DNA from: Arcobacter sp.
GTDB taxonomy: Bacteria > Campylobacterota > Campylobacteria > Campylobacterales > Arcobacteraceae
Length of the DNA stretch: 54,057 bases
Assembly (NCBI GenBank): GCA_003252105.1
Contig: QKDL01000047.1
Span: 1 to 54,057 of the forward strand
Reading direction: 5' to 3'
Position 1 is the stretch's first letter, and every line of letters begins with the position of its first letter. The translations under genes were made by a program, and so were the position numbers. Below the pieces are notes generated by a model that did no database searches, was not told the origin of the DNA, and saw only the letters and a program-made list of their open reading frames with translations. Of this stretch, positions 1 through 54,057 are shown piece by piece.

Positions 1-80
1 ACAAACCTTTTGTTGTTAAAGATCATCCCATCCCCTAGGCTCTCTCATCTTTTTTATTTGATGTCGTTCCTCTGAAATTG
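1..80 (-). other. rRNA operon leader (5' end of transcript; 16S gene off the left edge)
   Basis: Reading leftward, this stretch lies between a consensus promoter (88-116) and the window edge and contains a boxA-like antitermination element at 13-25. No open reading frame explains it. A strong promoter with a GC-rich discriminator followed by boxA is the usual arrangement ahead of 16S rRNA, so I infer that an rRNA operon starts just outside the window. The 16S gene itself is not visible. Confidence 0.7.
13..25 (-). promoter_or_regulatory. boxA-like rRNA antitermination element
   Basis: On the minus strand the sequence is TGATCTTTAACAA, matching the bacterial rRNA boxA consensus TGCTCTTTAACAA at 12 of 13 positions. 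It lies about 55-65 bases downstream of the predicted transcription start, where Nus-factor antitermination sites of rRNA leaders are normally found. Confidence 0.7.
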
Positions 81-87
81 GACGGGA

Positions 88-116
88 ATTATAATAGATT
101 TTTTATCCTTTGTCAA
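88..116 (-). promoter_or_regulatory. Perfect consensus sigma-70 promoter, probably rrn P1
   Basis: The minus strand carries TTGACA (111-116), a 17-base spacer and TATAAT (88-93), an exact consensus match. The bases just after the -10 are TCCCGTCC, a GC-rich discriminator typical of stringently controlled stable-RNA promoters. Transcription would run leftward from about position 80 through the boxA element. Confidence 0.85.
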
Positions 117-255
117 GTGTTTATCCTAAATTGTAGCTTAAATTCTTGAATTCTTTTATTTCGCCTATTTTTTTAATTTCTCATGTCTTCAAAGAACCCT
201 AAAAATCGGCTTTTTTATATTTTATTTATTTTTATAACTATATTGTCACTCTTAC

Positions 256-283
256 TTGTTAATATTCCTTACATTATGATAAT
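256..283 (+). promoter_or_regulatory. Candidate ugd promoter
   Basis: TTGTTA (256-261), a 16-base spacer and GATAAT (278-283) lie about 30 bases before the ugd start. The match is moderate and the surrounding sequence is AT-rich, so this is a best guess. The rest of the gap from 117 to 313 shows no gene or other clear feature. Confidence 0.35.
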
Positions 284-313
284 ATTCATTATTCAAGATT
301 TTAAGGTTATATT

Positions 314-1513
314 ATGAAAATCACAGTTGTGGGTACAGGTTATGTTGGTTTATCAAATGGATTGTTATTAGCTCAAAACAATAAAGTTATAGCATTAGAT
401 ATTGACAAAAATAAAATTGATTTAATAAATAAAAAAATTTCACCAATTGAGGATGAAGATATACAAAACTTTTTATTAAGAGATGATATTAATTTTATCG
501 CAACACTTGATAAAGCATTTGCATATAATGATTCAGAATTTATTATTATTGCTACTCCTACAGATTACGACCCAGAAACAAACTATTTTAATACTAAATC
601 TATTGAACTGGTAATAGAAGATATTTTAGATTATAATAAAAAAGCGACAATTATAATCAAATCAACAGTTCCTGTTGCGTACACGGAAAACTTAAGAAAA
701 AAATATAATATTGATAACATAATTTTTTCTCCAGAGTTTTTAAGAGAAGGTAAAGCCTTATATGATAATTTATATCCAAGTAGAATTATAATTGGTGATA
801 AAAATGAAAAAGCAAAACTATTTGCTAATCTATTAAAAGATGCTGCTTATAAAAAAGATATAGAAGTATTATTTACTAATCCTACCGAGGCAGAAGCAGT
901 TAAACTATTTTCAAATACATATTTAGCAATGAGAGTAGCTTATTTCAACGAATTAGATTCATATGCATTGGCTCATAATCTTGATTCTAAACAAATTATA
1001 GATGGTGTTGGCTTAGATCCAAGAATTGGTAAACACTATAACAATCCAAGTTTTGGCTACGGTGGTTATTGTTTACCAAAAGATACCAAACAATTATTAG
1101 CAAATTATAAAAATGTTCCTTCAAATATAATTGAAGCAATTGTAAATGCAAACTCTACACGAAAAGATTTCATTGCAAAATCAATTATTGAAAGATTAAA
1201 TCTAACTATGTATCAAGATATTAGTTCAAATAAAGTTGTTGGTATTTATAGATTAGTTATGAAAGAAGGTTCTGACAATTTCAGAAGCTCAGCTATTCAA
1301 GGAATCATGAAAAGAATAAAAGCAAAAGGGATTGAAGTTGTTGTTTTTGAACCCGCTTTAGAAGATAATGAGTTTTTTAACTCAAAAGTTATTAAAGATC
1401 TCAATGAATTTAAAAATTATTCTGATATTATTGTTGCAAATAGAATGAATAAAGAATTAGAAGATGTAAAAGATAAAATCTTTACAAGGGATATTTTCAA
1501 TAATGATTTATAA
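314..1513 (+). CDS. ugd: UDP-glucose 6-dehydrogenase
   Basis: This enzyme oxidises UDP-glucose to UDP-glucuronate with two NAD+, feeding capsule or other surface polysaccharide synthesis in the cytosol. The 399-residue protein has the N-terminal Rossmann motif GTGYVG (residues 7-12), the ATPTDYD segment near residue 80 and the catalytic loop GGYCLPKD with Cys253. It resembles the short E. coli-type Ugd (388 residues) closely along its whole length, including the [15 protein letters not shown] segment. It is a single rightward gene between the rRNA promoter and mtnN. No other polysaccharide genes are adjacent, so the pathway it feeds cannot be told from here. A GDP-mannose dehydrogenase is less likely. 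Confidence 0.93.
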
Positions 1514-1545
1514 TAGTATGATGTTTAAACATCACACTATTATAT
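1511..1545. terminator. Convergent hairpin between ugd and mtnN
   Basis: An imperfect inverted repeat (arms around TAATAGT..TGATGTTT and AAACATCA..CTATTATA) spans the few bases after the ugd stop and includes the mtnN stop codon at 1540-1542. It is AT-rich, with A/T-rich flanks on both sides, so it may end transcription in both directions. Confidence 0.6.
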
Positions 1546-2232
1546 AAGTTTATCTACTATTTTAATAAGATACTCTGCTGATTCTTTAGCACTAGATTTT
1601 AAAAATTCATCAAAATCAAAGCCTGCATCCATATCAGCACTATCAGATATAGCTCTTAAGATAAAAAATGGTACATTTAAGGCATCACATACAACTGCAA
1701 CACTTGCACCTTCCATTTCAAGTGCATCTGCTTTAAAAGTTGATTCTATAAAATCTTTTCTCTCAGAAGAGTGTACAAACTGATCTCCTGTTGCAATAGT
1801 ACCTTCTATCACTTTTAAACCATTTTCATTTGCAGCCTCTTTTGCTACTTCTCTTAATTGACTAGATGTTTCAACAAAAACTGCTCCTTCTGGAACAAAT
1901 CCATGTGGATGTCCAAAAGCAGTAATATCTAAATCGTGTTGACATAATTTATCAGCAATAATAAGATCACCAATTTTAAGTTCAGGATTAATTGCTCCCG
2001 CTACACCTGAAAAAAGTAAAGTATCACAACCAAATTTTTCTATTAAAGTAGAAGCTGTTAAACTTGCAAAAACTTTTCCTATTTTAGAATATGCTATAAC
2101 AATATCTAAACCTCTATAATTTACTTCATAATATTTATTTTTTGCAAACTCAGTAACTTTTACATTTTCAAAATATGCTAATAAAGGTTCAATTTCCTCC
2201 TGCATAGCTCCCATTATTGCTAATTTTTTCAT
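1540..2232 (-). CDS. mtnN: 5'-methylthioadenosine/S-adenosylhomocysteine nucleosidase
   Basis: The enzyme cleaves the glycosidic bond of methylthioadenosine, S-adenosylhomocysteine and, in this phylum, often 6-amino-6-deoxyfutalosine of the futalosine menaquinone route. The 230-residue length fits the Pfs/MtnN family. MGAMQEEIEPLL near the N terminus carries the catalytic glutamate, FSGVAGA is the central glycine-rich loop, and DALEMEGASVA followed by RAISDSAD carries the substrate-binding glutamate and catalytic aspartate. It begins one base after the fabD stop codon, so the two are almost certainly cotranscribed, as in Campylobacter jejuni. Whether futalosine hydrolysis is its main role here is inference from the phylum. 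Confidence 0.95.
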   Translation of the reverse strand: MKKLAIMGAMQEEIEPLLAYFENVKVTEFAKNKYYEVNYRGLDIVIAYSKIGKVFASLTASTLIEKFGCDTLLFSGVAGAINPELKIGDLIIADKLCQHDLDITAFGHPHGFVPEGAVFVETSSQLREVAKEAANENGLKVIEGTIATGDQFVHSSERKDFIESTFKADALEMEGASVAVVCDALNVPFFILRAISDSADMDAGFDFDEFLKSSAKESAEYLIKIVDKLI

Positions 2233-2233
2233 A

Positions 2234-3163
2234 TTAGTTAAGTTCCTCTAATACTTTTTCTAAAGATGCCATATCACTAACATTTACTGTCGGAATATCT
2301 TTACAAATTTTTCTATTTAGACCTTTTAGAACAATTCCATTTCCAAACTCAATAAACATATCAATTTTATCTGCATTTGCTGCTACAGATTGTTTATATT
2401 TTACAGGACTTGTTAATTGTGAAGATAAAAGCTCAATTGCTTCATCTTTTGTAGAATAAGCTTGTGCTGTTACATTTGAAATAATAGTAGAGAATTCATC
2501 ATTTAAATACTCTTCTAAATACGGTTTTAAATTTTCAACAGCACTTGTTAAAAGTTCGCAGTGACTTGCTACTGACATATCAAGTACTATGGCTCTTTTT
2601 GCACCTGCTTCTTTAAAAGTATCTACTAAACTTTCTAAATCTGCTTTGATACCTGCAAGAACTAATTGACCATCCATATTATAATTAGCAGGCCAAACTT
2701 TTTTCCCTAATTCTCTTTGTTCTACACAAATTTTTTCTACAGTTTCATCATCCATTCCAACTAATGCCATCATACCTGCACCACCACCAGCACAAGCTTC
2801 ATTCATAAACTGACCTCTTTTGTTAACTAACTCTACTGCATCTAAATAGTTTAATCCACCAGCTGCAACTAATGCAGAAAATTCACCTAATGAATGTCCT
2901 AAAACAAACTCAGGTTTGATATCACATTTATTCTTAAAAATTGCATGAGCAATTGAACTTACAAGTAAAATTGCAGGTTGTGTAAATTCTGTTTTTCCTA
3001 AATTATCATTTTCTTCAAAAAGTAATTTTTCAAAATTGATATTAAGTCTTTTACTAGCTTCACTAATCATCTCTTTGGCAATGTCACTATTTTCAAAAAA
3101 ATCTTTTCCCATACCAACTGATTGACTTCCTTGACCTGGAAAAATAAAAGCTACTTTCTTCAT
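2234..3163 (-). CDS. fabD: Malonyl-CoA:ACP transacylase
   Basis: FabD moves the malonyl group from malonyl-CoA to acyl carrier protein, supplying extender units for fatty acid synthesis. The 309-residue protein begins with the family signature FPGQGSQ (residues 8-14) and has the nucleophile elbow GHSLGEFSAL with Ser91. A VASHCELL segment in the second half carries the catalytic histidine. It lies upstream of mtnN with one base between them. A TATAAT-like -10 (3198-3203) lies about 35 bases before the start, and the slyD terminator isolates it from the genes upstream. Confidence 0.96.
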   Translation of the reverse strand: MKKVAFIFPGQGSQSVGMGKDFFENSDIAKEMISEASKRLNINFEKLLFEENDNLGKTEFTQPAILLVSSIAHAIFKNKCDIKPEFVLGHSLGEFSALVAAGGLNYLDAVELVNKRGQFMNEACAGGGAGMMALVGMDDETVEKICVEQRELGKKVWPANYNMDGQLVLAGIKADLESLVDTFKEAGAKRAIVLDMSVASHCELLTSAVENLKPYLEEYLNDEFSTIISNVTAQAYSTKDEAIELLSSQLTSPVKYKQSVAANADKIDMFIEFGNGIVLKGLNRKICKDIPTVNVSDMASLEKVLEELN

Positions 3164-3197
3164 ACTTATTCACCTTAAATTTTAATTTTTGAGCCGT

Positions 3198-3203
3198 ATT
3201 ATA
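3198..3203 (-). promoter_or_regulatory. Candidate -10 element for fabD-mtnN
   Basis: The minus strand reads GAGTATAATACGG, giving a perfect TATAAT 35 bases before the fabD ATG and just downstream of the slyD terminator. No good -35 hexamer is visible at the normal distance, which is common in this phylum. Confidence 0.5.
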
Positions 3204-3221
3204 CTCTTTTTATATAGTCTA

Positions 3222-3262
3222 TAAAATAAAATGCCCAGAAGCATACCTGCTTCTGGGCATTT
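3222..3262 (-). terminator. Intrinsic terminator after slyD
   Basis: On the minus strand a perfect 14-bp stem (3229-3242 paired with 3249-3262, GC-rich core GCCCAGAAGC, six-base loop) is followed by a T-rich tract. It lies 24 bases after the slyD stop codon and ends the pal-cpoB-slyD unit before fabD. Confidence 0.9.
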
Positions 3263-3285
3263 GAAAGATTTTTAACAATCTTAAA

Positions 3286-3858
3286 TTAGTGTCCGCAACC
3301 ACATCCACCATGAGATTCTTGTTTAGGTTCGCTTGAACAACATCCACCTTCTGAACCATGGTCATGGTGTCCACCACCACAACATCCACCGCCCATAGCT
3401 GCCATTCCACCTACAACTCCTGTTTGAATCTCTTCTTCTGTAGCATCTCTTAATGAAAGAATAGTAACTGAGAACATTAAGTTTTTACCAGCCATTGGGT
3501 GGTTATAATCAATTGTTACTTCACTATCATCAAATGAAACTACTGTAACTTGTACAGTTTCACCTTGCTCACCTTGACCATATAAAGTCATACCTTCAGC
3601 TAACTCTATACCGGCAAATTGTTCTTTTGGTAAAGTTTGTTTTGCTTCATCATTATAATCACCATATGCATCTTTAGCTTCAACTAATACATCAGCTGAC
3701 TCATTTTCTTGCATATCTACTAATTTTGACTCTAAACCAGGAATAATTTGACCTTTTCCTGAAATAAACTCTAATGGTGCACCACCAACATTTGAATCTA
3801 ACTTTTCACCTGATTGTGCATCTGTTAAACTATATTGAATACCAATTACTTTTGACAT
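3286..3858 (-). CDS. slyD: FKBP-type peptidyl-prolyl isomerase with metal-binding tail
   Basis: SlyD combines prolyl isomerase and chaperone activity with metal delivery, classically nickel for hydrogenase or urease maturation. The 190-residue protein has the SlyD FKBP core with an inserted IF domain (residues about 1-150), including GAPLEFISGKGQIIPGLE and NHPMAGKNLMFSV. A C-terminal tail from about residue 150 is dominated by Gly, His and Cys (GGCCGGGHHDHG, then GGCGCGH at the very end), a metal-chelating sequence. It follows cpoB by 25 bases and precedes a strong terminator. The same order, cpoB-like gene then slyD, is found in Campylobacter. Confidence 0.94.
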   Translation of the reverse strand: MSKVIGIQYSLTDAQSGEKLDSNVGGAPLEFISGKGQIIPGLESKLVDMQENESADVLVEAKDAYGDYNDEAKQTLPKEQFAGIELAEGMTLYGQGEQGETVQVTVVSFDDSEVTIDYNHPMAGKNLMFSVTILSLRDATEEEIQTGVVGGMAAMGGGCCGGGHHDHGSEGGCCSSEPKQESHGGCGCGH

Positions 3859-3883
3859 TATATCTCCTAATTAAATTAATTTT

Positions 3884-4873
3884 TTATTTTATGTTTGATA
3901 AGTTTTTAACAGCTATTTTTGCTTCTTTTGAATTTGGATAAATATCAATTAAAGAAGAATAAAAATTTGCTGCATTTACAAAATCTTTTGTATTTTCAAA
4001 AGAGATTGCACTATGAAGCAATAATTTTGGCATATAAGAGGCTTTATCATAAAGCATTGCAGAAGTTTTAAAATGTCTAATCGCATCAGCATATTTTTTT
4101 CTGTAATACCAAATTTCACCTAAATAATAATTATTTGTTGCAGGTTTATAATTTGCAGCTATAAGTTCTTCAAAAATAGGTATAGCTTTTGAAAAATAAT
4201 CCTTTTTAAACAAACTAATTGCTTCGTCCATCATCGATTTCTTATCTTTAGATGATGATAGCTTATTACTATTAGCATTAGTTGTGGTTTTACTACTAGT
4301 TTTCATTCCTAAAGATTTTTTTAGTACTTCAAACTCTGCTCGTGTAATAAATTGATTCATATTTTTTTCAAACTCTTTATCTGAAATATATGAAGAGTTT
4401 ATATTATTTGTAATATCAGTTAATTTATTTATAGCACTTTTTAAACTATCAATATTTTTTTTATTTTCAGCTATAAACTCCTCTTGCATTGCAAGTATCT
4501 GAGAAGTTACAGTTTTCAAATTTTCAATATCAGTAGAATGTTTTTGTACTAAAGTTGTATTCTCTTCAACACTTTTTATCAATTCGTTCATTTTTAAAAC
4601 AGATTGATTTAATTTTTGAGAATCACCTTCGTATATCGATTCTAAACCATCTATTCTTTCACTTAATGATTCAATAGTTAACTTTACATCTTTTACTTTT
4701 GAATCAATATTACCTAAGATTTTTTTATTTTTAAGAATATTTTTTTCGGCAGAATTTAATCCATATGGTGTTTTAGAATCTAAATCACCAGCACCAAAAA
4801 CTGAAACTTCTTGTCCAGAAGTTACACTTATGGCACTAGCAAGTAATAAAACAGTAAATTTAAATTTCAACAT
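3884..4873 (-). CDS. cpoB: Periplasmic Tol-Pal coordinator, CpoB/YbgF-like
   Basis: CpoB proteins link the Tol-Pal machine with peptidoglycan synthesis at the division site. The 329-residue protein has an N-terminal signal peptide (hydrophobic segment in residues 1-20, predicted cleavage near SGQE). A long coiled-coil-like region rich in Lys, Glu, Ser and Asn follows (about 40-180), with a low-complexity Ser/Thr/Asn/Lys linker near 195-210. The C-terminal third is TPR-like, with FSKAIPIFEELI, YYLGEIWYYRKKYADAIRHFKTS and DFVNAANFYSSLID. It starts three bases after pal, a coupling seen across Proteobacteria and Campylobacterota. Confidence 0.88.
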   Translation of the reverse strand: MLKFKFTVLLLASAISVTSGQEVSVFGAGDLDSKTPYGLNSAEKNILKNKKILGNIDSKVKDVKLTIESLSERIDGLESIYEGDSQKLNQSVLKMNELIKSVEENTTLVQKHSTDIENLKTVTSQILAMQEEFIAENKKNIDSLKSAINKLTDITNNINSSYISDKEFEKNMNQFITRAEFEVLKKSLGMKTSSKTTTNANSNKLSSSKDKKSMMDEAISLFKKDYFSKAIPIFEELIAANYKPATNNYYLGEIWYYRKKYADAIRHFKTSAMLYDKASYMPKLLLHSAISFENTKDFVNAANFYSSLIDIYPNSKEAKIAVKNLSNIK

Positions 4874-4876
4874 ATA

Positions 4877-5428
4877 TTATTTAGCTAATTTATGCTCAGT
4901 TCTTCTATTTTTTTGCCAACAACTAGCATTTTTATCTGAACATATTGGATTACTTTCTCCAAAACTTACAACTTTGATAGATGAATCTGCAATACCATCC
5001 ATTACTAAACTATCTTTAACAACTTTTGCTCTTTTTAAACCTAAAGCATAGTTATATTCATCAGTTCCCCATTCATCACAGTTACCTTCAACAGTAATCG
5101 TAGTTCCAGTTTGTAAACCAGAAAGTTTTGTTGCATTTGATTTTGCTACTGATTGCATCTCAGTAGTTAAATTATATTTATCAAAACCAAAATAGATATT
5201 TTCAATTAGTTCTTTTTTCCCATTTATCATGTAGTAGTAACCATTATCAGCACTCTCAATTAAAGAATCATTAACTACTTCATTTTGAATATTTGAACTA
5301 TCAATACTATCTAATGCTGACTCTGAATTTGTAGGTTCAGTAGGTCCTGAAACTTCTACTTCTTTTTGACTACATCCTGTAAATAAAATTACCGCTACTA
5401 AAAGTGAATACATACCCAGTTTTTTCAT
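4877..5428 (-). CDS. pal: Peptidoglycan-associated lipoprotein Pal
   Basis: Pal anchors the outer membrane to peptidoglycan and is the outer partner of the Tol complex. The 183-residue protein has a lipoprotein signal peptide ending in the lipobox LFTGC, with the lipidated Cys near residue 19. An acidic linker is followed by a C-terminal OmpA-like domain (about 75-180) containing FGFDKYNLT, VEGNCDEWGTDEYNYALGLKRA and the closing RRTE. It heads pal-cpoB-slyD. In Campylobacter jejuni it directly follows tolB, whereas here more than 6 kb of other genes separates them, so it must have its own promoter in the 97 bases upstream. Confidence 0.95.
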   Translation of the reverse strand: MKKLGMYSLLVAVILFTGCSQKEVEVSGPTEPTNSESALDSIDSSNIQNEVVNDSLIESADNGYYYMINGKKELIENIYFGFDKYNLTTEMQSVAKSNATKLSGLQTGTTITVEGNCDEWGTDEYNYALGLKRAKVVKDSLVMDGIADSSIKVVSFGESNPICSDKNASCWQKNRRTEHKLAK

Positions 5429-5525
5429 AATCAGTTCCCTTTAAAAAATTTTAGTAGATTGTACTAAATTGAAACTTAAGTGCTAATTACGCTACCTACT
5501 ATGTAGATAAGATAATTACAATAAA

Positions 5526-6380
5526 TTATATAATTAAATCAGTTATTGCTTCATCAATAGTGTTAAATTGAAATTTAAATCCATTATCTAATAATTTTTT
5601 AGGTCTAACACATTGTCCATCTGTTAATACTTTTGCACCTTCACTAAATATAAGTTTTAAGACAAATTCTGGAACTGGAAATATTGTTGGTCTATGTAAT
5701 ACCCTACCTAATGTTTTTGTTAATCCATAATTTGTTGTAATATTAGGAGCTACAAGATTGAATATTCCATGTAATTTTTCATTTTCAATTAAAAAACTAT
5801 ATGCACTTAGTAAATCTTTTATATGGACAAATGGAAAATACTGGCTTCCATCACCTATTGTACCACCTAAACCTAGTTTAAAAGGAGTTAACATTTTTTG
5901 TAAAGCTCCACCATCTCCTAAAACTATACCAAATCTAAAAATAGCAGTTCGAATATTTAACTCTTGAGCTTTTAAAGCCTGATGTTCCCATTCTTTACAA
6001 ACATTTCCCAAAAAATCATCTGAATAATTACTATCATCTTCATCAAAACAACCATTATTTTTATAAATACCTACAGCTGAAGTAGAGATAAACAGTTCTG
6101 GTTTTTTTGATGATTTTTTCATAGCTTTAACTAGAGCTTTTGTAGTATCTATTCTACTATCAAATAAAAGTTTTTTATACGATTGGGTCCATCTATTTAT
6201 GATATTTGCACCTGCTAGATTTATTACTATATCACTTTGTTCTATAATTGAAATAAGTTTTTCTATATCTTTTAAATCATCTCTTTTTATTCCAATAATA
6301 TTGAAATCTTTTTTTTCAAACTCATTTTTAATGTTAGTTCCAACAAAACCTGTAAAACCTGTAATTGCTATTGTTTTCAT
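5526..6380 (-). CDS. TIGR01777-family NAD(P)-dependent epimerase-like protein
   Basis: This belongs to the TIGR01777 branch of extended short-chain dehydrogenases (the SulA/YfcH group), whose substrates are largely unknown. The 284-residue protein begins with the dinucleotide motif ITGFTGFVGTN, has NLAGANI near residue 55 and contains ISTSAVGIYK in place of the usual YxxxK surroundings. The C-terminal DUF1731-like part has PVPEFVLKLIFSEGAKVLTDGQCVRPKKLLDNGF. It is the leftmost gene of the block inserted between tolB and pal. It lies 72 bases from the response regulator gene and has its own promoter with tandem repeats matching those in front of the photolyase operon. In other bacteria this family is often found near photolyase genes. 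Confidence 0.88.
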   Translation of the reverse strand: MKTIAITGFTGFVGTNIKNEFEKKDFNIIGIKRDDLKDIEKLISIIEQSDIVINLAGANIINRWTQSYKKLLFDSRIDTTKALVKAMKKSSKKPELFISTSAVGIYKNNGCFDEDDSNYSDDFLGNVCKEWEHQALKAQELNIRTAIFRFGIVLGDGGALQKMLTPFKLGLGGTIGDGSQYFPFVHIKDLLSAYSFLIENEKLHGIFNLVAPNITTNYGLTKTLGRVLHRPTIFPVPEFVLKLIFSEGAKVLTDGQCVRPKKLLDNGFKFQFNTIDEAITDLII

Positions 6381-6404
6381 GGAATACTCCTTGAGTTTTT
6401 GTTA

Positions 6405-6449
6405 ATTATAATAGATTTTATACCTTGTTTGTATAGATTTTATGTAAGT
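6405..6449 (-). promoter_or_regulatory. Promoter of epimerase gene with tandem-repeat operator
   Basis: On the minus strand a TATAAT (6405-6410) lies 18 bases from two 9-bp elements at 6428-6436 (CTATACAAA) and 6441-6449 (ACTTACATA), spaced 13 bases start to start and covering the -35 region. The same elements, period and distance to a TATAAT occur before the DUF523 gene at 11864-11907. An upstream weaker copy lies about 22 bases from the proximal repeat. This suggests one activator for both units; the LytTR regulator encoded next door is the obvious candidate, which is inference. Confidence 0.6.
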
Positions 6450-6452
6450 TTA

Positions 6453-7163
6453 TCATAGAGTTCTTTTTTCTAAGTATTCTCTAAACTCTTTTGCACCATC
6501 TTTTGAACTAGTAACTAAATCATCAATTCCTATAAAAGATATTTGTAGTTTTGATTGTTCAACACTTTGCATCGATTTTATTTTGTCTATATTTATAATA
6601 TATGAACGATGAATTCTAAAGAAGTTTTTTGATTCTAGTAAACTCTGCATATCACCAATTTTTTTTCTAACATAAGCATCAGTTTCTTTTATTCTGATTA
6701 TTATTTCATCTAGGTCAGCCTTGATATAGTATATATCATCGATATCGATAAGATATATTTTACTTCCCCTTTTAGCCATGATTTTTTTTGTACTTTTTTC
6801 TTTTGTATTAGAGTATTTTTTTACTTTTTCTAATGCATTGTGAACTGATTCGTTTGAAATTGGTTTTAACAAATAATCCATTCCACCATTTTTGAAAGCT
6901 TCCAAGGCATACTCTTCATATGCTGTTTGAAATATTATAAAGATTTCTGGATTTAAATCTAAAATAGTGCTAGCTAAATCAAGACCATTTATATTTGGCA
7001 TAGAGATATCTAAAAAAGCCACATCAAATCTATTTTTGCTTGCCTCTTTTATAGCCTCTATTGGATTATCACACTCTACTATTTGTGTGAGACCTTCATC
7101 ATTTAGTAATCTTTTTAGTCTAGCTAATGCTAACTTTTCATCATCTACAATCAATATATTCAT
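6453..7163 (-). CDS. LytTR-type response regulator
   Basis: This is the output half of a two-component system that should bind DNA when phosphorylated. The 236-residue protein has an N-terminal receiver domain (1-120) with the acidic pair Asp7-Asp8, phospho-acceptor Asp52 in FLDISMPN, Thr80 and Lys100. The C-terminal LytTR DNA-binding domain (about 135-230) contains IYYIKADLDEI, RIHRSYIINIDKI and the tail REYLEKR. One base separates it from the histidine kinase gene, so the two are cotranscribed and are a cognate pair. It is the last gene of the photolyase operon. Likely targets are the repeat-bearing promoters on either side of the block. Confidence 0.93.
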   Translation of the reverse strand: MNILIVDDEKLALARLKRLLNDEGLTQIVECDNPIEAIKEASKNRFDVAFLDISMPNINGLDLASTILDLNPEIFIIFQTAYEEYALEAFKNGGMDYLLKPISNESVHNALEKVKKYSNTKEKSTKKIMAKRGSKIYLIDIDDIYYIKADLDEIIIRIKETDAYVRKKIGDMQSLLESKNFFRIHRSYIINIDKIKSMQSVEQSKLQISFIGIDDLVTSSKDGAKEFREYLEKRTL

Positions 7164-7164
7164 T

Positions 7165-8157
7165 TTATTCTCTTAGTTTAATTTCAAAAACCAATTTATC
7201 ATCTTCTGTAAAATAAGATAAATCCCCAACATATAGTAATTCTAGTCTTTTTTGTAGATTATTTAACCCTGTGCCAAAAACCAAATCTTTTGTAGGTAGT
7301 AATCCATCATTTGTAACACTAATAGTTTTATTATATACTTTTATACTTATATTTAATACTTCCCCATGAAAACCATGTTTTATTGCATTTTCTACCAATA
7401 ACTGAATTGAAAACTTTGGAACTAAAATATCTGCTAATTCTGAATCATTTGTAGTTGATAATTTTATTTTATCATCAAATCTAATATTTTCTATATTTAC
7501 ATAAGTTTTCACCATCTCTATCTCACTACTTAAACTTATTAGACTCTCTTTATTTATTGCATTTCTTAAAAATGTTGAAAGTGACAATACTGCTTTTTCT
7601 GCTCTTTGTTGGTCTACATATATCAATTCCGATATAGAGTTTAAAGCATTAAATAAAAAATGGGGATTTAGTTCATTTTCCAAGGCTTTTATTTTTGTTT
7701 CTAAAAATTGATTTTTTATTGATTCATTTCTATATTTCATCGAAATAAATTGATGAAGTATCAAGCCTATTAAAAAGGTCATGAACCCTAAGGTTATACT
7801 AATATATGTAAGATATGGTTTTATAATCTCAATAATAGGAAACTCAGTGGTTGAAAAAATATAAAAGATAAATAAAAAACCTAAAAATCCTGATAAAAAA
7901 GAGAATAAAAAACTTATACCATACCAAAATTTCTCTTTTACTTTTGGCAATATATATTCATTTGAGATTGTAATAAAAATAAATGCAAATAAAGAAATAC
8001 TTACAGCACTAATTGTAGTAAAAGCTATTGTTGAAATATGTTGTAAATGTTTATTTAAAAAAAAGAAAACTAAAGAGATAAAAAAACCTAAAAATAAAGC
8101 AATAACTATAATATATACCCAATCTAAAATTAATATTTTTAATTTTATTCTATCCAT
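7165..8157 (-). CDS. LytS/YehU-type sensor histidine kinase (multi-TM)
   Basis: This is the sensor half of a LytTR two-component pair. The 330-residue protein has about four transmembrane helices (roughly residues 12-34, 42-64, 78-102 and 115-137) with very short loops, so it has no large extracytoplasmic sensor and may detect something within the membrane. The His_kinase domain has LNPHFLFNALNSI with His166 as phosphorylation site. A divergent ATPase domain follows, with SIQLLVENAIKHG (N box) and GTGLNNLQKRL. The start codon lies inside the end of the FAD oxidoreductase gene (8-base overlap), so translation is probably coupled. No PAS or GAF domain is visible; the signal is unknown. Confidence 0.9.
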   Translation of the reverse strand: MDRIKLKILILDWVYIIVIALFLGFFISLVFFFLNKHLQHISTIAFTTISAVSISLFAFIFITISNEYILPKVKEKFWYGISFLFSFLSGFLGFLFIFYIFSTTEFPIIEIIKPYLTYISITLGFMTFLIGLILHQFISMKYRNESIKNQFLETKIKALENELNPHFLFNALNSISELIYVDQQRAEKAVLSLSTFLRNAINKESLISLSSEIEMVKTYVNIENIRFDDKIKLSTTNDSELADILVPKFSIQLLVENAIKHGFHGEVLNISIKVYNKTISVTNDGLLPTKDLVFGTGLNNLQKRLELLYVGDLSYFTEDDKLVFEIKLRE

Positions 8158-9568
8158 TATTTAACTCTTTATTTAATATCTCAACACCTATTGCAACACC
8201 TGGCCAACCTTGCCCTGCAAAAACTGTATCTCCTATATTATACAAACCCTTAAAAGGAGTGTTGGAACTAGCTGTATTTAATATATTTTTTATTGTGATG
8301 GGAATACCACCACAGTTTGTTCTATTTATAAAATTGTTGAATGTTTTTGATGTTGCACTAAAAACATACTTTATATTTTCACCATTTATAGTATCAAAAT
8401 TCTCTAAAAATTTTTTAATTATAAACTCTTGAGTTTTTAATTTCTCTTTTTTATATTGTTCTTTTTGTAGATTTTTCCAAAAACTAGCTTTTGTATGGGT
8501 TGAGATTGTTATACTTAAACCATCACTTGAAAGTTTATCATCATCCATACTACTAAATGAGATAAAAAATGCGTTTGAAATACAATTTGGAATATTTTCT
8601 TCTAATATTATTTGATAATGACTTATGTACTCTTTTTTTATGTTTAGTTTCATATAAACTACAAATGCACTTTGATCACTAAAAGAGAAATTTGAATAAT
8701 AGTTTTTTATATCTTTGTCTTCAAATAGATTACCACTATCAAAAATTGTTGAGTTTAATACTATATTTTTAAAAAGGTATTCATCTTTATTTGATATAAC
8801 TCTATATGAATCTTTTTCTCTTTTGATATTTACAATTTTTTCTTTTTTGTGAACATCAATATCAACCAATAAGTCATCAAATATCTTTCCCATACCTCCA
8901 TTTGCATAATAAACATCATGAAAAGGATAAGATAAACCTAAAGCTAAAGACAACAAAGAGATATTTTGGGAATTTGTTTGAAGAGTTATTAAAAGTTGTG
9001 AATCAATGAAATTTTGGTACTCTTGTGAAATATCGGGAAAAATGTCACGTATGAAACCTTTGGCTGTTGAAAAAATACTAAATTTATAAACTTTTAATAA
9101 CTCAAAAACAAAAGAAAAAGTTTTTATATATCTATCAAATGAATATTTTCCAAAATATATTTTTTTTAATAGCCAAAACTTTTCATCAATCTCTTTTATA
9201 GTTTTCCAAAAAATATAATTATTTTTATGGGGATAAACACTGTTTATGTTTTCTAAAAATTGATCAAAATCTTTTATTCTATCTACTATCTTCTCTTTTT
9301 GAATTACCCTTATTGCTACTTCACTTTTTTTTATATCAGGTTTAAAACCCACCTTATCAAAAATCCTTTTTATAGGATGATTATCTTCATACCCTACAAA
9401 TGTTGTTGCACCTGCATTAAAACTATATCCACCTCTTGTAAATGTACTTGCACACCCTCCTAGGTTTGAATCTTTTTCAAAAAGAATCAAATCTTTTTGT
9501 TTATTTAATGAGGAGATTAAACTTCCCCCTATTCCTGAGCCAATGACACCTATATCATGCAGTTTCAT
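8150..9568 (-). CDS. FAD-dependent oxidoreductase, phytoene desaturase/carotenoid isomerase-like
   Basis: The 472-residue protein is a flavoprotein of the amine oxidase/CrtI superfamily. It starts with the ADP-binding motif GVIGSGIGGSLI and an acidic strand end at LFEKDSNLGGCAST (about residues 7-42). It ends with GLYNIGDTVFAGQGWPGVAIGVEI, the C-terminal FAD-binding signature of phytoene desaturases and carotenoid isomerases. No phytoene synthase or other carotenoid gene is in the window, so its substrate is unknown. The gene overlaps the photolyase gene by 14 bases and the kinase gene by 8, placing it firmly in the photolyase operon. FAD oxidoreductases of this kind accompany light-regulated photolyase clusters in some marine bacteria, from memory. 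Confidence 0.82.
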   Translation of the reverse strand: MKLHDIGVIGSGIGGSLISSLNKQKDLILFEKDSNLGGCASTFTRGGYSFNAGATTFVGYEDNHPIKRIFDKVGFKPDIKKSEVAIRVIQKEKIVDRIKDFDQFLENINSVYPHKNNYIFWKTIKEIDEKFWLLKKIYFGKYSFDRYIKTFSFVFELLKVYKFSIFSTAKGFIRDIFPDISQEYQNFIDSQLLITLQTNSQNISLLSLALGLSYPFHDVYYANGGMGKIFDDLLVDIDVHKKEKIVNIKREKDSYRVISNKDEYLFKNIVLNSTIFDSGNLFEDKDIKNYYSNFSFSDQSAFVVYMKLNIKKEYISHYQIILEENIPNCISNAFFISFSSMDDDKLSSDGLSITISTHTKASFWKNLQKEQYKKEKLKTQEFIIKKFLENFDTINGENIKYVFSATSKTFNNFINRTNCGGIPITIKNILNTASSNTPFKGLYNIGDTVFAGQGWPGVAIGVEILNKELNNG

Positions 9569-10895
9569 TTTTTGCCTCTTTAAATTTTTCTATTGCTCTT
9601 TTTCTTGAAAAAGAGATATCTACCATACTTTTAGGATAAGTGACAAAAAGATTAGTTTGTACACCATTTTCTATATGAAATAGTCTTGAATCTACATCTT
9701 TTAAATCTTTTAATACACTTTTCATAAAAATTGCATCTTTATCAAATTTTGAAGATTGACTGTATGGATTAAATACTCTAAAATATGGAGCTGCATCTGC
9801 ACCTGTACTTGCTGACCATTGCCATGAACTAATATTTGAACTAGCTTCATAATCTAAAAGTTTCAAAGCAAAATAGTTTTCCCCTTTTTTCCAATCTATA
9901 AATAGATTTTTAGTTAGAAATGAAGCAACTATCATTCTTAATCTATTGTGCATAAGACCTGTTTCATTTAACCTCTTCATAGCAGCATCTATTACAGGAA
10001 CTCCTGTTTCACCTATGCACCATTTTTGAAAATCCTCTTCGTTTTCATTCCAGCTTATATCAATCTGGTTGAAGGTTTCAAACTCCGATTTTGGAAAATG
10101 AAAAAGTATATAGTTGTAAAACTCTCTCCAAAATAACTCTCTAATAAAAAAATCACTATTTTCAAACTGTCTAAAATAGTTAAAAACCTGTCTTGGTGAA
10201 ACCAAACCAAATCTTAAGTGAACAGATATATTAGAGGTTGCATCTTTATAAAAGAAATCTCTATCCTCTTGATAGTTATCTAGTTTTATTAAAAAGTCTT
10301 CAAAAAGCTTTTGTGGCTCTTTGTATAAAAATGCAGTTAGCTTTTGTTTTTTGAATCCTAGTTGTTCTAAAGAGGGAATATTTTCATAATCAAACTCAAA
10401 CTTTTTTAAATCTTTATTTCTCTTATACTCTTCAATACTATTTGAAGCAGTTAATATATTTAATGATTTATAAAATGGTGTAAAAACTTTATATGGATTT
10501 CCATCTGCTTTTAGATGTTCATTGGGATTTAAAATAAATGAATCTAAATATCTTTTTAGAGGAATAATTGATTCAATCTCTATATCTCTTTTTTTTGCAT
10601 AATCATCAAAATCGATAGAACAAAGAGTTTCATCAAACCCTAGTATTGCTAAGTTTTCAAAAACATTTTTTGGATAATCATAAAATATAGCTAAATCTAA
10701 ACCAATAGATTGAAGTTTTAGTTTTAGTTTTAAAACTGCATCATAGATAAAAGTTACCCTTTTATCATCAGATGGTAAATTATCTAAAATATTTTTATCA
10801 AAGATAAATATAGGTAATACTTCATCTTTTGCATTAGCTAAGATTGCATTGTCTTCTACTCTTAAATCCCTTCTAAACCAAACTATCTGTTTCAT
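9555..10895 (-). CDS. phrB: Deoxyribodipyrimidine photolyase (class I type)
   Basis: Photolyase repairs UV-induced cyclobutane pyrimidine dimers using near-UV/blue light absorbed by FAD and an antenna cofactor. The 446-residue protein begins with the family signature IVWFRRDLRVEDN in the alpha/beta antenna domain (1-130). The helical FAD domain contains LFWREFYNYILFHF, GVPVIDAAMKRLNETGLMHNR and NISSWQWSASTGADAAPYFRVFNP, which hold the flavin and lesion-contacting residues and part of the electron-transfer tryptophan chain. The gene overlaps its neighbours on both sides (4 and 14 bases). A cryptochrome function cannot be excluded, but the conserved NR and WQWSASTG segments favour repair. Confidence 0.94.
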   Translation of the reverse strand: MKQIVWFRRDLRVEDNAILANAKDEVLPIFIFDKNILDNLPSDDKRVTFIYDAVLKLKLKLQSIGLDLAIFYDYPKNVFENLAILGFDETLCSIDFDDYAKKRDIEIESIIPLKRYLDSFILNPNEHLKADGNPYKVFTPFYKSLNILTASNSIEEYKRNKDLKKFEFDYENIPSLEQLGFKKQKLTAFLYKEPQKLFEDFLIKLDNYQEDRDFFYKDATSNISVHLRFGLVSPRQVFNYFRQFENSDFFIRELFWREFYNYILFHFPKSEFETFNQIDISWNENEEDFQKWCIGETGVPVIDAAMKRLNETGLMHNRLRMIVASFLTKNLFIDWKKGENYFALKLLDYEASSNISSWQWSASTGADAAPYFRVFNPYSQSSKFDKDAIFMKSVLKDLKDVDSRLFHIENGVQTNLFVTYPKSMVDISFSRKRAIEKFKEAKNETA

Positions 10896-11845
10896 CTATA
10901 TGCCTCAACTTTTGACCGTAGAGCTAACTCTTTTGGATAGGGTTTTAAAAATACTTGTTTTTTTAAATACTCAATATCAAACTTATTTACATAAAGTTTT
11001 ATAATTTTAATTACTGCAATTAATGGAATAATCTCTTTTTTAAAATCCTCCATTGTTTCTAAAATCTCTTCTTTCTCCTCTTTTGTGATATTTTTTTTGA
11101 AATATCCATAGATATGAAGTAAAACATTGTATGTATTTTTTATAGTCCCTTTTTGAGAAATAGCTTCTAAAAATAGTGATTTATAATCTTCTAATACAAC
11201 ATTTAAAGGTCTTTTATCTCTATTTGCAACTATATTTCCTAAGTTTTTATAAGAGTCATGTGATTTTGAATAAATCAAATATTTATAGGAAGTGTGAAAC
11301 TCAACTAAATCATTTATTGAAGGATTTGATTGCAATAATTCAAACAATGACTTATATGCAAAAACCTGCATAAGAAAATTTTCTCTTAACCAAGGATCAC
11401 CTAATCTACCCTCTTCTTCCATAGGTAAATATGGAAACTTCTCTTTTAGTTCTTTTGCAAATGCTCCAATACCAACATTTTCACTTTGTCCATTTTTCTT
11501 ATCTGGATAGATTTTTACTCTTTCCATACCACATGTTGGAGATTTTGATTTTAGTATAAATCCATACAATTGATTATCTTCAATTTTTTCTACAAGCTCT
11601 TTTGATATCTTTGTTACTATATTAGTAACATCTTTATTATCATTGGAAGTTCTTATTGATACGATTCCATTGCTTCGTACTAATCTAATTGCAGGTCTTG
11701 GAGTTGGGAATACTAATCTTTCAGGACAAAAAGAATCAAACTCAAAATACTCTGATAATTGATTAACAATAAATTTATCTCTTGAATGACCACCATCATA
11801 ACGACACATTGTCCCTAAAAGACAAGAAGATATTCCTAGTTTCAT
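10892..11845 (-). CDS. DUF523-DUF1722 fusion protein (YbgA family)
   Basis: This two-domain protein of unknown activity is strongly linked to photolyase. The N-terminal DUF523 domain (about 1-150) begins MKLGISSCLLGTMCRYDGGH and has CPERLVFPTPRPAIRL and KSKSPTCGMERVKIY, with conserved cysteines that could bind a metal or cluster. The C-terminal DUF1722 domain (about 180-305), equivalent to E. coli YbgA, contains LVEFHTSYKYLIYSKSHDSYKNLG. In E. coli ybgA lies directly upstream of phrB, and the same order holds here with a 4-base overlap. A promoter with tandem repeats precedes it (11864-11907), making it the first gene of a five-gene operon. Confidence 0.9.
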   Translation of the reverse strand: MKLGISSCLLGTMCRYDGGHSRDKFIVNQLSEYFEFDSFCPERLVFPTPRPAIRLVRSNGIVSIRTSNDNKDVTNIVTKISKELVEKIEDNQLYGFILKSKSPTCGMERVKIYPDKKNGQSENVGIGAFAKELKEKFPYLPMEEEGRLGDPWLRENFLMQVFAYKSLFELLQSNPSINDLVEFHTSYKYLIYSKSHDSYKNLGNIVANRDKRPLNVVLEDYKSLFLEAISQKGTIKNTYNVLLHIYGYFKKNITKEEKEEILETMEDFKKEIIPLIAVIKIIKLYVNKFDIEYLKKQVFLKPYPKELALRSKVEAYR

Positions 11846-11863
11846 TTTTTACTCCTTTGTAAA

Positions 11864-11907
11864 ATTATAATGAAACTAGAATATATTTGTAAGTATTTTT
11901 TGTAAGT
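11864..11907 (-). promoter_or_regulatory. Photolyase-operon promoter with tandem-repeat operator
   Basis: On the minus strand a TATAAT (11864-11869) is preceded, 17 bases away, by two identical 9-bp repeats ACTTACAAA at 11886-11894 and 11899-11907 (13-base period), which sit where the -35 should be. A weaker copy, TCTTATAAA, lies 21 bases upstream of the proximal repeat. There is no good -35 hexamer, as expected for an activator-dependent promoter. The arrangement is copied at 6405-6449 before the epimerase gene. The block lies between the tolB stop and the DUF523 start. Confidence 0.62.
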
Positions 11908-11915
11908 TTATAAGA

Positions 11916-13184
11916 TTACCAATCAATTGATTGGATTTTTCCATTTGATAAAGGGAAAAGAAAAGATTTATCATAGTTCAATCTAACTATTCCTATTGAA
12001 CTTCTATTATTTACTGTTTTTAAAAAAATTACAGACTCTCCATCTTCTGAAAATTTAGGAAACTGATTACTTCCATTAGAAGTAAGTCTTTTAAGAAAAT
12101 CACTTTTCGTTGACATTAAGTATAAATTAAATGTTTGCCCACCAAATTGATTTTGTTTATCCCTACTAGTATAAACAACATAATCTTTATATGTTGTAAC
12201 AGATGAATTGTTGTTTCCATGATAAACAAGTCTTTGAACACCTCTTTCTCCAATTTTTTTAGAGAAGATATTTGGATGCTTTAATCTATCAGATACAAAA
12301 ACAATTTTAGAATCATTTTCTACAAAATGTGCTCCAACATCAATACCTTTGTATGTAGTAAGTCTCACTTTTGATTTTCTTATAGTGTCATATAAATAAA
12401 CATCAGGTTGATAATCTGGACTTGCAGTTATTAAAAGTTTTTTACCATCTTCACTTACATCAGAACAAACAACCATACCTTCACTTTTCATAATTGTTTG
12501 TCTTTCTCTTGTATATATATTTGTCTTTACAAGTGTTGGTATCCCTTTATCATATGTAGTATAATAAAAACTTTGTTGTTTTTTATCTGCCCATTTAGGG
12601 AATATATTCAATCCACCTCTAATTACTGGTAATTGAAAAGTCAATGTATAATCAGCAATAATTATATCAGCTTTTTTTGCACTTTTATATTGTGAAAAAA
12701 TCACAAACTTATCCATCCAATCAATTGGAGGAGCATTTAGATATTTGTTAACAGAAATTGCTGATCTATGCGCTAAAAAAGGATACCTATCTTTTTTTGA
12801 TGTTGTAAAAGTTTTATTAGAAACTAAAACTTTTGAATTTACATCATAAAGTTTAGTTAACAATGTAAAACCAGCAAAACTACTTATATTTGTATTTAGA
12901 TTTAAAAATAGATCAATCCCTTGATTTGATAAAGCTAACATATCAGGTATTTTATTATAATCAACACTATGATTAATCCTTACTATTTCAAAGTGCCCAC
13001 TTACATCTAAATCTTTTTCAATCATAGATTTTATTTTTTTTGCCATAAAATCATTCATTGCATTTGTTGAAACTGAAACAACAATCTTAGGAAGTTTTTT
13101 ACCCTCTTTTACAATCTCAAGTTGAGCATCAACTGCAAATAAAAAATTTATAAAAACTATACATACTAAAAGAATTTTTTTCAT
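11916..13184 (-). CDS. tolB: Tol-Pal periplasmic beta-propeller TolB
   Basis: TolB binds Pal in the periplasm and is handed over to the inner-membrane Tol complex during envelope constriction. The 422-residue protein has a signal peptide (residues 1-17). An N-terminal TolB domain (about 25-150) is followed by a six-bladed propeller with WD40-like repeats such as EGMVVCSDVSEDGKKLLITASPDYQPDVYLYD, VFVSDRLKHPNIFSKKI and GSNQFPKFSEDGESVIFL. It lies one base after the tolA-like gene, ending tolQ-tolR-tolA-tolB. Its usual downstream neighbour pal is displaced by the photolyase block. The family match is clear despite low conservation. Confidence 0.93.
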   Translation of the reverse strand: MKKILLVCIVFINFLFAVDAQLEIVKEGKKLPKIVVSVSTNAMNDFMAKKIKSMIEKDLDVSGHFEIVRINHSVDYNKIPDMLALSNQGIDLFLNLNTNISSFAGFTLLTKLYDVNSKVLVSNKTFTTSKKDRYPFLAHRSAISVNKYLNAPPIDWMDKFVIFSQYKSAKKADIIIADYTLTFQLPVIRGGLNIFPKWADKKQQSFYYTTYDKGIPTLVKTNIYTRERQTIMKSEGMVVCSDVSEDGKKLLITASPDYQPDVYLYDTIRKSKVRLTTYKGIDVGAHFVENDSKIVFVSDRLKHPNIFSKKIGERGVQRLVYHGNNNSSVTTYKDYVVYTSRDKQNQFGGQTFNLYLMSTKSDFLKRLTSNGSNQFPKFSEDGESVIFLKTVNNRSSIGIVRLNYDKSFLFPLSNGKIQSIDW

Positions 13185-13185
13185 A

Positions 13186-13911
13186 TTACTCCTTTGATTT
13201 AAATAAAACCTCTATATCTGTTCTATTACCTTTATTATGTGGAGGATAAGCTACATCTTTTTGGCTATCTAAAAAACTTTTTAAAGAATCATTAAATCTA
13301 TCATCATTTGAATATTTAATAAATCTATAATCAAACTCTCCATTACTTGATATTATTATCAAAACTTTTGCTTCTAAATTTGAACCTATTGTTGTTGGGT
13401 TCCATCGTGAAGCTAAAAGTTCATAAATTTTTGAATAGTATGGATCATTATTATCTTTAGCACTTGCACTTATACTCATTTTTGTAGTTGTCTTTATATC
13501 ACTTAACAACTTTGAAACAGATATATTATTGCTCTTTTTTTGTTTTTCAAATTTTGATTTATATCTACTTGGATCAGAACTTGAAATAACATTATTAACT
13601 TCTTTTTCGGCAACTGTTTTATTTGTAGTTTTCACATTAGCAAACAAAGATTTAAAATCTGCTTTTTTTTCACTAGATTTAGAGGTTGATTTTTCTACAA
13701 CTTTTTCAACTACTTTTTCAACCTTTTTTTCTATTCTATTTTTTGTATCTTTTGTAGATATTAGTTCAAGTTCTAAAACAGTTGTTTTGGAAAATGCATC
13801 ATATTTTTTAGGTTTTGGAGCATTAATATATATTAAAAGAAAAAAACAAAAAGTGAAATATAAAGTTAAAGATATGGTTCCAGCAATATAAAAATAACGT
13901 TTATCTTGCAT
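13186..13911 (-). CDS. tolA: TolA-like protein with TonB-type C-terminal domain
   Basis: The protein spans the periplasm and links the TolQR motor to TolB and Pal. The 241-residue chain has one N-terminal transmembrane helix (about residues 7-29) and the IYINAPKPKKYDAFSKTT periplasmic entry. A charged middle rich in Lys, Glu, Val and Ser follows (55-150). The C-terminal globular domain (about 155-241) contains YYSKIYELLASRWNP, an IIISSNGEFDYRFIKYS strand pair and SFLDSQKDVAYPPH, as in TolA/TonB. It is much shorter than E. coli TolA (421 residues), as is usual in Campylobacterota. Position between tolR and tolB decides TolA over TonB. Confidence 0.82.
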   Translation of the reverse strand: MQDKRYFYIAGTISLTLYFTFCFFLLIYINAPKPKKYDAFSKTTVLELELISTKDTKNRIEKKVEKVVEKVVEKSTSKSSEKKADFKSLFANVKTTNKTVAEKEVNNVISSSDPSRYKSKFEKQKKSNNISVSKLLSDIKTTTKMSISASAKDNNDPYYSKIYELLASRWNPTTIGSNLEAKVLIIISSNGEFDYRFIKYSNDDRFNDSLKSFLDSQKDVAYPPHNKGNRTDIEVLFKSKE

Positions 13912-13914
13912 AAA

Positions 13915-14304
13915 TTATCCATCAGTTATAAGTGATACTTTGAAAAAACCTGCTTCTTTTACTGATTTTAATACATAAATAATATCATCATAAATAAGAG
14001 ATTTTTCTGCACGAATGTGTATTGGTGTTTTTCTATCTTTTTCCTTTGCAAAAAGTACAAAGTTATCTGCAAAATTATCAAATGAATACTTTTGTTTATT
14101 TATCATTACAACTTTATCTTTTGTAACTAAAATATCAATCTTTTTCAGTTCTTGTACTTGTTTTGACCTACTGCCTTGTGGTAAATTAATCGGTTCTTCA
14201 AACTCTATAACAGGAGCTGTAACCATTAAAATAGCAAGTAATACAAGCATAATATCAACTAAAGGTGTAATATTTAAATCAGGTTTTTGATTGTAATCAT
14301 ACAT
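13915..14304 (-). CDS. tolR: TolR/ExbD-family proton-channel subunit
   Basis: TolR forms the inner-membrane motor with TolQ and converts proton motive force into movement of TolA. The 129-residue protein has a short cytoplasmic N terminus, the motif LNITPLVDIMLVLLAILMVTAP with the membrane aspartate at the start of the single helix (Asp17), and a periplasmic ExbD/TolR domain ending KEAGFFKVSLITDG. The family is shared by ExbD and TolR. Location with tolB and a TolA-like gene supports TolR. Three to four bases separate it from the genes on each side. Confidence 0.9.
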   Translation of the reverse strand: MYDYNQKPDLNITPLVDIMLVLLAILMVTAPVIEFEEPINLPQGSRSKQVQELKKIDILVTKDKVVMINKQKYSFDNFADNFVLFAKEKDRKTPIHIRAEKSLIYDDIIYVLKSVKEAGFFKVSLITDG

Positions 14305-14308
14305 ACAA

Positions 14309-14869
14309 TTAACCTTTAGCGATTAAGATTTGAGATTGTGCCTTTAAGTAAGTATTCAATTCATAAACTTTTCTAACTAAAATCTGGTGGAAAGTATAAG
14401 CAAATATTGCCACAAAAATTCCAGCTGCAGTAGCAACTAATGCTTCACTAATTGCTGGTGCAATAATTGAAAAACCAACTTTTGATTGACCTGAGAATTT
14501 AGCAAATGATTCTAAAATACCAACAACTGTTCCAAATAAGCCAATAAATGGTGCAGTAGAAGCTACAATAGATAACCAAGATATTCCAACACTTGCATCT
14601 TTGATAATATTAATCTCGCATGCATGTAAAAGCTCTTTTTGATGTATACCATTACAACATTTATTTAATGCAGATAAGGGGCTTAAAGTAGTACTTCTTG
14701 AAGTTAAAGAATCAAGAGATTTTTCTTCATTAAAAATAGAAGATTTTAAAGAAAGAAATCTATAAATAAATACCCAGAAAATGAATATAAAATAAAATGA
14801 GAGTGTCAATAACACTAAAAGTGTTATTGCACTACCATTACTTAAGTAATTTAAAGTAGAATCAATCAT
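14309..14869 (-). CDS. tolQ: TolQ/ExbB-family proton-channel subunit
   Basis: TolQ is the multi-helix partner of TolR in the inner-membrane motor. The 186-residue protein has three transmembrane segments (about residues 15-38, 95-120 and 140-165). The signature includes WLSIVASTAPFIGLFGTVVGILESF and APAISEALVATAAGIFVAIFAYTF, containing the conserved proline, threonine and glycine residues of the channel. It starts three bases after the atpC stop, so the Tol genes are probably read through from the ATP synthase operon as in Campylobacter. The two unequal motor systems ExbBD and TolQR share this fold, so the name rests on context. Confidence 0.9.
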   Translation of the reverse strand: MIDSTLNYLSNGSAITLLVLLTLSFYFIFIFWVFIYRFLSLKSSIFNEEKSLDSLTSRSTTLSPLSALNKCCNGIHQKELLHACEINIIKDASVGISWLSIVASTAPFIGLFGTVVGILESFAKFSGQSKVGFSIIAPAISEALVATAAGIFVAIFAYTFHQILVRKVYELNTYLKAQSQILIAKG

Positions 14870-14872
14870 AGA

Positions 14873-15250
14873 CTACGCAAATGAATTGATTTTTGCTTCA
14901 ACATGTGCTAAAGATACATTTGCATCTTTAACAGAGTTTACTAAATTTTTTGCAGCTTCAATATTTTTAGCAATTTCAGAGTCAGCACCAGAAGTTAATG
15001 CTACTGCTCCATCTACTAATACATCAACAGAGCTTTCAGAAACTTTTACATGTCCCCAGTTAATAGCTACTGCTTCAGTTGAACCCGCTTTTTCTATAAT
15101 AATTACGCCAACTGTTAATGATGATACTAAAGAAGCATGTCCAGGTAATACCCCGAACTCTCCCTCTTTCCCAGGAAGAGTTACGCTTTTTACATCGTCA
15201 CTAAAAATTTGACCATTTGGTGCAACTATCGATAATTTTAATGTATCCAT
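14873..15250 (-). CDS. atpC: ATP synthase F1 epsilon subunit
   Basis: Epsilon forms part of the rotor central stalk and modulates ATPase activity. The 125-residue protein has the N-terminal beta-sandwich typical of the family: SIVAPNGQIFSDDVKSVTLPGKEGEFGVLPGHASLVSSL (residues about 6-45) with the GxxGxxGVLPGHA core. The C-terminal helical part is short, from about residue 90. It is the last atp gene, 14 bases after atpD and three bases before tolQ. Length and order match other Campylobacterota. Confidence 0.95.
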   Translation of the reverse strand: MDTLKLSIVAPNGQIFSDDVKSVTLPGKEGEFGVLPGHASLVSSLTVGVIIIEKAGSTEAVAINWGHVKVSESSVDVLVDGAVALTSGADSEIAKNIEAAKNLVNSVKDANVSLAHVEAKINSFA

Positions 15251-15264
15251 AAAGCCGCCTTTTA

Positions 15265-16677
<1,413 letters not shown>

Positions 16678-17565
16678 TTATTTTAATGATTCAACACCAC
16701 TGATAATCTCTATCAGCTCTGTTGTAATTGCAGCTTGTCTAGCTTTGTTATATTCTACAGTTAAAGAATCAACTCTCTCTTTTGCATTTTTACTTGCAGC
16801 TTCCATTGCTTGCATTCTTGCAGAATGTTCAGCTGCTAAAGAGTCAATTAATGCGTAATACATATTGAAATCAATATATTTACCTGTTAATTCTTCTAAC
16901 ACTTCTTCATCATCATCTGGTTCAATTTCTAGCATAGATGTTTCAGTTTCAGAAACTTCTGCATTATCTAAGCTAATTGGTAACAATTCTGTTACTCTTA
17001 CTTCTTGAGTAAGCATGTTAAGAAATCCATTGTAAACTAGTATAACTTTATCAGTTTCACCATTTTGGAAATCTGTTACAACATCTTTAATAAAATCAAC
17101 AGCTCTATCATAATCAGGTGCAGAAGATAAATCTGTAGCTTTTTGAATCATTTCAATTTTTTGGAAAGAAAAGAAATCAACACCTTTTCTACCAGCTACT
17201 CTATATCTAACTTTTGAACCTTTTGATTCAAGATCAGCTGCAAGTCTATTTACAGATTTAATTGTTGCCATATTAAAACCACCGCAAAGTCCTTTGTCAG
17301 CAGTTACAAAAACTATATCAACAGTTTTTGGATTTTCATTTGGAGTAAACGCTTTTTCTTTGTTTCCCCCTTCTTGAACTTTGCTAACTCTATTTGCGAT
17401 CTCAGATAAAACTTCATTTATCTTCTTAGCATAACTTCTAGCTTGCTCAGACAATTGTCTAGTTCTAGTAAGTTTTGCAGAAGATACAAGCTTCATAGCT
17501 TTTGTAGTCTTCTGAGTGTTTTTAACACTTCCAATTTTTATTTTAATCTCTTTTAAGTTAGCCAT
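16678..17565 (-). CDS. atpG: ATP synthase F1 gamma subunit
   Basis: Gamma is the rotating shaft within the alpha3beta3 head. The 295-residue protein starts with the family N-terminal helix MANLKEIKIKIGSVKNTQKTTKAMKLVS and has the DKGLCGGFNM segment near residue 90. It closes with the long C-terminal helix AEHSARMQAMEAASKNAKERVDSL...YNKARQAAITTELIEIISG, a diagnostic signature. It lies 10 bases downstream of atpA and 18 before atpD. Confidence 0.97.
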   Translation of the reverse strand: MANLKEIKIKIGSVKNTQKTTKAMKLVSSAKLTRTRQLSEQARSYAKKINEVLSEIANRVSKVQEGGNKEKAFTPNENPKTVDIVFVTADKGLCGGFNMATIKSVNRLAADLESKGSKVRYRVAGRKGVDFFSFQKIEMIQKATDLSSAPDYDRAVDFIKDVVTDFQNGETDKVILVYNGFLNMLTQEVRVTELLPISLDNAEVSETETSMLEIEPDDDEEVLEELTGKYIDFNMYYALIDSLAAEHSARMQAMEAASKNAKERVDSLTVEYNKARQAAITTELIEIISGVESLK

Positions 17566-17575
17566 TTGCTAATCC

Positions 17576-19093
17576 TTATTTTGCACTAAAAACAGTTTTA
17601 AACTCTTCTAATGCAGCTTTTAATGCTGATTCTGTATCATCATCTAATTTTTTAGAAGTTTTAATTGAATCTAAAATATTTGCATATTTTTGTTCAATAA
17701 ATGCATGTAACTCATTTTCAAACTTAACTACATCACCAACTGCAACGTCATTTAAGTAACCTTTTGTTCCAGCATAAATAACAACAATTTGTTTTTCAAT
17801 AACTAGAGGTTTATTAACACCTTGTTTTAATACTTCAACCATTCTTTGACCTAATTCTAGCTCTTTTCTAGTTGATTCATCAAGATCAGATGCAAATTGT
17901 GCAAATGCTTCAAGCTCTCTATATTGTGCTAAAGAAAGTTTAAGTGTACCCGCAACTTGTTTTGTAGCTTTAATTTGTGCAGCCCCACCAACTCTTGATA
18001 CTGATAAACCAACGTTAATCGCAGGTCTGATACCTGAGTTAAATAGGTTAGTTTCAAGGAAGATTTGACCATCTGTAATAGAAATAACGTTTGTTGGAAT
18101 ATATGCAGCAACATCACCAGCTTGAGTTTCAATAATTGGTAATGCAGTCATAGAACCAGCACCTCTTTCATCAGACATTTTAGCAGCTCTTTCTAAAAGT
18201 CTTGAGTGTAGATAGAATACATCCCCTGGGAACGCCTCTCTACCTGGAGGTCTTCTTAATAATAAAGACATCTCTCTATATGCAACTGCGTGTTTTGATA
18301 AATCATCATAGATAATTAATGCATGCTTACCATTATCTCTGAAATACTCACCAATAGTAACACCTGTATATGGTGCTAAGAATTGTAATGCTGAAGAATC
18401 AGAAGCACCAGCGTTTACAACGATAGTGTAATCCATTGCTCCACCCTCTTCTAATGTTCTAACAACAGAAGCAACTGAAGAAGCTTTTTGACCGATTGCA
18501 ACATAAATACAAATTACATCTTCACCTTTTTGGTTAAGAATTGTATCAATTGCAACAGTAGTTTTACCAGTTTGTCTATCTCCAATAATAAGCTCTCTTT
18601 GACCTCTTCCAATTGGAACTAGTGCATCAATTGCTTTAATACCAGTTTGTAATGGCTCATGAACTGATTTTCTAGCCATAATTCCAGGAGCTTTTTCTTC
18701 AACAAGTCTAGTCTCTGATGATTCAATTGCACCTTTTCCATCAATAGCTTCTCCAAGAGCATTTACAACTCTACCAACCATTGCATCACCAACTGGAGTT
18801 TCTAATAATTTTCCAAGTCTCTTACAAGAAGAACCTTCTCTAAGTCCATTTCCAGAACCAAGTACAACAACACCAACTGAAGACTCTTCTAAGTTAGAAG
18901 CTAACCCTCTTTCACCATTTTCAAACTCTACAAGCTCACCAGCCATAACATTTTTAAGACCGTAAACTTGAGCAATACCATCTGCAAAAGAGATGATTTT
19001 CCCAGTTTCACTAACATCTACATTTAATTCAAAGTTGTCAATTCTCTCTTTGATGATAGAACTGATTTCATCTGCTTGAATTTTTGCACCCAT
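17576..19093 (-). CDS. atpA: ATP synthase F1 alpha subunit
   Basis: Alpha supplies the noncatalytic nucleotide sites of the F1 head. The 505-residue protein has the Walker A loop [17 protein letters not shown], the following [20 protein letters not shown], the [49 protein letters not shown] stretch, and [14 protein letters not shown]. Length and motifs match the bacterial family. It lies between atpH (21 bases) and atpG (10 bases). Confidence 0.98.
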
Positions 19094-19114
19094 TCAATTT
19101 CTCCTTTATAAGTT

Positions 19115-19645
19115 CTAAACTGCTTTTAAAATATGATCAATCATTTGTGATTTAAGTCTATCTTTTGAGAATGAAATCTCAACTCCAAGACTATCAATAT
19201 CAACCTTGATACCATCGTAATCACAAACATCTTGCGATAGTGATAACGTAACATCGAATTTTTTACTAAATTGTGCTTCAATTGAAGACATATATTCAGC
19301 AGATAATTCTTTGTTTGTATAAACAACACCTGTATATGAATTATTCATTTTTGCAATTTGTGTTTCTAATTCGCATACAATATCAGGAATGATATTTAAT
19401 CTTTTGTTAGCACCTAACAATTTGATTAAATTTTTTACATCATCACTACTATTGTCTAAAAATGAAATAATTAATTCAACCTTATCACTACTTTTTACTT
19501 CCGATGAAGTAACAATAGAGACAAATTTATCTTCCCCAAAAGCAGAAGAGATAGTTTTTAAATCACTACAAACTGCTGTTGCAGATTGTAAATCTTTACC
19601 ATCAATCAATGCTTTTACGTATCTTTTTGCTATTAAATCATTCAT
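19115..19645 (-). CDS. atpH: ATP synthase F1 delta subunit
   Basis: Delta joins the peripheral stalk to the top of F1. The 176-residue protein starts MNDLIAKRYVKALIDG, the usual OSCP/delta opening. It has the middle helical LIISFLDNSSDDVKNLIKLLGANKRLNIIPDIVCELE segment and the C-terminal GIKVDIDSLGVEISFSKDRLKSQM part, where the family normally reads as a GSIRxRLxxL motif. Its ATG shares one base with the atpF stop codon (TAATG), indicating translational coupling. Confidence 0.94.
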   Translation of the reverse strand: MNDLIAKRYVKALIDGKDLQSATAVCSDLKTISSAFGEDKFVSIVTSSEVKSSDKVELIISFLDNSSDDVKNLIKLLGANKRLNIIPDIVCELETQIAKMNNSYTGVVYTNKELSAEYMSSIEAQFSKKFDVTLSLSQDVCDYDGIKVDIDSLGVEISFSKDRLKSQMIDHILKAV

Positions 19646-20160
19646 TATGCAACCTTCTTAAGAACAATATTTGCTAACTCATCTTGAGTTAATGAAACAT
19701 TGTCTGAACTTAATAGTTCATTAAGAATTTCTGAAACAATTTCTCTTTTTGCTTTTGATGTCTCAACTTTTGTTCTTTCATCAAAACCTCTATTTAGGTT
19801 TGCAATTTCATTCTCTACAGCTTGTGTTACTTTTGCTTTAACTGAATCAATATCAGCTTTAGCACCTTCAACAATCTCAGCTGCAAGAACTTTTGCTTCT
19901 TCTAATTTTTTAGCAGCATCATCAACTTTATCTTGAGAAGCTTTTAAAGTATCTTGTACTTTGTCTAGCTCTGCTTGAATAGAAGCTGTTCTATCTGCAA
20001 AAAATGCTTTCAATTTATCAGCAAGTAAATACCACAAAATTCCAGCAAATATTACAAAGTTAACGGTTCTTTGAACAATATCAGTTTCCGCACCTTCACT
20101 ACTAGCAAATAACGCCATAGGAGCTAAAGCTAATCCAAGTAATAACAATCTTTTTTTCAA
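19645..20160 (-). CDS. atpF: ATP synthase Fo b subunit
   Basis: The b subunit is a membrane-anchored peripheral stalk. The 171-residue protein begins with a signal-peptide-like hydrophobic segment (residues 3-19), then a membrane helix around 28-46 (VQRTVNFVIFAGILWYLLAD). A long charged, Ala/Glu/Lys-rich helix follows to the C terminus. Campylobacterota commonly carry this longer b with an extra N-terminal hydrophobic segment, together with a second b-like protein upstream. It overlaps atpH by one base. The Fo a and c genes are not in the window. Confidence 0.93.
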   Translation of the reverse strand: MKKRLLLLGLALAPMALFASSEGAETDIVQRTVNFVIFAGILWYLLADKLKAFFADRTASIQAELDKVQDTLKASQDKVDDAAKKLEEAKVLAAEIVEGAKADIDSVKAKVTQAVENEIANLNRGFDERTKVETSKAKREIVSEILNELLSSDNVSLTQDELANIVLKKVA

Positions 20161-20174
20161 CCTTAACCTCCTAA

Positions 20175-20597
20175 TTAAATTGAGCTAATCTTAGCTTTTA
20201 GGCTCTCATTAAATTGAGGCATTGCAGCTACTAATGATTCTTTTAAAGCTACTTTTTCAGCTGTTAATTCTTCGATGAATTTAGCTGTTTTAGCTTCTAG
20301 TTCCTCTTTAGCACTCGCAAGTTTAGCATCAGCGATTTCTTTTGCTTCAGTATAAGCTTTATCTCTAATAACAGCTGCTTCTTTTTTAGCTTCAGCAATA
20401 ATATGACTTGCTTCTTCTAACATACCATCAACATCAGCAGAGTTTGACTGAGCACTAGCTAAATCTTTTTTAATAGATTCAGATCTGTCATCCATATGCT
20501 TTAATAGTGGCACGAATAGACTGCTGTTTAGATATGCTACAACTAAAAGAAAAATAATTCCTGAGCTAAGCAGTAATACAGGACTTATGTCTAACAT
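20175..20597 (-). CDS. atpF': ATP synthase Fo b' subunit
   Basis: This is the second peripheral stalk protein, forming a b/b' heterodimer as in Campylobacterota and photosynthetic bacteria. The 140-residue protein has one N-terminal membrane helix (about residues 6-27) and the NSSLFVPLLKHMDDRSESIKKDL region typical of b subunits. An Ala/Glu/Lys-rich helix of heptad character follows. It is the first atp gene, 104 bases after parB. A GGAG ribosome site precedes it, and a minus-strand TTTACA-16-TATAAA (about 20655-20685) could be an additional promoter, though reading through from parB is equally possible. Confidence 0.92.
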   Translation of the reverse strand: MLDISPVLLLSSGIIFLLVVAYLNSSLFVPLLKHMDDRSESIKKDLASAQSNSADVDGMLEEASHIIAEAKKEAAVIRDKAYTEAKEIADAKLASAKEELEAKTAKFIEELTAEKVALKESLVAAMPQFNESLKAKISSI

Positions 20598-20701
20598 TCA
20601 TTCCTCCATATTTTTTACAGTTTAGTTTGACTAAAACTGCTTATATTTTATCGAAAGAATTTATAAAAGTTGATTAAAATGTGTAAATTGGCAAAAGAAA
20701 A

Positions 20702-21565
20702 TTACAAAGTGTTACCAAAGTAATTAGAAATCTTCTCAATGTCTTCTTGAGACTTGATTTCAATTTTAAAGTAGTTCTTCTCTGCTTTAACCTTAAGTTG
20801 GGAATTTTTAAGAGTTTTTATTGCATTTTCTAAGGGAGAAAAATCAAAATTTTCTTTTTTATTTTTGTTACTTTTTTTCTCACTATTTTTTTCTGAAGAT
20901 TTAAGTTCTCTTACTAAATCTTCTGTTTCTCTTACTGAAAGTTTTTGACCAGAAATAGAGTCTACTACTTTCTTTTGAGTCTCTTCGTCAAGTCCTAATA
21001 ATACCTTTGCATGCCCTGCACTAATTTTATCATTTGCAAGCATTTGCTGTACATATGATGATAATTGAAGTAATCTTAATGTATTTGTAATAGATGTCCT
21101 ACTTTTAAATACTCTTTTTGATAATTCTTCATGTGTTATATTATGTTCATTTATAAGTTGTGCATAAGAATAAGCTAATTCTATAACATTTAAGTCATCT
21201 CTTTGGATATTTTCTATTAAAGCTAATTCTCTTAGTCTTAATTCTTCAATATCAACTATAATCGCTTTAATAACTTCTAAATTAGCTAATTTATGAGCTC
21301 TAAGTCTTCTCTCACCTGCAATTAAAGTATATTCATCATCAGATGATTCTATAACTGTAACTGGTTGAATTAATCCATGAGCTACAATCGAATCAGATAA
21401 CTCTTTTAGTTTTTCTTCATCAAATATTCTTCTTGGCTGATTTGGATTTGGTTTAATTTTATTAACTTCAATCTCTACAACACCACTTTTTGAACTCTTA
21501 TTTGAGTTATTGTATGCTGTCTCAACTTCACCTAATAATTCACCTAATCCTCTACCTAATGCCAT
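20702..21565 (-). CDS. parB: Chromosome-partitioning protein ParB
   Basis: ParB is the CTP-dependent clamp that loads at parS sites near the origin and guides segregation with ParA. The 287-residue protein starts MALGRGLGELLGEVE. The ParB/Srx domain (about 28-120) has IKPNPNQPRRIFDEEKLKELSDSI and the CTP-binding LIAGERRLRAHKLA. The central HTH KORB-like domain has the ITHEELSKRVFKSRTSITNTLRLLQL segment and ISAGHAKVLLGL. A charged linker follows (about 215-235), then a short dimerisation domain. It lies 20 bases after parA. No convincing parS site was seen in the window. Confidence 0.96.
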   Translation of the reverse strand: MALGRGLGELLGEVETAYNNSNKSSKSGVVEIEVNKIKPNPNQPRRIFDEEKLKELSDSIVAHGLIQPVTVIESSDDEYTLIAGERRLRAHKLANLEVIKAIIVDIEELRLRELALIENIQRDDLNVIELAYSYAQLINEHNITHEELSKRVFKSRTSITNTLRLLQLSSYVQQMLANDKISAGHAKVLLGLDEETQKKVVDSISGQKLSVRETEDLVRELKSSEKNSEKKSNKNKKENFDFSPLENAIKTLKNSQLKVKAEKNYFKIEIKSQEDIEKISNYFGNTL

Positions 21566-21585
21566 TAAAAAATCCTAAATAAAAA

Positions 21586-22362
21586 TTAACCAGCTATTGC
21601 TCTAGCTAGATTTGTATATGCCTTAGTTCCAATAGCTGCCGCATCATATAACATAATTGGCTTACCAAAACTTGGTGATTCCGCTAGTTTGATGTTTCTA
21701 GGTATAACTACATAAGAACTTTCATCAACTTTAAATAGTTTATTTTCAAAATGTTGTGCAAGATCTGCAAATACTTGTTTTGACAAATTATTTTGAGAAC
21801 TATACATTGTTGGTAAAAATCCTCTAATTTGTAATTGTCTATTAATTGTTTGTTTAACTAACTTAATAGTGTTTAATAATTGTGCTAAACCTTCAAGTGC
21901 AAAAAACTCACACTGTATAGGAATTAATACAGATGTCGATGCACTAAGTGTATTTATTGTGATTGGTCCAAGTGCTGGAGGTGAATCAATAATTATATAA
22001 TCATAATCTTTTTTTACTGGATCGATTTTTCTTTTTAATACTAATTCTCTTTCTTTAGTATTTTTATAGAACTCTTTTTCAATCCCTACAAGTCCAATAT
22101 TAGATGGTGCAACTTTTAGATTTTCTATTTCGCTATCTAAAATAATCTCATTTAACTCTTTAGTTCCTAGCATTACATGATAAATATTATATTCATATGT
22201 ATCTCTATGGAACCCTAAAGATGTTGTTGCATTTGCTTGCGGATCTGCATCTATTAGAAGAACTCTTTTACCTTCAAGTGCCAATGCAGCACTTAAATTG
22301 ACAGCAGTTGTTGTTTTACCAACACCACCCTTTTGATTTGCTATTGCAATTACTTCTGTCAT
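21586..22362 (-). CDS. parA: Chromosome-partitioning ATPase ParA (Soj)
   Basis: ParA is the ATPase partner of ParB that forms a DNA-bound gradient for origin movement. The 258-residue protein has the deviant Walker A KGGVGKTTTAVNLS with its signature lysine (residues about 10-22), LLIDADPQANAT (Walker A') and DYIIIDSPPALGP (Walker B). It lacks the N-terminal HTH of plasmid type Ia ParA, which places it in the chromosomal Soj group. Its start overlaps the birA stop by four bases. Confidence 0.96.
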   Translation of the reverse strand: MTEVIAIANQKGGVGKTTTAVNLSAALALEGKRVLLIDADPQANATTSLGFHRDTYEYNIYHVMLGTKELNEIILDSEIENLKVAPSNIGLVGIEKEFYKNTKERELVLKRKIDPVKKDYDYIIIDSPPALGPITINTLSASTSVLIPIQCEFFALEGLAQLLNTIKLVKQTINRQLQIRGFLPTMYSSQNNLSKQVFADLAQHFENKLFKVDESSYVVIPRNIKLAESPSFGKPIMLYDAAAIGTKAYTNLARAIAG

Positions 22363-22994
22363 CTTAAACTAAATACCTTTGAATCGTCAATTTGTATAGA
22401 ACCATCATCATTTAATATGGCTTTTTCTAATGAAACTTTTTTATTTTCTAATGTAGCTTGGAAATTTTTGCTTCTTTGAAATTCTATCTTAAACTCACTA
22501 AAAATCTGCTTCCAAGTTTGCATTTTTTTTAAACTTTTAAAATAATTATTCAATAGCTTTTCCATTTCAATTTCAATGTCCAATTTTCCGTAATCTTTAT
22601 CTACATCAATCAAATTTAGACCTATTCCACAAAAAATCAAATCTTTAGTTGCAGTTGTAATAGTTCCACCTATTTTTTTATCATCAATATAAAAATCATT
22701 TGGCCATTTAACCCATATTTTAGAGCCTAAAGAGGCTAAAATATCTTTTAAAATATATGAAAAATATATTGAAGCACTTTGAAGTTGTAAATCTTTTGGT
22801 AAATCTTTTTTTTCAAAAACAAAAGAGAAAAAAAGATTTCCTTTTACACCTTGCCAAGAATTTCCTCTACTTCCAATTCCATTTGTTTGATAATCAGTTG
22901 CAATACATAAAGGTTGAGTATATCCACCTATTTTTATTTTTTGTTTTAAATATGTATGAGTTGAATCAATTTTTTCTAAAAATATAATTTGCAT
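22359..22994 (-). CDS. birA: Biotin--[acetyl-CoA-carboxylase] ligase
   Basis: BirA activates biotin as biotinyl-AMP and transfers it to the carboxyl carrier protein. The 211-residue protein has only the ligase domain, with no N-terminal winged helix, so it should not act as a repressor. The substrate loop is GIGSRGNSWQGVKGNLFFSF, close to the usual GRGRxGRxW but with Ile for the first Arg. KWPNDFYIDDKKIGG (around residue 100) is the second signature. It heads birA-parA-parB and is divergent from the AEC transporter gene, with 77 bases between. Confidence 0.93.
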   Translation of the reverse strand: MQIIFLEKIDSTHTYLKQKIKIGGYTQPLCIATDYQTNGIGSRGNSWQGVKGNLFFSFVFEKKDLPKDLQLQSASIYFSYILKDILASLGSKIWVKWPNDFYIDDKKIGGTITTATKDLIFCGIGLNLIDVDKDYGKLDIEIEMEKLLNNYFKSLKKMQTWKQIFSEFKIEFQRSKNFQATLENKKVSLEKAILNDDGSIQIDDSKVFSLR

Positions 22995-23071
22995 GTGTGA
23001 TTATACATAATATATAATATCTTTTCAAGAAATAATTAATTACAATCTAAAAAATTTATTTCGGAGTATTA

Positions 23072-23965
23072 ATGTTAGACCCTGTTTTACCAATTGCTTT
23101 TTATTTGCTTTTAGGATATTTATTCAAAATTTTTATAAAAGATAATTCAAAAGAATTAGTTGAATTTGTAATTTTCTTTTCATTGCCGGCAATTGTATTT
23201 TATAAAATTTACCCATTAGAACTCAATCAAACTACATTAAAATTGATTTTAATGTTTAATGCAATTATCTTAGCAAATTTATTAATCTCATATTTTGTAG
23301 GGAAATTTTTAAAGCTTGATAAAAAAACTTTAGCTACTTTTATGATTATTGCAACTTTTGGAAATACCTCTTTTATTGGATTTTCATATATTGATTCATT
23401 TTATGGTCAAGATTATGTAGTATATGCTTTGATTTATGACTTATTTGGTTCTTTTTTATTATTAGTAAGTCTTGGAATGATTATAATTAATTGGGGAAGT
23501 GGACAACATGTAAATTTTAAAAGTATAACAAGAAGTGTTCTATTTTTTCCACCTATTATTATGTTCTTTTTAACTATATTTTTAAAGTTATTCACAATTC
23601 CTACATTTGTAATGAATACAGCTGAAACTATTGGTTCAACATTAGTTCCTATTGCCATGATTGCAATTGGTATGAAACTTGAAGTTAAAAATATCTTTTA
23701 TAAACTTAAATTAGTAAGTGTCGCTATTTTTATAAAAATGTTATTATTACCGATTATTGTTTTAGTTTTATTTTCAATTTTTTACAATCTTGATGATACT
23801 TGGAGTAAAACGACCATTTTGGAAGTAGCAATGCCACCTATGACTATGGCTGTTGTACTTGCTATTAAAGGTGGTCTAGATGAAAGACTTGCAATAAATG
23901 CTTTGGTATTTGGTGTTTTAATCTCTTTGTTAAGTGTTACAGGTTTTTATTACTATTTAGGATAA
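23072..23965 (+). CDS. AEC-family (auxin efflux carrier-like) transporter
   Basis: Members of this family export or import small carboxylates and amino acids by secondary transport. The 297-residue protein has about ten hydrophobic membrane segments. It starts LPIAFYLLLGYLFK, has a broken-helix region at FGNTSFIGFSYIDSFYG and ends with AMPPMTMAVVLAIKGGLDERLAINALVFGVLISLLSV, a typical AEC C-terminal half. A GGAG ribosome site six bases before the ATG supports the start. It is the only rightward gene between two leftward operons and separates birA from fmt, which are adjacent in Campylobacter jejuni, so it is probably an insertion. Substrate unknown. Confidence 0.87.
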   Translation: MLDPVLPIAFYLLLGYLFKIFIKDNSKELVEFVIFFSLPAIVFYKIYPLELNQTTLKLILMFNAIILANLLISYFVGKFLKLDKKTLATFMIIATFGNTSFIGFSYIDSFYGQDYVVYALIYDLFGSFLLLVSLGMIIINWGSGQHVNFKSITRSVLFFPPIIMFFLTIFLKLFTIPTFVMNTAETIGSTLVPIAMIAIGMKLEVKNIFYKLKLVSVAIFIKMLLLPIIVLVLFSIFYNLDDTWSKTTILEVAMPPMTMAVVLAIKGGLDERLAINALVFGVLISLLSVTGFYYYLG

Positions 23966-23980
23966 TCTTTTTATCCTAAA
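23956..23980. terminator. Bidirectional terminator between the AEC gene and fmt
   Basis: A perfect 10-bp inverted repeat, TTTAGGATAA (23956-23965) and TTATCCTAAA (23971-23980), with a five-base loop, contains the AEC stop codon in its left arm and the fmt stop codon in its right arm. The genes converge, so the same hairpin can serve both. Confidence 0.68.
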
Positions 23981-24926
23981 TATAATTTTCAGGGAAAAGT
24001 GTTTCATTTAATTTTGAGCCAATTTTTAAGTTTTGATTTCCTCTTAAAAAATCTGCTGTATTTAAGGCTTTTTTAGATGGCATTTGTAAAGTTTTTACTT
24101 TAATTGAACCTTTTTTACAGCCAATAATTATAAAATCTTTTTCTATGTCTAAAATAGTTCCCTCTTCATTTATAGAATCATTTTCAACTAATGTTACATC
24201 TTTTAATTTTAAACCATCTATTGTAAATATACCTGGCCAAAAACTATAAGCTTTATATTTTAAATGGAGTTTTTTTGCTGAAGAAAAATCTATTTGTCCA
24301 TACTCTTTTTTTATCTTTTTACAAAAACTTACTTGATTTTCATTTTGTTTTTTAGGCTTAATATTTTCAAAATTATCTAACGTAGTTATAGTTAATTTTG
24401 CTGCTAAATCTGAAAGCTTATTAAAAGCCTCAGTTACTTCCATAGCAGAAGTGATTTTTAAATATTCTAAGCCTAAAATATCTCCACTATCTAGGCCTTC
24501 CTCCATAAGCATAGAAGTAACACCTGTATATTCATCATCTTCTAGAAGTGCCTCTTGAATAGGACTTGCACCTCTATATTTTGGCAATAAAGAAGCATGT
24601 AAATTAATACAAGGTGCAATATCTAAAATCTCTTTGGGTAAGATTTGTCCATAAGCAGCTACAATAATAAAATCTGGATTTAAGTGTTTTATTTCTTCTT
24701 CAGCCTTTGTATTTCCTCTTAATTTTTCTGGTTGAAAAATTGGCAATTCAAGAGAATTATCTATACAATATTGTTTTATATGAGGAGGAGTAATAACTTG
24801 TTTTCTTCCTACAGGTTTATCTGGTTGTGTAAAAAGAGCAATAACCTCATAAGAACTTTCTAACAACTGCTTAAAAATTGTTGTTGCATAATCTGGTGTT
24901 CCCATAAAAATCACTCTTTTTGACAT
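23976..24926 (-). CDS. fmt: Methionyl-tRNA formyltransferase
   Basis: Fmt formylates initiator Met-tRNA using 10-formyltetrahydrofolate. The 316-residue protein has the formyltransferase Rossmann domain with FMGTPDYATTIFKQLL at the start and the catalytic region INLHASLLPKYRGASPIQEALLE (Asn, His). LMEEGLDSGDIL follows, with the conserved aspartate. The C-terminal OB-fold domain has FWPGIFTIDGLKLK and closes with DFLRGNQNLKIG. Full length. It lies 23 bases after proB. Confidence 0.96.
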   Translation of the reverse strand: MSKRVIFMGTPDYATTIFKQLLESSYEVIALFTQPDKPVGRKQVITPPHIKQYCIDNSLELPIFQPEKLRGNTKAEEEIKHLNPDFIIVAAYGQILPKEILDIAPCINLHASLLPKYRGASPIQEALLEDDEYTGVTSMLMEEGLDSGDILGLEYLKITSAMEVTEAFNKLSDLAAKLTITTLDNFENIKPKKQNENQVSFCKKIKKEYGQIDFSSAKKLHLKYKAYSFWPGIFTIDGLKLKDVTLVENDSINEEGTILDIEKDFIIIGCKKGSIKVKTLQMPSKKALNTADFLRGNQNLKIGSKLNETLFPENYI

Positions 24927-24949
24927 AGATATCCTTATTTTAAATCTTT

Positions 24950-25714
24950 TTATTTTTTAAATAGTGTTCCACTAATATGTTTATCATCAACTAAGAAACT
25001 ATAGGCATTTGTTAAATCAAATCCAGAAGATAGATACATTGGTTTATTATTTTTGATTAAAAAATCTGCTGCTTTTAATTTAGTTGATATTCCACCTGTT
25101 GCAAAAACAGTATTTGGATTATGTTCTATACTTAACATCTCATCTGTTATTGTGTCAACATATTTTTGTAAAATTGCATCATCATATTGATGTGGATTTT
25201 TATCATAATATCCATCAATATCAGTTAAAATAGCTAATAAATCAGCATCAAAAAAATGTGTAACATGAGCTGCAAGTTGGTCATTATCTCCAAAAAGAAG
25301 TTCATCAGTTGCTGTTACATCATTTTCATTTATTATTGGTAATACATTGTTTTGAAGTAAAATATCAATTGCACCTTTTGCAAAAGCTGTTCTTTTTCTC
25401 GAATCAAAATCATCAGCAATCAAAAGCATTTGAGCACAAAAGATATTATGTTCTTTAAATCTTTTTTTATAATGTTTCATTAAAAGTGGTTGTCCAAGTG
25501 CTGCTAAAGCTTGTCTATTTGCAACTAATTTTTTATCTAATTGAATAGATGTAAAACCAGCTGCAACTGCACCAGAACTCACTAATATAACTTCATAGTT
25601 TTTTTTATTTTTTAGTGTTGCAATTAAGTCTACTAGATTACTTAATCTATCAAGTGCCAGTTTACCATCTTGTGTTAAAACAGCACTTCCCACTTTTATA
25701 ACTATTCTTTTCAT
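24950..25714 (-). CDS. proB: Glutamate 5-kinase without PUA domain
   Basis: ProB phosphorylates glutamate in the first step of proline synthesis. The 254-residue protein contains the amino acid kinase domain: [17 protein letters not shown] at the start, [36 protein letters not shown] and the [17 protein letters not shown] loop. The C-terminal PUA domain of E. coli ProB (367 residues) is missing, as in other Campylobacterota. proA is not in the window. The start overlaps the obgE stop by four bases. Confidence 0.95.
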
Positions 25715-26805
25715 TTTTTGTTTTGTCCTATTAACTCATATAGTGAATATACTATCGAATTAGTATTTAAATGTGTAACAGAAGATATAGGCAATATGAA
25801 AAATGGTTTATCTTTTTCAAATCTATTTAAAGTTAAATCTTGAACAAAATATGGTAAATCTTTTCCAAATCCATATTCATTAGATTTTGACACCTCTAAT
25901 CCTAATTCTTCAATGAATTTTATAATATCACTGTTTAAATCTTCACCATAATATGCATCAATTTTAGTTAAAGCAATTGCAAAATTTCTAGTAGATAATT
26001 CAGTTGAGAATTTTTTAACTTCCTCTTTTAATACATCATATTGATCTTTAATAGTTCTATAGTTTGCAACATCAATCATAAATAATAAAGTTTTAGTTCT
26101 TTCAATATGTCTTAGAAATTCTAAACCTAAACCTTTTCCTTCACTTGCACCATCAATAATACCTGGGATATCTGCCATAACGAAAGAGTTATATTCACCA
26201 ACTTCAACAACTCCAAGCTTTGGAGTTAATGTTGTAAATTCATAGTTTGCAATTTCAGGAGCTGCATTTGATAGTGTTGAGATTAGTGTAGATTTTCCTA
26301 CATTTGGATAACCAACAAGTCCTACATCTGCAATAAGTTTTAATTCTAGTCTTATCTCTTTTGTAACACCTGGTAAACCTGGTTGAAAATATGTAGGTCT
26401 TTGATTTCTAGAGTTTTTAAAGTGTGTATTACCTAATCCACCTTTTCCACCTTCTAAAAATACTTCTCTTTGACCCTCTTCAAGTAAATCAAGTAAAACT
26501 TCATTTGTTTCTTCATCTATTACTTGAGTTCCAGGAGGTACAACAAGTACTAAAGGCTCAGCAGATTTTCCAGTTTTTCTTCGCCCTTCACCAGGTCTTC
26601 CTTTATCAGCTCTTAGAATATTTCTTCCTTTGTACCATGATAGTGTGTCTGTATTATTATTTACTAAAAATATTACATCTCCACCTTTTCCACCATCTCC
26701 ACCATCTGGTCCACCTTTTATAACAAACTTTTCTCTTCTAAAAGACGAACAACCTTGTCCACCTTTTCCAGAGGAAACGGTAAATTTAACACTATCTATA
26801 AACAC
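25711..26805 (-). CDS. obgE: Ribosome-associated GTPase Obg
   Basis: Obg acts in late 50S assembly and stress control. The 364-residue protein has the glycine-rich Obg fold (1-157: [38 protein letters not shown]). The G domain follows, with [12 protein letters not shown] (G1), the YEFTTL switch, ADIPGI (G3) and TKID (G4). It ends with a short region after the G domain and no long acidic C-terminal tail. It lies in the usual position downstream of rplU-rpmA but behind a terminator. Confidence 0.97.
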
Positions 26806-26827
26806 TTGTAACTCCTATACAAATAAA

Positions 26828-26863
26828 CAAAAAAAGGGTGCAGGTTATATACCTACACCCTTT
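26828..26863 (-). terminator. Intrinsic terminator after rpmA
   Basis: On the minus strand a stem formed by 26852-26863 and 26833-26844 (core GGGTG/CACCC, one G-U pair) is followed by a run of seven T residues. It sits 24 bases after the rpmA stop and separates ribosomal protein transcription from obgE-proB-fmt. Confidence 0.88.
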
Positions 26864-26886
26864 GAGAATTGAAAACCAAATCTAAA

Positions 26887-27144
26887 TTATGAAGCAGCGT
26901 AAACTGAAACTTTTTTTCTGTCTTTGTCTTTTACTTCAAATTTAACTACACCATCAATTAATGCAAAAATAGTGTGGTCTTTACCAATACCTACGTTCTC
27001 TCCGCAGTGTACTTTTGTACCTCTTTGTCTAATGATGATATTTCCAGCTCTAACTGTCTCACCACCAAATTTCTTAACCCCTAATCTTCTACCAGCTGAA
27101 TCTCTATTATTCTGAGTAGATCCTTGACCTTTCTTGTGAGCCAT
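26887..27144 (-). CDS. rpmA: 50S ribosomal protein L27
   Basis: L27 sits at the peptidyl transferase centre of the large subunit. The 85-residue protein begins [28 protein letters not shown], the family signature, and has [29 protein letters not shown]. There is no N-terminal extension that would need cleavage before assembly. It follows rplU by 17 bases and is followed by a strong terminator. Confidence 0.98.
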
Positions 27145-27161
27145 ACTTTATCTCCTTAAAC

Positions 27162-27479
27162 TTATGCAGCGATTTTAGTAATTCTAATTTTAGTGAAGCT
27201 TTTTCTGAAACCTCTTTTTAACTTAGAATCTTTTCTTCTTCTTTTTTTGTAAATGATAACTTTTTTAGCTCTATTTACACCAGTTCCATCTAATACAACT
27301 TCAGCTTCTACTTTTGCAGTAGAAACAGCATCACCAGTTTTTAGCTCACCATCATTTACAGCTAAAACATCAGTGATTTCAAGAGTTTCTTTAGCAGCTT
27401 TACCAGTATAATCTACATCTAGGATATCACCTTCTGATACTTTATACTGTTTTCCACCACACTTAATAATTGCGTACAT
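27162..27479 (-). CDS. rplU: 50S ribosomal protein L21
   Basis: L21 is an early-assembly protein of the large subunit. The 105-residue chain opens [24 protein letters not shown] and has the basic C-terminal stretch [27 protein letters not shown], both diagnostic. It heads rplU-rpmA. A TATTAT -10 candidate followed by a GTCCCG-rich discriminator lies about 60 bases before the start. Confidence 0.98.
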
Positions 27480-27535
27480 ACTTCATCCTCTGTTTTTATC
27501 AATCTTTTATTAACTAATCTATTTAACGGGACGAA

Positions 27536-27541
27536 ATAATA
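27536..27541 (-). promoter_or_regulatory. Candidate -10 element for rplU-rpmA
   Basis: The minus strand reads GATATTATTTCGTCCCG, a near-consensus TATTAT followed by a GC-rich discriminator, which suits a growth-rate-controlled ribosomal protein promoter. No -35 match is evident. Confidence 0.4.
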
Positions 27542-27579
27542 TCTAATCTTAGTTTAAACTTTCTTTAAGCGAATATATT

Positions 27580-27963
27580 TTAACAATAATCGTATGGTAA
27601 TGCAATTACATCCATCTCAACCATAACATTTTTTGGTAAAGTTCTTACTGCAACAGTGCTTCTTACGGGTTTGTGGTCTCCAAAGGCTTCAGCATAAAGT
27701 ACATTTACAATTGCAAAATCATCCATATTTTCTAAAAATATTGTAACTTTTATAACTTTGTCAAAACCACTTTTTGCTTCTTCTAAAATATTTTTTAAGT
27801 TTTCTAAAACTTGTCTTGTTTGTTTTTTAATATCTCTTTCAACAAGTTCTCCATCAGGAGTTAAAGGTATTTGACCAGATGTGTAAATAAGTCCATTTGC
27901 TTTAATAGCTTGTGAATAAGGTCCAATTGCAGCAGGTGCATTTTTTGTTTCAATAATTTCCAT
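27580..27963 (-). CDS. ridA: RidA-family enamine/imine deaminase
   Basis: RidA hydrolyses reactive enamine and imine intermediates made by PLP enzymes. I place the start at 27963, giving 127 residues, because an AGGAT ribosome site lies seven bases before this ATG and the protein then begins MEIIETKNAPAAIGPYSQAIKANG, the normal family N terminus. The longer frame up to 28020 adds 19 unrelated residues. Motifs are YTSGQIPLTPDGEL, the KVTIFLENMDDF segment and HKPVRSTVAVRTLPKNVMVEMDVIA with the catalytic-site Arg. It lies 61 bases after dnaG. Confidence 0.93.
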   Translation of the reverse strand: MEIIETKNAPAAIGPYSQAIKANGLIYTSGQIPLTPDGELVERDIKKQTRQVLENLKNILEEAKSGFDKVIKVTIFLENMDDFAIVNVLYAEAFGDHKPVRSTVAVRTLPKNVMVEMDVIALPYDYC

Positions 27964-28024
27964 AAAATATCCTATTTTTTTAATTTGTGAAATTCTACAA
28001 AAAAGAAAATAGTATTTCAATAAA

Positions 28025-29659
28025 TTACAAATTATAATTTACTAATTTACCTTGTTTTAATTGTCTTAGTGAATCTTGTACTTTTCTAAGAGAAATCCCT
28101 TTTTCTTTTAAACTCAAAGTATCATCATATTTTATAGAAGTTAATTTTTTACTATAAAATTTATGAAGAAGTATTATAAGTTCACTATTTAATCTAATAT
28201 CATCATAAGATTCAAGTTTATCATTTAAGATTATTCCATTTAGACTTTGATGATTTATATCTTCTAAAAGTAATTCAAACTCATCTCTATGGTATTCAAA
28301 CATTGAAGAATCAATTATATCTAAAACAGTATCAAGTCTTTTAGGACTTTCTAAAATAGCTTTTATGATACACAACTCAGCTATATCTATTTTACTTAAA
28401 TTTACTTCTGTTTTTCTAATAACATCAGAACTAACTTTTACCAAATTTTCTCTTACATTTAATTTTTGAGCTATATATCTTTTATATTCATCTTGATAAA
28501 TAATACCTAAAGATTTTAGATACTCATTTGCTTCAAGTAATGCTTTTTGTTTTTGACTTGGATTATTTATATCATATTTATCTATTATATAATCGATTGC
28601 ATAGTTGATAAAAGGTTTTGGATTTGCAAAAATTTTATTTAACTCTTCCACTTTTCCATCTTTTACCATATCAGCTGGGTCTTTTCCCTCTCCAAATATT
28701 ACTACACCACCTTCAAATTCGCCTTGGGATAACATAATAGAAGCTTTAAAAGCAGCATTTAACCCTGCACCATCACCATCATATGCTACAATAACTTGAG
28801 GTTCACCTCTTCTTATAAGTGGTAAATGATCTTTTGTCAAAGCAGTTCCAAGTGTTGCTACCGCTGTATTAAAACCTGCTTGATGTAGCATAATCACATC
28901 TAAATACCCTTCTGTTATTATAATTCTATTTTTTTTATAAATATTTTCTTTAGCTATGTTATAACCATATAAAAGTTTTGATTTATTAAACACTTTAGTT
29001 TGTGGAGAGTTTACATATTTTGCATTGTGCCCAGTGATTGTTCTTCCACCAAAACCTACAATTTTACCGTTTAAAGAATATATAGGGAAAGTTATCCTTT
29101 CTATAAATCTTGCATAAAGTCCATTAGTTCCAGTATCTATTACCCCTAATTCTTTTGCTTCAGCTAAATTGTAATAATTGTTTTTTAAAAAATTTAAAGT
29201 ATCTGCTGAAGTTGGAGCAAAACCTATCTCAAATTTTTCTATAGAAAACTCTGAGATTCCTCTACTATGAATATAATCTTTAGCTGTTTTATTATTTACA
29301 AATAGTTTTTGATAAAACTTATTTACATCTTCTAAAATTTTTAAATCTTGTTTTTTTTGATTATTATTGTCATAATTTAATGAAACATTGTACATAGAAG
29401 CCAATTTTTCAATAGTTTCAGGGTATGAAAGTTTTTCATATTCCATAACAAACTTTATTGAATCACCACCTACTCCACATCCAAAACAATGATAAATTTG
29501 TTTAACTGGACTTACAACAAAAGAAGGGGTACTTTCTCCATGAAAAGGGCAACAAGCTTTAAAATTTGCACCACTTTTTTTCAGTTCTATAAACTGAGAA
29601 ACAACGTCAACAATATCAAGATGGTTTTTGAGATTTTCTATAGAATCTTTTGTAATCAT
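28025..29659 (-). CDS. dnaG: DNA primase
   Basis: DnaG makes RNA primers for replication. The 544-residue protein has the N-terminal CHC2 zinc-binding domain (CCPFHGESTPSF...YHCFGCGVGG, residues about 36-65). The primase core has NSPQTKVFNKSKLLYGYNIA, and the TOPRIM motif has RIIITEGYLDVIMLHQAGF and VIVAYDGDGAG. A C-terminal helicase-interacting region is predicted from about 400 on. Length is a little shorter than E. coli (581). It is divergent from the TPR gene, a gene order also found in Campylobacter jejuni. Confidence 0.96.
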   Translation of the reverse strand: MITKDSIENLKNHLDIVDVVSQFIELKKSGANFKACCPFHGESTPSFVVSPVKQIYHCFGCGVGGDSIKFVMEYEKLSYPETIEKLASMYNVSLNYDNNNQKKQDLKILEDVNKFYQKLFVNNKTAKDYIHSRGISEFSIEKFEIGFAPTSADTLNFLKNNYYNLAEAKELGVIDTGTNGLYARFIERITFPIYSLNGKIVGFGGRTITGHNAKYVNSPQTKVFNKSKLLYGYNIAKENIYKKNRIIITEGYLDVIMLHQAGFNTAVATLGTALTKDHLPLIRRGEPQVIVAYDGDGAGLNAAFKASIMLSQGEFEGGVVIFGEGKDPADMVKDGKVEELNKIFANPKPFINYAIDYIIDKYDINNPSQKQKALLEANEYLKSLGIIYQDEYKRYIAQKLNVRENLVKVSSDVIRKTEVNLSKIDIAELCIIKAILESPKRLDTVLDIIDSSMFEYHRDEFELLLEDINHQSLNGIILNDKLESYDDIRLNSELIILLHKFYSKKLTSIKYDDTLSLKEKGISLRKVQDSLRQLKQGKLVNYNL

Positions 29660-29735
29660 TTAAAAATTATACCCTTTTATTATTTTGTATGCCCTTTTAT
29701 GTTATATTTTTTTACAAAATATTTTAGGGATTTTA

Positions 29736-30785
29736 TTGGATAGTTTAGTTTTAGAGTATAGAGACCCCTTATTTGGGATAATTGTATTATTTACTTTGAT
29801 TTTTTTCATCTCTTTTATAACTTATTCTTTTAGTCTTTATAAAGAAAGACGTGCAAGAAGAGATTATAGAAAGCTATTAAAAAGATTTGAAATTGGAAAA
29901 TTAAAAGAGGAAGATTACGTACATCTATATAAAACTTATAATTTACCTTTTGATTCTATTTTATTATTAGCTTCTACTTTTTTACACAAAGGTGATTACA
30001 ACAAAGCTATATCTGTATATTTGGCACTTTTAGAACATGTTACAGATAGGGTAAAAAAAGAGGAAGTTTTGGAACTTTTAGGAACTACTTATTTTAAAGG
30101 TGGTTTTATGCAACGTTCAAGAGAGATATTTTTAAGAATTTTAAAATTTTCTCCAAGAAACCTAAAAGCATTAAAATATTTACTAATAATAAATGAAAAA
30201 CTAAAAGAATACTCTCAAGCTAAAGAGGTAGTAGAGTGTTTGGATGAGTTAGGTAGTGATACTAAAAAAGATAAAGTTTTTATTGAAGCATTAATTATTA
30301 TAAATGATCCTGTTGAATCATTTGAAAAAAAAGGTGAAAAACTATATTCGCTTTTTAAAGAAAATCAACTAATAGAAAGACTTGTTGTGCAATATTTTAT
30401 ACAATATAATAAAGAGTTTTTCTGGGAACATTTTGAAGAGTTTAATCTTAAAAAAATTGTTGATATTTTATGGTACTTAAATTTTGATGATATAAATTTT
30501 GATAAGATAGGTAATAATAAATTTTTAAATGAACTTTACAGTGCAAAAGGTTATTTAAAAACTGCTAGTCACAGTGATGATTTTGTTTTTGATGTATTAA
30601 TTGCCTTAAATAATCATGAACATAAAGTACCAGCTTCTATAGACTTTGAATTTATTTGTTCATCATGTAAACATACCCATCCAATATTTGACACAAGATG
30701 CCCTAGGTGTCATGATATTTTGTCTTTTAATATAAAATACTATTTAGTGAAAGGTATCAGTGAAGCAAATCAATCTTTACAGTGA
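29736..30785 (+). CDS. Membrane-anchored TPR protein with C-terminal zinc ribbon (LapB-like)
   Basis: This protein has the layout of LapB/YciM: one N-terminal membrane helix (about residues 12-33), TPR-like helical repeats (LLASTFLHKGDYNKAISVYLALLEH, ELLGTTYFKGGFMQRSREIFLRIL) and a C-terminal rubredoxin-like ribbon with two CxxC pairs (FICSSCKHTHP and TRCPRCHD). I choose the TTG at 29736, with AGGGA five bases upstream. The upstream ATG at 29685 lacks a ribosome site and adds 17 residues. Its end overlaps rnhA by 26 bases. LapB controls LpxC turnover in E. coli; whether this one does is unknown, since overall similarity beyond the layout cannot be judged here. Confidence 0.75.
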   Translation: MDSLVLEYRDPLFGIIVLFTLIFFISFITYSFSLYKERRARRDYRKLLKRFEIGKLKEEDYVHLYKTYNLPFDSILLLASTFLHKGDYNKAISVYLALLEHVTDRVKKEEVLELLGTTYFKGGFMQRSREIFLRILKFSPRNLKALKYLLIINEKLKEYSQAKEVVECLDELGSDTKKDKVFIEALIIINDPVESFEKKGEKLYSLFKENQLIERLVVQYFIQYNKEFFWEHFEEFNLKKIVDILWYLNFDDINFDKIGNNKFLNELYSAKGYLKTASHSDDFVFDVLIALNNHEHKVPASIDFEFICSSCKHTHPIFDTRCPRCHDILSFNIKYYLVKGISEANQSLQ

Positions 30786-31203
30786 TGGTTCTAGTTTAGG
30801 AAATCCTGGTCCTGGTGGATGGGGTACAATTTTGGAATATAATGGACATGAAAAAGAGTTAAGTGGTGCAGTTGATAATACTACAAACAATCAAATGGAA
30901 CTTAAAGGTGTAATTGAAGGTTTAAAAGCGTTAAAAGAACCATGTGATGTAAATATCATTTCTGATTCAACATATGTGGTAAAAGGTATAAATGAATGGT
31001 TAAACTCTTGGATAAAAAATAATTGGCGAACAGCTGCTAAAAAACCAGTTAAAAATTGTGAATTGTGGCAAGAGTATGTAGAGGTTTCAAAACCCCATAA
31101 AATAAATGCTGTTTGGGTAAAAGGTCATGATGGACATGAACATAATGAAAGATGTGATATACTTGCACGTTCAAAAGCAGAATCAATTAAGGAGAACTAT
31201 TAA
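30760..31203 (+). CDS. rnhA: Ribonuclease HI
   Basis: RNase HI degrades RNA in RNA-DNA hybrids. The 147-residue protein has the acidic catalytic residues in LYSDGSSLGNPGPGG (Asp8), NNQMELKGVIEGL (Glu), IISDSTYVVKGI (Asp) and NERCDILAR (Asp), plus the WVKGHDGHEHNE loop. The start is GTG at 30760, inside the end of the TPR gene, which gives translational coupling. The order with rnc and aroC matches Campylobacter jejuni. Confidence 0.96.
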   Translation: MKQINLYSDGSSLGNPGPGGWGTILEYNGHEKELSGAVDNTTNNQMELKGVIEGLKALKEPCDVNIISDSTYVVKGINEWLNSWIKNNWRTAAKKPVKNCELWQEYVEVSKPHKINAVWVKGHDGHEHNERCDILARSKAESIKENY

Positions 31204-31875
31204 ATGAATGATTACTCGCAGTTAGAAAAGTGTTTGGGTTATCAGTTTAAAAACAAAGATCTGATAATCGAAGCACTTACACATAAAAGCTATAAAAAAC
31301 CTTATAACAATGAAAGGTTAGAGTTTTTAGGTGATGCAGTTTTGAACTTGATTGTTGGAGAATATCTTTTTAAAAAATTTCCAAACTCAAATGAGGGAGA
31401 TTTATCAAAAATAAGAGCTTCACTTGTAAATGAAACAGGATTTACAAAACTTGCAAAAGAGATAAAACTTGGTGATTATATATTTATATCAAATGCAGAA
31501 GAGAGAAACAAAGGTAGAAGTAAAGCTTCAATTCTTTCTGATGCTTTTGAAGCAATAATGGGTGCTATATATTTAGAATCAGGTCTTGAGGTTTTAAAAC
31601 CAATTATTTTAGAACTACTTGAAAGTTCATATGATAAGATTAATCTAGATGTTTTATTTAGTGATTATAAAACAGCATTACAAGAGATTACTCAAGCTGA
31701 ATTTGGAACAATTCCAGAGTATAGAATAGAAGGTTCTTATGGACCTGACCATAAAAAAGAGTTTGAAGTATCAATTTGGATAGATGGAAAAACTTATGGA
31801 AGAGCTATAGGAAAAAGTAAAAAATTAGCACAACAAGCTGTTGCAAAAATTGCAATTGATAAATTAAAAAATTAA
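31204..31875 (+). CDS. rnc: Ribonuclease III
   Basis: RNase III cleaves double-stranded RNA in rRNA processing and regulation. The 223-residue protein has the catalytic signature [21 protein letters not shown] (residues about 37-57), the second acidic site [16 protein letters not shown], and a C-terminal dsRNA-binding domain with [15 protein letters not shown] and [16 protein letters not shown]. It begins immediately after the rnhA stop codon. Confidence 0.97.
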
Positions 31876-31955
31876 AACACTTTTAATTAAAAAAGTGCAA
31901 AGCACTAAAAAATTAGAACCAGAAATAATATGCAAAAGGCATAATTGGAGGAAAT

Positions 31956-33029
31956 ATGAATAGTTTTGGACAAAAATTTACTTTTACAACTTTTGGAGAA
32001 AGTCATGGAAAAGCTTTAGGTTGTATAGTTGATGGAGTTCCAGCCGGACTTAAAATAGATGAAAGTTTTATCCAAGAAGAGATGGATAGACGAAAACCAG
32101 GGCAAAATGAATATGCAACAGCAAGAAAAGAATCAGACAAAGTTGAGATTCTTTCAGGTGTATTTGAAGGTGTAAGTACAGGTACACCTATTGCAATGGT
32201 TATATTCAATGAAAATCAAAAAAGTAAAGATTATACAAATGTAAAAGATTTATTTAGACCTGGACATGCTGACTTTACTTACTTCAATAAATATGGAACA
32301 AGAGATTATAGAGGTGGTGGAAGAAGTAGTGCAAGAGAAACAGCCGCTAGAGTGGCAGCTGGTGCTATTGCAAAAATGATGTTAAAAGAGTTAGGAATAG
32401 TTGTAAAAAGTGGAATTTGTGAAATAGATGGAATAAAAGCATCTAATTTTGACTTTGACTATGCAAAAAACTCGGAAATTTTTGCATTAGATAAAGATAA
32501 AGAACAATTTCAAAAAGATGCAATACTTGTTGCTAAAAATGAACATGACTCTGTAGGTGGAGTTGCATTAGTAAATGTATCAAATGTTCCTGTAGGTTTG
32601 GGTGAACCATTATACTTCAAACTTGATTCTCAAATTGCAAATGCAATGATGGGTATAAATGCAGTAAAAGCTGTGGAGATTGGAGAGGGTATAAGTGCCT
32701 CACACAAAAGAGGACATATCAATAATGACCAAATCAATAAAGATGGGTTTATAACAAATCATAGTGGCGGAATATTAGGTGGTATTTCAAATGGAGATGA
32801 GATAAACGTAAAAGTTTATTTTAAACCAACTCCATCTATTTTTATGAAACAAGATACAGTTGATGTAAATAACAATGAAGTTACTTGTGAATTAAAAGGA
32901 AGACACGATCCTTGTGTGGCTATTAGAGGAAGTGTTGTTGCAGAATCTATGATGTCTTTAGTTTTAGCAGACATGGTTTTATTAAATATGAGTTCAAAAA
33001 TGGATAATCTTAAAAAAATTTATAGTTAA
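31956..33029 (+). CDS. aroC: Chorismate synthase
   Basis: AroC makes chorismate from EPSP using reduced flavin, the last step of the shikimate pathway. The 357-residue protein has [19 protein letters not shown] (signature 1), the [38 protein letters not shown] region (signature 2), [13 protein letters not shown] and [20 protein letters not shown] near the C terminus (signature 3). A GGAGG ribosome site lies four bases before the ATG. An 80-base gap with small hairpins separates it from rnc, and a strong terminator follows. Confidence 0.98.
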
Positions 33030-33107
33030 ATTTTAGTTTTTATTTTAGTTAAAGATTTTTTTTGTAACATTTCATATCCTTTACTTTGGTCAAGTTGAAA
33101 GGATTTT

Positions 33108-33133
33108 AGCGAAGCTTTGGCTTCGCTTTTTTT
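33108..33133 (+). terminator. Intrinsic terminator after aroC
   Basis: A perfect 8-bp stem AGCGAAGC / GCTTCGCT with a TTTG loop is followed by seven T residues. It lies about 80 bases after aroC and ends the rightward rnhA-rnc-aroC unit. Confidence 0.9.
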
Positions 33134-33155
33134 ATGATTTGAAATCTTTTAAGAT

Positions 33156-33494
33156 TTAACTAACTTTTTCTAATTTGTCCTGTATAAAATCGTGAACAGC
33201 ATCTAATACTATCTCTTTATCTTTCGATTTAAATACTGATGTACCATTTTTTTTCAATTCTTTTATTGGTATATCTTTTGTATCAGATAAAATTAAAACA
33301 CCAAAATGTTTATCTTTACACTCTTTTAAAATATCCTCATTTGAATGAGGGTGAGGATTTTTGATAATCTCTACATCAAAAATATTTTGTCCATTTAGAT
33401 CTACGATTGTTAAGTAGTTAGATTTTTCAAAAGTACTTTCTATGGGAGAGATATAACTCATTAACTGATTTGTGGGAAATACTACTCTAAGCAT
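33156..33494 (-). CDS. NifX/NifB-C-terminal-like (dinitrogenase FeMo-cofactor family) small protein
   Basis: The 112-residue protein looks like the stand-alone FeMo-cofactor-binding-like fold found in NifX, NafY and archaeal MTH1175-type proteins. It opens LRVVFPTNQLMSYISPIESTFEKSNYLTIVDL, then PHPHSNEDILKECKDKHFGVLILSDTKDIPIKELKKNGTSVFKS, close to the usual alternation of strands with an iG..a...L...Gi.v pattern. A perfect GGAGG lies five bases before the ATG. It is divergent from a DUF134 regulator, and members of these two families are often neighbours or fused. No nitrogenase genes are present. Assignment is by pattern, so moderate confidence. Confidence 0.6.
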   Translation of the reverse strand: MLRVVFPTNQLMSYISPIESTFEKSNYLTIVDLNGQNIFDVEIIKNPHPHSNEDILKECKDKHFGVLILSDTKDIPIKELKKNGTSVFKSKDKEIVLDAVHDFIQDKLEKVS

Positions 33495-33535
33495 TTTCGC
33501 CTCCTATTAGGAAGATTATAATTTCATGCTAAGTT

Positions 33536-33640
33536 TTAAAACATCAGTATAATCAGGATGAGTGAAAAAGTAATGACTAGGGAAAAGACAATTATGTAAG
33601 TTGATCCTAATGGTAACTGATGTTTAAAAATATGCTCCAT
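33536..33640 (-). CDS. Possible small membrane protein in the NifX-like leader
   Basis: Between the strong promoter at 33765-33793 and the NifX-like gene there is a frame of 34 codons from the ATG at 33640, or 49 codons if the TTG at 33685 is used. The ATG form starts MEHIFKHQLPLGSTY and then is almost entirely hydrophobic, a single membrane helix. No convincing ribosome site precedes either start, and T-rich DNA gives hydrophobic translations by chance, so this is weakly supported. Its position inside the same transcript is the main argument for it. Confidence 0.25.
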   Translation of the reverse strand: MEHIFKHQLPLGSTYIIVFSLVITFSLILIILMF

Positions 33641-33750
33641 TAAAGCTAAAACAATAGATATACTTTGTAAAATACTGGAAACCAAAAAAGGTTACCAAAA
33701 GAAGATCACAATTTATTAAACATAGTATATATTGAAAAATTTTGCTTTTT

Positions 33751-33762
33751 GAACATATGTCA
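33751..33762 (-). promoter_or_regulatory. Operator repeat 1 (TGACATATGTTC) over the transcription start
   Basis: A 12-bp sequence with the palindromic core ACATATGT begins two bases downstream of the -10 of the minus-strand promoter and so covers the predicted transcription start. An identical copy lies exactly 30 bases away at 33781-33792. Confidence 0.6.
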
Positions 33763-33764
33763 GA

Positions 33765-33793
33765 ATTATATCATTTAAAAGAACATATGTCAA
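33765..33793 (-). promoter_or_regulatory. Perfect consensus promoter driving the NifX-like gene
   Basis: The minus strand has TTGACA (33788-33793), a 17-base spacer and TATAAT (33765-33770), an exact sigma-70 consensus. It points toward the NifX-like gene with a leader of about 260 bases. Such strength on a small accessory gene suggests tight repression, which the two flanking 12-bp repeats could provide. Confidence 0.8.
33781..33792 (-). promoter_or_regulatory. Operator repeat 2 (TGACATATGTTC) over the -35
   Basis: The second identical 12-bp copy overlaps five of the six -35 bases. The centre-to-centre distance of 30 bases is about three helical turns, so two bound dimers would lie on one face of DNA and block polymerase. 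The DUF134 protein encoded just to the right is the likely ligand, by inference. Confidence 0.6.
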
Positions 33794-33846
33794 GTATATT
33801 TTAATAAAGTTGTGTTAAAATTTCAGTATCAGAATTAAGGTTATTA

Positions 33847-34437
33847 ATGGCAAGAGAAAAACTTGAAAGAAAACTTGAGTTAAAACCAGTATCTAAATAT
33901 TTTGGCCCTAAAGACATAAAGGCAAACCAAGATGTTATTTTGCTTCATGAAGAACTTGAAGCGATACATTTAATGGATTCTTTTTGTATGTATCAAGAAG
34001 ATGCTGCAAAAAAAATGAATGTATCAAGAGCAACATTCGCAAGAATAATAAAGAGTGCAAGAAAAAAAATCTCTTTAGCTCTTATTACTGGTAGTAATAT
34101 AAAAGTTCATGAAATCAAAAATGAGTTTCATATTGCAATTTGTTCACATAGTAACGAAGAATTACAATATGCTGATGCAACTGCTAAATATATCTGGATT
34201 TATTTCATTAAAGATTATAAACTAAAATCATCTAACTGTATAAATAATCCTATGTATCAAAATAATGATGAAGCAGCTTGCAATGTACTTCCTGATGTAT
34301 TATATGATTATAAAGTAAACTATTTTCTAATTGAAGATATAGATTATGACTTAAAAATCTCTCTTATTGCAAAAGGAATCTACCCTATTTTACAAGAAGA
34401 TGTTACAGAAGATAAACTTGTTGATATTTTTCAATAA
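33847..34437 (+). CDS. DUF134 (UPF0251) family DNA-binding protein
   Basis: The 196-residue protein has an N-terminal DUF134 domain (about 1-90): KPVSKYFGPKD, then ILLHEELEAIHLMDSFCMYQEDAAKKMNVSRATFARIIKSARKKISLALITG, a sigma-region-4-like helix-turn-helix. The C-terminal half (about 95-196) has an alternating strand-helix pattern, IAICSHSNEE...LPDVLYDYKVNYFLIEDID...LIAKGIYPI, resembling a diverged NifX-like ligand-binding domain. It lies divergent from the NifX-like gene across 352 bases holding a repressor-like operator region. I infer that it senses a metal or cluster state and controls both genes. Confidence 0.8.
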   Translation: MAREKLERKLELKPVSKYFGPKDIKANQDVILLHEELEAIHLMDSFCMYQEDAAKKMNVSRATFARIIKSARKKISLALITGSNIKVHEIKNEFHIAICSHSNEELQYADATAKYIWIYFIKDYKLKSSNCINNPMYQNNDEAACNVLPDVLYDYKVNYFLIEDIDYDLKISLIAKGIYPILQEDVTEDKLVDIFQ

Positions 34438-34458
34438 AGACTAAAATTAGTCTTTATT
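34433..34458. terminator. Bidirectional terminator between the DUF134 gene and htpX
   Basis: A perfect 12-bp inverted repeat (AATAAAGACTAA, 34433-34444, and TTAGTCTTTATT, 34447-34458) contains both convergent stop codons. T residues at the end of each arm suit termination in either direction. Confidence 0.75.
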
Positions 34459-35305
34459 GAATCTCATGTTTTAACTCTTCTAATCTAGCTATTCTATCCT
34501 CTGTTGTAGGATGTGTTCTAAAAAGATTACCAAAATTAGATTTTAATCCAGAAAAAGGATTTATAATAAACATATGAGCTGTTTGCTCTGTTGCATTGTT
34601 TATTTGATGCCCTCTTCTTGCATAATTATCTAGTTTTGCCAAAGCACTTTGAAGACCAGCTGGATTTTTTGTCATTCTAGCTGCACCCTCATCTGCCATA
34701 AACTCTCTGTTTCTGCTAACTGTCATTTGTATTATTGAAGCAGCAAGTGGTAATAATATAGCCATAAGTATCATAACAGCAGGATGTACACCCTGTCTAT
34801 TGTTTCCACCAAATATAGCACTAAACTGCATCATATTTGCAATCATTGCAATAGCACCTGCAAAAACAGCAGCAATTGTACCAATTAGGATATCATAATG
34901 TTTTATATGCGATAACTCATGGGCAATTACTCCCTCTAACTCTTGTTCATTTAACATCTCGTATAATCCCATTGTTACTGCAACTGCAGCATTTTCATGA
35001 TTTCTTCCTGTCGCAAAGGCATTTGGTGTATGATCTGGAATTACATAAACTTTTGGCATAGGTAGACCAGCTTTATTTACCAAATTTTGTGTAATTCTGT
35101 AAATTGGATGTCTAGTATCTTCAATTGGTGTAGCATTATAGTGTTTTAATACATGTTTATCTGAATAATAGTATGCATAAAAATTCATTCCACCTGCAAT
35201 TAAAAAGGCAATCAACATCCCATTTGTACCACCAAATGAAAAACCAATAAATACAAATAAAACTGTAAGAAGCGTTAATAAAAAAATTGTTTTTACCTGT
35301 TCCAT
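34454..35305 (-). CDS. htpX: Membrane zinc metalloprotease HtpX
   Basis: HtpX degrades damaged membrane proteins and works with FtsH in membrane quality control. The 283-residue protein has two N-terminal membrane helices (about residues 5-22 and 26-45), the zinc motif [18 protein letters not shown], a further pair of membrane segments (about 140-160 and 172-195) and the third zinc ligand region [14 protein letters not shown]. It ends [14 protein letters not shown], the usual C-terminal signature. A GGAG ribosome site precedes the ATG. It stands alone between the DUF134 gene and the divergent PhnD-like gene; the 179-base upstream gap shows no clear operator. Confidence 0.96.
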
Positions 35306-35484
35306 TATTACTCCTTTTTTTAAAATTTTATCATCAAATAATTAATAAATATTTAACAAAATTTATTCAAATTTTGATTAAATAGTTTTTTAATACTTTT
35401 ATATTTTGTTTTATATAAAAAACTTGTAATTAGTTAAGGTAAAAATAGTTAAAATTTGTAAGAAATCGATTATTAGGCTGAAAA

Positions 35485-36267
35485 TTGAAAAAATTATTTT
35501 ATATATTATTGTTTTTTTCATTAGGATTTTCTCAGGAACTAACACTTGGTGTAGTCCCTCAACAAAGTCCATTGAAACTTTTTAAAAAATGGTCTAATGT
35601 TACAGAATATTTGTATAATGAAACAGGAATTAAAATAGTTTTTAAAACTGAAAAATCCATTCCTAAATTTGAAAGTGTGTTATATGAAGGTGGATATGAT
35701 TTAGCATATATGAATCCTTACCATTTCACAATTGCAAATCAAAAAAATGACTATCAAGCTTTTATAAGAGCAAAAAAAAATATAGTTGGTATATTATTAG
35801 CAAAAGAGAAAAATATAGAATTTACCAAAGAAAATCTTAGAGGGAAAACATTTTTATTTCCTGCACCAAATGCATTTGCAGCTACACTTCTAACAAAATA
35901 TGAATTAAAACAAAAATTTAATTTTGATATAGACAAAGAAGCAAAAGTATTATATGTAAATTCCCATGATTCTGTATATAAAGGAATAGCAAGAGATATA
36001 GGTTATTTAGGTGGTGGAATTATTAGAACTTACAACAATTTCAATGCAAAACAAGACAAAGAAAATATACATATAGTCTATAAAACAAGTGACTATCCAA
36101 GTCATCCTATTGCAGCACATCCAAGAGTCTCAAAAGAAATAATTGAAAAACTGCAAAAAGCATTTTTAAAGATGCCACAAAATTTAAAAAAATCTTTAAG
36201 TATAAAAGAGTTTAAAACTACAGATAATTCGGAATATGAGGTTATCAAACAAATAGGTATCAAATGA
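35485..36267 (+). CDS. PhnD-like periplasmic binding protein, probable kinase partner
   Basis: The 260-residue protein resembles substrate-binding proteins of the phosphate/phosphonate (PhnD, PF12974) type. It has a signal peptide (residues 1-16), ELTLGVVPQQSPLKLFKKWSNVTEYL at the mature start, the YEGGYDLAYMNPYHFTIAN region with the ligand-loop YMNPYHF, and a C-terminal DYPSHPIAAHPRVSKEIIEKLQKAFLKM segment. No permease or ATPase genes follow. Instead its stop overlaps the start of a hybrid histidine kinase by four bases. I infer that it is the periplasmic sensor component of that kinase. The start codon is TTG or a nearby AAA-rich ATT; the reading begins KKLFYILLFF. Confidence 0.85.
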   Translation: MKKLFYILLFFSLGFSQELTLGVVPQQSPLKLFKKWSNVTEYLYNETGIKIVFKTEKSIPKFESVLYEGGYDLAYMNPYHFTIANQKNDYQAFIRAKKNIVGILLAKEKNIEFTKENLRGKTFLFPAPNAFAATLLTKYELKQKFNFDIDKEAKVLYVNSHDSVYKGIARDIGYLGGGIIRTYNNFNAKQDKENIHIVYKTSDYPSHPIAAHPRVSKEIIEKLQKAFLKMPQNLKKSLSIKEFKTTDNSEYEVIKQIGIK

Positions 36268-38129
36268 CATTTAAATACAGATTTATTCTATCCTTTGTAG
36301 TTTTAGAGATATTCTTTATTCTATTAATTATTTTTGTAAATTTTTCTGCAATAAATGATTCATCTAAAAATTTAAATGAAGAGAAAATTAATTCAAATAT
36401 AACTTTTATGAAAGAGTTACTTAGTGTCCCAATTAGTATATATGATCTTGCAACATTGGATAACTTAATTGAAAAAACTCAACAAATAAAGTATATAAAC
36501 TCAATTGTAGTTTTAGATTCAAACAATAAAGTAATATCAAAAACATACAATTTTAAACATGATTTATTAGAAAATTTTTTAAGAAAAAAAACAAATAGAA
36601 GTTTTACATTTGATGATGAAACCTATGAAATAAGATATTTACAACTATTTGAAGATGAGACACCTTTAGGTTCTATATATTTTGTTTTTGATACAACAGA
36701 AAACTCTACATTTATTAGAGAAAATAGATATAAAACAATACTTATTGTTTTAATTGAGATTTTGATTTCAACTTTTTTATCTTATTTAATAGGTTCAAGA
36801 TTAACACAAAAATTAACAACATTATCAAATTTGGCAAAAAATATAGGAAAAGATAAAATTGTGACAATTCCTTATCAAAATAATAATGATGAGATAGCTA
36901 CTCTTGCAAAGTCAATGGATACAATGCAACATAATTTAAAAAATAGAAATGATAGACTAAAGAACAGTGCTATGATCTTAAAAGAACAAAAAAAAGAACT
37001 TATAAATGCAAATAAAACAAAAGATCTTTTTTTGGCAAACATGTCCCATGAAATAAGAACACCTCTAAATGCAATTATTGGTTTTACTGATATCCTTAAG
37101 AATTCAAATCTTGAAGAAAAAGAACAAAGACAAATAAATATAGTTTCAAAAAGTGCAAATTCACTTCTACAAATAATAAATGAAATTTTAGATTTTTCTA
37201 AAATAGAGGATGGAAAATTAGAGATTGTTTCCCAAGAAGCTTCAATAAAAGAGTTGTTAATTGATATTATTAATCTTTACGATGCAAATGCTTCAGAAAA
37301 AAATATAAATATTCACTATATAGAAGATGAGACTATCCCTAATTATTTACTATTTGATAGATTAAGATTACAACAAGTGCTTTCAAATCTTTTATCAAAT
37401 GCTATTAAATTTAATAAAACATCTGGTGATATTTGGGTTAAAACTCAACTTATATCTAAAACTGATAAGGAAGCAATAATCTATTTTGAGATAAAAGATA
37501 ATGGAATAGGTATTCCAAAAGATAAACAAGAACTTATATTTAAACCATTTTCTCAAGCAGATAGTAGTGTAACTAAAGTGTATGGAGGTACAGGATTAGG
37601 TTTAACTATTATTAATAATTTACTTCAATATATGGATTCAACCATATCTTTAGAGAGTGAAGAAAATAAAGGTAGTAAGTTTTATTTCACTTTAAAACTT
37701 CAAATTGCAAAACATTTTGATACACAAGTAGAAAATCTAAAATCAACTCAAAATAATTTGAATGAAAATAGTAAAATCTTAATAGCTGAAGATAACTCAA
37801 TGAATCAGCAACTAATGGAAGCAATGCTTGATGAACTTAATCTTAAAGCAGATATAGTAAATAACGGTGAAGAGGCAATAAAAAAATCCCAAGAGAACAA
37901 TTATGATATTATTTTTATGGATATTAATATGCCTGTTTGTGATGGAATTTCGGCAACAAAAACAATAAGAGAACTTAATAAAAACCATATACCAATCATT
38001 GCACTTACTGCAAATGCAATAAAAGGTGATACCAAAAAATATTTAGATGCAGGTATGGATGAACATATTAGTAAACCAATCAATTTTGAAAAACTCAAGG
38101 AGTGTTTAGAAAAATATTTAGCTACTTAA
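36264..38129 (+). CDS. Hybrid sensor histidine kinase with receiver domain
   Basis: The 621-residue protein has two membrane helices (about residues 6-29 and 154-176) enclosing a periplasmic region of about 125 residues. HAMP and coiled-coil regions follow (177-250). The HisKA domain is FLANMSHEIRTPLNAIIGFTDIL with His262, and the ATPase domain has NLLSNAIKFNK, FEIKDNGIGIPKD and VYGGTGLGLTI. The C-terminal receiver domain has phospho-acceptor Asp553 in IFMDINMPVCDG and SKPINFEKL. No HPt domain follows, so a separate HPt protein or direct output is needed. It overlaps the PhnD-like gene by four bases. The two SixA-like genes downstream may belong to the same signalling path. Confidence 0.92.
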   Translation: MTFKYRFILSFVVLEIFFILLIIFVNFSAINDSSKNLNEEKINSNITFMKELLSVPISIYDLATLDNLIEKTQQIKYINSIVVLDSNNKVISKTYNFKHDLLENFLRKKTNRSFTFDDETYEIRYLQLFEDETPLGSIYFVFDTTENSTFIRENRYKTILIVLIEILISTFLSYLIGSRLTQKLTTLSNLAKNIGKDKIVTIPYQNNNDEIATLAKSMDTMQHNLKNRNDRLKNSAMILKEQKKELINANKTKDLFLANMSHEIRTPLNAIIGFTDILKNSNLEEKEQRQINIVSKSANSLLQIINEILDFSKIEDGKLEIVSQEASIKELLIDIINLYDANASEKNINIHYIEDETIPNYLLFDRLRLQQVLSNLLSNAIKFNKTSGDIWVKTQLISKTDKEAIIYFEIKDNGIGIPKDKQELIFKPFSQADSSVTKVYGGTGLGLTIINNLLQYMDSTISLESEENKGSKFYFTLKLQIAKHFDTQVENLKSTQNNLNENSKILIAEDNSMNQQLMEAMLDELNLKADIVNNGEEAIKKSQENNYDIIFMDINMPVCDGISATKTIRELNKNHIPIIALTANAIKGDTKKYLDAGMDEHISKPINFEKLKECLEKYLAT

Positions 38130-38168
38130 CTTATTTAAGTTATAATAATTAGTTTTAAAGAGGAATAT

Positions 38169-38675
38169 ATGAAAAAACTATTTTTAATACGACATGCTAA
38201 ATCTGATTGGTCAAATCCAACTTTAGATGATTTTGATAGACCTTTAAATGAGAGAGGGAAAACTAATGCTCCTTTTATAGGAGATTTACTTAGGGAAAAA
38301 GGTGTTTTTCCAGATGTTATAATCTCAAGTCCAGCGTATAGAGCAAGGGAAACTGCAAGAATTATAGCCAATGAAGTTTTATACCATAACGAAATTATGT
38401 TCAATGAACAAATATATGAAGCAGATTTAAGAACAATTCTTGAAGTTGTATCATTTATTGATGATGAATATGATACTGCTTTTTTAATAGGTCATAATCC
38501 ATCACTTAATATTTTAGCTTTTTATTTAGTTGATTTTAACGATAATTTACCAACAAGTGGAGTTATTGAAATAGAATTTGATTGTGATAGTTGGAGAGAA
38601 TCATCTAAAAAGAACTCAAAACTTATCTCTTTTGAGTATCCTAAAAAATATAAAGATAAAATTTTAGATAATTAG
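38169..38675 (+). CDS. SixA-like histidine phosphatase, copy 1
   Basis: The 168-residue protein belongs to the RHG histidine phosphatase superfamily, SixA branch. It starts MKKLFLIRHAKSDWSNPTLDDFDRPLNERGKTNAPFIGDLL with catalytic His in RHA. It has VIISSPAYRARETARII and the second catalytic region FLIGHNPSLNIL. SixA in E. coli removes phosphate from histidine in the HPt domain of ArcB and from PtsN-pathway proteins. It lies 39 bases after the hybrid kinase and 72 before a second copy, in one direction, which suggests a function in the same signalling pathway. Confidence 0.88.
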   Translation: MKKLFLIRHAKSDWSNPTLDDFDRPLNERGKTNAPFIGDLLREKGVFPDVIISSPAYRARETARIIANEVLYHNEIMFNEQIYEADLRTILEVVSFIDDEYDTAFLIGHNPSLNILAFYLVDFNDNLPTSGVIEIEFDCDSWRESSKKNSKLISFEYPKKYKDKILDN

Positions 38676-38747
38676 ACAAGTTTTAATTTTTTTTCAAGTT
38701 AAATGTTTCTAGAATTTATGTATTGATATTAATTATGAGAAAATATA

Positions 38748-39224
38748 ATGAAAACACTATATATTATGCGACATGCTCAAAAAGATATGTCAAAAACATA
38801 TACACACGATTATGATGTGGAACTAACTAATCATGGTTTTGAAGAAGCTCAAATAGTAGCTTTAAAACTAAAAGAAAAAAATATAAAACCTGATTTGATT
38901 GTTTCTAGTCCTGCTATTAGAGCTAGACAAACTGCACAAATAGTATCTGAAGTTTTAGAATACAATAAAAGCGTAATGTACAATGAAGTGATTTATCAAG
39001 CATTTTTAAATGAGATAATTGAATCAATAACTTATACTTTTGATACTGTTGATAAACTTTTAATTGTTGGACATAATCCAGCATTAAGTGCTCTTAGTAT
39101 CAACTATGGTGGAGATAAAGAGAACTTAAAAACTGCAAATGTAGTAAAAATAGAGTTTGATTGTACTTCTTGGACTGCTATAGATAAAGATAATGCAAGG
39201 TATATAGAAACAATTAAACCTTAA
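38748..39224 (+). CDS. SixA-like histidine phosphatase, copy 2
   Basis: The 158-residue protein is a diverged tandem paralogue of the preceding gene, starting MKTLYIMRHAQKDMSKTYTHDYDVELTNHGFEEAQIVAL and with LIVSSPAIRARQTAQIVSEVL and LLIVGHNPALSALS. Both end regions share VKIEFDCTSW-like text (IEIEFDCDSW in copy 1), showing common origin by duplication. The catalytic histidines and arginines are retained in both. Its stop codon overlaps that of the convergent HI0933-family gene. Confidence 0.87.
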   Translation: MKTLYIMRHAQKDMSKTYTHDYDVELTNHGFEEAQIVALKLKEKNIKPDLIVSSPAIRARQTAQIVSEVLEYNKSVMYNEVIYQAFLNEIIESITYTFDTVDKLLIVGHNPALSALSINYGGDKENLKTANVVKIEFDCTSWTAIDKDNARYIETIKP

Positions 39225-39230
39225 TTGTTT
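39208..39230. terminator. Bidirectional terminator between SixA-like copy 2 and the flavoprotein gene
   Basis: A perfect 10-bp inverted repeat, AAACAATTAA (39208-39217) and TTAATTGTTT (39221-39230), with a three-base loop, lies across the overlapping convergent stop codons at 39221-39224. Confidence 0.6.
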
Positions 39231-40459
39231 AATTTACCTGCTATATACCCACTTGAAAATGCCCATTGAAGATTATAACCTCCACAAGGACCATCTAAAT
39301 CCATAACTTCACCACAAAAATACAAACCTTTTATAATTTTACTTTGCATAGTTTTTGGATTAATCTCTTTTAAACTAATTCCACCTCTTGTAATCATAGC
39401 TTTTTCGAAACCAACATGGTCTATAATAGTCAAAGGAGTATTCGTAACTATTTTTACTAATTTTTCCCTTATTTGACCTTCTAAATCTTTAAATCTTTTA
39501 GTAAAATCAGTATTCGCCAAACCACACAACTCTTTTATAACACTCTGTGGAAGTAATGAAGCTAAGTTTTCTAAAACTGTACTTTGAGGATTTTTTGAAG
39601 ACTCATTTTTAATATGATTAAAAATTTGCTCTTCATTTAAACCTTTTACCATATTCATCAAAATTGGAATTTTTCCATATTTTTCAAGTAATGGTGTAAT
39701 CTCTCTTGAAAAATCTAATACAACTGGACCTCTAATACCATTTGATGTAAAAATCAAATCTCCATTTGCTTTTAATTTTTTATGTTTTGGTAAATCAACT
39801 TTTAATTCTGCTTTTGCAATTGTATCAGCTTTGCAAGAAGCTACCCATTTTTCTTCAGATATTAAAGGTAGCATTGCTGCATATAGTTTTGTTACAGTAT
39901 GTCCTAAAGATTTAGCAAACTTATAACCATCTCCTAATGCACCAAGTTTACTATAACCCAATCCACCTGTTGCAATAATAACATTTGAAGAGACAATATT
40001 TTCATTTTCAGTTTTTACACCATCTATCTCTTCATATTTAAGTAACAAATCTAAAACTTTTGTATCTGTTTTTATCTCTACTTCTAATCTTTCCAACTCT
40101 TTTTTAAGTGCATCAATTATAGTAAGAGAATTATGAGTTGTAGGAAATACTCTAAAACCATCTGGAATATGAGTTTCTACTCCTATTTGTTTAAAAAACT
40201 CTATTAAGTTCTTATAATCAAATTTATTTAAAGCATCACTCATAAATTTGCCATTTTTACCAAAACTTCTCATAAATGTATCATTGTCCAAAGTATTTGT
40301 TAAGTTACATTTACCTCCACCTGTAGCTTTTAACTTTGGTCCTAATTTAGATTGTTGTTCTATTAATAAAACTTTTTTGTTTTCTTTTACGGCTACAATA
40401 GCTGCCATCATACCTGCAGCACCTGAGCCAATAACAATTACATCATATATATTCTTCAT
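39221..40459 (-). CDS. HI0933/YhiN-family FAD-dependent oxidoreductase
   Basis: The 412-residue flavoprotein has the N-terminal ADP-binding motif IGSGAAGMMAAIVAVKENKKVLLIEQ and the family signature GPKLKATGGGKCNLTN (about residues 43-58). VIIATGGLGYSKLGALGDGYKFAKSLGH and the C-terminal GLYFCGEVMDLDGPCGGYNLQWAFSSGYIAG are also typical of HI0933 proteins. Members are widespread but of unknown substrate. It stands alone, facing the SixA-like genes, and is divergent from the first of two tandem unknown genes. Confidence 0.9.
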   Translation of the reverse strand: MKNIYDVIVIGSGAAGMMAAIVAVKENKKVLLIEQQSKLGPKLKATGGGKCNLTNTLDNDTFMRSFGKNGKFMSDALNKFDYKNLIEFFKQIGVETHIPDGFRVFPTTHNSLTIIDALKKELERLEVEIKTDTKVLDLLLKYEEIDGVKTENENIVSSNVIIATGGLGYSKLGALGDGYKFAKSLGHTVTKLYAAMLPLISEEKWVASCKADTIAKAELKVDLPKHKKLKANGDLIFTSNGIRGPVVLDFSREITPLLEKYGKIPILMNMVKGLNEEQIFNHIKNESSKNPQSTVLENLASLLPQSVIKELCGLANTDFTKRFKDLEGQIREKLVKIVTNTPLTIIDHVGFEKAMITRGGISLKEINPKTMQSKIIKGLYFCGEVMDLDGPCGGYNLQWAFSSGYIAGKLNN

Positions 40460-40573
40460 GGCAGAATAATATCAAATTTATTATGAAGTTCCCAAATTTA
40501 ATTTAATAATTTAAAAAGAAATTTATTTATACTATTGTACAATTCTTAAATATAGTTTAATAAGGAGTAAATT

Positions 40574-41584
40574 ATGAAAATTGAATCATCAAGTATCAAT
40601 ATGCAGTCAAGTAGCAGTTTTGTACAAGAAGAACATTCATTGTCAAGATTAGAAGTATTCTCTAATATTGCATCTAAAAAACTTCCGGAAAGAAACCATG
40701 GTATAAATATGGATAATTTTGAAAAATTAAAAGCTATTTATAATAGTGAAGATAATTTATCTTTTGAAGATAAAATGAAAAAAAGAATCATAGAGTTATT
40801 ACTTCAACAAATTCTTCAAGGTAAAAAACAAGTAAAATTGCATCCACAAAATGAATTATTAAAATTAAGAGAATCCACTAATCCATATAATGAAAGTCTA
40901 AAAACTCAAAATTGGGGATTTACTTTTGAATCTACTCAAGAATATTATCAAAAAAGCTCTATTGAGTTTAGTACACAAGCTTCTATAAAAACTAGTAATG
41001 GTGAATTTAATATAGATATTAATTTATCATTTACACAAGAGTTTTATGAAAAACACAGTACAAAAATCTCTGCTGGTGCTGCATTTCAAGACCCATTGAT
41101 AATGAATTATAACTCAGATATAGGAACCTTTAATAGTATAAGCAAAAATATGAGTTTTGAGTTTGATTTAAATGGTGATGGAAAAAATGAAACAATACCT
41201 GAACTTATCAATGGTTCTGGATTTTTAGCATTGGATAAAAATAAAAATGGAACTATAGATGATGGAAGTGAACTTTTTGGACCAACTACAGGTGATGGGT
41301 TTGAAGAATTAAGAGCCTATGATGAAGATGGAAATAATTGGATAGATGAAAATGATTCTATATATTCTGACCTTCTTGTTTGGGAAAAAGACAATCAAGG
41401 TAATGAATCACTAATAACTTTAGGACAAGCAGGTATTGGTGCAATATATTTAGCAGGTATAAATACTGATTTTAACTATGCTACTGGATATAATGATATC
41501 CAAGCAAATATGAAAGAAGCAAGCTTCTTTTTAAAAGAAAATGGTGAGGCAGGTATGATTACAAGTGTAGATTTCGCAGTTTAA
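40574..41584 (+). CDS. Uncharacterised protein with EF-hand-like acidic loops, copy 1
   Basis: I recognise a family-type sequence but no function. The 336-residue protein has no signal peptide and starts MKIESSSINMQSSSSF. The middle (about 115-165) is predicted beta-rich, with SSIEFSTQASIKTSNGEFNIDINLSFTQEF. The C-terminal third has Ca-binding-like acidic loops: DLNGDGKNE, LDKNKNGTIDDGSELFG and YDEDGNNWIDENDSIYSDLLVW, followed by TLGQAGIGAIYLAGI. The loops resemble dockerin/EF-hand and RTX-associated segments. A close paralogue follows 109 bases later. An AAGGAG ribosome site lies eight bases before the ATG. Confidence 0.75.
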   Translation: MKIESSSINMQSSSSFVQEEHSLSRLEVFSNIASKKLPERNHGINMDNFEKLKAIYNSEDNLSFEDKMKKRIIELLLQQILQGKKQVKLHPQNELLKLRESTNPYNESLKTQNWGFTFESTQEYYQKSSIEFSTQASIKTSNGEFNIDINLSFTQEFYEKHSTKISAGAAFQDPLIMNYNSDIGTFNSISKNMSFEFDLNGDGKNETIPELINGSGFLALDKNKNGTIDDGSELFGPTTGDGFEELRAYDEDGNNWIDENDSIYSDLLVWEKDNQGNESLITLGQAGIGAIYLAGINTDFNYATGYNDIQANMKEASFFLKENGEAGMITSVDFAV

Positions 41585-41664
41585 AATAATATAAAAACTA
41601 TTTTTATTTTATACTATTAGTTAGATGATTTAAAATTATATTTAATCTACTTATTATAAAATCT

Positions 41665-41685
41665 CTTAATAGCAAAACTATTAAG
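41665..41685 (+). promoter_or_regulatory. Hairpin overlapping the ribosome site of the second paralogue
   Basis: A perfect 8-bp stem, CTTAATAG and CTATTAAG with a five-base loop, ends within the ribosome binding sequence AAGGGG (41683-41688) eight bases before the ATG at 41694. It could reduce translation of copy 2 relative to copy 1 or work as a terminator between them. The stem is AT-rich, so the effect is uncertain. Confidence 0.4.
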
Positions 41686-41693
41686 GGGTTCTT

Positions 41694-42692
41694 ATGAAAA
41701 TTGAAACATCTAGCATAAATATGAATGCCGAAACAAACTTTACTCTTGAACAAACTAGTACAAGTAGTTTTACAAACTATCTATTTGAATCAAAACAAAA
41801 TATAAAAGATGAGATTCATAAACAAAATAAAGTTGAGTTTGAAGTTGCAAAACTTGAAAGAGTATTACTAGTTGATGAGGATGATTTAAGCCATCAAGAC
41901 CACCTAAACAAAAAAATTTTAGAGATGATACTAGAAGCCTTTACTGATTTTAAAGATATCAAACTTCAACCAGAAGGTAAAAACTCTGATAATCTAAAAC
42001 ATAAAATGATACAAGTTGAACAAAGCACTTATTATCATAAAAAAGAGTATACACAAGAAAGTAGTGTCAACTTCCAAACTCAAGCACAAGTAAAAACAAA
42101 TAAAGGTCAAATCAATATTGATTTAGATATCTCTTTTTCACAAAAATTCGTAGAAAAAATTGAGCAAACAACAACTTCAACAAAAATAAACTATTTAGAT
42201 CCTTTAATTATAAATTATGAAGGAAATCTTACTTCATTTGACAATATCAATAGCCAACTTAGTTTCCAATTTGATTTAAATACTAATGGGGAAAATGAGA
42301 TAATACCACAACTAAAAGAGGGAGCAGGTTTTTTAGCTTTAGATAAAAACAATAATAAAACAATAGACAATGGAAGTGAACTTTTTGGTGCAACTAGTGG
42401 AGATGGCTTTAAAGAATTAAAAGAGTATGATGAAGATGGAAATAATTGGATTGATGAAAATGATTCTATATTTAACTCTCTTCTAATCTGGGATACAAGT
42501 AAAAAAGATGAAGCCTCTTTAATCGCCTTAGGTCAAGCAGGAATTGGTGCAATATACTTATCAGCAATTGATTCAAGCTTTAGATACACATCAGGGATAA
42601 ATCAAGACTATGCAAGATTAAAACAATCTAGCTTTTATCTAAAAGAGAATGGACAAGCAGGTTTAGTTACTAGTTCTGATTTTGTAGTATAA
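41694..42692 (+). CDS. Uncharacterised protein with EF-hand-like acidic loops, copy 2
   Basis: The 332-residue protein is a tandem paralogue of the gene before it. It keeps the N terminus MKIETSSINM, the beta-rich middle (SSVNFQTQAQVKTNKGQINIDLDISFSQKF) and the three acidic loops (DLNTNGENE, LDKNNNKTIDNGSELFG, YDEDGNNWIDENDSIFNSLLIW). Its first acidic loop lacks the second Asp of DLNGDG seen in copy 1, so metal binding there is probably weaker. The N-terminal third differs strongly from copy 1. Neither has a signal peptide. It converges on a small membrane protein gene with only five bases between. Confidence 0.74.
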   Translation: MKIETSSINMNAETNFTLEQTSTSSFTNYLFESKQNIKDEIHKQNKVEFEVAKLERVLLVDEDDLSHQDHLNKKILEMILEAFTDFKDIKLQPEGKNSDNLKHKMIQVEQSTYYHKKEYTQESSVNFQTQAQVKTNKGQINIDLDISFSQKFVEKIEQTTTSTKINYLDPLIINYEGNLTSFDNINSQLSFQFDLNTNGENEIIPQLKEGAGFLALDKNNNKTIDNGSELFGATSGDGFKELKEYDEDGNNWIDENDSIFNSLLIWDTSKKDEASLIALGQAGIGAIYLSAIDSSFRYTSGINQDYARLKQSSFYLKENGQAGLVTSSDFVV

Positions 42693-42697
42693 AATAA

Positions 42698-43195
42698 TTA
42701 ATATTTATTTACTGTATATACGATTACTGCCAAAACATACAAAATTATACCTATTATCTGGGTAGTATTAAAAAAAATTTTATATTTAGATTCATTGTTT
42801 CTAGTATCATAATGATCAATGACTCTTGAAACAAGAGACATTACAATAAAAATTATTGCTAAAAAAAGAATAATTAAAGAGCTATCATGGAAATGATAAA
42901 TAGTAGCATCTCTCTTACCTCCAATTAAAAAAGCTAAATCATTTTTATACAATCCACCTATTCCATATAAAAACAATAAAAATGAAATTAAAATATACAA
43001 TATTCTTTTGTTTCTTGATACCTTATTAGGTAAATATTCTCCATCATCATTAATTCTACCATCTATATCATATTCATCTTCATAATTCTCAGCATTTTTT
43101 TTTACATCTATTTCTAATGCATCTAAATTAAATCTCTGCATTATTCTTTTTTTTCTTGTTTCTTCTACTTTATTTATTAAATCATTTAATTTCAT
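42698..43195 (-). CDS. Small membrane protein of unknown function
   Basis: The 165-residue protein has a charged N-terminal cytoplasmic stretch (about 1-62, with KKRIMQRFNLDALEIDVKKNAENYEDEYDIDG) and three hydrophobic helices near residues 65-83, 106-124 and 142-160. I do not recognise a family. Two TATAAT sequences on the minus strand (near 43226 and 43240) lie in the 146-base AT-rich gap upstream and could be its promoter. It converges with the second paralogue. Confidence 0.65.
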   Translation of the reverse strand: MKLNDLINKVEETRKKRIMQRFNLDALEIDVKKNAENYEDEYDIDGRINDDGEYLPNKVSRNKRILYILISFLLFLYGIGGLYKNDLAFLIGGKRDATIYHFHDSSLIILFLAIIFIVMSLVSRVIDHYDTRNNESKYKIFFNTTQIIGIILYVLAVIVYTVNKY

Positions 43196-43341
43196 ATACT
43201 TTTACCACTAATAATAAATTGAATAATTTATTATACAATTTATTATAACAATTATTACTTATTTTCAATTGTAAATATTAGTATTTAAAGTATGTGTTAA
43301 TTAAAAAAGATTATAAAATGAAAGATTATAAAAAGATATTT

Positions 43342-44682
43342 TTATTTCCCTAAACAAAAAGCACCAAACATCACATCTAACATCTCATCATTTTCATATG
43401 GTCTTGTGATATTTGAGATATTTTCTAAAGCCTCTTTTATATGATATGCAAAAAACTCTAATTCACCTGTATGAAGTGGCATAGTTGATTCATTTATATG
43501 AAATAGAGTTTGTTCTACACTATCAACTTGTCTTTTTGATATGAGTGTCATATCATCACTATGAGTATTTAAATCAAGTAAGCTTTCTATTTGTCTTACA
43601 AGTGGATTGATAGTCTCTTTTGTACTTAGTTCAATAAAATCATCAAGTTTCAATTTATCAAATTGATTTTCTAAATCTGATTTATTTAAAACTTTTATTA
43701 TCTCTTTGTGAGAATTTTCTTCAAGAAGTGATAATATCTTTTCATCTTCATTATCACATACTTTACTATTATCAAATAAAGATATAACAATATCAGCTTC
43801 AATAATTGCTTCTATAGACTTTTCTATTCCTATTTGTTCTATTACATCACTTGCATCTCTAATACCTGCTGTGTCAACTATTTTGATAATGTGTGTACCA
43901 ATTTTAACTGATTCTTCTATAGTATCTCTAGTTGTACCTGCAATATCAGAGATAATAGCTCTATCATAGTTTAAAAGTTTATTTAAAAGTGAAGATTTTC
44001 CTACATTTGGTTTACCAACAATTGCTACTTTAAAACCTTCAATAAGCCCTTCTCTTCTCTTACTTGCATCTAAAGTATCATTTAGTTTAGTTTTGATTTT
44101 ATCAAGTTTGTTTTCTATTTGCTCAAATATATCTTCAGGTAAATCCTCTTCTGCATAATCTATATTTACCTCAGTATAAGCCAACATAAAAAGTAAATCT
44201 TCTCTAATGTCATTTACAAAGTTTGTAAGTTCACCTTTTAGCTGACGTGCTAATAGCTTAACTGCATCTTCACTTCTAGCTTCAATTATTTTAGCAATTG
44301 CTTCTGCTTTTGTTAAATCTATTTTCCCATTTAGAAAGGCTCTTTTTGAAAACTCTCCTGGTTGAGCTACTCTTGCACCATGCTTTATGATTTCACTCAT
44401 AATAATATTTGAGATTGCTATACCACCATGACATTGAAACTCTACAATATCTTCACCTGTAAATGAAAAAGGATTTTTAAAATAGATTAACAAGGCTTCA
44501 TCTATAACTTCCTCTTTACTATTATAAATTGAAGCTAATGTTGCATATCTTGGTGTTAGATTTTCTTTTTTTGAAAGTTTCAAAGCTATTGGTAAAGCAT
44601 CTTTACCACTAACTCTGATTATTGAGATTGAGCCAATTCCATTGGCTGTTGCAATTGCAACTATTGTATCATCATTTAACAA
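43342..44682 (-). CDS. mnmE: tRNA uridine-5-carboxymethylaminomethyl modification GTPase
   Basis: MnmE with MnmG installs the cmnm5 modification at wobble U34 of tRNA. The 446-residue protein has the N-terminal formyl-THF-binding domain with DTIVAIATANGIGSISIIRVSG and the helical domain. The inserted G domain has GKPNVGKSSLLNKLL (G1), DTAGIRD (G3) and NKSDL (G4), and the C terminus closes FGAFCLGK, the conserved CxGK. It is three bases downstream of jag in the rpmH-rnpA-yidD-yidC-jag-mnmE order. Confidence 0.97.
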   Translation of the reverse strand: MLNDDTIVAIATANGIGSISIIRVSGKDALPIALKLSKKENLTPRYATLASIYNSKEEVIDEALLIYFKNPFSFTGEDIVEFQCHGGIAISNIIMSEIIKHGARVAQPGEFSKRAFLNGKIDLTKAEAIAKIIEARSEDAVKLLARQLKGELTNFVNDIREDLLFMLAYTEVNIDYAEEDLPEDIFEQIENKLDKIKTKLNDTLDASKRREGLIEGFKVAIVGKPNVGKSSLLNKLLNYDRAIISDIAGTTRDTIEESVKIGTHIIKIVDTAGIRDASDVIEQIGIEKSIEAIIEADIVISLFDNSKVCDNEDEKILSLLEENSHKEIIKVLNKSDLENQFDKLKLDDFIELSTKETINPLVRQIESLLDLNTHSDDMTLISKRQVDSVEQTLFHINESTMPLHTGELEFFAYHIKEALENISNITRPYENDEMLDVMFGAFCLGK

Positions 44683-44685
44683 TTT

Positions 44686-45576
44686 TTATTGCTCTTTACT
44701 TCTATACTCATTTACAAGTACGTATTTGTCTCCCTTAACATTTGTCTTAACAGCTACGTATTTGTCAGGGAATTCATCTCTTAGTCTTTTAAGTGCAATA
44801 TGAACTAAAATACCATCTAATGGTTTTGTTTTAAAACTACCTTTTTCTTTTATTGTTTCAATTACAGGGATCAAGTAAGTGTGTATTGCTTCCTCTTGAT
44901 TTTTTAAGAATTCTGCAACTTCAAGTCTTAACATAAGTCCATATTTTTCATTTATCCAATTAAAAAGAATATATGAAAGTGCTTTGTATCTGTAACCCTC
45001 TTTTCCAATTAGAAGTGCTGAATCATCACCAGTAAATTCAATATATAAAGTCTCTTCATCAAAAAATTCTACTTTTATATTTTCAATACCATAACAGCTA
45101 TCTTTAAATAAAGAGTTTAATCCCTCTTTAACTTCTGATAAAATTTCATCATGATCTTTTTTGATAATAATTTTTGCTTCTTTATAGTTGTTGTTATCAG
45201 CATAAAAGTTATCAAAGATTTTTTCTTTTGATTCAATCTTTGGAGAGTTATTTAACTTTTGTTCCTCTTTTTTATTATGAGTATTTCTAGTCTCATAAGC
45301 CTCTTTTTCATATCTATTTGAATCTTCTATTTTTTTAGAAACATCTTCTATTTTTATATCTTTTTTTCTAAATTTTTGCTCTTTATGTCTTCTATTATCA
45401 TATCTTCTTCCATTTTTTTGGATAACTGTGATAATTGCACTTTTTCTACCAAAACCTAAAAAACCACCACTTGGTTGTTGAATAATTTCAATTTCTAATT
45501 CAGTAATAGAGCAACCAAAATGATTGGTTGCTGATTCGTATGCTTCTTCTAAACTTTTAGCTTCAAACTTCTTCAT
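44686..45576 (-). CDS. jag: Jag/SpoIIIJ-associated RNA-binding protein (KhpB-type)
   Basis: The protein binds RNA and is nearly always encoded next to yidC. The 296-residue chain has the Jag_N domain at 1-50 (FEAKSLEEAYESATNHFGCSITELEIEIIQQPSGGFLGFGRKSAII), a long charged linker rich in Lys and Glu (about 55-150), a KH-like region with GDDSALLIGKEGYRYKALSYILFNW and a C-terminal R3H domain with LDGILVHIALKRLRDEFPD...VLVNEYRSKE. It follows yidC by nine bases. Confidence 0.93.
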   Translation of the reverse strand: MKKFEAKSLEEAYESATNHFGCSITELEIEIIQQPSGGFLGFGRKSAIITVIQKNGRRYDNRRHKEQKFRKKDIKIEDVSKKIEDSNRYEKEAYETRNTHNKKEEQKLNNSPKIESKEKIFDNFYADNNNYKEAKIIIKKDHDEILSEVKEGLNSLFKDSCYGIENIKVEFFDEETLYIEFTGDDSALLIGKEGYRYKALSYILFNWINEKYGLMLRLEVAEFLKNQEEAIHTYLIPVIETIKEKGSFKTKPLDGILVHIALKRLRDEFPDKYVAVKTNVKGDKYVLVNEYRSKEQ

Positions 45577-45585
45577 AATAGTCTC

Positions 45586-47199
45586 CTATTTTTTGGCAGC
45601 TCTTTTTTTCTCGAACATTCTATTGATTGTATATTGTTGAGCAATTGTAAATACATTGTTAACAAACCAGTAAAGTGTAAGACCTGCTGGGAACCATAAG
45701 AAGAAAAATGTAAATATAATTGGTAACATTTGGAAAATCTTCTTTTGTGTTTCATCTTGCATTGTATTTGGAGTGATTTTTTGTTGTAAGAACATAGAAG
45801 CACCCATTAAAATTGGTAATACAAAATATGGATCCATCTCTGCTAAGTCATGTATCCATAAAATCCACTCAGCACCTTTTAATTCAATAGAGTTTAATAA
45901 AACCCTATAGATAGCAAAGAATACAGGAATTTGTAAAATCAATGGTAAACATCCACCCATTGGGTTTGCACCACTTTTTTTATAAAGTTCCATCATTGCA
46001 GCACTTTGTCTTTGTTTATCATCTTTATATTTTGTTTGAATCTCTTTGATTTTTGGTGCTAAATCTTTAAGTTTTTGCATCGATACCATACCTTTGTATG
46101 ATAAAGGATATAAAATAAGTTTAATAATTAAAGTTAAAATTACAATTGTCCATCCCCAGTTTCCTACTAAAGTATGAATAAATTGTAAAAAAGTAAACAT
46201 TGGTTTTGCTATAAATGTAAACCAACCATACTCAATAACATCCGTTAATTCTGGATTTAAAGCTTTTAAATCATTAAAGTTTTTAGGTCCCATAAATCCA
46301 GAAAAATTGATTTTATCTGTAGCATGAATAAATGCTTGTGGACTTTTTGACTCATCAGGCATTAAAGATACTTGTAATGAAGTATTAAAGTTATAAATTA
46401 CTGTTGCATAATATCTATCAAAGTTTGAAACAAATTTTGCACCAGTATAAGATTTGATTTTTTCTATATCTTCATCAGAAGTTAAATCCATAGTTCCATC
46501 ATTTAATTTTACATATGCACCATGATCTGCATACATATCTACTAAAACACTTGGTCTAAATCCATTTGTAATAAAAAATTGTTCTTTTGAATTTGTAACA
46601 ACTTCTAAATCATAGTGTCCATCAGGATAAACAGTAAAGTTTTTTGTTAAAGTTAAAGCATCTAGTTTTTGTTCAAGTGAAAACTTTTGAGCTGTTTTTG
46701 TTGCATCAACACTAACCGCTGATGTTGTATAATCTACTTTAAAAGCTTGATTATTTATATCTGCATTTGCAAATCTAACCTCTAATGGTCTTAATTGATC
46801 TGCTTCGAAAAGTTTTATTTGATTTCCCTCTTCATCTTTATATTTTGCTTCTTGTAATGTTACTTGCGCAACTCTACCTAGTTTGTCAATTTGAATAATA
46901 TTTTTCTCAGTCGTAATTGTTGTAATAATATTCGAACCTCCAATTGCTTTTGAAGATAAAGAACTGATAGATTTTGACATATCATCTTTAGACCCACTTT
47001 GTGCAATTGAATTAGCTGTAGAACTTTCTACTGCCGGAGCTGCATTTTGCTCTTTTTTTGTTGCTTCTTGCTGCTTCAATCTCTCTTCTTGTTGAGGCTT
47101 TAATACTAAAAATTCATAAGCAACAAAGAATACAAACACTACCAGTGTCATTATTAACATTCTTTTTTGCATACCACTATTTTGATTCATGTTATTCAT
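45586..47199 (-). CDS. yidC: Membrane protein insertase YidC
   Basis: YidC inserts and folds membrane proteins, alone or with SecYEG. The 537-residue protein has an N-terminal membrane helix (about residues 10-28), a large periplasmic beta-sandwich domain (about 90-320) and the conserved five-helix core. The core includes WGWTIVILTLIIKLILYPLSYKGMVSMQKLKDLAPK, the second hairpin KKSGANPMGGCLPLILQIPVFFAIYRVLL and WFVNNVFTIAQQYTINRM. It overlaps yidD by eight bases, which signals coupled expression. Confidence 0.97.
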   Translation of the reverse strand: MNNMNQNSGMQKRMLIMTLVVFVFFVAYEFLVLKPQQEERLKQQEATKKEQNAAPAVESSTANSIAQSGSKDDMSKSISSLSSKAIGGSNIITTITTEKNIIQIDKLGRVAQVTLQEAKYKDEEGNQIKLFEADQLRPLEVRFANADINNQAFKVDYTTSAVSVDATKTAQKFSLEQKLDALTLTKNFTVYPDGHYDLEVVTNSKEQFFITNGFRPSVLVDMYADHGAYVKLNDGTMDLTSDEDIEKIKSYTGAKFVSNFDRYYATVIYNFNTSLQVSLMPDESKSPQAFIHATDKINFSGFMGPKNFNDLKALNPELTDVIEYGWFTFIAKPMFTFLQFIHTLVGNWGWTIVILTLIIKLILYPLSYKGMVSMQKLKDLAPKIKEIQTKYKDDKQRQSAAMMELYKKSGANPMGGCLPLILQIPVFFAIYRVLLNSIELKGAEWILWIHDLAEMDPYFVLPILMGASMFLQQKITPNTMQDETQKKIFQMLPIIFTFFFLWFPAGLTLYWFVNNVFTIAQQYTINRMFEKKRAAKK

Positions 47200-47524
47200 T
47201 ACTATTTTTCCACTCCCGATTTTTTACTATGAGGTATCTGTCATCTTTAATTGGCACTAACCAATATTTGATTTTTATTTTTTTAAAATTTATATTACTA
47301 TGTTTTACAATCTTTACAATAGGATAATCAAAGCCACCTTCGAAAAGTTGATTACATCTTAATACGCGTGCTATTGTAAAATAAATTGCCTTAAAGAAAG
47401 TATTGTTCTCAAACTGCCAAAGGGCATAATTTGAACAGGTTGGGTAATATCTACAACTTCCTGGTGTATATGCTGAGATATATTTTTGATAAAGTTTGAT
47501 TAAAAATTTAAATAGAGTTTTCAT
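47192..47524 (-). CDS. yidD: Membrane protein insertion efficiency factor YidD
   Basis: The 110-residue protein is a YidD family member: LFKFLIKLYQKYISAYTPGSCRYYPTCSNYALWQF with the conserved CRYYPTCSNYA cysteines, and RVLRCNQLFEGGFDYP. The C-terminal tail past about residue 70 is longer than in many homologues. It starts directly after the rnpA stop codon and overlaps yidC by eight bases. Confidence 0.93.
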   Translation of the reverse strand: MKTLFKFLIKLYQKYISAYTPGSCRYYPTCSNYALWQFENNTFFKAIYFTIARVLRCNQLFEGGFDYPIVKIVKHSNINFKKIKIKYWLVPIKDDRYLIVKNREWKNSNE

Positions 47525-47860
47525 CTATTTTAGTAGTTGAAGCTTCTTCATAGCATATTTAAAATCATTTTCCAAAGCTTTAAAATCTTTTTGAAAAATC
47601 AACTCTTTTGCTACAAATATATATTTGCCACTTTTGATATTATCTTGATATTTTAAGCTTAAAGCTCTAAGTTTCCTCTTTGCTTCGCTTCTTTTTACAG
47701 CATTTCCCACTTTTTTTGAAGCAACAAATGCAAGTTGGAGGTTTTCATCAACAGAAAAAAAAACGACAAAAGTGTGAGTATGCCACTTTTTGCCGTTTTT
47801 ATAAAGTTGATTAAAATCTTTAGAATTGTTAAGACGGTGTTGTTTGCTTAAACAGCTAAT
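47525..47860 (-). CDS. rnpA: Ribonuclease P protein component with apparent ATT start
   Basis: RnpA is the protein subunit of RNase P. Translating from 47860 gives 111 residues containing [49 protein letters not shown] and EAKRKLRAL, the normal full RnpA pattern with the RNR-like [15 protein letters not shown]. The first GTG in frame (47710) would remove the first 50 residues. The frame is closed upstream by a TAG at 47869-47867, and no ATG, GTG or TTG lies between that stop and residue 51. The best start is ATT at 47860-47858, with an AAAGG site nine bases before it, inside the end of rpmH. Confidence 0.88.
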
Positions 47861-47982
47861 CTTTTTCTACCTTTAGCTCTTCTCGCTTTAATTACTTTTC
47901 TACCGTTTTTAGTTTTCATTCTAATTCTAAAACCGTGTGTTCTCTTTCTAGGCGTGTTATGCGGTTGATATGTTCTTTTCAT
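47848..47982 (-). CDS. rpmH: 50S ribosomal protein L34
   Basis: The 44-residue protein, too short for a length-filtered gene list, reads [18 protein letters not shown] and then continues through [24 protein letters not shown], the complete L34 family sequence. It overlaps the apparent rnpA start by 13 bases. The order rpmH-rnpA-yidD-yidC-jag-mnmE is conserved in many bacteria. A GAGG ribosome site precedes it, and a TATAAT (48019-48024) lies about 40 bases upstream. Confidence 0.98.
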
Positions 47983-48018
47983 AATCTTTAGTTCCTCTAT
48001 TCACAAATTAAGTCGCGT

Positions 48019-48024
48019 ATTATA
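48019..48024 (-). promoter_or_regulatory. Candidate -10 element for the rpmH operon
   Basis: The minus strand reads AAATATAATACGCGACTT, a perfect TATAAT followed by a GC-rich discriminator, about 37 bases upstream of rpmH and within the short gap after clpB. The -35 region is T/A-rich without a clear hexamer. Confidence 0.5.
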
Positions 48025-48064
48025 TTTAAAGATAACTTAAATTTTGTTTAGTTTAAGATTTTCT

Positions 48065-50647
48065 TTAGCTTTTTGTTATATTTACAACAATTTGACCATC
48101 TTTTTCATCGAACTCAACACCCGAACCTTCGCCTATTTTATCCTCTAAAATTAAATCAGCTAATTTATCTTCTACTATCTCATAAATTGCTCTTTTTAAT
48201 GGTCTAGCACCATATACAGGGTCAAAACCAACTTTTGATATATACTCTTTTGCACTTTTTGTTAAAGAAATTTTTATATCTTTTTGTTCAACTTTTTTTC
48301 TAATTGAATTAAATAAAATATCAACAATATTTGTAATAGCTTCAATTCCAAGTTGTTCAAAAATTACAATATCATCGAGTCTATTTAAAAATTCTGGTCT
48401 AAAATATGCTTTTAATTCATTTAAAACCTCTTTTTTTCTATTCTCTTTATCAGAAATCTCAATAATTTTTGCACTACCAATATTTGATGTTAAGATAATA
48501 ATTGTATTTTTAAAATCAACAGTTACACCTTTGTTATCTGTTAATCTTCCATCATCTAATACTTGTAAAAGGATATTAAATACATCTGGATGAGCTTTTT
48601 CGATCTCATCAAATAAGATTACACTATATGGTTTTCTTCTAACTGCTTCTGTTAATTGTCCACCCTCTTCATATCCAACATAACCTGGTGCTGCACCAAT
48701 AAGTCTACTTACTGCGTGTTTCTCCATATATTCACTCATATCAAATCTAATAAGTGCTTTAGGATCATCAAATAAAAATCTTGCAAGTGTTTTTGCACTT
48801 TCAGTTTTACCAACTCCTGTTGGTCCTAAAAACATAAATGAACCTATAGGTCTAGAATCTTCACTTAATCCAGCTTTATTTCTTTTTATAGCTCTACTTA
48901 TAGCTTTTAAAGCCTCATCTTGCCCTATAACATCTTGTTTTAAAACCTCTTCAACTCTTAAAACTTTTTGTTTTTCAGAATCCATCATTTTATTTACAGG
49001 GATTCCTGTCCAACGACTAACTATGCTAGCAATTGCTTCTTCATCAACAGAGTTTCTAAGTAGAGTCCCCTCCTCTTGCATTATTTTCCATTTTTCTTCA
49101 TTCTCTTTGATTTTTTGTTCTAATGCAGGAATTTCACCATACTCTATAGAAGCTGCTTGCTCAAAGTTTGATTCTCTTTTAGCCCTTTCAGCTTTTGTTC
49201 TTAGTTCATCAATTTTTGCTTTAAGTTCACTTGTTGCGTTAAATGTTTGTTTTTCATTGTTAAATCTAACTTCTAAACTTTGTTTCTCTTCATTTAAGTT
49301 TGCAAGCTCTTTTTCAATCTCTTCTAATCTTTGTTCATTCTTTTTATTTTTTTCCATTTTAAGAGCTTCTTTTTCAACATTTATTGTTTGAATCTCTCTT
49401 TTTATAGTTGATAATGCAATTGGTTCTGATTCTATTTGCATCTTTAACTCAGCTGCTGCTTCATCAATAAGGTCTATAGCTTTATCTGGTAAAAATCTAT
49501 CACTTATATATCTATCACTAAGTTTTGCAGCTGCAATTAATGCTGAATCATTTATAGTAACATTATGGTGTGTTTCAAGTCTCTCTTTGATACCTCTTAA
49601 AATTTGCAATGCTTCATTTACACTTGGTTCATCCACATTTACAGGTTGGAACCTTCTTTGCATAGCAGCATCTTTTTCAAAATATTTTCTATACTCTTTT
49701 AGTGTTGTTGCACCAATAGTATGTAGTTCTCCCCTTGCCAAACTTGGTTTTAAGATATTTGCTGCATCCATACTACCTTCACTTGCACCTGCTCCAATGA
49801 TAGTGTGGATTTCATCAATAAAAAGTATAATATTTCCAGCTTTTTTTACTTCATTTACTACAGTTTTAAGTCTATCTTCGAACTCACCTCTATATTTTGC
49901 ACCTGCAATTAAAGCACTCATATCCAAAGCAATAACTTTTTTATTTTGTAAACTTGTAGGTACATCTTTGTTTACTATTCTTTGAGCTAAACCTTCTGCA
50001 ATAGCTGTTTTACCAGTACCAGGTTCACCTAATAGTATTGGGTTATTTTTTGTTTTTCTAATTAAGATTTGCATCATTCTATTGATTTGTTCATCTCTAC
50101 CAATTACTGGATCAAGCTCTCCATCTATTGCTTTTTTATTTAAGTCAATTCCATATTTACTTAAAGCTTCAAGATTTTCATCTCCACTTGCACTATCTAT
50201 TTTAGCCCCTGCTCTCATAGCTTCAAGCTCTTTTTTTGCTTCTCTTAAATCTATATATTTTCCTAAAATCTCTTTAATCTCTTTTGAATCAAAATTTGAG
50301 ATAAGCCATGTATCTATTGCTATAAACTTATCTCCTAATGTTGCCATTAGACCTTCAGCTTTTTGTAAACTACTTAAAGTATTTCTTGATAATTTGATAT
50401 TTTCTTTTGTTACAGTTGAAACTGATGGTAGTTTTGAAGCATAAGATTTTGCTTCTAATTCAATTGCTGCTTTATTAACATTCATTTTATTTAGTAATTG
50501 ATTTAAAACTGAGTTAGTATTTGTTAATAATGCCCATAATAAGTGTATAACTTCTACTTCTTGGTTTTTATTGTGTAAAGCTAAAGCTACCGAAGAATCT
50601 ATAGTTTCAGCCATTTGATTTGTTAGTTTTTCAAATAATTTATTCAT
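48065..50647 (-). CDS. clpB: ATP-dependent disaggregase ClpB
   Basis: ClpB is a hexameric AAA+ machine that rescues aggregated proteins with DnaK. I place the start at 50647 (860 residues, [19 protein letters not shown]), eight bases after a GGAG site; a GTG at 50656 overlaps that site and is unlikely. Domains in order: N domain (1-140), AAA1 with [15 protein letters not shown], the coiled-coil M domain (about 400-520), AAA2 with [15 protein letters not shown] and [14 protein letters not shown], and a C-terminal domain with [15 protein letters not shown]. It has its own heat-shock-type promoter with HspR and HrcA operators. Confidence 0.97.
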
Positions 50648-50649
50648 TT

Positions 50650-50676
50650 TTAGCACTCCTTTATATTAACTGCTAA
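50650..50676. promoter_or_regulatory. CIRCE-like HrcA operator
   Basis: TTAGCACTC (50650-50658), nine bases, then AACTGCTAA (50668-50676) matches the CIRCE consensus TTAGCACTC-N9-GAGTGCTAA perfectly in one arm and 7 of 9 in the other. It spans the region from the transcription start to the ribosome site of clpB. hrcA itself is not in the window. Confidence 0.62.
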
Positions 50677-50680
50677 TAAA

Positions 50681-50709
50681 ATTATAGCACTTGAGTGTTA
50701 AATTGTCAA
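50681..50709 (-). promoter_or_regulatory. Perfect consensus clpB promoter
   Basis: The minus strand has TTGACA (50704-50709), a 17-base spacer and TATAAT (50681-50686), an exact sigma-70 match. It lies about 40 bases before the clpB ATG and is overlapped by a HAIR-like operator. Confidence 0.85.
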
Positions 50710-50710
50710 G
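50690..50710. promoter_or_regulatory. HAIR-like HspR operator
   Basis: Plus-strand CTTGAGT, seven bases, TGTCAAG follows the HAIR consensus CTTGAGT-N7-ACTCAAG with one arm exact and the other 5 of 7. It covers the -35 and spacer of the clpB promoter, the place where HspR represses in Helicobacter and Campylobacter. Confidence 0.65.
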
Positions 50711-50729
50711 TTATTTATATTTTTTTATT

Positions 50730-52850
50730 TTATTTAGGAAATTCAATTCTAAAACAGCAACCTTTTTGAACTTTATCTTGTACTAAAATATCAATGTTTC
50801 TTGCTGTTAACTTACCTCCCATGTGGTCTGATATTATTTGATGTGACATATATAACCCAATACCCGTTCCTTGAGCTTTATGTTTTGTAGTAAAATAAGG
50901 GTCAAAAATTTTATTTATGATATTATCAGGGATTCCTCCTGCATTATCTTTTATCTCTAATATATATTTATCAGGATAATCATATTCAGATACATCAATA
51001 AATCTATAATCAATATTATTAGCTAAAAAAGCATCTTTAGAATTATTTACTATATTTATAAATACTTGTATAAATTCGTTTGGAAATCCTTTATAGGTAT
51101 AATCATAATCTAGAAAATGACTTTGTAAATTTATTTCGTAGTTTTTTAGGGTAGAACTTAAAAGTTTTAATGCTTTTTCTATTATTTGTTTTATTACAAA
51201 CTCTTCTGGAACTTTTTCAGTTTTAAAGAAATTCCTAAAATCATCTATCGTTTTAGACAAATATTGAGAGTTTTCCAATATAACATCCATAGACTCAACA
51301 AATCTTTCATCTTTTAAAACACCAAACTCTTTTTCAAATTTCACACCACTTGCACATGTACTTATAACACTTAGAGGTTGTCTCCATTGGTGAGCAATAT
51401 TTCCTATCATCTCACCCATTGCAGCCATTTTACTTTGTTGGAAAAGTAAATTATCTTTATGTTTAAGTTCCGTTATATCAATAATAGATGAAATTTTAAT
51501 TTTTTTACCTTCAAGATCTATATATTTACCTTGAACAAGAGCATTGATTTTTGTACCATCACTTTTTAATAATACTATTTCATAAGGTTGAGTATCTTTA
51601 CTATATCTTGTTTTAACTATTTGAATATAACTCTCTTCTATGATACTAAATACACTTTTACCTACAATTTGATCCTTAGAATCGTATTTTAATAATTTTA
51701 ATGTAATATCATTTACATCAATTATAACTCCATTAGTATGTAATATAATTGATTCCATCGTTGAATTAAATAAAGATTTAAAACTATTTAAAGAGTTTTC
51801 TAAAGTATCTTCCCTTTTATCTATTTCATATTGCATTTTATTAAAACTATTTAAAAGATTATTAAACTCTATATAATATAAATCTCTAAGTTTAACATCA
51901 TAATTACCTTTTGCAATATTTGATGTAATATTTTGTATATCATCAAAAGATTTAAAAACTCTTTTTGTAAGTTTTAACCCTAAATAAATTGCAAGTGAAC
52001 TAAATATGAAGATTGTAATTATTATAGAGATAATAATAGGATTTAAGGCTCTAAGAATATTGTCATAATCTTCTCTAACTACTACATACCAACCACTTTT
52101 TGTAGATTTTGTATAAGAACCTAATTGTTTTTGATCATTTAATGCAGATATAAATAGTGTATGTTCAAAAGTTTTATGTTTTTTTATAAGTTCCGTGTAT
52201 ACAGGTGATGAACTTGCATTAAATCTTTCTAATACATAATTTATATTTTCTGGATTCATAATCATGATTCCATTTTTATCAAAAACTCTAATCATATGGG
52301 AACCATCTTGATTTTTAAAACTAAAAATAAAATCTGATATTTGCTTTAAATCTATCATTATCACACCGATTTTATTTCCCATATGAAAACTAAACGATAT
52401 AGTTGGGTTTTCATTAAAAGATGATAAAAATACATCTGACCAATAAGTTTCATGATTAACTAGTTTTTTAAAATATATTTTATTTGAAAAATCAAACCCT
52501 TTATATATTTTTTTATCTATTTTTGAAGAACTATGTAAGTTAAGAATTTTACCTGTTTTGTCTAAAATCAATATTGTAGAGATATCACTTCTTATATTGA
52601 TGATATTTTCTAAAATATTATCATTAAGAATATAGTTTTCAGATAGATATGTTGAAACTTTTTCTATCTCTTCCAATAGATTATCTACTTCATTTACCAC
52701 TTGTTTTAATACTATATTTTGATTATGTTTTATTATCTCCATTTTTGAATTATATATATTATTGACAGATAAAATCCCAATAATAAATGTAACTGTAATT
52801 GTAAAAAATATTAAAACTACTAATACTTGTTTTTTAAAACTTCTATTCAT
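50730..52850 (-). CDS. Sensor histidine kinase with periplasmic Cache-like, HAMP and PAS domains
   Basis: The 706-residue protein has two membrane helices (about residues 8-30 and 272-296). They enclose a 240-residue periplasmic dCACHE-like sensor, including IRSDISTILILDKTGKILNLHSSS and the MIRVFDKNGIMIMNPEN and GWYVVVRED segments. HAMP (297-350) and PAS (about 365-470) domains follow. The kinase core has GNIAHQWRQPLSVIS (phospho-acceptor His) and ATPase motifs NIVNNSKDAF, DNAGGIP and GTGIGLYMS. It has no receiver domain. It starts three bases after a binding-protein-like gene, probably its partner, and no response regulator gene follows before clpB. Confidence 0.93.
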   Translation of the reverse strand: MNRSFKKQVLVVLIFFTITVTFIIGILSVNNIYNSKMEIIKHNQNIVLKQVVNEVDNLLEEIEKVSTYLSENYILNDNILENIINIRSDISTILILDKTGKILNLHSSSKIDKKIYKGFDFSNKIYFKKLVNHETYWSDVFLSSFNENPTISFSFHMGNKIGVIMIDLKQISDFIFSFKNQDGSHMIRVFDKNGIMIMNPENINYVLERFNASSSPVYTELIKKHKTFEHTLFISALNDQKQLGSYTKSTKSGWYVVVREDYDNILRALNPIIISIIITIFIFSSLAIYLGLKLTKRVFKSFDDIQNITSNIAKGNYDVKLRDLYYIEFNNLLNSFNKMQYEIDKREDTLENSLNSFKSLFNSTMESIILHTNGVIIDVNDITLKLLKYDSKDQIVGKSVFSIIEESYIQIVKTRYSKDTQPYEIVLLKSDGTKINALVQGKYIDLEGKKIKISSIIDITELKHKDNLLFQQSKMAAMGEMIGNIAHQWRQPLSVISTCASGVKFEKEFGVLKDERFVESMDVILENSQYLSKTIDDFRNFFKTEKVPEEFVIKQIIEKALKLLSSTLKNYEINLQSHFLDYDYTYKGFPNEFIQVFINIVNNSKDAFLANNIDYRFIDVSEYDYPDKYILEIKDNAGGIPDNIINKIFDPYFTTKHKAQGTGIGLYMSHQIISDHMGGKLTARNIDILVQDKVQKGCCFRIEFPK

Positions 52851-52853
52851 ATT

Positions 52854-53972
52854 TTATTCTAAATTAAAATCAATCTTTTCAAATTTGTTGTTTATAACTT
52901 TCACAATAAAGTTATCTCTTTTTACATCACCATATTTGTTAAAAGTAATATTTCCTTGTAATCCTTGAAAAACTTTTTGTTCTAATAAATTCTTTTTAAA
53001 ATTTAATAAATTTAAATCTTTTTTTAATATTTCAATTATTATTTTTCCAGTTTCATACCCTTGGGCAGCAAATACTGATGGTTCATATCTATATTTTAAT
53101 TTAAATTTATCTACAAATTCTAAATACTCTTTATTTAATGCATCTATATCATTTGATGTTAAAAATATAGTCCCATCTACTGCTTTTCCACCATCTTCAA
53201 GAAACTTTTTATTTTTTGCCCAACCAGAAGCTATTATTTGTTTGTTTATATTGTTTAATCTTAAAAATTGGATTAGTTTTGAAGTATCGATACTATTAGC
53301 AACTATAATTATTGCATCTAAATTTTTTGTATTTTTAATCTGTTCAACAATTTTTTTAAAATCTTTATCTACAGTCTCCTCTGCTATAAACTCTTTACCA
53401 CCATAGGAAATTATAGATTCTTTTAAATTATGTAGATAATTGTTTGTATAAGATTTATTTCTAGGATCATATATAATATATAAATTTTCTAGATTGTTAT
53501 CTTTTAAATACTTTGATAAAAGATTAAACCTCTCTTTTGAGTGAGCAACTTGAACTCTAAAAAAGTTATCATCTAGATTACTAAACTCACTACTGCTAGC
53601 ACTTGGAGAAAAAAGATATATATTTTTATAGTTTGAAATTTCAGATAAAGATACTTTTGTCATAGAACTTGTTGTATTTCCTACAATCAAATTTATTTTT
53701 TCTTTTTTAAAAAAATCGATATGCTCTTTTACAGTTTCTTCATTTTGCATATCATCTTTAATTATAATTTTAATTTCATTACCTTCTATCTGATTATTTA
53801 CAGAATCAAATGCTAAATTAAAACCATCTAAAACATTGTGACCTAAACTTGAGTATTTTCCACTAAGCCCTGCAATAAATCCAATATTTATTGGACTCTT
53901 TTTAAAAAAATTATTATATACAATATATCCAAAAAGTGACAAAAAAATAATAAGAAATATGCTTTTTTTCAT
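52854..53972 (-). CDS. Periplasmic-binding-protein-like protein (LivJ type), membrane anchored
   Basis: The 372-residue protein belongs to the type 1 periplasmic binding fold, branched-chain amino acid group (Peripla_BP_6). It has one N-terminal hydrophobic helix (residues 3-21) with no clear cleavage site, then NIGFIAGLSGKYSSLGHNVLDGFNLAFDSVN. LIVGNTTSSMTKVSLSEIS, the YLFSPSASSSEFSNLDDNFFRV segment and the closing LQGNITFNKYGDVKRDNFIVKVINNKFE are typical. No ABC permease genes are adjacent. The gene is coupled to a sensor kinase (three bases apart), so a sensory role is inferred rather than transport. Confidence 0.85.
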   Translation of the reverse strand: MKKSIFLIIFLSLFGYIVYNNFFKKSPINIGFIAGLSGKYSSLGHNVLDGFNLAFDSVNNQIEGNEIKIIIKDDMQNEETVKEHIDFFKKEKINLIVGNTTSSMTKVSLSEISNYKNIYLFSPSASSSEFSNLDDNFFRVQVAHSKERFNLLSKYLKDNNLENLYIIYDPRNKSYTNNYLHNLKESIISYGGKEFIAEETVDKDFKKIVEQIKNTKNLDAIIIVANSIDTSKLIQFLRLNNINKQIIASGWAKNKKFLEDGGKAVDGTIFLTSNDIDALNKEYLEFVDKFKLKYRYEPSVFAAQGYETGKIIIEILKKDLNLLNFKKNLLEQKVFQGLQGNITFNKYGDVKRDNFIVKVINNKFEKIDFNLE

Positions 53973-54057
53973 TTCTCCTCCATTTTAGGCTTTTTATTAT
54001 ACAATAATTATTCAATATTTCAAGATTATTATATTATTTCTATCAAAAAATTATAAA

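Follow-up and report, generated by a model that had tools for sequence, protein, structure and literature searches.

A conserved bipartite promoter element at a photolyase operon and an epimerase gene of Arcobacteraceae, and a candidate LytTR regulator of photo-oxidative damage genes

The analysed window, a stretch of 54,057 nucleotides of Arcobacter sp. (GenBank assembly GCA_003252105.1, contig QKDL01000047.1), contains a photolyase operon that includes a sensor kinase and a LytTR regulator, and a neighbouring epimerase gene (Table 1). The regulator matched Response_reg (3e-26) and LytTR (3.7e-21), both above the Pfam cut-offs, and the kinase matched His_kinase (1e-23). The best NCBIfam model for the regulator was BtsR, below its cut-off, and AgrA structures were weak matches to the LytTR domain (E about 0.003). 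The predicted fold of the kinase (mean pLDDT 82.9) had GanS as its best structural match (E 5.8e-08), which covered the kinase domains only; the structure search with this model gave no lead for the sensor part, and domain searches recognised no photoreceptor domain in the kinase. In the loci of relatives that were read, the histidine kinase adjoined LytTR in 27 of 27 (one of them partial), and a CrtD/UfaD-like oxidoreductase accompanied the kinase in 26 of 27.

Table 1. Genes and promoter features of the photolyase-epimerase region (positions in the window).
Feature	Position	Strand	Remarks
DUF523/2-thiouracil desulfurase domain + DUF1722 protein	10892..11845	-	first gene of the operon
DNA photolyase	9555..10895	-	
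FAD oxidoreductase resembling carotenoid desaturases and isomerases	8150..9568	-	best model CrtD, below cut-off
Sensor kinase, His_kinase family (PF06580)	7165..8157	-	four N-terminal hydrophobic helices; no recognised cofactor domain
LytTR response regulator	6453..7163	-	proposed regulator of the element
SDR epimerase, TIGR01777 family	5526..6380	-	proposed target
Regulatory element and promoter, DUF523-photolyase-oxidoreductase-kinase-LytTR operon	11864..11908	-	AACTTACA-N9-TACAAA-N16-TATAAT
Distal box AACTTACA, DUF523 promoter	11901..11908	-	conserved extension TATAAACTNACA
Proximal box TACAAA, DUF523 promoter	11886..11891	-	at -35 position
-10 box TATAAT, DUF523 promoter	11864..11869	-	
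Regulatory element and promoter, epimerase	6405..6450	-	AACTTACA-N9-TACAAA-N17-TATAAT
Distal box AACTTACA, epimerase promoter	6443..6450	-	
Proximal box TACAAA, epimerase promoter	6428..6433	-	
-10 box TATAAT, epimerase promoter	6405..6410	-	

When the reverse strand was read, one bipartite element, AACTNACA-N9-TACNAA-N16/17-TATAAT, was found upstream of both the DUF523-photolyase operon and the epimerase gene. The initial annotation had described the two promoters as tandem 9-bp repeats followed, after 17 or 18 bases, by TATAAT. Read as repeat pairs, they are ACTTACAAA-N4-ACTTACAAA-N16-TATAAT (11864-11907, - strand) and ACTTACATA-N4-CTATACAAA-N17-TATAAT (6405-6449, - strand); the spacers are 16 and 17 bases, each one base shorter than described, and the flanking text ATAAACTTACA reported for both promoters is indeed common to them. 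The -10 boxes of the element sites are near consensus.

The likeness of the two promoters was first weighed within the window. The strict form (two ACTTACA 13 apart, then TATAAT) occurred once in the window and in none of 100 shuffles. In a scan of the window for the full ACTTACAAA pair with up to three mismatches, the DUF523 site stood alone, with 0.35 expected by chance, and the epimerase copy was weak when taken by itself. A profile built from 29 orthologous promoters of relatives, from which the window's own two were excluded, scored 25.8 and 24.8 at the DUF523-photolyase and epimerase places, the next best score in the window being 10.1 and the maximum in 60 simulated windows 17.7. Conservation, as captured in this relatives-only profile, decides the matter, and the likeness was judged real; the profile matches just these two places, and the common architecture first proposed for them is borne out as one shared element. 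That two AT-rich promoters resemble each other by coincidence, as the unremarkable epimerase copy on its own might suggest, is refuted by conservation across genomes and is extremely improbable.

The motif emerged without any preset pattern from 31 orthologous promoters, namely 20 DUF523 promoters and 11 of 17 epimerase promoters (the six excluded were five epimerases lying 15-36 bp behind LytTR, and locus L072). When gaps of 4-14 bp were permitted between the boxes, 9 bp was preferred (30 of 42 matches). The internal similarity of the element was highest at offset 17, followed by 21 and then by 12 and 13, and was weak throughout. Thus, the 9-bp repeats with a 13-bp period can be read at both promoters of the window, but they are not a conserved property; a 13-bp direct repeat was rejected as the recognition unit, since the second ACTTACAAA is not conserved in its first three bases and offset 13 is not the best period. 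What is conserved is a bipartite box of 8+6 bases whose two parts are preferably 9 bp apart, and this replaces the new operator class of 9-bp repeats that had been predicted. Concerning the weaker extra copies noted upstream, the one at 21 bp is partly conserved (TAYNAA), whereas the one at 22 bp, at the epimerase promoter, falls outside the conserved register. TAYNAA recurs 21 bp apart, but T in one block faces C in the other. A LytTR operator consists of a pair of imperfect direct repeats, each 8-13 bp long and separated by about 12 bp (period about 20-22 bp); here TAYNAA recurs at 21 bp, offset 17 is higher, and all offsets are weak. A LytTR consensus was reportedly given by Nikolskaya and Galperin, and ATAAACTTA fits the reverse complement of the consensus so reported. 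The 21-bp spacing offered earlier as a hint of LytTR binding is suggestive, but a profile of the repeats published for LytTR regulatory systems (LRS), as given in the available part of PMC6193735, fails to fit the element: of 300 column-permuted profiles, 218 did as well. After this profile failed, classical LytTR repeats, for which the ATAAACTTA likeness and TAYNAA at 21 bp had been considered, were not claimed. An ECF sigma promoter was ruled out because 35 bases separate AACT from the -10 box, which is itself TATAAT-like; the spacer of ECF promoters is far shorter than 35 bases.

Across 104 Arcobacteraceae genomes, the element gave 95 matches versus 2 for a reversed control (three sites with two possible -10 boxes each are counted twice among the 95), and the motif is therefore not mere noise of AT-rich DNA, the outcome that the initial annotation had named as refuting its proposal. 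Outside the family, 226 genomes of the order gave 8 matches against 7 for the reversed control, and one of the 8 (G054) comes from a genome with a LytTR ortholog. The kinase/LytTR pair is present in 72 of the 104 genomes. A match was present in 46 of the 72 genomes with the LytTR gene versus 3 of the 32 without it, kinship being ignored in this count, and the element thus follows the LytTR gene across genomes, in support of the link to LytTR that the initial annotation had proposed. An exact match was absent in 26 of the 72; decayed versions were seen in some of these (e.g. at locus L072), but at L075 there was no clearly visible element. In genome G003, which lacks the LytTR ortholog, a single intergenic site (L112) is nevertheless present. 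The element is found at the LytTR operon in widely differing gene orders, for example AMOX-first in G016, and in G029, G090, G117 and G120 it precedes the gene adjoining LytTR.

For the target genes, 92 distinct sites were classified, including one from G054, outside the family, and with one duplicate text (G081/G082) merged. Among the 79 non-coding sites, 73 lie in front of genes from a small set that recurs, and the other 6 in front of unrelated genes. The larger classes are DUF523 (14), SDR, i.e. short-chain dehydrogenase (12), lipocalin (11), phasin-like (10), epimerase (6) and FAD oxidoreductase (6), and the smaller ones are glutathione peroxidase (3), ferrochelatase (2), CbiX (2) and SRPBCC (2); NMT1/THI5-like, AMOX, ThiD, cryptochrome-like DPRP and PdxH genes each follow a single site. 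Amine oxidase-DUF1365-cyclopropane synthase joins the targets on the basis of two fully read loci. DUF1365, a marker of the furan-fatty-acid pathway, was above cut-off in 47 genomes, all 47 with the LytTR gene; no DUF1365 match was found in the window's own genome (assembly 92% complete), which has the photolyase. The suggested tie of the epimerase to the operon is upheld in relatives, where the epimerase either lies 15-36 bp behind LytTR without an element of its own (5 loci) or has its own exact or near element beside the LytTR gene. By comparison, the element was found at 0 of 20 epimerases away from LytTR, including second copies in G005 and G008; the 20 come from a total of 23 that have neither LytTR nor photolyase as neighbours, those of G047, G052 and G055 being left out.

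This target set overlaps the photo-oxidative core that is run elsewhere by RpoE-ChrR or LitR. According to the available portions of PMC5507510 and PMC7380195, the core RpoE-ChrR regulon comprises an SDR, photolyase, flavin oxidoreductase, DUF1365 and cyclopropane synthase, all of which are present in the relatives G008 and G010. The systems of Rhodobacter sphaeroides and Pseudomonas syringae (PSPTO_1043), as far as described there, share the SDR, the photolyase and the UfaD-type flavin amine oxidase, UfaO-type DUF1365 and UfaM-type cyclopropane/methyl synthase, but are controlled by an ECF sigma factor through a TGATC...CGTA type promoter. The promoters with the element carry a TATAAT-type -10 instead; unlike RpoE-ChrR, the Arcobacteraceae system pairs a LytTR two-component system with promoters in which a sigma-70-like -10 is preceded by a bipartite box at -35. 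Similarly, the accessible text of PMC9758184 and PMC5241685 describes photolyase, SDR, FAD oxidoreductase, furan-fatty-acid synthase and cryptochrome-like genes clustered with the regulator for LitR/PplR (class II MerR-type, Pseudomonas) and the MerR/ChrR blue-light response of Vibrio cholerae, which differ in regulator family and operator; no MerR-family gene was found in the window operon or the scanned neighbours. AlgZ-AlgR and BtsS-BtsR likewise pair a PF06580 kinase with a receiver-LytTR regulator, and the first 150 residues of AlgZ are also described as holding four TM helices (PMC4064291, in part). However, these systems control alginate, pili and pyruvate uptake, the operators of the Arcobacteraceae system lie on the -35 position, and AlgR binds CCGTTCGTC-type sites. 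The LRS of Streptococcus mutans are also autoregulatory LytTR operons with an operator at their own promoter, but, in the part of PMC6193735 used here, their repeats, ACC.CTTA., are separated by gaps of 11-13 bp and placed some 10 bp ahead of the -35, and there is no kinase. No description of the present regulon appeared in the titles and abstract openings of the listed open-licence papers on LytTR with photolyase or singlet oxygen, or on Arcobacter with photolyase or blue light.

The element, its conservation, its target list and its co-occurrence with the LytTR gene were computed directly. Taken together, we consider it likely that the element serves throughout the Arcobacteraceae as the conserved operator of a regulon against photo-oxidative damage, and that it is read by the LytTR regulator of the same operon, itself driven by the four-TM kinase. 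The LytTR protein would bind the element, which lies at the -35 position, centred some 40 bp ahead of the probable start, and would act as an activator, with light or singlet oxygen as the presumed stimulus. Sigma-70 promoters of C. jejuni have no -35 box in the available part of PMC3847290; as Campylobacterota sigma-70 promoters lack a -35 box of their own, the regulator probably aids RNA polymerase at the element. The circuit would be autoregulatory because the operon encodes its own regulator genes. In the window's own genome, the candidate regulon is so far known to include the DUF523-photolyase-oxidoreductase-kinase-LytTR operon, the epimerase and, beyond the window, a third site (contig C83:1286-1335) ahead of genes for a phasin-like protein, PdxH and an ABC1-type kinase.

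It is quite unlikely that the operator, real and conserved, is read by another factor of the same genomes, such as a one-component regulator, with LytTR a mere passenger of the operon. The site in G003, the unlikeness of the element to the published LytTR-system repeats and a MarR gene divergent from the SDR operon in G008 would fit such a reader; a MarR gene was, however, present in only 1 of 16 loci checked (many of them reaching only some 400 bases upstream), and the co-occurrence of element and LytTR gene speaks against it, as does the position of the element at the LytTR operon itself in gene orders as different as that of G016, and before the gene adjoining LytTR in G029, G090, G117 and G120. 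A somewhat better chance, though still a low one, belongs to LytTR as a repressor whose operator covers the -35 region and which is relieved by light or oxidative stress. The spacing to the -10 box is fixed at 16-17 bp, as an activator touching RNA polymerase needs; repressors tolerate more operator positions than activators contacting the polymerase. On the other side, the available text of PMC11347149 indicates that most LytTR activators bind upstream of -35 and that CoxC, whose operator overlaps -35, represses, which is the geometry seen here. The near-consensus -10 boxes also accord with repression, but Campylobacterota promoters do without a -35 box (PMC3847290, in part), and a strong -10 alone is then no argument for it.

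Lipocalin, glutathione peroxidase, cyclopropane synthase and phasin-like targets all concern membranes, and the sensor of the kinase consists of a membrane part only; both points agree with a regulon that answers general membrane or peroxide stress rather than light, with the photolyase carried along. Against this stand the photolyase, the cryptochrome-like DPRP gene and ferrochelatase among the targets, and the match of the targets to the singlet-oxygen/blue-light core of other bacteria, and we regard this explanation as having a minor but appreciable chance.

Going beyond the photo-oxidative regulon favoured above, a more speculative proposal, which we hold only tentatively, is a third independent wiring of the photo-oxidative core. 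The AlgZ-like four-TM kinase might directly sense light-induced membrane or lipid oxidation, perhaps via the product of the CrtD/UfaD-like oxidoreductase, and LytTR with a non-classical operator might drive photolyase, furan/cyclopropane fatty-acid genes, lipocalins, glutathione peroxidase and vitamin B6 genes. If true, different bacteria would have placed one protective gene set under three kinds of control, by an ECF sigma factor, by a MerR-type photoreceptor and by a LytTR two-component system, and the set would be a clear example of a regulon that stays conserved while its regulator is replaced. The kinase/LytTR pair carried by most of the family would gain a function and a candidate operator, the uncharacterised DUF523/DUF1722 and TIGR01777 epimerase genes would be predicted as targets, and the kinase would be a candidate membrane-bound sensor of photo-oxidation without a known light-absorbing domain.

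Elsewhere in the same genome, a near match with one mismatch (contig C50:24980-25028) lies between divergent genes unrelated to the target set and was taken as chance, and matches to the bipartite box at C1:43995 and C68:8602 fall inside reading frames.

The window is contig C94 of its own genome (3.02 Mb in 96 contigs), the nearest relatives of which belong to one bacterial family, judged by gene content to be Arcobacteraceae. On the minus strand, an operon runs in the order DUF523/DUF1722, photolyase, FAD oxidoreductase (AMOX), PF06580 kinase and LytTR regulator, and a TIGR01777 epimerase lies 72 bases beyond it. AACTTACA-N9-TACAAA was found upstream of both DUF523 and the epimerase, followed by TATAAT after a spacer of 16 and 17 bases, respectively. 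The two promoters of common architecture proposed in the initial annotation were thus borne out by the same boxes and TATAAT at both; the 17- and 18-base spacings given there were one base over. Moreover, a profile built from relatives only singled out these two promoters within the 54 kb, about 15 bits above the next place.

Coordinates of the promoter elements and other features
Feature	Sequence	Positions	Strand
DUF523 promoter element	window	11864-11908	-
Epimerase promoter element	window	6405-6450	-
AMOX	window	8150-9568	-
Third credible site	C83 (G000; L001, L203)	1286-1335	
Ten-gene SDR cluster	L064 (G008)	5223-12936	
MarR-family gene	L064 (G008)	13107-13523	
Epimerase behind apparent tolB end	L079 (G003)	1400-1720	
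One-TM protein after site	L104 (G005)	1501-1697	
One-TM protein after site	L112 (G003)	from 1501	
Second photolyase-like frame	L060 (G020)	1540-2754	

When 31 orthologous promoters were searched for motifs with no pattern given in advance, the result was ATAAACTNACA, a gap and TACNAA. Of the regions read, 13 of 20 DUF523 promoters and 6 of 17 sequences upstream of epimerases had exact matches, with near matches at five more epimerases (loci L052, L055, L058, L060 and L064); five others lie 15-36 bp behind LytTR without an element of their own, and at L072 the epimerase is located elsewhere. None of 20 epimerases elsewhere in the genomes carried the element (12 in genomes with a LytTR ortholog, 8 in genomes without), and two of these, L083 and L085, both from LytTR-positive genomes, kept only a proximal-half-like stretch with the -10. 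In genomes G005 and G008, a near match was present at the LytTR-adjoining epimerase copy but not at the other. These second copies (L080, L081) and the epimerase of G003 lie, without the element, behind an apparent tolB end, the place that the photolyase operon occupies in the window.

The bipartite box gave 50 matches in 16 genomes of the genus, versus 13 for the reversed pattern. Together with the -10, it gave 95 matches (49 genomes) versus 2 in 104 family genomes, and 8 versus 7 in 226 order genomes outside the family, one of the 8 lying in G054, which has a LytTR ortholog. When the gap was free from 4 to 14 and TATAAT was required, 30 of 42 matches had a gap of 9 (reversed control, 4 matches), with TATAAT at 16 bases in 23 of these and at 17 in 7. 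LytTR orthologs (E 1e-30) were found in 72 of the 104 family genomes, and 46 of these 72 had an element match, versus 3 of the 32 others (Fisher p 1.1e-7, kinship ignored). The match in G086 lies within a reading frame, and that in G099 precedes, by eye, an unrelated radical-SAM-like gene. The third, in G003, is cleanly intergenic and precedes the gene of a one-TM protein of about 40 residues, which has a site in front of it in LytTR-positive G005 as well; the G003 site, in a genome without LytTR, counts against the LytTR reading.

Of 92 distinct sites classified, 13 were flagged within frames, and 73 of the remaining 79 precede a recurring gene set: DUF523-photolyase (14), SDR (12), lipocalin (11), phasin-like (10), epimerase (6), FAD oxidoreductase (6), glutathione peroxidase (3), ferrochelatase (2), CbiX (2), SRPBCC (2, weak Pfam match), and NMT1/THI5-like, AMOX, ThiD, DPRP and PdxH (1 each). 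The phasin label is weak (no Pfam match for L109 and the own-genome copy; L073 and L197 below cut-off). The other six sites precede two chemoreceptors, a small TM gene, L112, L138 and L147. In G008, a site precedes SDR-SnoaL-MFS-lipocalin-amine oxidase-DUF1365-cyclopropane synthase-DUF3833-CbiX-lipocalin, and in G010 lipocalin-amine oxidase-DUF1365-cyclopropane synthase-DUF3833. DUF1365 was above cut-off in 47 genomes, all 47 with a LytTR ortholog, and had no match in the window's own genome. The G008 cluster lies 0.5 kb downstream of the epimerase; a MarR-family gene is divergent from this SDR operon, with no such gene at the 15 further loci inspected, of which many are short. The own genome has three credible sites, two in the window and one on contig C83 with exact boxes and a poor -10 (two mismatches). 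Downstream of the C83 site are genes for a phasin-like protein, for PdxH and for an ABC1-type kinase; among relatives, enzymes of vitamin B6 (PdxH, ThiD, NMT1/THI5-like) turn up repeatedly as targets.

As described in excerpts of the sources, the RpoE-ChrR core regulon comprises an SDR, photolyase, flavin oxidoreductase, DUF1365 protein and cyclopropane synthase (PMC5507510); furan fatty acids are made by UfaM, UfaD and UfaO, the last a DUF1365 protein (PMC7380195); Pseudomonas LitR-type regulators target phrB, SDR, FAD oxidoreductase, ufaM and cryB (PMC9758184); and blue light induces photolyase-family operons and CFA synthase in V. cholerae (PMC5241685). Compared with the RpoE-ChrR, LitR and V. 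cholerae sets, the Arcobacteraceae regulon is a gene set of the same kind under a regulator of a different type.

The conserved boxes at the -35 position point to a regulator, because sigma-70 promoters of C. jejuni lack a -35 box, according to the excerpted PMC3847290. The LytTR protein would bind the element, and the stimulus may be light or singlet oxygen. Four hydrophobic helices were predicted in the kinase in addition to its kinase core, a layout like that of AlgZ in the excerpt of PMC4064291, and no cofactor domain was recognised in it. Activation by the regulator is the first choice, given how tightly the distance to the -10 is kept at 16-17 bp; LytTR might instead repress, and the LytTR repressor CoxC, in the excerpted PMC11347149, also overlaps the -35. 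AMOX lies together with the kinase and LytTR genes in 26 of 27 loci read (L052-L078), a more constant neighbor than photolyase or DUF523, and may therefore be part of sensing or of core output. Near the cluster, G020 also has another frame that distantly resembles photolyase (25% identity).
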